Below are positions 1-32,028 of a stretch of DNA of 32,028 nt, one piece after another. The notes below the pieces were generated by a model that did no database searches, was not told the DNA's origin, and saw only the letters and a program-made list of their open reading frames with translations. The stretch is from NCBI GenBank assembly GCA_022340745.1, contig JAJDNL010000169.1:1-32028 (forward strand). The letters run 5' to 3'. The first letter of the stretch is position 1; each line of letters begins with the position of its first letter. The translations under genes and the position numbers were made by a program. Origin of the DNA: Deltaproteobacteria bacterium. Its GTDB lineage: Bacteria > Desulfobacterota > Syntrophobacteria > BM002.

Positions 1-84
1 CAGGATGATCACCACGACGAGCATTTCAATCAAGGTGAATCCCTCTTGGTTCTTGAGGTTTTGAATCTTAATCTGCCTAAACAT
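1..84 (-). CDS. Type IV pilin-like / pseudopilin, N-terminal part
   Basis: Only the first 28 codons are in the window; the gene runs off the left edge. The peptide has a 15-residue basic leader ending in Gly, followed by FTLIEMLVVVIIL. This is the class III (prepilin peptidase) signal, with cleavage between Gly15 and Phe16, Glu at mature position 5 and a hydrophobic assembly helix. A strong GGAGGT ribosome site lies about 8 bases before the ATG. It follows gspF/pilC and gspE/pilB in the same direction, as major pseudopilin genes of type II secretion (GspG) or pilins (PilA) often do. With the C-terminal half missing, GspG and PilA cannot be told apart. Confidence 0.85.
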   Translation of the reverse strand, partial: MFRQIKIQNLKNQEGFTLIEMLVVVIIL

Positions 85-160
85 CTCTACACCTCCTCTT
101 TTAAAATCCTTCTACCTTCCAGTTATGTATTGGTGAGTTCACTTTTTTATGCAATCTGTA

Positions 161-184
161 TGCCTAACTGCCTAATTGCCTAAT
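161..184. repeat. Octamer array (3 units) overlapping the gspF stop
   Basis: Three tandem octamers (TGCCTAAC, TGCCTAAT, TGCCTAAT) lie in the gap between the pilin gene and gspF. The gspF stop codon (180-182) lies inside the third unit. It resembles the other period-7/8 arrays of this window in size and in its position at a gene 3' end. No opposite-strand partner arm was seen. Confidence 0.6.
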
Positions 185-1334
185 GCACCGCATGCGCCAG
201 CTTGAACAAGGGCAAAATCACCGATGCAACGATAACGCCCACCACCCCGCCCAGTAACATCAAGGCAATGGGCTCAATCAAAGAGGCAATATTCTTGAGC
301 TCCCGATCCACCTCCGTGTCGTAAAACCCGGCAAGGCGAAGCATCACCGTGGGTAGATTCCCCACCTCCTCTCCAGTGGCTACCATTTGCTTCACCGAGT
401 CCAGGATGTAGGGATAGGTGGTGAATGGTTGGGCAAATCTCCCCCCCTTCTCCACGTGATTTATGATTTGAGTTATAAAACGGCTAAAATATCGGTTCCT
501 AATAGTGGCCTGGGTTACCTCCAGGGCTTCCAGTAAAGGAACTTGACTGCTCATCAGATGTCCCAGTGTTCTCAGGAGTTGGCAGGTATAGATCTTGTTG
601 TACAGCCTGGCTACCATCGGTGCGCTCACACAAAACCGATCTATCAGCGCTTGACCGGGTTCACTCTCTTTCCAGAGCTTGAGGGCCACGATGAGCCCTA
701 CAAAGGAGATCAGGTAAAGCCACCAATAACCTCGCAGAGACTTGCTCATGGCCATAAGAAATCTGGTGGTAATGGGCAGGATGCTTTCTTTGCCGGCGAA
801 AAATGTGGTGAATTTGGGGAGGACTCCCACCAGAACAAAGATAACCACCAGGAGCCCAACCAGGCACAGGATAGCAGGGTAGGTCAGAGTGGACCTCAAC
901 TGGGCAATGAGGGCCTGACGTTTTTCCTGCATTTCCGCCAGCCGATCCAGAATCCCCTGCAAGAATCCGCCGGTCTCTCCGGCCTTAATCATACTGATGA
1001 ATACATGATTGAATACCTGAGGGTGACGCCTCATAGCGTCCGAGAGCTGAAGGCCTTCTTCGATATCCTTGCCCATTGCATGGATTACCTCTTTGAAGGC
1101 TGGATTCTTGGTCTGATTTTCTATTGCAGTCAGTGAGCTCGTAAGGGGTGTACCCACCTCCAGCATCAACGATAGCTGGGAAGTGAAGAAGATTATCTCC
1201 TTGGCTTTGATCTTGCGGCCAGACAACTTGAGCATATCCAGGCGCAGTTTGGGGATACGGCTCCCCGCTGCTCCCAAGCGCTTGGCAGCCTGGAGGGGGC
1301 TGCCCCCCTTATGTTGCTCATAACTAATGGCCAT
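180..1334 (-). CDS. gspF: GspF/PilC-family inner membrane platform protein
   Basis: This is the polytopic inner-membrane protein that couples the assembly ATPase to pseudopilin or pilin polymerisation. The 384-residue product contains two T2SSF domains of about 120 residues (roughly 45-170 and 245-370). Each begins with a pattern like FTSQLSLMLEVGTPL or TCQLLRTLGHLMSSQVPLLEAL and ends in hydrophobic helices (near 150-175, 205-225 and 355-380). The GETGG and GEEVGNLP motifs typical of each repeat are visible. I chose the ATG at 1334 because a GAGGTG ribosome site lies 9 bases upstream; the frame could also open at a GTG 12 bases earlier. It lies 71 bp after gspE in the same operon. The N-terminal extension of classical GspF is short here. 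The gspF versus pilC name is not resolved by sequence alone. Confidence 0.9.
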   Translation of the reverse strand: MAISYEQHKGGSPLQAAKRLGAAGSRIPKLRLDMLKLSGRKIKAKEIIFFTSQLSLMLEVGTPLTSSLTAIENQTKNPAFKEVIHAMGKDIEEGLQLSDAMRRHPQVFNHVFISMIKAGETGGFLQGILDRLAEMQEKRQALIAQLRSTLTYPAILCLVGLLVVIFVLVGVLPKFTTFFAGKESILPITTRFLMAMSKSLRGYWWLYLISFVGLIVALKLWKESEPGQALIDRFCVSAPMVARLYNKIYTCQLLRTLGHLMSSQVPLLEALEVTQATIRNRYFSRFITQIINHVEKGGRFAQPFTTYPYILDSVKQMVATGEEVGNLPTVMLRLAGFYDTEVDRELKNIASLIEPIALMLLGGVVGVIVASVILPLFKLAHAVH

Positions 1335-1405
1335 GCGGATCTTCACCTCAGAAAAGCAGCAACTTGATGTGAATCATCCCAGATTCATTGGCTCAAGCTT
1401 GGTCC

Positions 1406-3118
1406 CTAAGCCCTCTGAACAGAGGTTACCCGTTTTACCTCTTCTATAATGGTGATGCGCTCTAACACTTTTTTGTAGCCCAGACTATTGAGCGTCCCCT
1501 GACCGTTTTTCCTGAGGTATTCTTGGAGCGTATCGATGGTCGGATTGGTCAGAATGAGAGATTGCAGCCCTGGGTCCATTTCAAAGAGTTCATAAATACC
1601 GGTGCGGCCCTTGAAACCAGAATCGTAGCAATCAGAACACCCTTTTCCTCTTGATAATCGTATCTGTTTGTCCCCATCGCAGCCCAGTTCCTGCAACACT
1701 TCCTTTGGGGGAAAATAGTCGGTTTTACATTCAGGGCAAATTGTCCGTACCAGTCTCTGAGCCAAGGATGCCAGAAGCGAGGAAGAGATAAGATAGGGCT
1801 CGATACCCATCTCGAGAAGACGTGTGATGGCGCTGGGACTGTCGTTGGTGTGAAGTGTTGACAGGACCAGGTGCCCTGTAAGTGAGGCTTGAATGGCAAT
1901 TTCAGCAGTTTCGCGGTCTCGAATCTCCCCCACCATGATAATGTCGGGGTCCTGCCTGAGCGCATGTTTCAAGAACTTGGCGAAAGAGAGGCCGATGGAG
2001 GGCTTTACCTGGTTCTGGTTAATTCTATCGAGCTGATACTCCACCGGGTCTTCAATGGTTACGAGATTCTTGTCAGGCGCGTTGAGCAAGGTCATAGCTG
2101 AATACAAAGTGGTGGTCTTGCCGCTTCCTGTGGGGCCGCAGACTACAATGAGCCCGTGAGGTTTTTTCAACAGAGATTTGAATAGCTCCAGAACCTCTGG
2201 GTCAAAGCCCAGCAAGTTGATATCCAGCATGGCCTTGCTCTTGTCCAGGATTCGCAGGACCACTTTTTCACCGTGAATACCTGGCATGGAAGAAAAACGG
2301 AGGTCAACTTTACGACCTTCCACCTGAACCTGAATACGGCCATCTTGGGGTATACGCCGTTCTGCGATGTCCAGATTGGCCATAACTTTCAAGCGGGAGA
2401 CCACCGCCGGGTGCATCTCGAGCTTGGGAGACATGAGTTCATACAGGACACCATCAATTCGGAGGCGAACCTGAAACTTGCCCGCTTGTGGCTCTATATG
2501 GATGTCACTGGCCCCATCTCTAATGGCCCGCAACAAGACCATATTGGTCCAGTTAACCACCGGACTTTCCTCAGCCATCTCAGCAATTTCGCTGATCTCC
2601 CTTTCAAAAGCGGTACTGACCACCTCAATCTCAGATTCGTCCATCCGGGCCAACACATCGTCGATACTCACTTCTTTCTGGTAGCACTCGTGGATGGCAT
2701 CAAGGATATCGTCCGAGCGGCAAAGGACAGGCTGCACTTCGAGGCCGGTAATTTTGGACACTTCGTCGAACACAAAGAAAGCGTGGGGATCAGCCGTGGC
2801 CAGGGTAAGCACACTGTTGACTCGAAACATGGGGATAACTTGAAAATGTAAAGCCGTCTCTTTGGGCAGGACGTGGACAATCCTGGGGTCAATCATACCC
2901 TTGCGAAGCCAGATGTGGGGGATACCGAGTTGTTCCCCGATGATAGTGGTCAATTCCTCTGGGCTAAGAATCTCCTCCTCGAGCAAGAGTTGTCCGAGGG
3001 GTTTGGCACTCTCTTTTTGAGAGCGGAGGAACTCGGTTAGTTGGTCGGCTGTAATGAAACCTTTGCCCACCAAAATTTCACCGATTTTTTTCCTTCTATG
3101 GACCAAAGGGCTTTTCAT
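1406..3118 (-). CDS. gspE: GspE/PilB-family assembly ATPase with MshEN domain
   Basis: This is the cytoplasmic hexameric ATPase that powers type II secretion or type IV pilus extension. It is 570 residues, as usual for the family. Residues 11-63 match the MshEN layout: two 24-residue motifs of the form (K/R)(L/I)GxxL...Q (11-34 and 40-63) separated by 5 residues. This fold binds c-di-GMP in MshE. Next come Walker A GPTGSGKT (328-335), an Asp box (about 355-362), Walker B IIMVGEIRD (393-401), a His box TGHLVLSTLHTND (414-426) and a zinc module with C461-x2-C464 and C494-x2-C497. Its ATG overlaps the stop of the STAS gene as ATGA, implying translational coupling. In motif II the first Arg and the Gly are replaced (P40, E49), so binding there may be weaker. 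Whether it serves a pilus or a secretion system is unresolved. Confidence 0.93.
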   Translation of the reverse strand: MKSPLVHRRKKIGEILVGKGFITADQLTEFLRSQKESAKPLGQLLLEEEILSPEELTTIIGEQLGIPHIWLRKGMIDPRIVHVLPKETALHFQVIPMFRVNSVLTLATADPHAFFVFDEVSKITGLEVQPVLCRSDDILDAIHECYQKEVSIDDVLARMDESEIEVVSTAFEREISEIAEMAEESPVVNWTNMVLLRAIRDGASDIHIEPQAGKFQVRLRIDGVLYELMSPKLEMHPAVVSRLKVMANLDIAERRIPQDGRIQVQVEGRKVDLRFSSMPGIHGEKVVLRILDKSKAMLDINLLGFDPEVLELFKSLLKKPHGLIVVCGPTGSGKTTTLYSAMTLLNAPDKNLVTIEDPVEYQLDRINQNQVKPSIGLSFAKFLKHALRQDPDIIMVGEIRDRETAEIAIQASLTGHLVLSTLHTNDSPSAITRLLEMGIEPYLISSSLLASLAQRLVRTICPECKTDYFPPKEVLQELGCDGDKQIRLSRGKGCSDCYDSGFKGRTGIYELFEMDPGLQSLILTNPTIDTLQEYLRKNGQGTLNSLGYKKVLERITIIEEVKRVTSVQRA

Positions 3119-3459
3119 CGTTCACTTCTGATTGCTTCGTGGATATCTTCGTAAACATGCAAATGTATGAGTCGAGTTGCGACAAATATGTCGCGACAGA
3201 CATCGTTCAAGGTGATTATTTTCAATACGCTGCCGCGATTTCTGAGCTCGTCATGCATGCGTACTAATAGTTCAAGAGCTTCACTGTCCATGAAGGTTAC
3301 ATCCTTGCAGTCCAAAATAATATCTGCCCTCTGGTCATTGAGGCACTCATCAAAGGTGGTTTCGAGTTCTGCACAGGTTTCATAGGTCAATGACTCTTTG
3401 GGCGCAAGAACCGTCCTGGTGCCTACTTTTGCTACAGAAACTGTGGATGATGGTATCAT
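3115..3459 (-). CDS. STAS-domain protein (anti-sigma-factor-antagonist type)
   Basis: This is a small single-domain STAS protein of 114 residues, of the family that includes SpoIIAA and switches partner proteins by Ser phosphorylation. The sequence shows TRTVLAPKESLTYETCAELETTF, then a strand IILDCKDVTFMDSEALELL. In SpoIIAA the phosphorylated Ser is the second one of the DSS motif; here it is Glu (DSE), so the usual site is missing or mimicked. I took the ATG at 3459 because it is 4 bp after the HD-GYP stop; a longer open frame upstream only overlaps that gene. The stop overlaps the gspE start (ATGA). The setting suggests a partner-switch input to the assembly ATPase or the phosphodiesterase. 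No kinase or phosphatase partner is encoded beside it. Confidence 0.8.
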   Translation of the reverse strand: MIPSSTVSVAKVGTRTVLAPKESLTYETCAELETTFDECLNDQRADIILDCKDVTFMDSEALELLVRMHDELRNRGSVLKIITLNDVCRDIFVATRLIHLHVYEDIHEAIRSER

Positions 3460-3463
3460 GCTG

Positions 3464-4990
3464 TCAACTTTGCTCTTCGACGCTGCATCCCTGCTCAGGC
3501 GCAAGGTCTCTGGTAAATACCTCTTTGAACACTTCAACCAAATCGGGATCCAACTGGGTTCCAGCCGCTTTTTCCATCTCTTCGAGGGCCTCTTCCGGAG
3601 TTTTTGACGGGCGATAAGCCCGGTTAGAAGTGATGGCATCAAAGGTGTCGGCAACAGCAATGATTCGGGCCTCCAGCGGAATTGTTTTGCCCTTCAAACC
3701 CTGGGGGTACCCTTTGCCATCGTAGCGCTCATGGTGGTGCAGCATGCCAGGAAGTGAACTTGCCAATTGCTCCAGGGGTTCCAAGATGGTATGGCCCTTC
3801 ATGGGATGATTCTTAATGATTTGATATTCCTCTTCTTCCAACCGCCAGGGTTTATTCAAAATGGATTCGGGAATGCCAATTTTCCCACTGTCGTGCAGAA
3901 TAGATGACCACTGGAGTATTTTTTTCCGCTCTTCGTCCAAACCAAGTCTTTCTGCCATAAGGAGGGAATATCGACAAACTCGTTCAGAATGCCCACGGGT
4001 ATAATCGTCCTTAGCCTCGATGGCGAAGACCAGTGATTTCACCATGTTGATGACGAAACGTTCCAGGTCACGGTAAAGATCTGAATTGGTAATAACCACG
4101 GCTATTTGCTCGGCCATCGAATCTAACAGCCTTAGTTCGCTTCGACGGAAAATTTCCTCGAAATTAAATGAGACCAGCCCCATCCAACCATAGAAGTTTC
4201 CGTTATGTTTCATCTTTACCGCCAGGAAACGATAGGGAACCGGAGCAAGGTCAGTGAATCCTGGGGTGGTACTCGAGTCGTTAACGATAAAGTAGTCTTC
4301 TTTCAGTGAAGGTGAGTTCAACGGGATGGAGTCTAGGAGAACGTCGATGAAGTCATCGTAGTCACCGATCTTCTCAGGGATTTTCTGAGTGCAGACCAGG
4401 GCGTTATACTCTGGCCGCTCCGGCAGTTTGGCAAAAGCCATGTCGGTGCGCATTGTATCCAAAAGCTCTTCAACGAGCTCTTGTAGCATGGTACCCGAAA
4501 ACGTTATACTTTTAACTCGACTGGCAATCTTGGAGTAAAAACAGAGCTGTTCAAAGTTGTCGGTCAGCTCTTCTGCCATCTGTTCCATTTCTTGTTGGCT
4601 GGTCAGCCTGTCTTCCACGAATTCCGCCACCTGGGTAAGAAATCTTTCCATCTCTTCAGTCCGACCCGGTTGCGGTGCTGTGGCGGTATCGGGCAGAGGC
4701 TTTTGCAAAGAGTTGGAACCAAAGGCAATGAGGGAGCCGGCTACTGCCTGTCCATTTCTAAGCGGCACCCCAAACAGCCCTTCTCCGGACTCAAGTGGAA
4801 TATGCTGGAATGCGGCCCTGCTTATAATCTGCACTGAAAAGTCCTGGAGTTCCTCAAGGGCTGGCTCAGCAGGCTCATCAGGTCCTGAGGAAAACACCAA
4901 TCCCTCATCAGCATCCCAAATCTGGAAATGCAAGTGGCTGACGTTCGACAGGCTCGAGAGAAACTCCTTGGATTGGCCTAAATCTATCAT
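3464..4990 (-). CDS. HD-GYP c-di-GMP phosphodiesterase with GAF-like sensor region
   Basis: HD-GYP proteins hydrolyse cyclic di-GMP. The 508-residue product has no obvious membrane segment. Residues about 165-300 look like a GAF-type sensory domain and end with SMAEQIAVVITNSDLYRDLE. The C-terminal HD-GYP domain (about 310-480) shows HSERVCRYS near 334, ILHDSGKIGIPE with the H366-D367 dyad, a conserved NHP (394-396), HHERYDGKGYP with GYP at 427-429, and DTFDAITSNRAYR. All catalytic signature positions are present, so an active enzyme is expected. Only 2 bp separate its start from the response-regulator stop, and 4 bp separate its stop from the STAS start. Its neighbours imply that it sets the c-di-GMP level seen by the MshEN domain of GspE. 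The first 140 residues are of unknown fold. Confidence 0.92.
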   Translation of the reverse strand: MIDLGQSKEFLSSLSNVSHLHFQIWDADEGLVFSSGPDEPAEPALEELQDFSVQIISRAAFQHIPLESGEGLFGVPLRNGQAVAGSLIAFGSNSLQKPLPDTATAPQPGRTEEMERFLTQVAEFVEDRLTSQQEMEQMAEELTDNFEQLCFYSKIASRVKSITFSGTMLQELVEELLDTMRTDMAFAKLPERPEYNALVCTQKIPEKIGDYDDFIDVLLDSIPLNSPSLKEDYFIVNDSSTTPGFTDLAPVPYRFLAVKMKHNGNFYGWMGLVSFNFEEIFRRSELRLLDSMAEQIAVVITNSDLYRDLERFVINMVKSLVFAIEAKDDYTRGHSERVCRYSLLMAERLGLDEERKKILQWSSILHDSGKIGIPESILNKPWRLEEEEYQIIKNHPMKGHTILEPLEQLASSLPGMLHHHERYDGKGYPQGLKGKTIPLEARIIAVADTFDAITSNRAYRPSKTPEEALEEMEKAAGTQLDPDLVEVFKEVFTRDLAPEQGCSVEEQS

Positions 4991-4992
4991 TG

Positions 4993-5370
4993 TTATTGGT
5001 TCCCAAAATACTGGTCAACGCATTTCAAAATTGTCTGGAGGCTGAAAGGCTTTTCCACAAACACGGTGTCTGTCAGGTGTCCTATCCAGTCCTTCTCGGT
5101 TGGAGATATGCGACATGTCATGACAATGGTCAAAAACGGTCTTTCCTCTTTCAGTTCGTTTGCTCGTTCACACAGAGCCTTGCCATCGAGCTTGGGCATC
5201 ATGATGTCGGTGATAACAACATCTGGTTGCTCGCTCTTGATGAGATCAAGCCCCTCCTCACCATTGGTGGCGGTGATGACCTGGTAGCCCTGGTTCTTGA
5301 ATTTGAGTTCGATCACTCGCCTGATGTGGGCTTCATCGTCTATGACCAGAACCCGTTTATTGTTTTCCAA
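4993..5370 (-). CDS. Stand-alone response regulator receiver (CheY-like)
   Basis: This is a 125-residue receiver domain with no output domain. It has the acidic pair in VLVIDDEAH, the phospho-acceptor Asp in VVITDIMMPKLDG, a Thr switch residue in IVMTCRIS and the conserved Lys in VEKPFS. Its start overlaps the end of the histidine kinase gene by 14 bp, and its stop is 2 bp from the HD-GYP start. Cognate pairing with that kinase is therefore likely. With no DNA-binding domain it probably signals by protein contact, for example to the HD-GYP protein. It cannot be the sigma-54 activator for the promoters described elsewhere in the window, because it lacks an AAA+ domain. Confidence 0.93.
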   Translation of the reverse strand: MENNKRVLVIDDEAHIRRVIELKFKNQGYQVITATNGEEGLDLIKSEQPDVVITDIMMPKLDGKALCERANELKEERPFLTIVMTCRISPTEKDWIGHLTDTVFVEKPFSLQTILKCVDQYFGNQ

Positions 5371-7186
5371 GGTAATATTCCTCCTTCGGTAGCCTGATCT
5401 TGAAGTAACTTCCCTCGTCAGGCTTACTGTTTACCTCAATCTCTCCACCGTGGAGGCGAACGATCTCCGAAGTTAATGCAAGCCCCAGGCCACTTCCGGT
5501 CTGTTCGGTAACACGAGGATCCGTGGAGCGATAGAACTTGTCAAAAACATGGGGGAGATCTTCCTTGGAAATGCCATAGCCATCATCGGTGACTTCAAAG
5601 ATTATGAAGTCCTCCTGTTCGGTGAGCATGAACTGAATGTGCCCGTTTTCAGGAGTATATTTCACTGCATTGCCAAGGATGTTGATGATTGCCACCTTCA
5701 GGAGTTCTTTATCGGCGAACAGAGATGGAAAACTGTCAGGCAGGTTCCGTTCAATAGTAATTTTTTTCTTTTGGGCGGCCCCCTCAACGGTGGTCAGACA
5801 ATCGTCAAAAAGCCAATCACTTTTGACGAGTCCTTTGTGGAGGGTTAGGCTGCCCATTTCAATCTTGGAGATGTTGAGCAGGTTCTTAACGAGACTCGTC
5901 AAGCGATTGGTCTCCTCGTTGATGGTATTATAGAATTCCTTTTGCATCTCAATGTTGTCTATTTCATCATCCATCAACATCTCATTGTATGAATTAATAG
6001 TCGTCAAGGGCGTAAGTAATTCGTGCGTGATACGAGTGATAAATTCATGCTTGGCATTTTCGGCTGCTTTCTCACTGGTTATGTTCTTAAACGATATGAC
6101 ATTGCCAATGACATCTTCCTCTCTCCCACTCAAATAGGAAAAAGAGACGAGAAAAGACTCTCCAGAGGCAAGTTCAGGAAAGGTGGTTTCAATATAACTG
6201 GCGCCACTATTTTGCTTCAGTGCCTCCTGCTGTGAGAGAAATGCTGTGATTTGATCGTGAGCGAGAACATCGCTTAAGGGATGATCGATCACCTCATCCC
6301 GTTTCTTGTCGAGCAGGTTCAGCATGTAGGAGTTGATGTGAGTTATATTATCTTGAATGTCAGTCACAATTATCCCGTAATTTATGGAATCGAGGATGTT
6401 GAAGACGTTGTGTTTCTCAAATGAAGTGACACCATATTTGGTTGTCAAATCGATGTTTTCAGCCTGGATTTTTTCGTATCTGTCTTTGAGTTGAAACACC
6501 GATTGCTCGAGGCCTTTTATGATCTCGCCAACGCCGCCATTCTTGAAAGAACCGGAAGAGACAGGCACTGAGTCTATGCAGATGTTCCTGAAATTTTGGT
6601 TGACTTCATGGAGAGGGCGAAGTGCCAGGGTGACTCCGTAATAGACCAAGATCGCCATAGAAAATGCGAAAAAGGCCATTATGGCCATAAGCTTAATACG
6701 CCCGAGAGAAAACATTGATATGGGCGGGAGATCGAAGCCCATTCTCACCGTGCCACTTCTCTGTCCACCTTCAAAAATCGGTTTGGCAAATTCACTTATA
6801 GTATGGTCCGTTCCCTCCATCTGATAGGTCTGTCGTATTAACCCATTTACATACAGGGATCTTTGTTCCACCTCAGTGGGGATTTTGGCCACAACATCAC
6901 GGTGTGCCAGGGAGAGAAGGGGGCTTCCGGTTGGATCCTGCACGATGCAATAGATCAGGCCATCTGAAGTAACGTATTCGGCCAGTGTCTTGACGATGTA
7001 CTCACGCTTGCTGCCGTAAAAGTCTTCCATCGGATGAAGCGCAACCAGACTGACGAGATAGTTACCTTTTTGCTGAAGGTCTAGAGTTCTACTCCTCTGT
7101 TCCTGCTGTTGTAGGGTCTGGGCAAAGATACCGATGCCGATCACGAAGATGACAAGTGTTGCAATGGTGATCCGTTGAACTTTCAT
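5357..7186 (-). CDS. Membrane-bound sensor histidine kinase
   Basis: This is a 609-residue sensor kinase. A first membrane helix lies near residues 6-23, a periplasmic sensing region at about 24-163 and a second helix at about 165-187. A juxtamembrane, HAMP-like stretch follows, then a PAS-like domain (about 262-370; ILDSINYGIIVTDIQDN). The HisKA H-box is HEFITRITHELLTPLTTINS, with the phospho-acceptor at about H388. The HATPase region has the N box (NILGNAVKYTPENG), G1 (DDGYGIS), the F box (DKFYRS) and G2 (GSGLGLALT). The usual Arg of the H-box HELRTP motif is Leu. Its 3' end overlaps the response-regulator gene. AAGGGAAA upstream of the ATG is a usable ribosome site. It is probably the first gene of the operon reaching to the pilin. 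Confidence 0.95.
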   Translation of the reverse strand: MKVQRITIATLVIFVIGIGIFAQTLQQQEQRSRTLDLQQKGNYLVSLVALHPMEDFYGSKREYIVKTLAEYVTSDGLIYCIVQDPTGSPLLSLAHRDVVAKIPTEVEQRSLYVNGLIRQTYQMEGTDHTISEFAKPIFEGGQRSGTVRMGFDLPPISMFSLGRIKLMAIMAFFAFSMAILVYYGVTLALRPLHEVNQNFRNICIDSVPVSSGSFKNGGVGEIIKGLEQSVFQLKDRYEKIQAENIDLTTKYGVTSFEKHNVFNILDSINYGIIVTDIQDNITHINSYMLNLLDKKRDEVIDHPLSDVLAHDQITAFLSQQEALKQNSGASYIETTFPELASGESFLVSFSYLSGREEDVIGNVISFKNITSEKAAENAKHEFITRITHELLTPLTTINSYNEMLMDDEIDNIEMQKEFYNTINEETNRLTSLVKNLLNISKIEMGSLTLHKGLVKSDWLFDDCLTTVEGAAQKKKITIERNLPDSFPSLFADKELLKVAIINILGNAVKYTPENGHIQFMLTEQEDFIIFEVTDDGYGISKEDLPHVFDKFYRSTDPRVTEQTGSGLGLALTSEIVRLHGGEIEVNSKPDEGSYFKIRLPKEEYYLGKQ

Positions 7187-7719
7187 GCTATTTCCCTTTT
7201 CTCAATAATGAGTGTTATGGCCACGATATAAAGAAACTTGTTTGGTCTCTCATGAGCATCGTCTCGAAAAACCGGATACTGAGAACAGAATTGGAGACAA
7301 CATGTCATGGATCGACACATTCCGACCCTTACGTATCCAATTCTCCTCCCCAATAAATGAGATGGCAGTATGCATTTATTTCTGCTTGATTCATGCAAGA
7401 TCTATGCTCAACTGCTTCCCGGAACAAAAAATATGCGACGTACCGAAAGGTTTAAAATTATTAGAAGAAAAGGTATCTGGGAATACCCTCCGCCTCGTCT
7501 TTCTGTATCCTCCAGTGGAACGCGCTCTAGGGTCAGGGATACTTATTTTTGGAAGGCATTGTGTGCACTGGAGTCACTCAATATGTTCAAAAGAGTATTC
7601 ACAAAATGTGCCCTCTCCTCCAGGGGAGGAGAGGGCTTCGGCATACCTTATGCCGAATGATTGGGGTGAGGGGGGGGATGAACAGCCCTTTATCTGGGCG
7701 GTTACACTTTTTCGAAAGA
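7187..7719. other. Intergenic region between the kinase and the PPC-protein gene
   Basis: About 530 bp with no convincing gene. It holds two back-to-back hairpins (7610-7657, listed separately). A 71-codon frame overlaps the kinase start but has no supporting features. Any promoter for the kinase operon should lie here, but I could not identify a good -35/-10 or -24/-12 pair. Confidence 0.5.
7610..7657. terminator. Two adjacent perfect hairpins (possible terminator of the PPC-protein gene)
   Basis: The first hairpin has a 12-bp perfect stem (GCCCTCTCCTCC pairing with GGAGGAGAGGGC) and a 3-base loop. The second follows directly, with a 9-bp perfect stem (TTCGGCATA with TATGCCGAA) and a 3-base loop. 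They lie 63 bp beyond the stop of the PPC-domain gene. On the minus strand the 12-bp hairpin is followed by ACATTTTG, only a weak U tract, so intrinsic termination is plausible but not certain. An intergenic repeat is an alternative. Confidence 0.5.
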
Positions 7720-10029
7720 CTACTCCTTCATGGGAAGTGGGTCTTCCATCGGGTCATCAGAGGATCCATCATCGACGGTTTCATCGCCAGGTTCGGTTCC
7801 ACTGACCTCGTCAGCAGCTGGAACGACCACAACGGGGGTCTCAACGACAGGCTCTTCAGGGGTTACTACAGCCGTCTCATCCACTGTGGAGTCACCCACG
7901 ACGGGGGTTTCAGTACCAGATTCGACTACAGGATTTTCGTCGCCAACGGTTTGTACGACTGCAGTATCATCACCGCCAACAGCAGGTTCCTCAGGGGTTC
8001 CTCCAGCCGGTTCTGCCATCGTAGTGTCACCAGCATCGGTGGGCGCACCGTCGCTGTCACTTTCATCAACGACATCCACAGGATCCTCTGGGTTTTCCGC
8101 AGTAGACACTGCAGCAGTAGGTACATCACCGGTTTCTTCTACGGTGATTTCCTCAGGGGGAGCACTGCTGGGCTCAAGAGCAGTGGTGCTCAGAGTCACC
8201 GGCGCCAGGTCGCCGTCCTCAGATTCGCCAGATAAAGCACTCTGAACATCTTCTGATTCTGCAGCCGATGTTGATGCGCTGATATCATCCTCAGATTCAT
8301 CATCAGGCCAGGCCACCTCAAAGGTTTTCCAGGCCTGACTATCCTCCTGCAGGCTTGAAGTCAAAGACAAGCAATAGTCAGTCTGGTAGAAGCGGAGCAG
8401 AGGTCGAATAACCATGACGTAATAGGTACCGTCCGCTGGTAAGGTTGCCGACATACTGAAAGGTACGTGGTCCTTCGTCCTTTTTCTATAATCAACACCG
8501 GGAATCGCATCTCGGATACCCAGGAACACACGCCCTTTGCCGTTCCAGTAGTTCAGCCATAAATTCTTCAGTTTACTGCTTTCTGTGGACTCCTCTGCTG
8601 CAACGGCCTCTGCTGACTCTATCCCGTCCAGCTCTACATTGAGGGTGACCGTTTCACCTTGCATGCCCTCAAATTTAAAGAGGCCGATGGCACGATGCAG
8701 GGGATTCTTTTTCAGTTTGGATCTGGAGAGTTTGGGGTCAGCAGTGCCTGAACTGGTAGATGCTGAAGTAGAAAATGTCGAAGAACAGATAGTCCCTACC
8801 GGATCAACACCCGCGGCTTCTCTAACCACAAAGGTCAAGCCGCTTACCGCTGTTGAGGGGTAGCCAATGGACACAGCATGGCCGTTGGTATGATCTATCT
8901 CATAAAGATTTCCTGAGAGATCAATCCCGATCAAAAAGTTTTCATTACTAAAGTCAAGAGACACTACATTGACCGGCTCGCCGGTCGTCTCATCAACGAT
9001 TGGGATCGCACTTGTAGTGTCTACTAAAAGTTCTGGTTCCAGGTAAATCTTAATAAGATCACTTTTGCTTGCAATCGAGGCGACACCATATATTACCTTC
9101 TCAACCGAATGATATGCGAGGGTCCGTACTTGCTGCTTACCAAAGAGAAAAACAGGGGCTAAAGTGGCTTTTGGATTTATTGGATCGCTCTCATCGAACG
9201 TGACCTGGACCAGAGTGGACTCTTCACTAGAAGGATTGACCTGAACTCCGTACAGCATATTTTCCGTGGCCTCGAGGGCAAAAACCGTGGGAATCGTCCC
9301 TGTCTCTGGAGCTAGGTTGTAGGTCTGAACTTTAGCACCGGTAACCCGATCAATGGCAATAATGTTGCCAGGATTATCATCGATGGCAAGGAGAAGTGTG
9401 TCGGTACCGTAGTGATATTCGATATCTGCTATCGGGCCAACGCCCAGATCAAAAGGAAGAGAGCTCTCGGCGGTTTCAGGGGTGATATTTACAAGCGAGC
9501 CAGTGGAGCCGGTGGAACCTATCAACTCGCCATCTCCAAGTGGCCATGTCAACTCGGGAGCAGGGGGCTGAGTGGAACACGTGAGTAACAAGGTGTAGGA
9601 ACCGGTATCAGAGCCTGCGCCGGGAGTTTCAGCACTGATGGCAAGATAGTAAGTGCCACCCACATCGACATTCATTTCAAGATATGGGTCTGGACTGACA
9701 TCCTTTTCAGAAGAGGACTCAACGCTTACTGCCACTAGTTCTCCAGCGGTATCGAAAACTTCCAACATGGAGTCCAGCGGAGATTCTATTTTCTCAGCAT
9801 CGACATCAATAGTGAAAAACTGGCCTGCCACAAGATCAATGGCGTAATAATCCACTTGAGAAGATGATGTTATTACTCCAAAGTGACTCATTGCAGGGTC
9901 AGCGCAGGTGGCGGAGAAAGCATTGGTGAAGTCTTCGGCGGTGGGTTCTGACGCAAGAACCGTCGGAATGGCGCCAAACAATACAAAGATGATCAGTGCA
10001 AATAGGAAGAGTTTGTTCCTGGGTTTCAT
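7720..10029 (-). CDS. Exported PPC-domain / beta-propeller-like protein with acidic tail
   Basis: A predicted secreted or surface protein of 769 residues. The signal peptide is MKPRNK, a hydrophobic core and a probable cleavage after VLA near residue 26. Residues about 45-155 resemble a bacterial pre-peptidase C-terminal (PPC) domain (VDYYAIDLVAGQFFTIDV ... GGTYYLAIS). Residues about 195-400 form repeated strands like a propeller (EIDHTNGHAVSIG, AIDRVTGAKV). A second PPC-like segment follows (about 420-560; DGTYYVMVIRP). The last ~200 residues are a low-complexity Glu/Asp/Thr/Pro/Val tail. The longer open frame starting TTG at 10110 is wrong, because that TTG lies in the -24 promoter element. 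The ATG at 10029 has an AGGGGGAT ribosome site. It is likely expressed alone from the sigma-54 promoter at 10095-10110. The function is unknown; adhesin-like or matrix roles are guesses. Confidence 0.85.
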   Translation of the reverse strand: MKPRNKLFLFALIIFVLFGAIPTVLASEPTAEDFTNAFSATCADPAMSHFGVITSSSQVDYYAIDLVAGQFFTIDVDAEKIESPLDSMLEVFDTAGELVAVSVESSSEKDVSPDPYLEMNVDVGGTYYLAISAETPGAGSDTGSYTLLLTCSTQPPAPELTWPLGDGELIGSTGSTGSLVNITPETAESSLPFDLGVGPIADIEYHYGTDTLLLAIDDNPGNIIAIDRVTGAKVQTYNLAPETGTIPTVFALEATENMLYGVQVNPSSEESTLVQVTFDESDPINPKATLAPVFLFGKQQVRTLAYHSVEKVIYGVASIASKSDLIKIYLEPELLVDTTSAIPIVDETTGEPVNVVSLDFSNENFLIGIDLSGNLYEIDHTNGHAVSIGYPSTAVSGLTFVVREAAGVDPVGTICSSTFSTSASTSSGTADPKLSRSKLKKNPLHRAIGLFKFEGMQGETVTLNVELDGIESAEAVAAEESTESSKLKNLWLNYWNGKGRVFLGIRDAIPGVDYRKRTKDHVPFSMSATLPADGTYYVMVIRPLLRFYQTDYCLSLTSSLQEDSQAWKTFEVAWPDDESEDDISASTSAAESEDVQSALSGESEDGDLAPVTLSTTALEPSSAPPEEITVEETGDVPTAAVSTAENPEDPVDVVDESDSDGAPTDAGDTTMAEPAGGTPEEPAVGGDDTAVVQTVGDENPVVESGTETPVVGDSTVDETAVVTPEEPVVETPVVVVPAADEVSGTEPGDETVDDGSSDDPMEDPLPMKE

Positions 10030-10094
10030 CACATATCCCCCTGGTTTGGGATTCACCCCATCGCATAGAAAAATTTCAATGTATGCTCGACTTC

Positions 10095-10110
10095 GCAAGA
10101 TTGATGCCAA
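10095..10110 (-). promoter_or_regulatory. Sigma-54 (-24/-12) promoter
   Basis: The minus strand reads TTGGCATCAATCTTGC, a close match to the RpoN consensus TGGCAC-N5-TTGC. The GG (10108-10107) and GC (10096-10095) have the obligatory 10-base gap. The predicted start of transcription is near 10084, giving a ~55-base leader before the ATG at 10029. The same element stands before the other exported-protein gene (24075-24090). Confidence 0.85.
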
Positions 10111-10177
10111 TCATTTGACGGGCATTATATATAATAATATCATTTAGTTATGCGCTCAGCCTCGATGTGACCACAGT

Positions 10178-10232
10178 TGGCTAGATTGCCACATTTGGCC
10201 AACTGGCAAAATGGTATTTGGGCAAATGGCCA
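10178..10232. promoter_or_regulatory. Three TGGC-N6-GCCA dyads (enhancer sites for a sigma-54 activator)
   Basis: The sites are 10178-10191 (TGGCTAGATTGCCA), 10196-10209 (TGGCCAACTGGCAA) and 10219-10232 (TGGGCAAATGGCCA). They begin 70, 88 and 111 bp upstream of the -24 GG. Centres lie about 100-140 bp before the predicted start site, the normal place for a bacterial enhancer-binding protein. The equivalent sites at 24158-24212 have exactly the same spacing. A further TGGC-N6-GCAA match lies at 10437-10450. The binding protein is not in this window. Confidence 0.75.
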
Positions 10233-10233
10233 A

Positions 10234-10773
10234 CTTCCAGAATGAAGACAAGAATTTCCCCGAAGTGACTTGAACCCGGCCGAAGAGGTATGGTCCCCTC
10301 AAGTTTTTTCAGGCTAGGTAGCTGTGATTCCTACTGTTTTTAAGGGTATGTTACGGATAGAATGTAGTGAATTATCCCTTTCCAAAAAGGGGTTGGGATG
10401 GCAAGGAATTGATGGGAGGGCTTGAACCGGGATGGTTGGCGGAATGGCAAAATGGGCCGAAATATGAAAACTTTTTCCACTTTTTTCCTCTCCGTGCCAG
10501 GTAAGATTCATTTCCAAGTTTTCCTGTATGCCAATGTACTTGGAATCGGCTCAATGTGATCACAGTAACACAAAGGTGGACCCGAGATGTTCAGGGAATA
10601 CTCCGAGTCATCTGATTAAATCGTGCCTTGTGCTTTGGGCGGCTGAGTAATAATGTTCGCTGGTGTGGGAAATTTTTTTCCACTTTTGGGCCCGGATCGG
10701 ACAATTTATGATTACGCCTATGCACATAACTGCGCAGAAAGTTCTTTTCCCTTTGAGCTGCCGTGTCGCAATA
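10234..10773. other. Non-coding region with minor repeats
   Basis: No gene seen. It contains a second copy of TGGCAAAATGG (10204-10214 and 10445-10455) and a palindrome TGTGATCACA (10555-10564) related to TGTGACCACA at 10166-10175. A 13-base TTTTTCCACTTTT also occurs twice (10472-10484 and 10675-10687). None of these has an assigned role. Confidence 0.4.
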
Positions 10774-11035
10774 CGTCATCCCGGCCAAGTCCGCCTACGG
10801 CGGATGCGAGCCGGGATCCAGACAACGTCCCCGCGAAGGCGGGGAACCAGGCACCAAATGAGGTCATTGTAGGCTTTCTGGATTCCGGACATCCGCCTGC
10901 GGCGAATTCCGGAATGACGGGTTCATGTAGTCACGTCATTCCCGCGCAGGCCGGAATCCAGGCATCATTCATTAATCTGTATTTGTGGATTCCGGATCTC
11001 GCTGCGCGAAGCGAAGCTAGTCCGAAATGACGGGT
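10774..11035. repeat. Cluster of REP-like palindromic repeats
   Basis: About five copies of a GC-rich palindromic element occur in alternating orientation. The ends read CGTCATCCCGG or CGTCATTCCCG, with the matching CCGGAATGACGGG and (T/C)CTGGATTCCGGA. Inner parts such as TCCGCCTACGGCGGA and CGCCTGCGGCG are themselves palindromic. This is the common proteobacterial intergenic REP/BIME style, in which units pair into hairpins. No transposase is nearby. Confidence 0.75.
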
Positions 11036-11147
11036 TCGGCGAATTGTGACATAGTGTCCAAGAGGACAAGAGATGCTGCCGAGTTAAATTAGTATTCGTT
11101 TTTGAGAATTATCCAGGTTAACCATGATTGTTCGGGCTCGAGTTACG

Positions 11148-11176
11148 TTGACACTCTCTGGGGGCCGTGATAGATA
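11148..11176 (+). promoter_or_regulatory. Candidate sigma-70 promoter for the M23 peptidase operon
   Basis: TTGACA (11148-11153) is followed after 17 bases by TAGATA (11171-11176). The -35 is perfect and the -10 is poor. It lies 37 bp before the GTG of the M23 gene. Confidence 0.4.
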
Positions 11177-11212
11177 GAATCCATCCTGAAACTCTGGGCG
11201 GGGACAGTATAG

Positions 11213-12547
11213 GTGACCATGCAGCGGCGCAAGCGGCAGAACGTCTATGTGCAAAGCAAAGGGAGGGTTAGAATACGACTGTTCATTTGGTTGACCCTGT
11301 TGTTGATCGCACCGGTTATACTCGTCGTTCGTCTGAAGCCAGGGCAGCAGCCTCCCCCAACGAATTCACCCATCACCTCCTATATGGACAGATTCGCCGC
11401 GAAGAGAAACTATCGCCAGTCCGTCCGTGATACCGTGCATACCATAGAACGAGGCGATAACTTCTATCAGGTATTGGTAAGCTACGGTGTCAAGGTTCAG
11501 GAGGTTGGCAGTCTGATTGCGGTCTGGAGGTCTCTGCCGGAGTTACAAAAGCTGCAACCCGGAGAAATTTTGGAACTTATATTTGCCCGTGACTCGCAAC
11601 GCTTAGAAAAGGTTCGCTATCAGAATATGCAAGGACAGGTGTTGGCAACCACCCGAACGGAGCAGGGTTGGACCACCAGCAGATACGCCAAACCAGTGGT
11701 TGTCACCTCTGCTCTGGCGCGAGGTGCAATCAAAGACTCCCTGTACCAGAGTGCAGTGGATGAAAATATTGACTTTGATTTGGCTTTGGCACTTGCTGAC
11801 ATTTTCGCCTGGGATATTGATTTTTTCGTGGACCTTAGAGCTGGAGACCACTATGCATTCTTGTATGATCAGCGTTTCAGAAATGGCAAGCTCGTTGGAA
11901 ACGGTCGCATCGTGGCGGCCCACTTCCACAACGGCTCAACGAGCCACCGGGCTTATTATTACCAAGCTCCCGGCAAAAGAGCCGATTACTACGACGAACA
12001 GGGGAATTCCCTGCGCAAAGTGTTTCTCAAATCTCCGCTGCGTTACTCACGCATCAGTTCAGGCTTTTCAAAGCGGAGGTTACATCCCATATTGAAAATC
12101 TACCGGCCTCACCCTGGCGTTGATTATGCAGCGCCCACTGGAACACCTGTTGCGGCCGTGGGGGACGGGCGGGTAATCTCAAGGCAGTGGAAAAACGGGT
12201 ATGGTCGTTTCATCGCCATACGGCATAATAGTCGTTACATCACTAGCTATGGGCATTTATATCGCTATGCTTCCAATATCAAAGTGGGATCGAACGTGAA
12301 ACAGGGACAGGTCATTGGCTATGTGGGTGCGAGCGGGTTAGCCACCGGTCCTCATCTTGACTTTCGTATGAAAAAAGATGGCCGTTTCGTCAATCCACTT
12401 AAGAATCGCCTGCCTGCTGCCCAGCCGGTTCCTCCAAACTATCTGTCAGACTTCAAGAAGCGAGTAGCTTCTCTGGAAGAAGAACTTGCTCAGACTCAAT
12501 CTCTACAGGCTTCCCATGCAACCCTAACGATTTCTGTGAACCAATGA
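11213..12547 (+). CDS. Membrane-anchored M23 (LytM-type) peptidase
   Basis: A 444-residue cell-wall endopeptidase-family protein. One N-terminal membrane helix lies near 22-40 with the rest periplasmic. A LysM/OapA-like region (about 75-125; IERGDNFYQVLVSYGV ... LQPGEILEL) precedes the M23 domain (about 275-395). Metal and catalytic positions are H300-x3-D304 in HPGVDYAAP, H348 in SYGHL and H381 in GPHLDFR. The second His of the usual H-x-H motif is Asp383, so one zinc ligand is changed. A coiled-coil-like tail follows 410. The GTG at 11213 is preferred because GGCGGGGA lies about 8 bases before it; an ATG at 11219 is the alternative. The next gene starts 51 bp downstream, probably in the same operon. 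It either cleaves peptidoglycan crosslinks or regulates such an enzyme. Confidence 0.87.
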   Translation: MTMQRRKRQNVYVQSKGRVRIRLFIWLTLLLIAPVILVVRLKPGQQPPPTNSPITSYMDRFAAKRNYRQSVRDTVHTIERGDNFYQVLVSYGVKVQEVGSLIAVWRSLPELQKLQPGEILELIFARDSQRLEKVRYQNMQGQVLATTRTEQGWTTSRYAKPVVVTSALARGAIKDSLYQSAVDENIDFDLALALADIFAWDIDFFVDLRAGDHYAFLYDQRFRNGKLVGNGRIVAAHFHNGSTSHRAYYYQAPGKRADYYDEQGNSLRKVFLKSPLRYSRISSGFSKRRLHPILKIYRPHPGVDYAAPTGTPVAAVGDGRVISRQWKNGYGRFIAIRHNSRYITSYGHLYRYASNIKVGSNVKQGQVIGYVGASGLATGPHLDFRMKKDGRFVNPLKNRLPAAQPVPPNYLSDFKKRVASLEEELAQTQSLQASHATLTISVNQ

Positions 12548-12598
12548 TCAAGTCCATTGTCTGTAGGAGAAAGGGATCGTTCTGCTGAAGGAGTGTTT

Positions 12599-13453
12599 AT
12601 GTTGTCAAAGCGCTGGCCGATCATTATCTTCATGGGGATGCTGCTTAATATTTCGGTATCAGCCAATAAGGCAGCTCAGGCATATATTCTTCCTCCCGAG
12701 CAAATCATAGAGTACGTCAGCAAACAAACAGCCAAAATATATAATTTTCATTTTGTCGTGTGGGCTGAGAGCCCTGACCCTGAGCTACCCAAGACAATGA
12801 TGAGAAGGGAGATGGTAATATATGCTGCCCGGCCTGATTTCTTGCGCCAGGAAATGGTTGGAGAAGCTGGAAGTGACATCACCCTGGTAAGCTCAGGGAG
12901 GCGGCTTTCCGTTACAGATGGACATTTGTTGGCAGAGCCACTGCGTCACGAGGATATCTTCGCCATTTTATTGCACGCCAACTCACCGCAGACCCTGGAA
13001 GCAGTATTGGTGTCAGAGCAAGTAGATTTGAGCCAAGCACACCTTAGCCGTTTTGACAAACGCATAGCTTACGTGATTGGCGGACCACCTGGAGAAGGTA
13101 AATCACCCCAGTTTTGGTGTGATAAGGACAAGTTCTTGCCCTTGCGCCTGATTGGGCGCAGGGTGTATCACAACGTCGCTGACCTGGTGGACATCCGCTT
13201 CCTCTCATATCAAAAAGTTGGAGAGTCCATCTGGTTGCCATGGGTAATTGAGTTCTACCGTCAAGATACGTTGTTCCTGCGCTTAACCGTGCAGAAAGCC
13301 TACTTCAACGAACGGTTGCCGGATTCGCTCTTCGATTTTGAGGCGCTTGCTGCAAAGTATCCGCCACCGCCGCCCCCCTCAATGGAACCAGCAGAGAAAC
13401 CTCCACAAGACCTGGAAAAAATGCGCCGCTACCTGGAGAAGAAGTACGAGTAA
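12599..13453 (+). CDS. Secreted LolA-like outer-membrane lipoprotein-sorting family protein
   Basis: A 284-residue protein with an N-terminal signal peptide (MLSKRWPIIIFMGMLLNISVSANKAAQA). The body alternates strands such as MVIYAARPDFLRQEM, RRLSVTDGHLL and ADLVDIRFLSYQKVGESIWLPWVIEFYRQDTLFLRLTVQKAYFNERLPDSLFDF. This ends like the LolA/LolB-fold outer-membrane lipoprotein-sorting proteins (a long-lasting strand pattern followed by a FNxxLPxxLFxF motif). The C-terminus has a proline run and a charged helix. The ATG at 12599 has GAAGGAG 5 bases upstream; an earlier in-frame start at 12557 has no good ribosome site and would disrupt the signal peptide. It follows the M23 gene closely, consistent with an envelope-maintenance operon. 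The family assignment rests on pattern only. Confidence 0.65.
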   Translation: MLSKRWPIIIFMGMLLNISVSANKAAQAYILPPEQIIEYVSKQTAKIYNFHFVVWAESPDPELPKTMMRREMVIYAARPDFLRQEMVGEAGSDITLVSSGRRLSVTDGHLLAEPLRHEDIFAILLHANSPQTLEAVLVSEQVDLSQAHLSRFDKRIAYVIGGPPGEGKSPQFWCDKDKFLPLRLIGRRVYHNVADLVDIRFLSYQKVGESIWLPWVIEFYRQDTLFLRLTVQKAYFNERLPDSLFDFEALAAKYPPPPPPSMEPAEKPPQDLEKMRRYLEKKYE

Positions 13454-13511
13454 CGGAGCTATCTATTTTACAATGCTTTATAGTGGCCTGAGGAAGGCTG
13501 ATTGAAGATTC

Positions 13512-13645
13512 ACCACAGAGGCATAGAGTATATTTTAGATTTAAGATTTAAGATTGTAGAATAAACAAATCCGATATTAAAAAATTCCCCAATCTGCAAT
13601 CCACAATCAACAATCTGAAATTACATCTCTCCGTGTCTCTGTGGT
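13512..13645. repeat. Inverted heptamer arrays (AGATTNN unit) with CCACAGAG ends
   Basis: Left arm: ACCACAGAG then heptamers AGATTTA, AGATTTA, AGATTGT (13537-13557). Right arm: TCTGCAA, TCCACAA, TCAACAA, TCTGAAA (13593-13620), then sequence ending CTCTGTGGT. The arms are reverse complements, so the whole element can fold into a long hairpin. It fills most of the gap between the LolA-like gene and priA. The same heptamer unit recurs at 29529-29605. Confidence 0.75.
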
Positions 13646-13728
13646 TAGTAAAAGGATCTAGCGAACTCTGGTGTCTATAGTATGCGGAGCTAGAGGAACA
13701 GGCGCTATTTGGAATTTGGAAAGCACTA

Positions 13729-16179
13729 ATGAAAACGATTTTTGTCGAGGTGGCGGTAGTGCTGCCGGTTATCGGAGCCTACTACTACAGGGTGCCTCCA
13801 GATTTGCACCGAGAGGTAGCAGTGGGGCGGCAGGTGCTGGTCCCATTTGGCAGGAGGCGGTTGACCGGCTATATACTCAGACTGGAAGAGCGGCTGCCAG
13901 TGAGCATGGACGCAGCCATCCGCGATGTTCTCCAGGTCAGTTCAGAGGAAAGTTATTTTAGCCAAGCGCACCTGCCGTTCTATCGGTGGCTCAGCGATTA
14001 CTACCTTGCACCTCTGGGGGAGGTAATACGGTCGGCTTTGCCCAGGGGTACCAGCATCAGCACCCGCCGTGCCGCCTTCGTTCGGGAGGCGGGCCTTCGA
14101 TCACTCCGTCAGTCAACTCTTACTGAAGAAGAAGCCGCAGTGCTCTCCCTGGTCCAGGAGCACCCTGGTTTGTCCCTGGCACAGATTCGCCGCCGCTTGC
14201 CCAAACAGAGAGTGGACCGTGTTTGTCGAACCCTTGGTCGTAAGAATCTGATTGTCTGGGAGGATCAGCAACAGGAGCCTCGGATAAAACCCAGGAATCT
14301 CAAGGTGGTCAGAGGATTGCACCGTCCTGATACATCATCCCTTTCGGAAGAACAGCTGAAAGCAAAAGAGAAAGAAATACTCAAACTGTTGGCAGAAGGC
14401 CCGAGACTGCTTCGCGAACTAAAAGGGATGGTAGGGAATGGTTACTACTGGATTCGGAAAATGGCCGACCGAGGCTTGGTTTCAGTGAGCTTGGAGGAGG
14501 TTTATCGTGACCCCGTCGGCCCACCCCTGATTGAGACTACCACCCCCCACCAGCTTACCGGTCATCAGGAGCAAGCGCTTGGGGCTATCACCCAGGCCCT
14601 TGAAAAGAACTGTTTCGCCAGTTTTTTGCTTCACGGAATAACCGGTAGCGGCAAGACAGAAGTGTATTTGGCTGCCGCGGCTGAAGCCTTGCGGTTGGGA
14701 CGCCAGAGTTTGATCCTGGTGCCGGAGATCGCTCTCACTGCTCAGATGGAGGGACTATTTCGCCAAAGGTTCCGATCTCGGGTCGCCATCCTCCATAGTG
14801 GCCTCGGCAGTGGTGAACGCAGGGATGAATGGGTGCGAGTGCGCCGGGCCGAAGTTGATGTGGTGGTGGGAGCCCGCTCGGCACTGTTCGCACCTCTAGA
14901 CCGACTGGGACTTGTGGTAGTGGACGAGGAGCATGATCATTCCTACAAACAGGAAAGAACCGTTCGCTATCATGGGCGAGACGCGGCAGTGATGCGAGCC
15001 AAATTGGAGGGGGCTGTGGTGGTCATGGGTTCAGCAACTCCTGCTCTGTCTTCATATCATAATGCTCTTCAAGGAAAGTTCCACTTGCTTAGCTTGCCAC
15101 ATCGAATAGATCAGCGCCCCCTGCCCAAGGTCACCGTCATCGACATGAAGCTGCAGAGAAAGGTTGATGTGCTCTCCATTCCCCTGCGCCAGGCCTTGGC
15201 CGATACCCTCGCTGCTGGTAAGCAGGCTCTGCTGCTCATCAATCGACGAGGTTACGCCAATTTTCTCCTCTGCCGTCGCTGCGGCTATGTCACCCACTGC
15301 CACAATTGCGCTGTGAGTCTTACGTGGCACCGGGCCGGTGAGAAGCTCCGCTGCCACTTGTGCGGCCTTGCTATGGCTGTGCCCCCGGTGTGTCCCCAAT
15401 GTGATGCTGCTACCCTCAAACCTTTTGGCTTTGGCACCCAGCGGGTGGAGTCGGAGGTACAGCGGTTTTTTCCGGACGCTCGGGTCAGGCGCATGGACCG
15501 AGACACAACGAGGAGCAAGCGGGCATATCGCCAGTTTCTCTCTGATCTCAGCCGTGGGCGGACCGATATTCTTGTGGGTACTCAAATGATCGCCAAAGGC
15601 CACGACTTTCCTAACATCACTCTAGTGGGGGTGGTAAGTGCAGACATTGCTTTGCAATGGCCGGATTTCCGCGCTGCTGAGAATACTTTTCAAGTTTTGA
15701 CCCAAGTGGCGGGAAGGGCAGGCCGTGGTGATAGTCCGGGAACCGTGCTGGTACAGACGTACAGCCCGGAACACTACTCTATTCGTTTTGCCAGGATGCA
15801 CGACTATGGTGGGTTTTTCAAAGAGGAGATGGCTTTTCGCCAGGAACTGGACTACCCGCCATACCGACGACTGATTCTGTTTCACGTGGCGGGCAATGTG
15901 GAGGAGAAGACCCGAGAGGCTGCGCAGAGGCTCGCGGCTAAATGTCAGGAACTCCTTCAGCAACGGCCGGAATTTTTTCGGGAATTACAAATGCTCGGTC
16001 CCGTGGCTGCTCCCCTTGCTCTCGTCAAAGGCAAGCATCGCTGGCACCTTCTGCTCAAGTCGAAAAAGGTGGCTCCCCTTTTGGAGGTCGGTCGACAGCT
16101 TGTGAATTGGGGCTATGGAGAATTCAAAGGATTTGGTGTTAGTTTGACTGCAGATGTTGATCCGATCTCACTCATATAA
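13729..16179 (+). CDS. priA: Primosomal protein N' / replication restart helicase PriA
   Basis: PriA reloads the replisome at stalled forks through 3'-to-5' helicase activity. The 816-residue protein has the N-terminal 3'-DNA-binding domain (about 1-100; VLPVIGAYYYRVP). Two winged-helix-like segments follow, then the helicase core with Walker A GITGSGKT (303-310), DEEH (399-402) and GSATPA. The zinc-binding module has eight Cys as four C-x2-C pairs (about 512-560). Later motifs include GTQMIAKGHDFPNITLVGVV and QVAGRAGRG. The length is slightly above the E. coli protein (732). The ATG at 13729 follows a GGAAAG site. An inverted heptamer element begins 2 bp after the stop. There is no sign of damage. 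Confidence 0.97.
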   Translation: MKTIFVEVAVVLPVIGAYYYRVPPDLHREVAVGRQVLVPFGRRRLTGYILRLEERLPVSMDAAIRDVLQVSSEESYFSQAHLPFYRWLSDYYLAPLGEVIRSALPRGTSISTRRAAFVREAGLRSLRQSTLTEEEAAVLSLVQEHPGLSLAQIRRRLPKQRVDRVCRTLGRKNLIVWEDQQQEPRIKPRNLKVVRGLHRPDTSSLSEEQLKAKEKEILKLLAEGPRLLRELKGMVGNGYYWIRKMADRGLVSVSLEEVYRDPVGPPLIETTTPHQLTGHQEQALGAITQALEKNCFASFLLHGITGSGKTEVYLAAAAEALRLGRQSLILVPEIALTAQMEGLFRQRFRSRVAILHSGLGSGERRDEWVRVRRAEVDVVVGARSALFAPLDRLGLVVVDEEHDHSYKQERTVRYHGRDAAVMRAKLEGAVVVMGSATPALSSYHNALQGKFHLLSLPHRIDQRPLPKVTVIDMKLQRKVDVLSIPLRQALADTLAAGKQALLLINRRGYANFLLCRRCGYVTHCHNCAVSLTWHRAGEKLRCHLCGLAMAVPPVCPQCDAATLKPFGFGTQRVESEVQRFFPDARVRRMDRDTTRSKRAYRQFLSDLSRGRTDILVGTQMIAKGHDFPNITLVGVVSADIALQWPDFRAAENTFQVLTQVAGRAGRGDSPGTVLVQTYSPEHYSIRFARMHDYGGFFKEEMAFRQELDYPPYRRLILFHVAGNVEEKTREAAQRLAAKCQELLQQRPEFFRELQMLGPVAAPLALVKGKHRWHLLLKSKKVAPLLEVGRQLVNWGYGEFKGFGVSLTADVDPISLI

Positions 16180-16180
16180 G

Positions 16181-16374
16181 CTCTCAGCGGTCAGCGGTCA
16201 GCAGTCAGCATAGAGCATAGGGCATGGAGCATAGAGCAAGAAGCCAGGAGTCAGAATTTAGAATTCAGGAGAAAAGCAATCAAAATCTAGATCCTTCCAA
16301 CTACTTGCTACAGATTACTGATTACTTCTGTAGTGCCTAGTTGCAACGGCTGTCTGCTGCCTGCTGACAGCTCT
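16181..16374. repeat. Large heptamer-repeat element between priA and the YeeE gene
   Basis: From 16185 nine heptamers keep an AGC-like core in fixed phase while the rest changes: CAGCGGT twice, CAGCAGT, CAGCATA, GAGCATA, GGGCATG, GAGCATA, GAGCAAG, AAGCCAG. A second short array, CTACTTG, CTACAGA, TTACTGA, TTACTTC, lies at 16301-16328. The right arm (16349-16369) is GCTGTCT, GCTGCCT, GCTGACA, the reverse complement of the first units, followed by TTTTT. It fills the gap between convergent genes and may end transcription from both. Confidence 0.78.
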
Positions 16375-16377
16375 TTT

Positions 16378-16905
16378 TCACAGCCCTTTCTTTTCAAACC
16401 ACCAGAAAAGTACCAGAGCCCCAACAAGAAATATGGGAACTATAGCCCAGTGGTTCACGCCGAGCACCTGGGGCAGAGTGATGTTGCCAAATGTTCCCCA
16501 GGTGAGGATGGATGTTTTCAAAGTGGGGTAAACTTCGGCAAAAATGGCGGCACCGACCAGCATGCCCAGAATGCCCCAAAGCGAATCCCACCTGCCCTCC
16601 CCGAAGGCTCCAGCAGAGGTACCCGGACAATAGCCTAAAAGACCCCAGCCAGCACCAAAAATAAGACCACCAATGATATTTGCAGCCAGATTGGTGGGCT
16701 TCACTGATAATGTTACCAAGCCCAGATCCTTAAGGATATAAACTCCGACCATGCCAACGAGAACAGTGGAGAGCATGAATTTTACAATGGTCATGTCGAT
16801 CAACCGCAGGGCGCCAAGTTGCTTGTCATAGCGAAGTACACGGCCTTTTTGCAAGAAAAAGCCAAAGAAAATACCGGTGACAAGTCCATAGATGAGCACT
16901 TTCAT
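16378..16905 (-). CDS. YeeE/YedE-family sulfur-compound transporter, half-size protein B
   Basis: A 175-residue, very hydrophobic membrane protein of the YeeE/YedE (DUF395) family, whose studied members (TsuA/YeeE) import thiosulfate. It carries the signature Cys motif GLLGYCPGTSAGA (near residue 84) on a re-entrant helix, with about five membrane segments. The ATG at 16905 is chosen because GGGAGGT lies just upstream; the longer open frame starting at 16965 only overlaps the preceding gene. Its ribosome site overlaps the stop of the neighbouring half-protein (16911), so the two are co-translated. Full-length YeeE has two such pseudo-repeats in one chain; here they are separate genes. The substrate (thiosulfate or another sulfur species) is inferred. 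Confidence 0.88.
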   Translation of the reverse strand: MKVLIYGLVTGIFFGFFLQKGRVLRYDKQLGALRLIDMTIVKFMLSTVLVGMVGVYILKDLGLVTLSVKPTNLAANIIGGLIFGAGWGLLGYCPGTSAGAFGEGRWDSLWGILGMLVGAAIFAEVYPTLKTSILTWGTFGNITLPQVLGVNHWAIVPIFLVGALVLFWWFEKKGL

Positions 16906-16910
16906 GGCTG

Positions 16911-17426
16911 CTACCTCCCACCATACAGAATTCTGGCCACCACAAGACCACCAGCAAAAAAACATATAAGGGCTATGTATCCACTAACAGCCAGCTGAGC
17001 CGAACCGCTCAGCCCGTGGCCACTCGGGCATCCCCCAGCCAGTCTAGCCCCAAACATGGCCACAGCAGCGCCCAGGAAGGCGACGATGGCCCGCTTGGTT
17101 CGACTGGTTCCGAAACGGTTCTCCCACATATCGGGGAGGGCTTGCCAGCGGAAGCTGGACGAGGTGATCGATGAGATGAGCGATCCCAGAAAAATGCCAA
17201 AAACAAACATCCACTGCCACTCGATCTTGGGTACCTTGCTCTTGAAATATGCGATTTGTGAGACTCGTTCAGGATTGAAGAATTTTTCGATCAATCCAGC
17301 AGAACGAACAAAAGATGTAGAAGCGCCAAAAAACTTTCCAGCGATCCAAACTGATAGTACCAGTACAACCCCACTCAATGCCCCTGCCAGATAGGGACTC
17401 CAGCCATTATCTTCTCTAAAGTCCAT
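16911..17426 (-). CDS. YeeE/YedE-family sulfur-compound transporter, half-size protein A
   Basis: A 171-residue membrane protein, partner of the next gene. It contains the family motif GARLAGGCPSGHGLSG (about residues 125-140) with its conserved Cys. Membrane helices lie near 10-30, 70-90, 110-128 and 145-166. A loop rich in charged residues after the first helix is unusual for the family's N-terminal half. The start at 17426 follows a GGGGGCGG stretch. Only 5 bp separate it from the second half-protein, so both probably assemble into one pore containing the two Cys-bearing re-entrant loops. No TusA (SirA-like) or rhodanese gene is adjacent within the window. Confidence 0.88.
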   Translation of the reverse strand: MDFREDNGWSPYLAGALSGVVLVLSVWIAGKFFGASTSFVRSAGLIEKFFNPERVSQIAYFKSKVPKIEWQWMFVFGIFLGSLISSITSSSFRWQALPDMWENRFGTSRTKRAIVAFLGAAVAMFGARLAGGCPSGHGLSGSAQLAVSGYIALICFFAGGLVVARILYGGR

Positions 17427-17676
17427 TCTTCACCGCCCCCCTTTCTGCCCGAGTGTGATTCACCGCTTTCTTTCCCGGATACTTTGAAGAAGAGGTATTG
17501 AATTACTGTTGTATACTAATATTGCATTCTGTTTCCATATAGATAGAAATGTGAATATTTTAACATGGCAGATTGGCCCAGCACAAGATTTTTCACTTTT
17601 TTTAAGGATTATGGTTGGAGACAGATGGGTGAAGAGGGCAATCTTTTGGCAAATAACAAAGACTACGGTTTTAGTC
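17427..17676. other. Intergenic region upstream of the YeeE pair
   Basis: No gene seen. The AT-rich part around 17510-17570 is the likely promoter area for the YeeE pair, but I could not settle on a -35/-10 pair. The region after 17677 is a heptamer element. Confidence 0.4.
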
Positions 17677-17746
17677 TTCAGAGTTCAAATTTCAGGTTTT
17701 TTGATTTCTTCCCTGACACCTGACACCTGAAACCCGACACCTGACT
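17677..17746. repeat. Heptamer arrays (CCTGACA unit) overlapping the GNAT stop
   Basis: Left: TTCAGAG, TTCAAAT, TTCAGGT (17677-17697). Right: CCTGACA, CCTGACA, CCTGAAA, CCCGACA, CCTGACT (17712-17746). The right array overlaps the stop codon (17745-17747) of the GNAT gene by two bases. The CCTGA units are reverse complements of TCAGG in the left arm. The same unit is used at 25329-25405. Confidence 0.72.
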
Positions 17747-18284
17747 AGATATACATCACCATTATGGTGAGATCTGCTTGATTCTCCTCAAAGTCCTTGA
17801 CGAAACCTTGCAGGGAGGCGATCTCATTGAAACCCAGTTTCCTGAAGATTGTCCGGGCCTCGACAGATGTGGGTGCAATCTCTGCGGTGAGCTGCTCCAA
17901 ACCGAAGTAAGCTGCTATCTCGATCAATTCTTGAATGAGGCGCGCTGCCAACCCTTTCTGTCTGTAGTCTGGATCGCTGGTGATACGAATTTCTCCCTGA
18001 TGTTTTGTCCAGCCAATTTGATTGAAATGGAGGGTGGCATTGGCAACAATGCGACCATCATCTAAAGCAAGCACTGGTAGGACAACGTCATAGTCCAGAT
18101 CGTAAATCCAATGTTCAATTATCTCGGGATCGGTTACGTCGTCCTTCAGCCCCATCCGGTCTTCGGGGGGCATTCTCAAGAAGTACTCGTGCAGTGCCTG
18201 CTGGTCTTCTTTCCTGAGAGGCCTCAAGGTGAGTTCGGTCCCATCCTTTAAGGTAGTTCTTTTCGGGTATTCATAAAGAATCAT
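17745..18284 (-). CDS. GNAT-family N-acetyltransferase (paralog 1)
   Basis: A 179-residue acetyl-CoA-dependent N-acetyltransferase of the Gcn5-related fold. The CoA-binding motif A is visible as GEIRITSDPDYRQKGLAARLIQEL (about residues 110-135; R-Q-K-G-L-A). Family features around it are TLRPLRKEDQQAL near the N-terminus and ARTIFRKLGF near the C-terminus. It is clearly homologous along its whole length to the GNAT at 19549-20097, and the two flank a thiolase gene in one operon. GGAGG lies about 11 bases before the ATG. The substrate is unknown. By context it might acetylate a protein of acyl-CoA metabolism, such as the thiolase, but this is inference. Its 3' end merges with a heptamer array. 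Confidence 0.85.
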   Translation of the reverse strand: MILYEYPKRTTLKDGTELTLRPLRKEDQQALHEYFLRMPPEDRMGLKDDVTDPEIIEHWIYDLDYDVVLPVLALDDGRIVANATLHFNQIGWTKHQGEIRITSDPDYRQKGLAARLIQELIEIAAYFGLEQLTAEIAPTSVEARTIFRKLGFNEIASLQGFVKDFEENQADLTIMVMYI

Positions 18285-18350
18285 GGAGAAGCAACCTCCT
18301 TTTCACTGCTTTCCCTTTTCTTAACTTTAGCTCACTTTAGACATTTGCCT

Positions 18351-19529
18351 TTAGTAATACCATTCCCGTTCCACTATGCAGGCGATTCCCATGCCGGCTG
18401 CCAAGCCTACTTTTACATCCCTTCGTTGCATCTCATAAAGAAGGGTTGTCATTATTCTGGCCCCACTGGAGCCCATGGGGTGGCCTAGAGCAATGGCACC
18501 CCCATTGACATTTACTATTTCTGGGTCAAAGTTCAATTCTTTCAAGGATACAATGGACTGAGCAGCGAAGGTCTCATTTAACTCTACAAGGTCGATTTGC
18601 TTGTCGATACCAGCCCAGACTTTATGGAGAGCGCTTCGGACCGCATAAATTGGACCGTAGCCCATCAGCTCAGGTTCGGACCAATGGTAATCATAGCCAG
18701 TGAGCTTGGCCATGGGCTTGATTCCCATCTTGAAAGCCTTTTCTCCACTCATCATGAGAAGAGCTACAGCCCCATCAGCGACTGCTGAGCTGTTCCCTGC
18801 TGTTATGGTCCCACCCTTGCCAAAGACGGGCTCCAATTGACCCAAGGTCTCAGGGGTGGCGCCAAAGCTGGGATTCTCGTCGGTATCACAAATAGTTGGG
18901 TCTCCTGCAGTTTGGCTCATCTCAACGGGCACGATCTCGTCTTTAAAACGGCCGGCATTTATTGCTGCTTCTGCTTTTTGATGGCTCCTTGCGGCGTACG
19001 TGTCCTGCTCCTTCCTGCTAATGCCGAACTTCTCTCCAACATCTTCCGAGGTTAGACCCTTCCTGCTATCCCCAAGGGAGCACCAAAGCCCGTCTCGGAT
19101 CATTATGCCAATGTCTCCCTCGGGCCCTGTTTCGCCTGGGTCGGTAGTTTGTTGCAGTAAGAAGGTTGCCTTGCTCATATTTTCCATGCCCCCAGCGATA
19201 ACAATTTCCGCGTCGCCGGATTTTATCGTCTGAGCGGCCAAAAATATAGACTTCATGCCTGCCCCACAAATCTTGCTCACCGTAAAAGCGGGGCTATATT
19301 GGCTTATTCCAGCACGAACTGCAGCTTGTCCTGCCGGGTTCTTGCCTAACCGTGCTTCCAGCACGTTCCCCATGATCACTTCATCAATCTTATCAGGCCG
19401 AATCTTGGCTCTGGCGAGGAGTTCTTTGATTACGATCTCCCCTAACGCAGCAGCAGGTACAGAGCTAAGCTTGCCCCCGAATTTACCTATGGCAGTGCGA
19501 ACAGCACTCGCTATTACCACCTCTCGCAT
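18351..19529 (-). CDS. Thiolase-family protein (acetyl-CoA acetyltransferase-like) lacking the second catalytic Cys
   Basis: A 392-residue thiolase-fold protein. Acetyl-CoA acetyltransferases join or split acetoacetyl-CoA in short-chain acid metabolism. The nucleophilic Cys is present in KICGAGMKS (C88), as are LNETFAAQ and the catalytic His in [16 protein letters not shown]. Near the C-terminus the usual CxGGG(M/Q)G loop is replaced: the chain reads [14 protein letters not shown], so about five residues including the catalytic base Cys are missing. The nearest Cys is five residues after GMG, an unlikely substitute. AAGGAG before the ATG gives a good start. It lies between two paralogous GNAT genes (19 bp after one). 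It could be an active variant, a thiolase with altered reaction, or a non-catalytic CoA-binding protein. Confidence 0.85.
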
Positions 19530-19548
19530 AGAAGCTCCTTGGTCTCCG

Positions 19549-20097
19549 CTATTCCTGGCTTAAGTCCTTAACCAGAATAGCGATGTCTTGGTACTCATCT
19601 TGATGGACATCTTTAACGAAATTCTTCAGGGTAGCTACCAGGCTATAGCCATTCTTCTCAAAGACCGTTATGGCGTCGGTCTGGGAAGCAATAGCCCTGG
19701 CGCAGAGCTTATCCAGACCGGCGGCGCGGGCGAGGCTTGAGAGTTCTTCCACCAGTCTGAAGCCTAGGCCACGCTGCCTGACTTCAGTGGCGATGGTTAC
19801 CCGGATTTCACCGACATGCTTCCCCCAGCCAGAGGTTTGCCTGTGAAGGGTCGCGTTAGCGATTATCATCCCTTCGTGCTCCGCCAGAATCGGTAAGACC
19901 TTGTCGTAGTTTATCTGCCGGCACCATTTCTCCACCAGTCTCCGGTCTGTGGGATCGTCTCGTAGGTATCTCAGGTCTTTTTCAGGAAGTGAGACAAAAA
20001 ACCGGTAAAGACCTTCCAGATCGTCACTGATCATTGGCCTCAGGGTGCAACTGAAACCATCCTTCAATAATGCCTCTTTGGGATAGTCTTGCAGCAT
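19549..20097 (-). CDS. GNAT-family N-acetyltransferase (paralog 2)
   Basis: A 182-residue Gcn5-related N-acetyltransferase. Motif A is GEIRVTIATEVRQRGLGFRLVEEL (R-Q-R-G-L-G, about residues 115-135), followed by ITVFEKNGYSLVATLKNFVKD. It aligns end to end with the GNAT at 17745-18284: shared LKDG..(C/L)TLRP near the start, IANATLH, the W-x-KH-x-GEIR block and FVKD near the end. Duplication around the thiolase, or repeated recruitment, is likely. It is probably the first gene of the three-gene operon and lies 19 bp before the thiolase. Its substrate is unknown. The 160 bp upstream contain TTGACA on the minus strand but no convincing -10. Confidence 0.85.
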   Translation of the reverse strand: MLQDYPKEALLKDGFSCTLRPMISDDLEGLYRFFVSLPEKDLRYLRDDPTDRRLVEKWCRQINYDKVLPILAEHEGMIIANATLHRQTSGWGKHVGEIRVTIATEVRQRGLGFRLVEELSSLARAAGLDKLCARAIASQTDAITVFEKNGYSLVATLKNFVKDVHQDEYQDIAILVKDLSQE

Positions 20098-20258
20098 ATC
20101 TCCTCCTCGATATTTCTCATTTTAGACGAGGTACGAGTCAAGGTTATCTTGGTTACCTTCAGTTGGAACGATAATTATCATTAGTTTAATGGGGTATAGA
20201 AACAGTTAGCAGGGATCACTTTGGCTGTCAATTATAATAACTACCACCGGCACGCATT

Positions 20259-21647
20259 TCAACGTCTAACCTCTAGAGATTCCTCTAAAGCATAGCAGAG
20301 AGTCGCAGCGGAGAGGATGCCACGGTGGAAGTCTTCCAAAGAGAAACGTTCATTGGGCGAATGAGCGCCGTCGTCGGGGCTGCCCCACCCCATAAGCAAG
20401 ATGCTCTTGCAGTCGAGCATTTCCTTAAAGAGGCCCACAATGGGGATGGAGCCACCTTCTCGAATGTACACCGGGCTCTTGCCAAATCCGAATTCAATGG
20501 CCCTGGCAGCAGCTTGCAGCGCTGGTTGATCGCGTTCCACCAGGACAGGATCTGATCCGTGCATTTCTGAAATCTGGATAGTAACACCGGGTGGAGCAAT
20601 GGAGTAAACAAAATCTTTAAAGAGCTCATTGATGGTGGCTGCACGCTGATCCGGCACCAACCTCATGCTCACCTTGGCTCCGGCTTTGGCAGGGATAATT
20701 GTTTTTGCTCCCTCGCCTGCGAAACCTCCCCAGATGCCGTTTACATCTAATGTGGGACGTGCTGTCTTGCGTTCCACAATGGAGCAGTCAGGTTCACCAA
20801 CCAGTTGATCAACTCCCAAGTATTTTCTCAGTGCACCTTCGTCCATGGGCAAAGCGGCCATTTCCTGACGCTCTCGTGGTTCCAGTTCCCGTACATCGTC
20901 ATAAAAATCGGGAATCGCAACGGTTCCATCTTCATTTTTTAATTGGGCCAGCATTTCAGAAAGGACCTGAACGGGGTTGGCCACAAGCCCGCCAAAACTT
21001 CCGGAATGGAGATCGAAGCGTGGACCCTGTACTCCCACCTCCAGATAGGAAAGTCCTCTCAATCCATAGGTAATGGCTGGAATATCAGGTGCAAATTGGG
21101 AGCCGTCCGAAATGGCAATGACATCGGTCTTGAGCTCATCGAGGTTTGCTTGCAAGAATGGACCAAGGTTGGGACTGCCAATTTCTTCCTCCCCCTCAAC
21201 CAGCACCTTGACATTGAGGGGTAGTTTCCCGCTTACTGCCAGTATCGCTTCCATGGCCTCAAAATAGGTGAGGAATTGTCCTTTGTTATCGGTGGCGCCC
21301 CTTGCATAGATGTAACCGTCCCGAATGTCCGGGGAGAAGGGCGGAGTAACCCATTCATCCAAAGGGTCCGGGGGCTGAACGTCGTAATGCCCGTAGATAA
21401 GAAGCGTGGGTAGACTGGCATCATACACAAGGTGCCCGCAGACAACAGGATGCCCCGCAGTTTCACGAAGCTCTGTTTCAAATCCCAGTTTCTTGAGTTT
21501 GTTGACCACCCATTCTGCACTTTGCCGGGTGTTCTGGGCATACTCTGAATCTGTACTCACACTGGGAATCCGCAAGAATTCGGCAAGCTCTGCCACATAA
21601 CGCTGGCGGTTGCTATTGATCTCTTCGAGAACTCTCTGGGGCAGCAT
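20259..21647 (-). CDS. M20-family dipeptidase / peptidase
   Basis: A 462-residue di-zinc exopeptidase of the M20 family, cytoplasmic dipeptidase type (ArgE/DapE/CPG2-related). Metal and catalytic motifs are GHYDVQPP (H87, D89), GATDNKGQ (D120), EGEEEIGSPN (about 151-160) and the late H in DDGAHSPNER. The dimerisation lid lies at about 185-385. The ATG at 21647 is preferred because AGGAGAG lies just upstream; an in-frame start at 21695 has no ribosome site. It stands alone, with divergent neighbour MFS. It probably degrades dipeptides or acylated amino acids; the exact substrate cannot be told from sequence. Confidence 0.92.
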   Translation of the reverse strand: MLPQRVLEEINSNRQRYVAELAEFLRIPSVSTDSEYAQNTRQSAEWVVNKLKKLGFETELRETAGHPVVCGHLVYDASLPTLLIYGHYDVQPPDPLDEWVTPPFSPDIRDGYIYARGATDNKGQFLTYFEAMEAILAVSGKLPLNVKVLVEGEEEIGSPNLGPFLQANLDELKTDVIAISDGSQFAPDIPAITYGLRGLSYLEVGVQGPRFDLHSGSFGGLVANPVQVLSEMLAQLKNEDGTVAIPDFYDDVRELEPRERQEMAALPMDEGALRKYLGVDQLVGEPDCSIVERKTARPTLDVNGIWGGFAGEGAKTIIPAKAGAKVSMRLVPDQRAATINELFKDFVYSIAPPGVTIQISEMHGSDPVLVERDQPALQAAARAIEFGFGKSPVYIREGGSIPIVGLFKEMLDCKSILLMGWGSPDDGAHSPNERFSLEDFHRGILSAATLCYALEESLEVRR

Positions 21648-21770
21648 GATAACTCTCCTGGTGGTACTGAGAAACAGCCGTTTCTGAATGAGCACTCATG
21701 AGCTCCCATTTTATCTCTTCCGGAAGTTTTTTCCACCACCATTTCGTCACAATCGTGTATGCTACCATCC

Positions 21771-21818
21771 TTAATTCCCAAATTCCCAAATTCCTTAATT
21801 CCCAAATTCCTGAATCTA
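21771..21818. repeat. Octamer array (AATTCC core), single arm
   Basis: Six octamers: TTAATTCC, CAAATTCC, CAAATTCC, TTAATTCC, CAAATTCC, TGAATCTA. It lies between the divergent dipeptidase and MFS genes. No reverse-complement arm was seen nearby. It is the one array here that is near two gene starts and not a gene end. Confidence 0.7.
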
Positions 21819-21895
21819 CACGTTCTCGATATTCTGGTTGAATAGTTTGTGGGGGCTGTCTAGCATTGAGTCCTCAGGTCAGACGCGGGGTTTGC

Positions 21896-23071
21896 ATGTC
21901 AAAATGGACATGGTTCGTAGTTCTCTTTAGCAGGGTTACCCTGAATCTGGCTGTCCGGGTGACCTACCCTTTTCTGCCGGCAATCGCCAGAGGTTTGGGA
22001 ATCTCCTTCGAGCAGGCAGGCCTCCTCGTGGCTGCACGGCATTTCGTCGGTCTGACCGGTGCACTCTGGGGGCTCTTGGCTGAGCGAAAAGGGTACGCTT
22101 GGGGCATGGTAATTGGATTGTCCGCGTTATTTCTCGGGAGTTTGACTGTATCTCTATCTCGGACTTTTTCGTTGGCCCTGGTTGGCTTTTTGCTCATCGG
22201 CCTCTCAAAGCCAGTCTACGACCCCAACGTGCAGGCCTTTGCCAGTGGTCGCATTCCATACTCCAAACGAGCGCAAGCTTTGGGTATTCTGGAGTCATCC
22301 TGGGCGGGGAGTTGGCTGATAGGTATTCCACTCAGTGGCTTGCTCATAGCCCACTTCGGCTGGCACAGCCCCTTTGTGCTCATCTCCGGGGCCGCTTTTA
22401 TAGCAATAATCTGTACAAAGAGCCTGCAGGAAGTTAATCAGTCAAACCCCAATGCCAAAGAACCCTCAAACCACGTCGTCTCCAACACCGGGGAAGCAGT
22501 CGCCGTTGGCGCCAAGCCATACTTGATTCTGGGGGTTTCCCTCCTGATGGTTTTCGCCAATGAAAACATGGTGATCGTCTATGGAGCATGGCTAGAGAAG
22601 CAATTTAATCTCCAGGTGCAGACACTGGGATTGTATTCTATCCTGGTGGGACTGGCTGAGTTGGGCGGCGAATTCACCGTGGTGTTCCTGGTCGATCGCT
22701 TTGGCAAGAGACGCGCAATTTTCACGGGTCTCATTCTAACAGGGCTGAGTTATCTGGCCCTGCCATTTTGCCAGAGCTCACTCATTCTCGCCTTTCTGGG
22801 CCTGGTAGCCATGTTCTACCTGTTTGAGTTCACCATAGTCTCGATTTTTCCTTACGTCTCCGAATTGGTTCCTGCAGAGCGTGGGAAATGGTTTGCATTC
22901 AATTTCAGTGCACTGGTGGTGGGTCGAATGGCGGGTGCACTGTTAGGGCCCTGGCTGTGGCAGCGGAGCGCTGATCTCTACACTCAAGTAATCTTCACGC
23001 TCCTCGCCCAGGCGCTGGCGGTAATCCTGCTGCTGCTCAGCGGAAATCGTGCAGCCGAGGCCCTGAATTAA
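21896..23071 (+). CDS. Major facilitator superfamily transporter
   Basis: A 391-residue inner-membrane transporter with about 12 hydrophobic helices in two halves, separated by a hydrophilic loop near residues 185-215. The first helix begins WTWFVVLFSRVTLNLAVRVTYPFLPAIA. The loop after helix 2 reads GLLAERKGYAWG, a weak form of the MFS motif A (G-x-L-a-D-r-x-G), and the second-half equivalent is VDRFGKRRAI. I take the ATG at 21896, with GCGGGG upstream, over a TTG start at 21866 that would add a hydrophilic leader. It is not evidently in an operon. The substrate is not predictable; sugar or drug efflux families share this pattern. Confidence 0.88.
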   Translation: MSKWTWFVVLFSRVTLNLAVRVTYPFLPAIARGLGISFEQAGLLVAARHFVGLTGALWGLLAERKGYAWGMVIGLSALFLGSLTVSLSRTFSLALVGFLLIGLSKPVYDPNVQAFASGRIPYSKRAQALGILESSWAGSWLIGIPLSGLLIAHFGWHSPFVLISGAAFIAIICTKSLQEVNQSNPNAKEPSNHVVSNTGEAVAVGAKPYLILGVSLLMVFANENMVIVYGAWLEKQFNLQVQTLGLYSILVGLAELGGEFTVVFLVDRFGKRRAIFTGLILTGLSYLALPFCQSSLILAFLGLVAMFYLFEFTIVSIFPYVSELVPAERGKWFAFNFSALVVGRMAGALLGPWLWQRSADLYTQVIFTLLAQALAVILLLLSGNRAAEALN

Positions 23072-23084
23072 TAGCCACTGAGCA

Positions 23085-23118
23085 CAAAAAAAGGCAGGGA
23101 CAATGTTGCCCCTGCCTT
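23085..23118 (-). terminator. Intrinsic terminator of the lysine-tail exported protein gene
   Basis: A 9-bp perfect stem (AAGGCAGGG with CCCTGCCTT, 10-base loop) is followed on the minus strand by a run of T residues (23085-23092 complement). It lies 27 bp beyond the stop at 23146. Because A residues precede it on the plus strand, it may also help end MFS transcription. Confidence 0.88.
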
Positions 23119-23145
23119 GGAGGAGAGTCACTTCAAGTACATTGA

Positions 23146-24018
23146 TTATTTTTTGGATTCTTTATCTTTTTTTTCCTTTTTTTCCTTTTTCTGGTGATGC
23201 TCCTTTTTCCAGTGCCTTTTGCCGTCTTTCTGCATGTCCGCAACCCACTCGCCGCCAAAAGGTGTTCCATCATACAGCTCACCGGCGAGGACAAGGTCAA
23301 CCGTGACACCATCTGCGAGTTCTACCAGACTATCTTCTTCCAGCGCTTCCACAACTTCCCGATTCTTGAATTTTAAGACGAGATCCACAACTCCGTCCTT
23401 TCCATCTGGACAGAGACGGGAATCCTTTTGCTTCCAATGCCACGGCGCCACACCGGCCAGTTGCACAGTTTTCGGGTCAACATTACTTACGTCGAACTCA
23501 TCAGTGCCACAGACCGCAATTTTCAGGGCACCCTTCTTCTTGGGGTTCAGTGTGAGCCGGCCACCAACCAGAACCTGTTGTGAACCTGAACAGAGGTCCG
23601 CTTCATCGGCAGTCCAGTTCGTGGTGATGGTGTCGAGGTAAACCCATTGGTTAGCATTATTCTGGTCTATCCAAAAAAGAGCAATTTCGACCTTATCTGG
23701 GCTGTCCACCTGGTAGGAAAATGTGGCTATCCCATTAGCGTCAAAACTGGCTGGCGCGAAGTATTTGCCTGCGGGAACTGTGGAATAGAATCCCACCAGC
23801 ACCGTGGCACCAGGCACGCCGTTTTCGGATACTAACGCCGTGATTACGTGCTCGGTGCCGATGAGGGCGGAATCACAGTCTTGGCTTAACTCACCGGTAA
23901 TTTGAGCAAATACCACGGAGGGTAGCACGAAGACCATGGCCGCAATAAGGCCCAGGACGCATAGCGCTGTCCAGGGAGCAAACCTTCTGTCTTGATGGTT
24001 GAATTTGTATGCTTTCAT
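23146..24018 (-). CDS. Exported Ig-like protein with lysine-rich tail
   Basis: A predicted secreted protein of 290 residues. The signal peptide is about 38 residues, ending VVFA before QITGELSQ. An Ig-like (Big-1 style) domain lies at about 42-130 (ITALVSENGVPGATVLVGFYS ... GIATFSYQ). A region at about 155-265 follows, with VDLVLKF, LAGELYDGTPFGGE and paired Cys. The last ~25 residues are Lys/Glu-rich (KKEHHQKKEKKEKKDK). The ATG at 24018 has GGAGGAG upstream. A longer open frame from a TTG at 24090 is false, since that TTG is the -24 promoter element. It is monocistronic, from the sigma-54 promoter at 24075-24090 to the terminator at 23085-23118. The function is unknown; co-regulation with the acidic-tailed protein at 7720-10029 suggests shared surface duty. 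Confidence 0.83.
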   Translation of the reverse strand: MKAYKFNHQDRRFAPWTALCVLGLIAAMVFVLPSVVFAQITGELSQDCDSALIGTEHVITALVSENGVPGATVLVGFYSTVPAGKYFAPASFDANGIATFSYQVDSPDKVEIALFWIDQNNANQWVYLDTITTNWTADEADLCSGSQQVLVGGRLTLNPKKKGALKIAVCGTDEFDVSNVDPKTVQLAGVAPWHWKQKDSRLCPDGKDGVVDLVLKFKNREVVEALEEDSLVELADGVTVDLVLAGELYDGTPFGGEWVADMQKDGKRHWKKEHHQKKEKKEKKDKESKK

Positions 24019-24074
24019 TTTTCTCTCCTCCTTCAATGTACGCACGTGTCGATTTTCAGTCGTCAACCGTACTT

Positions 24075-24090
24075 GCAGAATTGATGCCAA
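24075..24090 (-). promoter_or_regulatory. Sigma-54 (-24/-12) promoter
   Basis: The minus strand reads TTGGCATCAATTCTGC with GG (24088-24087) and GC (24076-24075) 10 bases apart, as RpoN promoters need. It differs from the 10095-10110 promoter at only two positions. Transcription should start near 24064, about 46 bases before the ATG. Confidence 0.85.
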
Positions 24091-24157
24091 AGAAAATATT
24101 GAAAATAATATCAGTAATTACAATGGTTTGAGAGAAATTTGATTTTTTGATACACAT

Positions 24158-24212
24158 TGGCCAGTTGACTAAATGTGGCAATATAGCCAAAAACCGTCTG
24201 ACCAATTGGCCA
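24158..24212. promoter_or_regulatory. Three TGGC-N6-GCCA dyads (enhancer sites for a sigma-54 activator)
   Basis: The sites are 24158-24171 (TGGCCAGTTGACTA, poor right half), 24176-24189 (TGGCAATATAGCCA) and 24199-24212 (TGACCAATTGGCCA). Each is exactly 13,980 bp from its counterpart at 10178-10232, as is the promoter, so the whole control region has the same geometry. The central 30 bases also match the other locus at 27 of 30 positions when read on the opposite strand, because the sites are quasi-palindromic. Confidence 0.75.
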
Positions 24213-24310
24213 AGTGGTGACTTAGTCTTGGAAGTGAGAAAATAACTAGGATGGTAAAAAAACAGGTAGGAATTTGGCGTCTGAACCCAGTCTGTGAGGG
24301 ACCCAGTCCA

Positions 24311-24904
24311 TTATTCTTGCGCTCCGCGCTTTGCGCTCTGCGCTATACGTTCTTTATAGAGTGCCATGACCTCCGTTCGTTTTATGAGTGGTTCCACCTG
24401 TGGACAGAGTTTTTCAATGTTCTGCCTGCCGTTCATTTCTTCCCGGTCCACCAGGACAACCACTTTGGCAACCTCGAGGCCCAGCTTCTGTACCGCCTCA
24501 ATGGCCTTGATGGTGGAACCGCCGGTGGTGATGACATCATCGACCACCACCACCTTCTCCCCGGCATCCCATTCTCCCTCAACCTTTGCCGGGATGCCGT
24601 GGTCTTTTTTCTCTTTGCGGACAATGAATTCTTTGATGGGTTGCCCTTCGAGTTGAGAAATCAGAGAGACCGCACTCGAGATGGGGACCGAGCCCAATTC
24701 CAGGCCGCCGATTCCGGCAACCTGGAGCTCTCGGATTCTGCTGAAAATGAGGCGGCCAATGAGCTCCTTGCCCTCAGGGTCGAGCATGGTGGGCTTACAG
24801 TTGAAGTAGAAATTGCTCACCCCACCCGAGACCAGCTTGAAGGTGGGCTCCTCCGAATATTGAAAAGACTTCGCCAGTATGATTTCCATCAAGCGATCTT
24901 TCAT
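24311..24904 (-). CDS. pyrE: Orotate phosphoribosyltransferase
   Basis: PyrE converts orotate and PRPP to orotidine 5'-phosphate in pyrimidine synthesis. It is 197 residues, usual for the family. The PRPP-binding loop is VVVVDDVITTGGST (about 115-130), preceded by KLVSGGVSNFYFNCKPT and LELGSVPISSA. The ATG at 24904 follows GGAGAAGGTG; the frame can be extended to 24976 without support. The last 12 or so residues (ERIAQSAKRGAQ) are encoded by a tandem heptamer array (24319-24353), so the natural C-terminus was probably near KRTEVMALYK. It is divergent from pyrF, the next enzyme of the pathway, which lies 555 bp away. Confidence 0.95.
   Translation of the reverse strand: MKDRLMEIILAKSFQYSEEPTFKLVSGGVSNFYFNCKPTMLDPEGKELIGRLIFSRIRELQVAGIGGLELGSVPISSAVSLISQLEGQPIKEFIVRKEKKDHGIPAKVEGEWDAGEKVVVVDDVITTGGSTIKAIEAVQKLGLEVAKVVVLVDREEMNGRQNIEKLCPQVEPLIKRTEVMALYKERIAQSAKRGAQE
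24319..24353 (-). repeat. Heptamer array (AGCGCNN unit) inside the pyrE C-terminus
   Basis: On the plus strand: GCGCTCC, GCGCTTT, GCGCTCT, GCGCTAT, ACGTTCT, five consecutive heptamers. They are read as the last pyrE codons. No opposite arm was found. It is the only array in this window that is clearly translated. Confidence 0.72.
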
Positions 24905-25021
24905 GCTGTTCACCTTCTCCACCGTTGCACCTCCGGGCTCGTATTCATTCCCTCGGCATAGTATCCCTTCTCGCAATGGTATGCAACATTCCTAAAACAA
25001 GGGTGGCGCTGAAAATGCAAC

Positions 25022-25117
25022 AGCGAGCGCATTCCCCGTAGCGACTCGAGTTGAGCGACACGACTTGAGCTCGTCTACAAGTCTCGTCGACAAGTCTTGC
25101 TGCGGGGTTAGCGAGCG
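25022..25117. repeat. Long imperfect inverted repeat in the pyrE-pyrF gap
   Basis: The ends AGCGAGCGCATTCCCCGTAG and TGCTGCGGGGTTAGCGAGCG pair with a few mismatches. The interior contains repeated GACTTG / CAAGTC and CTCGTC blocks that can form inner hairpins. It has no coding potential. The role is unknown; it could be a palindromic intergenic repeat or a structured leader. Confidence 0.55.
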
Positions 25118-25159
25118 AACTACAATAAAATAGAATCACTTCCTTACATTTCGAAGATT

Positions 25160-25188
25160 CCCTGTCCCGCTGTAGCGGGACTGCAGGG
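25160..25188. other. Strong hairpin in the pyrE-pyrF gap
   Basis: TCCCGCT and AGCGGGA form a perfect 7-bp stem with a 2-base loop, extended by outer CCCTG and CAGGG. No T run follows on either strand, so it is not a standard terminator. Confidence 0.55.
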
Positions 25189-25215
25189 AGCTTCAATGCT
25201 GTAAACTGTTTTAAC

Positions 25216-25244
25216 TTGACCATCAGTCCAGGTGATTGTATAGG
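25216..25244 (+). promoter_or_regulatory. Candidate sigma-70 promoter for pyrF
   Basis: TTGACC (25216-25221), 17 bases, TATAGG (25239-25244). It lies about 215 bp before the pyrF ATG, with a dispersed repeat and a heptamer element between them in the leader. Confidence 0.45.
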
Positions 25245-25275
25245 CTGGAGTGGTCGAAAAAGATCAATCAGAATA

Positions 25276-25327
25276 GAAAACTTGTTCCCATGGGCCAGGT
25301 CAGAGTTCAATGGCTTTGCTGGCAGAA
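25276..25327. repeat. Dispersed ~50-bp repeat, copy 1
   Basis: Matches 27602-27653 at roughly three quarters of positions, including GGGCCAGGTCA and TGGCTTTGC. Both copies are followed almost directly by a period-7 or period-8 inverted array. Confidence 0.65.
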
Positions 25328-25328
25328 G

Positions 25329-25405
25329 AGGTTTCAGGTTTCAGTGTTCAGGTTTCAGCTTCTCTGTTTCTTTTTCCTGACACCTGACACCCGACACCTG
25401 AAACC
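25329..25405. repeat. Inverted heptamer arrays (TTTCAGG / CCTGACA unit)
   Basis: Left arm: AGGTTTC, AGGTTTC, AGTGTTC, AGGTTTC (25329-25356). Right arm: CCTGACA, CCTGACA, CCCGACA, CCTGAAA (25376-25403). A ~19-base spacer separates them. The arms are near reverse complements and should form a long hairpin in the pyrF leader. It uses the same unit as the element at 17677-17746. Confidence 0.78.
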
Positions 25406-25459
25406 CGGAGATCGGGTCTTTTGGGTACGGATTCTTTACTGTTATTGGTGGGGGTGTGG

Positions 25460-26194
25460 ATGATTGCCAAAGATCGGTTGATATTTCCGTTGGATGTGCC
25501 GGATGCACAAGAAGCCCGCAAGCATGTTGCGCTGCTTGGCGAGCACGTGGGGGTGTTCAAAATTGGCTTGGAGCTCTTTGTTGCTGAGGGGCCAGCAATA
25601 GTTGATACCATTGCTGATCTGACTGATGCCGGGATCTTTCTTGATCTAAAATTTCATGATATCCCGGCAACAGTTCAACGGGCCATTCGGAGCGGGTCTT
25701 GCATTCGCCGGGCCAACTTCGTAACGGTCCATTGCGACCCTAGCCTGCTGGAAGCTGTCGCGGCTGAAGTCTCTGACCACACCAAAGTTCTGGCTGTGAC
25801 CGTGCTGACCAGTCTTCATACGAGACAGTTGACGGCGCTGGGGATTCAGCCTGAGTTGGCAGAAGAGGTTGTCAAACTTGTGGTGCAAAGAGCAAGGATA
25901 GCGAGAGAGGCCGGCTGTGCTGGGGTAGTCTGTTCAGGTCACGAAGTACGGGCGGTGAAAGAAGAATATGGCGATGATTTACTCGTAGTCACGCCCGGCA
26001 TCCGTCCGGAATGGGGAGATGTCAGCAAAGACGATCAGAGGAGAATCGTCACTCCGTATCAGGCAGTCAGAAATGGTGCTGATTACATTGTGGTGGGGCG
26101 ACCAATTCGGGCCGCTACAGACCCAGTAGAGGCAGCTTCCATGGTTGTCAACGAGATTCAGCGTGGGCTCGAGGACAGAGATCAAGTTGCTTAG
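25460..26194 (+). CDS. pyrF: Orotidine 5'-phosphate decarboxylase
   Basis: PyrF makes UMP from orotidine 5'-phosphate, the last step of de novo UMP synthesis. The 244-residue TIM barrel has the early PLDV motif, FKIGLELF and the catalytic D-x-K-x-x-D signature (LDLKFHDIP). Further matches are VTVLTS, GCAGVVCSG, VTPGIRP and the phosphate loop DYIVVGRPI. The start is set at the ATG 25460 with GGGGGTG upstream; an in-frame start at 25421 lacks a ribosome site. The gene is divergent from pyrE. An arm of a heptamer element starts 14 bp after its stop. Confidence 0.96.
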   Translation: MIAKDRLIFPLDVPDAQEARKHVALLGEHVGVFKIGLELFVAEGPAIVDTIADLTDAGIFLDLKFHDIPATVQRAIRSGSCIRRANFVTVHCDPSLLEAVAAEVSDHTKVLAVTVLTSLHTRQLTALGIQPELAEEVVKLVVQRARIAREAGCAGVVCSGHEVRAVKEEYGDDLLVVTPGIRPEWGDVSKDDQRRIVTPYQAVRNGADYIVVGRPIRAATDPVEAASMVVNEIQRGLEDRDQVA

Positions 26195-26207
26195 CGGTGC
26201 AGCATTT

Positions 26208-26242
26208 GTGATGTGGGATATGTGATGTGGGATGTGAGGTGT
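26208..26242. repeat. Left heptamer arm flanking the S23-like gene
   Basis: Five heptamers: GTGATGT, GGGATAT, GTGATGT, GGGATGT, GAGGTGT (unit approximately ATGTGRG). Paired with the right arm at 26665-26692. Confidence 0.75.
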
Positions 26243-26270
26243 AAATTAGTTAGATTAGGAGGAGGGAATT

Positions 26271-26654
26271 ATGAAAGTGATTAGGGGCACCGGCTACAAA
26301 GATTTAGAGATCTATCAAATTGCGCATGAACTTGGTGTTGCGTGCCACCATTTTTCGTTGCTCTTACCAAGATATGAACTCTACGAAACAGGGAGTCAAT
26401 TACGGCGTTCGTCAAAATCCATTTCGACCAACATTGTGGAAGGTTATTGTCGGAGACGATATAAAGCGGAATTTATCCGGTTTTTGGTTTTCTCTCATGC
26501 GTCTTGCAATGAAACAATTGAGTGGATGGAATATGTGCGAGATTGCCATCCTGATTTTCAGGAAGGCACGGAGGATTTTTTGCCTAGATATAATCAACTA
26601 GGAGGAAAGATTAATCGATTTATAGGTGCGGTTGAGAGGGACCATAGGTTGTAA
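26271..26654 (+). CDS. S23-type four-helix-bundle protein (23S rRNA intervening-sequence protein family)
   Basis: A 127-residue protein of the four-helix-bundle family known as S23 or IVP, first found encoded inside 23S rRNA intervening sequences. The Avd protein of diversity-generating retroelements has a related fold. Matching features are YKDLEIYQIAHELGVACH, LYETGSQLRRSSKSISTNIVEGYCRR (the most conserved block), RFLVFSHASCNETIEWME and a final helix, YNQLGGKINRFIG. A strong AGGAGGAGGG precedes the ATG. It lies between pyrF and tadA and is bracketed by inverted heptamer arrays (26208-26242 and 26665-26692), as if it were cargo of that element. The molecular function of the family is not established; nucleic-acid binding is proposed. 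No reverse transcriptase is nearby. Confidence 0.88.
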   Translation: MKVIRGTGYKDLEIYQIAHELGVACHHFSLLLPRYELYETGSQLRRSSKSISTNIVEGYCRRRYKAEFIRFLVFSHASCNETIEWMEYVRDCHPDFQEGTEDFLPRYNQLGGKINRFIGAVERDHRL

Positions 26655-26664
26655 AGCTTTTAGT

Positions 26665-26692
26665 CTCACATCCCACACCTCAAAGCTCACAT
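26665..26692. repeat. Right heptamer arm flanking the S23-like gene
   Basis: CTCACAT, CCCACAC, CTCAAAG, CTCACAT, the reverse complement of the ATGTGRG unit of the left arm. It ends 32 bp before the tadA ATG. Confidence 0.75.
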
Positions 26693-26724
26693 CCAGGATT
26701 CGCGCAGACAGACAGGTGGTTCAT

Positions 26725-27204
26725 ATGACAACCGGCTCTTTTTCAAATGGACTGGACCCCCATGAAACATACATGCGCGAGGCCCTGGCGGAGGCGGAGG
26801 AGGGTGCGCGCCAGGGAGAAGTGCCGGTGGGGGCGCTTCTGGTTACTCCAGACGGTGACATTATTGCGCGGGCCCACAACCAACCCATCAGCCTGAATGA
26901 CCCCACCGCCCATGCCGAGATTCTCGTGCTCCGGCAAGCAGCAAAGCAAGTAGTTAATTACCGTCTGCCGGGCTACGTTCTTTACGTAACTCTGGAGCCG
27001 TGCGTCATGTGTGTAGGAGCAATGGTGCAGGCTCGTTTGGCCATGGTGGTTTATGGGGTTACGGATCCCAAAGGGGGTGGGATTGAATCTGTCTATCAAA
27101 TTGGCATGAACGGCAAACTGAACCATAGGCTGCAGGCCCAAGGTGGAATACTGGCTGAGGAAAGCAGAGCGCTGCTGCAGTCTTTTTTCAGCCTGAAACG
27201 GTAA
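26725..27204 (+). CDS. tadA: tRNA(adenine-34) deaminase
   Basis: TadA deaminates adenosine 34 of tRNA-Arg(ACG) to inosine. The 159-residue protein has the zinc-dependent cytidine-deaminase fold: HAEILVLRQA with the zinc His and proton-shuttle Glu, and EPCVMCVGA with the two zinc Cys (P-C-x2-C). PVGALLV and ALVY/AMVVYGVTDPKGGG are typical. The start is the ATG at 26725 with AGGTGG nearby; an earlier in-frame start at 26626 overlaps the S23-like gene and is unlikely. Gene order tadA, tRNA-Ser, dnaX, ybaB, recR resembles a widely conserved bacterial neighbourhood. Confidence 0.95.
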   Translation: MTTGSFSNGLDPHETYMREALAEAEEGARQGEVPVGALLVTPDGDIIARAHNQPISLNDPTAHAEILVLRQAAKQVVNYRLPGYVLYVTLEPCVMCVGAMVQARLAMVVYGVTDPKGGGIESVYQIGMNGKLNHRLQAQGGILAEESRALLQSFFSLKR

Positions 27205-27264
27205 AGAGGTTTCTAACGCTTCGGAGTTCTGATAAAATCATTCAGACTTTTTACCGGTTACTGC

Positions 27265-27360
27265 GGAGAGGTACCGAAGTGGTCGTAACGGGGTCGACTC
27301 GAAATCGATTTGTCCGGTGAATAGCCGGGCACGTGGGTTCGAATCCCACCCTCTCCGCCA
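27265..27360 (+). tRNA. tRNA-Ser (anticodon CGA)
   Basis: Acceptor arms GGAGAGG and CCTCTCC pair fully, with an encoded CCA at 27358-27360. The anticodon stem GTCGA/TCGAT encloses loop CTCGAAA, giving anticodon CGA (reads UCG). The TPsiC arm GTGGGTTCGAATCCCAC is perfect. A long variable arm (GTCCGG with CCGGGC) is diagnostic of a class II tRNA such as serine. Confidence 0.95.
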
Positions 27361-27368
27361 TACTTGAA

Positions 27369-27485
27369 GCTATCAGCGGTCAGTTTCCAACTGCCGGCTG
27401 GAAAACATAAACTTGAAAGATACGACGAAACTATTATACATTTGCTACTCAATCTCGTGGGACAAAAGCTGAAAGCTGACAGCAA
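27369..27485. repeat. Short heptamer motifs between the two tRNA-Ser genes
   Basis: Left: GCTATCA, GCGGTCA, GTTTCCA (27369-27389). Right: AAAGCTG, AAAGCTG, ACAGCAA (27465-27485). The arms are partly reverse complementary. It begins 8 bp after the first tRNA. This is a weaker example than the others. Confidence 0.5.
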
Positions 27486-27492
27486 GAAATGC

Positions 27493-27586
27493 GGAGAGAT
27501 GCCCGAGTTGGCCGAAGGGGCACGATTGGAAATCGTGTGTTCCGGTTACCCCGGAACCGTGGGTTCGAATCCCACTCTCTCCGCCA
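27493..27586 (+). tRNA. tRNA-Ser (anticodon GGA)
   Basis: Acceptor GGAGAGA pairs with TCTCTCC, and CCA is encoded at 27584-27586. The anticodon stem CACGA/TCGTG encloses loop TTGGAAA with anticodon GGA (reads UCC/UCU). The TPsiC arm is GTGGGTTCGAATCCCAC. The variable arm is long (TTCCGG...CCGGAA). It shares its 3' half with the tRNA-Ser(CGA) upstream, so a tandem duplication is likely. Confidence 0.95.
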
Positions 27587-27601
27587 TTTTGATTAGTCGC
27601 G

Positions 27602-27653
27602 GAAACCTGGTCCCTCGGGCCAGGTCAAATCTCATTGGCTTTGCCGGTAAAGA
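27602..27653. repeat. Dispersed ~50-bp repeat, copy 2
   Basis: See the copy at 25276-25327. It begins 15 bp after tRNA-Ser(GGA) and leads into the octamer element at 27667. Confidence 0.65.
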
Positions 27654-27666
27654 TGGCTAGTGGTCT

Positions 27667-27770
27667 TGGAGTACTGGAGTTTTGGAGTATTGGAGTGTTG
27701 GAAAAGGCTAACCTCCAAAGTTAAGTTTTGGTAAGTTTTTACATTACTCCATCACTCCATTACTCCAGTA
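27667..27770. repeat. Inverted octamer arrays (TGGAGTNN unit)
   Basis: Left arm: TGGAGTAC, TGGAGTTT, TGGAGTAT, TGGAGTGT (27667-27698). Right arm: CTCCATCA, CTCCATTA, CTCCAGTA (27747-27770). A 48-base spacer separates them. The arms are reverse complements. It lies upstream of dnaX; two small GC hairpins (27802-27813 and 27822-27835) follow before the dnaX start. Confidence 0.76.
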
Positions 27771-27860
27771 GACTCCCGCCTGAGGTAAGGACCATTGAAG
27801 TCCCCCTGGGGATGGCTCAAGGCCCCTCGGGGCAGCACTCTTTATAGGAACTCCCTTCTC

Positions 27861-29519
27861 ATGTCCTATCTTGTATTGGCACGTAAATGGCGGCCCCAGA
27901 GCTTCGAAGAAGTTGTTGGCCAGCCGCATGTTGTCCAAACCCTGACGAATGCTATTTCGGCTGAGAGAATTGCCCATGCCTACCTGCTGAGCGGGGCCCG
28001 TGGCATCGGCAAGACATCTGTGGCCCGGATTATGGCCAAGGCCCTGAATTGCGCCCAAGGGCCCTCCCCCACACCCTGCAATGAATGTGAATCGTGCCTG
28101 GAAATTACTGGATCAGCCTCACTGGACGTACTAGAAATCGACGGCGCCTCCAACCGGGGTATCAACGAAATTCGAGAGTTGCGGGAGAATATTCGCTACC
28201 GACCCGCCAAGAGCCCTTACAAGATTTATATAATCGATGAAGTGCACATGCTCACCGGAGAAGCGTTCAATGCGCTGCTCAAAACGCTGGAGGAGCCGCC
28301 ACCGCATGTAATTTTCATTTTTGCAACCACCGAATCCCATCGCATTCCTATCACCATCATGAGCCGCTGTCAGCTCTTCGAGTTTCGTCGTATCGCTGCG
28401 AACGCCATAGTTGAGCACCTGCGGCACATTGCCAAGGAAGAGGGCATTGAGATCAGTGATGTTAGTTTACGTTTGCTGGCCAAGGAGGCTGAAGGAAGCA
28501 TGCGGGATGCGCAAAGCCTCCTTGAGCAGATGATAGCCTTCTCCGGAAAGAATATCGATGACAAAGACCTGCTGGAGGTTCTCGGCGTTATTGATCGCCA
28601 AGCCCTGCTGGACACCGCTGCCGCGATTCTCAACGGCGAAGCGGTTCGCTGCCTGGAGATTGTTGAGCGGCTCTACCTTCACGGGCACGATTTGAGGCGC
28701 TTTTGTCAAGAACTGGCTGCACATTTTCGCAATTTGCTGGTGGTAAAGGTAAGCGATGAGCCGGAGAAATTGGTTGATCTCACCGAAGCTGAGTTGGCCG
28801 AGTTAAAAGAGCAGGCCATCAACGTCAGCGGCGCTACCCTTCAACAATTCTTCCACTTTCTTCTCAAAGGAGAAGAGGAGATCCGAAGATCCAGCAACTC
28901 CAAGCTGGTCCTGGAGATGAGCCTTCTCCGTTTGGTTCAGCTTCCCCAAGTCATGGATATCGACACCGTTATTTCTCAGGTTCATGAACTGGAGCAGAGA
29001 ATCTCTGGAGGCGGCCATTCCGCAGCTGAGTTCCACCCACGTGAAGAGGAGCCCGGTGAGCAGGAGGTATCTTCCGATTATTCTCCCACCGAGGAGGCAG
29101 CGTCGGCTGAGTCTACAACTGTTGCTGAACCTGGTGAGGCCAGGTGGGATGATTTTATTGACAGAGTGCGCCAGGAAAAACCAGTGCTCGCTGCTAGCCT
29201 TGAGCGGGTGATTGTCAGAGAGCCAGAATCTGACTGTCTGGAGCTCGATTTCAACGGCCATGAATTTGATTATGAAATGGTCAAAGAGCGGGAGAGTTTC
29301 GGTTTACTCAATCGGTTGGCACGGGAGATTTTTGGAGAGCGCGTTAAAATCACCCTCAAAGTGGGCAGTGAGGAAATCCGGCGGGAACAGCGGCTGAAGA
29401 CGGACCGCCAAAGGGTCCAGCAGCAGAAGGCCCTAAAGCACCCATTAGTGACTGAAGCCTTGGAGATATTCGGCGGCGAAATCATAGAGGTGAAGGTAGG
29501 ACCGGAGAAGGGAAAATAG
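27861..29519 (+). CDS. dnaX: DNA polymerase III subunits gamma/tau
   Basis: DnaX is the clamp-loader ATPase of DNA polymerase III. The 552-residue protein begins MSYLVLARKWRPQSFEEVVGQ. It has Walker A GARGIGKTS (45-53), the zinc module C64...C73-x2-C76-x2-C79, Walker B with DEVHM (126-130) and the SRC sensor (168-170). The C-terminal part is divergent and acidic at about 395-430. The ATG at 27861 fits the family start; the open frame upstream to 27795 does not. I see no A-rich slippery heptamer for a programmed gamma frameshift. ybaB and recR follow, the usual order. A heptamer element starts 10 bp after the stop. Confidence 0.96.
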   Translation: MSYLVLARKWRPQSFEEVVGQPHVVQTLTNAISAERIAHAYLLSGARGIGKTSVARIMAKALNCAQGPSPTPCNECESCLEITGSASLDVLEIDGASNRGINEIRELRENIRYRPAKSPYKIYIIDEVHMLTGEAFNALLKTLEEPPPHVIFIFATTESHRIPITIMSRCQLFEFRRIAANAIVEHLRHIAKEEGIEISDVSLRLLAKEAEGSMRDAQSLLEQMIAFSGKNIDDKDLLEVLGVIDRQALLDTAAAILNGEAVRCLEIVERLYLHGHDLRRFCQELAAHFRNLLVVKVSDEPEKLVDLTEAELAELKEQAINVSGATLQQFFHFLLKGEEEIRRSSNSKLVLEMSLLRLVQLPQVMDIDTVISQVHELEQRISGGGHSAAEFHPREEEPGEQEVSSDYSPTEEAASAESTTVAEPGEARWDDFIDRVRQEKPVLAASLERVIVREPESDCLELDFNGHEFDYEMVKERESFGLLNRLAREIFGERVKITLKVGSEEIRREQRLKTDRQRVQQQKALKHPLVTEALEIFGGEIIEVKVGPEKGK

Positions 29520-29528
29520 GAACATTTC

Positions 29529-29605
29529 AGATTTGAGATTGAAGATTGCAGATTGGACTGTTTTGTAGTTTTGGCCCGTATAAATCTACAATCTACAATC
29601 TGAAA
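29529..29605. repeat. Inverted heptamer arrays (AGATTGN unit)
   Basis: Left arm: AGATTTG, AGATTGA, AGATTGC, AGATTGG (29529-29556). Right arm: TCTACAA, TCTACAA, TCTGAAA (29585-29605). The unit is the same as at 13512-13645. It lies between dnaX and ybaB, two genes normally read together. Confidence 0.76.
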
Positions 29606-29670
29606 CTGGGAACCCTCCCGAAGGGTGGGAGTCCGCAGGACAAATCATCAATGATTAGAGGGGGATTTAT

Positions 29671-30003
29671 ATGGCAAAGGGTTTTGGAGATATGATGAAA
29701 CAGGCCAGGGTCTTGCAGGAAAAGATGGCCAAGATGCAGGAGGAACTTGGGGATAAAATTGTGGAGTCGTCTGTAGGCGGCGGTATGGTGGTGGCCAAGG
29801 CCAACGGGCGTCAAGAACTGCTTTCAATTGATCTGGAACCTGAGGTGGTTGACCCCGATGATATAGAAATGCTGCAGGATCTGATTGTTGCTGCAGTAAA
29901 TGATGTATTGAAGCGATCGCAGGAAATGGCAGCGGAAGAGATGAGTAAGCTCACCGGTGGGCTACAGCTCCCCGGCGGAATGAAAATGCCCGGACTGTTC
30001 TGA
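29671..30003 (+). CDS. ybaB: YbaB/EbfC nucleoid-associated protein
   Basis: A small DNA-binding nucleoid-associated protein that works as a dimer. It is 110 residues, typical length. The N-terminal helix MKQARVLQEKMAKMQEELG, the central VVAKANGRQELLSIDLEPEVV and the Met-rich C-terminal tail match the family. GAGGGGG stands 6 bases before the ATG. It lies between dnaX and recR, its conserved location. A heptamer array starts 3 bp after the stop. Confidence 0.94.
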   Translation: MAKGFGDMMKQARVLQEKMAKMQEELGDKIVESSVGGGMVVAKANGRQELLSIDLEPEVVDPDDIEMLQDLIVAAVNDVLKRSQEMAAEEMSKLTGGLQLPGGMKMPGLF

Positions 30004-30006
30004 TCC

Positions 30007-30048
30007 GCTGTTGGCTGCCTGCTGCTAGCTGCTGGCTACTTACTGACT
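30007..30048. repeat. Heptamer array (GCTGNNN unit), single arm
   Basis: Six heptamers: GCTGTTG, GCTGCCT, GCTGCTA, GCTGCTG, GCTACTT, ACTGACT. It starts 3 bp after the ybaB stop and ends 57 bp before the recR ATG. The unit matches the right arm at 16349-16369. Confidence 0.72.
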
Positions 30049-30105
30049 ATGTGCGGCGAACGAAGTGAACCACGGACAACTGACGCAACGTTTAGAGGAT
30101 TTGCT

Positions 30106-30705
30106 ATGAGTATTTATCCACCCTCGCTGGAGCGACTGATCAACAATTTGTCCAAACTCCCCGGAATCGGCCAAAAAACAGCAGCACGATTGGCCCTGTA
30201 CCTCTTCCGCGCCTCCAGAGAGTTCTCCGAATCCCTTGCTACGAGTATCTCCGAGGTCAAGAAAGAAATAGGCATCTGCTCTCGGTGTTTCAATCTCACA
30301 GATGATGATCTCTGCCAGATTTGCAGAGATCCTAGCCGTGATGGGATTCTCTGTGTGGTGGAGGAGGTGGGGGACCTTTTGGCATTAGAAAAGGCGGGAG
30401 CCTTTAGAGGCCGATACCACGTTCTCCAAGGGGTGTTGGCCCCTCTCGATGGAATTGGTCCTGAAAACCTGCGGATCAAAGAGTTGTTGCAACGCTTGCA
30501 GCCGGAGTCGATTAAGGAGGTTATACTTGCAATTAACCCCAGCGCCGAGGGGGAGACCACAACCACCTACATAGCGGGACTCTTACGGAAGCAGGGCGTA
30601 AGCGTTAGCCAGATTGCCCGGGGAATTCCCATGGGTGGAGATCTCAAGTACACTGATGCCGTCACCTTGAAGCGAGCTATGGAGGGGCGAAGAGAATCCT
30701 GTTGA
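30106..30705 (+). CDS. recR: Recombination mediator RecR
   Basis: RecR works with RecO/RecF in loading RecA at gaps. The 199-residue protein has the helix-hairpin-helix LPGIGQKTAARLALYL, the four-Cys zinc finger CSRCFNLTDDDLCQIC, and a Toprim domain (ILCVVEEVGDLLALEKAGAFRGRYHVL, then INPSAEGETTTTYIAGLL). The C-terminal Walker-like patch is IARGIPMGGDLKYTDAVTLKRA. The ATG at 30106 with AGAGGA upstream is preferred to an in-frame start at 30049. It is the last gene of the dnaX-ybaB-recR set; the next gene starts 191 bp later. Confidence 0.96.
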   Translation: MSIYPPSLERLINNLSKLPGIGQKTAARLALYLFRASREFSESLATSISEVKKEIGICSRCFNLTDDDLCQICRDPSRDGILCVVEEVGDLLALEKAGAFRGRYHVLQGVLAPLDGIGPENLRIKELLQRLQPESIKEVILAINPSAEGETTTTYIAGLLRKQGVSVSQIARGIPMGGDLKYTDAVTLKRAMEGRRESC

Positions 30706-30896
30706 AGCTAGCAAAACGGAGCGAACTGCTTTTAACGCCGGAAATTTCTTGACTCACTTGGCCACTAGAGTTATTGATAGATTGTTGCATAAATGGTGCA
30801 TGTTTCCTCTACTTATGAATCCAGACCGTTCGCGACCTTCGCTAAGATCCTACACATAAGAGATTTTACCGGTTAATATTGAGGTGGAGCCACACC

Positions 30897-31445
30897 ATGA
30901 TCGAGATCAGATTCCACGGGCGAGGTGGCCAGGGAGCGGTGACCTCAGCGGAGTTGACTGCACTGGCAGCCATTGAGCAAGGAAAGTACGCCCAAGCGTT
31001 TCCAAGCTTTGGGCCGGAACGGAGGGGTGCGCCGGTTATGGCTTTTGTGCGAGTAAGCGACGAGCCAATCCGGACGAGAGAGAAGATCTACGAACCCGAT
31101 ATTGTGGTGGTCTTGGATCCGACGCTCCTTGACATCGTAAATGTTGCCGCCGGATTGAAAGAGGATGGTATCGTAGTGCTGAACACCACCAAGAGTGCAG
31201 AAGAAGTCCGCGAGATCAGCGGCATCAGCTCCAGATTGGCATTAGTAGATGCAAGTCGAATAGCCATTGAGACCATGGGGATCCCCATTACGAACACCAC
31301 TTTGCTTGGGGCAATGCTGAAGGCAACTGACTTATTGCCGCTTTCGGCCTTGGAAGGGCCGTTAGAAGATCGCTTTGGCCGTATTGCCGGTAAGAACATC
31401 CAGGCTTTTCAGCGGGCTTACGAAGAGACCGTGGTGAAGGAGTAA
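30897..31445 (+). CDS. porG: 2-oxoacid:ferredoxin oxidoreductase, gamma subunit
   Basis: This is the gamma subunit of the pyruvate (or related 2-oxoacid) ferredoxin oxidoreductase, which makes acetyl-CoA, CO2 and reduced ferredoxin in anaerobes. The 182-residue product has the family patterns [18 protein letters not shown] and [20 protein letters not shown], then a Rossmann-like [12 protein letters not shown]. The ATG at 30897 has GAGGTGG 9 bases upstream. The gap before it (30706-30896) shows no gene; a TTGACT at 30749 with a poor -10 17 bases on is the only promoter hint. It is followed by the delta subunit after 3 bp. Substrate specificity (pyruvate, 2-oxoglutarate, branched acids) cannot be told from this subunit alone. 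Confidence 0.92.
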
Positions 31446-31448
31446 ACA

Positions 31449-31742
31449 ATGGCAAAAGAAACAGGAATGGTTAGCTGGAAAGATTTGGCTCTAGGATGTG
31501 CCATTGTGAAGCCCGGAAGTTCTGCTGAACTGAAAACGGGTGACTGGCGCTCAAAGCGTCCTGAAACCGATTACGAAAAGTGTATCCAATGTGGGCAGTG
31601 TTATATCTTCTGCCCAGATATGGTCTATACCCAGAATGAGCTGGGGTTTTATCAGCCCAACCTCTTTTATTGCAAGGGATGCGGGATTTGTGCCCGCGAG
31701 TGCCCTGCTGATGCGATCAGCATGGTGGAGGAGAGTGAGTAG
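31449..31742 (+). CDS. porD: 2-oxoacid:ferredoxin oxidoreductase, delta (ferredoxin) subunit
   Basis: A 97-residue 2[4Fe-4S] ferredoxin-like subunit that carries electrons from the catalytic subunits. Two full clusters are visible: [12 protein letters not shown] and [12 protein letters not shown]. The N-terminal [19 protein letters not shown] is characteristic of PorD-type subunits and separates it from free ferredoxins. Only 3 bp separate it from porG and 2 bp from porA, so they form one operon. Confidence 0.94.
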
Positions 31743-31744
31743 AT

Positions 31745-32028
31745 ATGGCTAAACGGGTGGGCATTGAGGTTTCGCTTGCCGTGAGTGAGGCGGTGAAGCT
31801 GGCCAATGTGGATGTGGTGGCCGCTTATCCAATCACGCCTCAGACCCACATTGTCGAGCATTTGTCCGAGTTGGTGGCTGACGGTCATCTTGACGCCGAG
31901 TTTATTCCAGTGGAATCGGAGCACTCGGCAATGAGCACTTGCTGCGGCTCCTCAGCGGCTGGAGCCAGAACCTACACCGCCACCAGCTCGCAAGGGCAAG
32001 CGCTCATGTTGGAGATCTGTTATATAGC
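31745..32028 (+). CDS. porA: 2-oxoacid:ferredoxin oxidoreductase, alpha subunit (5' part)
   Basis: Only the first 94 codons are present; the gene leaves the window. The peptide begins [41 protein letters not shown] is the hallmark of the alpha subunit, followed by [29 protein letters not shown]. The order gamma, delta, alpha implies a beta (TPP-binding) gene immediately downstream. The start is 2 bp after the porD stop. Pyruvate is the most likely substrate, given this order and the length of the leader. Confidence 0.92.

Follow-up and report, generated by a model that had tools for sequence, protein, structure and literature searches.

Two genes coding for exported proteins, here termed A and B, are each preceded by what looks like the same sigma-54 control region, which raises the question of whether the two regions belong to one regulon and which activator would drive it. 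The window (the whole stretch of DNA analysed, 32,028 nt) corresponds to contig C62 of a 3.9 Mb genome in 301 contigs (G000). According to the reading that we favour, with a probability of about 85%, positions 10095-10233 and 24075-24213 would be copies of a genus-wide sigma-54 module, acted upon by an activator encoded on contig C99 through IHF-assisted looping, and with surface proteins and c-di-GMP receptors as targets.

Two copies of one module in the window

The features of the two regions, all on the minus strand, are as follows.

7720..10029, minus: gene A, exported protein of 769 aa with an acidic C-terminal region; orthologues under the same enhancer in G002, G009 and G005
10095..10110, minus: sigma-54 -24/-12 promoter of gene A, TTGGCATCAATCTTGC, GG-N10-GC; its position relative to s1 is common to nearly all other regulon members
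10138..10150, minus: IHF-like site A, TAACTAAATGATA, 8/9 of YAANNNNTTGATW, at s1+83
10177..10192, minus: UAS dyad s3 of A, GTGGC-AATCTA-GCCAA
10195..10210, minus: UAS dyad s2 of A, TTTGC-CAGTTG-GCCAA, followed by AT
10218..10233, minus: UAS dyad s1 of A, TTGGC-CATTTG-CCCAA
23146..24018, minus: gene B, exported protein of 290 aa with a Lys-rich C-terminus; orthologue under the same enhancer in G005 (L219)
24075..24090, minus: sigma-54 -24/-12 promoter of gene B, TTGGCATCAATTCTGC, GG-N10-GC
24118..24130, minus: IHF-like site B, CAAACCATTGTAA, 7/9, at s1+83
24157..24172, minus: UAS dyad s3 of B, TTAGT-CAACTG-GCCAA
24175..24190, minus: UAS dyad s2 of B, TTGGC-TATATT-GCCAC, followed by AT
24198..24213, minus: UAS dyad s1 of B, TTGGC-CAATTG-GTCAG

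Both promoters lie where the preliminary description had placed them, differing from each other at two bases, and the lower ends of the dyads are separated from the -24 GG by 111, 88 and 70 bp at A and B alike, thus making the offset between the two loci exactly 13,980 bp. In promoter orientation, module A reads TTGGCCATTTGCCCAA-7-TTTGCCAGTTGGCCAA-2-GTGGCAATCTAGCCAA and module B TTGGCCAATTGGTCAG-7-TTGGCTATATTGCCAC-2-TTAGTCAACTGGCCAA; downstream, both have TTGGCAT...GC at +123. Three of the original statements needed adjusting. The three dyads are present, but the consensus first given as TGGC-N6-GCCA is better written as the 16-bp TTGGC-N6-GCCAA, with starts at 0/+23/+41 and with deviations at individual sites. 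The sequence between the sites has indeed diverged (38% identity outside the motifs, from promoter to dyads), except that an IHF-like site is kept at s1+83 in both loci. Finally, "unlinked" was a loose term for two genes lying 14 kb apart on one contig, the orthologues of which are separated by 12.7 kb in G005. Within the window, the 0/+23/+41 register is matched at one place with a score of 25 and at one other with 27, out of 30, the maximum in 60 first-order Markov simulations being 21.

Protein A gave a weak match to the PPC domain (E 1.4e-4, below the gathering cut-off) and protein B no match in Pfam; neither matched NCBIfam nor carries a PEP-CTERM tail, the two proteins ending in acidic and Lys-rich stretches, respectively. 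Genes for an HD-GYP protein, a response regulator and a histidine kinase lie just past gene A on the same strand (window 3464-7186), and in the intergenic region 10740-11110 the palindromes ATTCCGGAATGAC / GTCATTCCCGC recur, which may represent a REP- or MITE-like element.

About ten operons in the genome

The genome was scanned with a pattern of three dyads in register, admitting up to 3 mismatches, and with the reversed pattern as control. The pattern gave 4+4 matches versus 0+0 for the control, and located both window sites together with sites on C44, C158 and C212, whose GG-N10-GC promoters lie at +125, +111 and +122, respectively. A 64-column profile (R1), built from 23 triplets, identified ten enhancers at E <= 1.4e-7, i.e., those of A and B in the window and those on C44, C212, C158, C176, C53, C249, C99 and C104. 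A GG-N10-GC promoter stands downstream of all ten, at about +123 with one at +111. One RpoN is encoded, along with 26 full-score sigma-54 activators. Taken with the conservation described below, these ten promoter-bearing sites lend support to the initial proposal of one regulon, under one enhancer-binding protein and with spacing held by selection. On the sequence, about ten scattered operons, their extents inferred from gene order, would form a new sigma-54 regulon whose predicted mechanism is ordinary. Because s3 is degenerate in some members, it is uncertain that all three sites are functional everywhere.

The site on C252, with an E-value of 0.03 and its promoter at +131, is at most a possible member. 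A triplet-like sequence was detected on C15 at E 1.6e-4, with copies in both G003 and G004; all were left out, since they have no convincing sigma-54 promoter and the DNA downstream differs. These three sequences (L121, L236 and L242, respectively) are conserved in the same 23/18 register, each being followed by different DNA in its own genome. A perfect dyad, TTGGCCATTTCGCCAA, was observed near C207:4786-4801 (L081), 200 bp upstream of a sigma-54-like element and of a gene whose product combines REC and nucleotide-cyclase domains; having no triplet, the dyad was likewise left out.

Fixed spacing around an IHF-like site

The first T of the promoter falls at +121 to +125 from s1 in 63 of 67 instances. 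Of the other four, three have it at +111, closer by about one helical turn, and the last is the doubtful C252. Of 32 distinct promoters, 22 have an IHF-like site (at least 7/9 matches to YAANNNNTTGATW) starting at s1+81 to +83, versus 1.4 on average and 6 at most in 2000 shuffles of the spacers; the remaining 10 spacers have no good match at the fixed place. Seven HU/IHF genes were found in the genome, including one for IHF-alpha over the cut-off and an IHF-beta-like gene below it. Fixed phasing around a bend would explain the rigidity of the spacing.

Conservation in relatives

Matches to the triplet pattern were found in all nine genus relatives, whereas outside the genus they remained at the control level. 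With R1 at E <= 1e-4, 5-10 enhancers per genome were detected in the ten genomes of the genus, as against one in 31 genomes outside it. A sigma-54 element follows every tabulated triplet of the genus in promoter orientation, and promoter and dyads are conserved together. Of the outcomes that the preliminary description had named as refuting, neither a genome lacking RpoN nor relatives with promoter and dyads uncoupled were thus seen. In the same family outside the genus, where the rigid pattern stayed at the control level, R1 revealed weaker forms. In G011 and G012, which belong to the same family and to other genera, the module precedes PilZ and DUF4388 genes and DUF3859 genes. The nearest named records are metagenome assemblies of uncultured Desulfobacterota/Deltaproteobacteria (BM002, FCS_Desulfobacterota_29, ALJrbin.12, ALSabin.159, bin63 and CTSoil_058).

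A candidate activator next to the module

For the activator, which the preliminary description had left without a name, there is now a strong candidate. On contig C99, an open frame of 462 codons ends in a stop codon followed by the module and then by a DUF3859 gene. Its product carries REC, sigma-54 AAA+ and Fis-type HTH domains (Pfam PF00072, PF00158, PF25601 and PF02954), with a GAFTGA loop in the sequence, and is by domain membership an NtrC-family response regulator; its binding to the dyads is predicted from adjacency. NCBIfam offered no equivalog name for it, and it is not NtrC proper (TIGR01818), scoring 381.4 bits, under the curated cut-off of 558.6.

Orthologues (84-95% identity) are encoded in eight of the nine genus relatives, the ninth being G001, an 80% complete genome with five enhancers in which no orthologue was detected. 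The module follows the activator gene in G008, G004, G002, G009, G005 and G007 (the promoter region of the last being masked); in G006 the DNA after the gene differs and has no module. Outside the genus, identity is 68% in G011 and 75% in G012, where the activator-adjacent DUF3859 gene has a promoter and no recognisable dyads. In G048, from another family, the best R1 match of the genome starts 41 bp past the stop codon of a 60% identical orthologue, with a promoter 111 bp further on. This orthologue (L250, G048:C83) shows GAFSGA in place of GAFTGA, and directly upstream of it lies a gene for a PAS-type histidine kinase, a candidate cognate kinase. When R1 was run over 51 activator neighbourhoods, the matches all fell in the orthologue group of the C99 protein (this genome, G008, G004, G007, G002, G009, G005 and G048), with the exception of one partial 14-bit match (L081).

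Neighbourhood evidence is by nature indirect, and this genome is rich in activators. The module and regulon could be real and the dyads be bound by another of the 26, for instance the PilR-like one on C260, with the C99 protein merely lying beside a target. This would agree with the enhancers of G001 lacking a detected orthologue and with the lack of an adjacent histidine kinase gene in the genus (none adjoins the activator gene on contig C99 or in the G002 neighbourhood). We nevertheless consider it unlikely, as no other activator neighbourhood in the genome has a significant enhancer, the adjacency recurs in a different family as the best match genome-wide (G048), and, of the three genomes that share the family and not the genus, the two with an orthologue of the C99 protein are the only ones to show convincing modules.

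That the dyads might instead be the operator of a repressor or of a regulator independent of sigma-54, the -24/-12 elements being coincidental, finds a point in its favour in the conserved triplet-like sequence of C15, G003 and G004. It appears very improbable given the strong GG-N10-GC found at one fixed distance in all ten sites of the genome and in nearly all sites of the relatives: at random positions, a sigma-54 score of at least 20 at +121 to +126 was obtained in 337 of 200,000 trials (≈0.2%). Recent duplication of one promoter with paralogous genes, by which the likeness of A and B would reflect descent and not selection, is suggested by two exported-protein genes on one contig and can practically be dismissed, the genes being unrelated in domain content and sequence, the alignment outside the motifs near-random, and motifs and spacing being kept over 32 distinct promoter clusters.

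Target genes and c-di-GMP

Domains of the targets were assigned with Pfam and NCBIfam. PilZ proteins are encoded by targets on C44, C158 and C176 (two in the latter), and the C212 target is a DUF4388 protein with an MshE-related c-di-GMP-binding motif. DUF3859 proteins are found on C99, with homologues at C249, and the C104 target is a beta-propeller protein with a choice-of-anchor domain; the targets of relatives also include a lytic transglycosylase with LysM. The regulon had been described as one of exported-protein genes, and such genes are indeed among the targets, but so are those of PilZ and MshE-like c-di-GMP receptors. By an estimate of roughly one gene per kb, chance would place about 0.2 PilZ genes in a set of some 13 targets, versus four seen.

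As the targets comprise exported or surface proteins and c-di-GMP receptors, the regulon probably corresponds to a c-di-GMP-linked programme for surface functions or attachment, a link drawn from domain content in a genome which is PilZ-rich anyway (64 matches in 3.9 Mb, an unusually large receptor set). No entry for DUF3859 was found in the literature searched, and membership in the regulon offers a lead to its function.

Proposed mechanism and comparison with known systems

In NtrC, NifA and PspF promoters, activator dyads lie upstream of a -24/-12 promoter and looping is assisted by IHF; the NtrC site is TGCACC-N5-GGTGCA and that of NifA TGT-N10-ACA. The architecture proposed here is the same, with a different dyad sequence and with three dyads kept in one register over many unrelated genes. 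From upstream to downstream, the module would consist of the three dyads (0/+23/+41), an IHF-like bending site (+81 to +83) and the -24/-12 promoter (+121 to +125, or +111). The most likely activator being the NtrC-type response regulator of contig C99, its phosphorylation by a kinase would lead dimers to occupy the three dyads and the AAA+ oligomer to assemble; IHF, by bending the AT-rich spacer, would allow the oligomer to touch RNA polymerase-sigma-54 at the promoter, which ATP hydrolysis by the oligomer would then open. Module, conservation and gene adjacency were read from the sequence; what we infer from these is that the activator is phosphorylated and binds, that IHF acts and that transcription follows, along with the physiology.

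The closest analogue would be the PEP-CTERM/PrsK-PrsR system, in which PrsR, an NtrC-type REC-AAA+-Fis regulator identified through matching phylogenetic profiles, is the predicted driver of scattered, mostly single-gene operons for exported proteins, whose sigma-54 promoters have an upstream site in common (Haft et al. 2006, PMC1569441). The two systems are alike in the type of regulator and in the scattered exported-protein operons under sigma-54. They differ in the site, since motif 1 of PrsR includes TTTACA and its distance varies over 32-92 nt (PMC1569441), whereas here three TTGGC-N6-GCCAA dyads and an IHF-like site are found at fixed spacing. PrsR itself (TIGR02915) was rejected as the activator, because none of the 26 activators reaches its cut-off of 502.6 bits (best 447.5; the C99 protein, at 362.6, ranks 15th of 26) and targets A and B have no PEP-CTERM tail.

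In the sigma-54 regulome of Desulfovibrio vulgaris, activator genes are co-localised with target promoters, functions are often at the cell exterior and most regulons span 1-4 operons (Kazakov et al. 2015, PMC4641369). The regulon proposed here is larger, with about ten operons, and the co-localisation of activator and target used above is the same criterion as was used there. These likenesses, to PrsR/PEP-CTERM and to the co-localisation seen in Desulfovibrio, are the reason why the mechanism is regarded as ordinary. Neither TTGGC nor GCCAA is in the text of PMC4641369, whose motif logos are figures, and no paper was retrieved by a text search of the literature for the motif string. Regulon, activator and rigid enhancer thus appear to be undescribed in the literature searched.

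A broader reading, which we advance tentatively and rate a little short of even, is that of a so far undescribed sigma-54 regulon, having an activator family to itself and an enhancer in which three dyads and one IHF site are rigidly placed, and co-expressing many c-di-GMP receptors (PilZ and MshE-like) with surface proteins, by which one response regulator would set the receptor repertoire of the cell. The PilZ and MshE-like targets suggest a transcriptional control of c-di-GMP receptors. If this is true, the fixed spacing would mean an activator oligomer held in one geometry, while most enhancers tolerate varied distance. The tens of unrelated promoters that keep this rigid arrangement of three dyads, an IHF-like site and a spacing of +121 to +125 may serve as a data set on how an activator oligomer and bent DNA reach sigma-54. 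An unnamed activator and a set of exported proteins of uncultured Desulfobacterota would be joined into a single regulon that is open to testing and has a predicted target in DNA.
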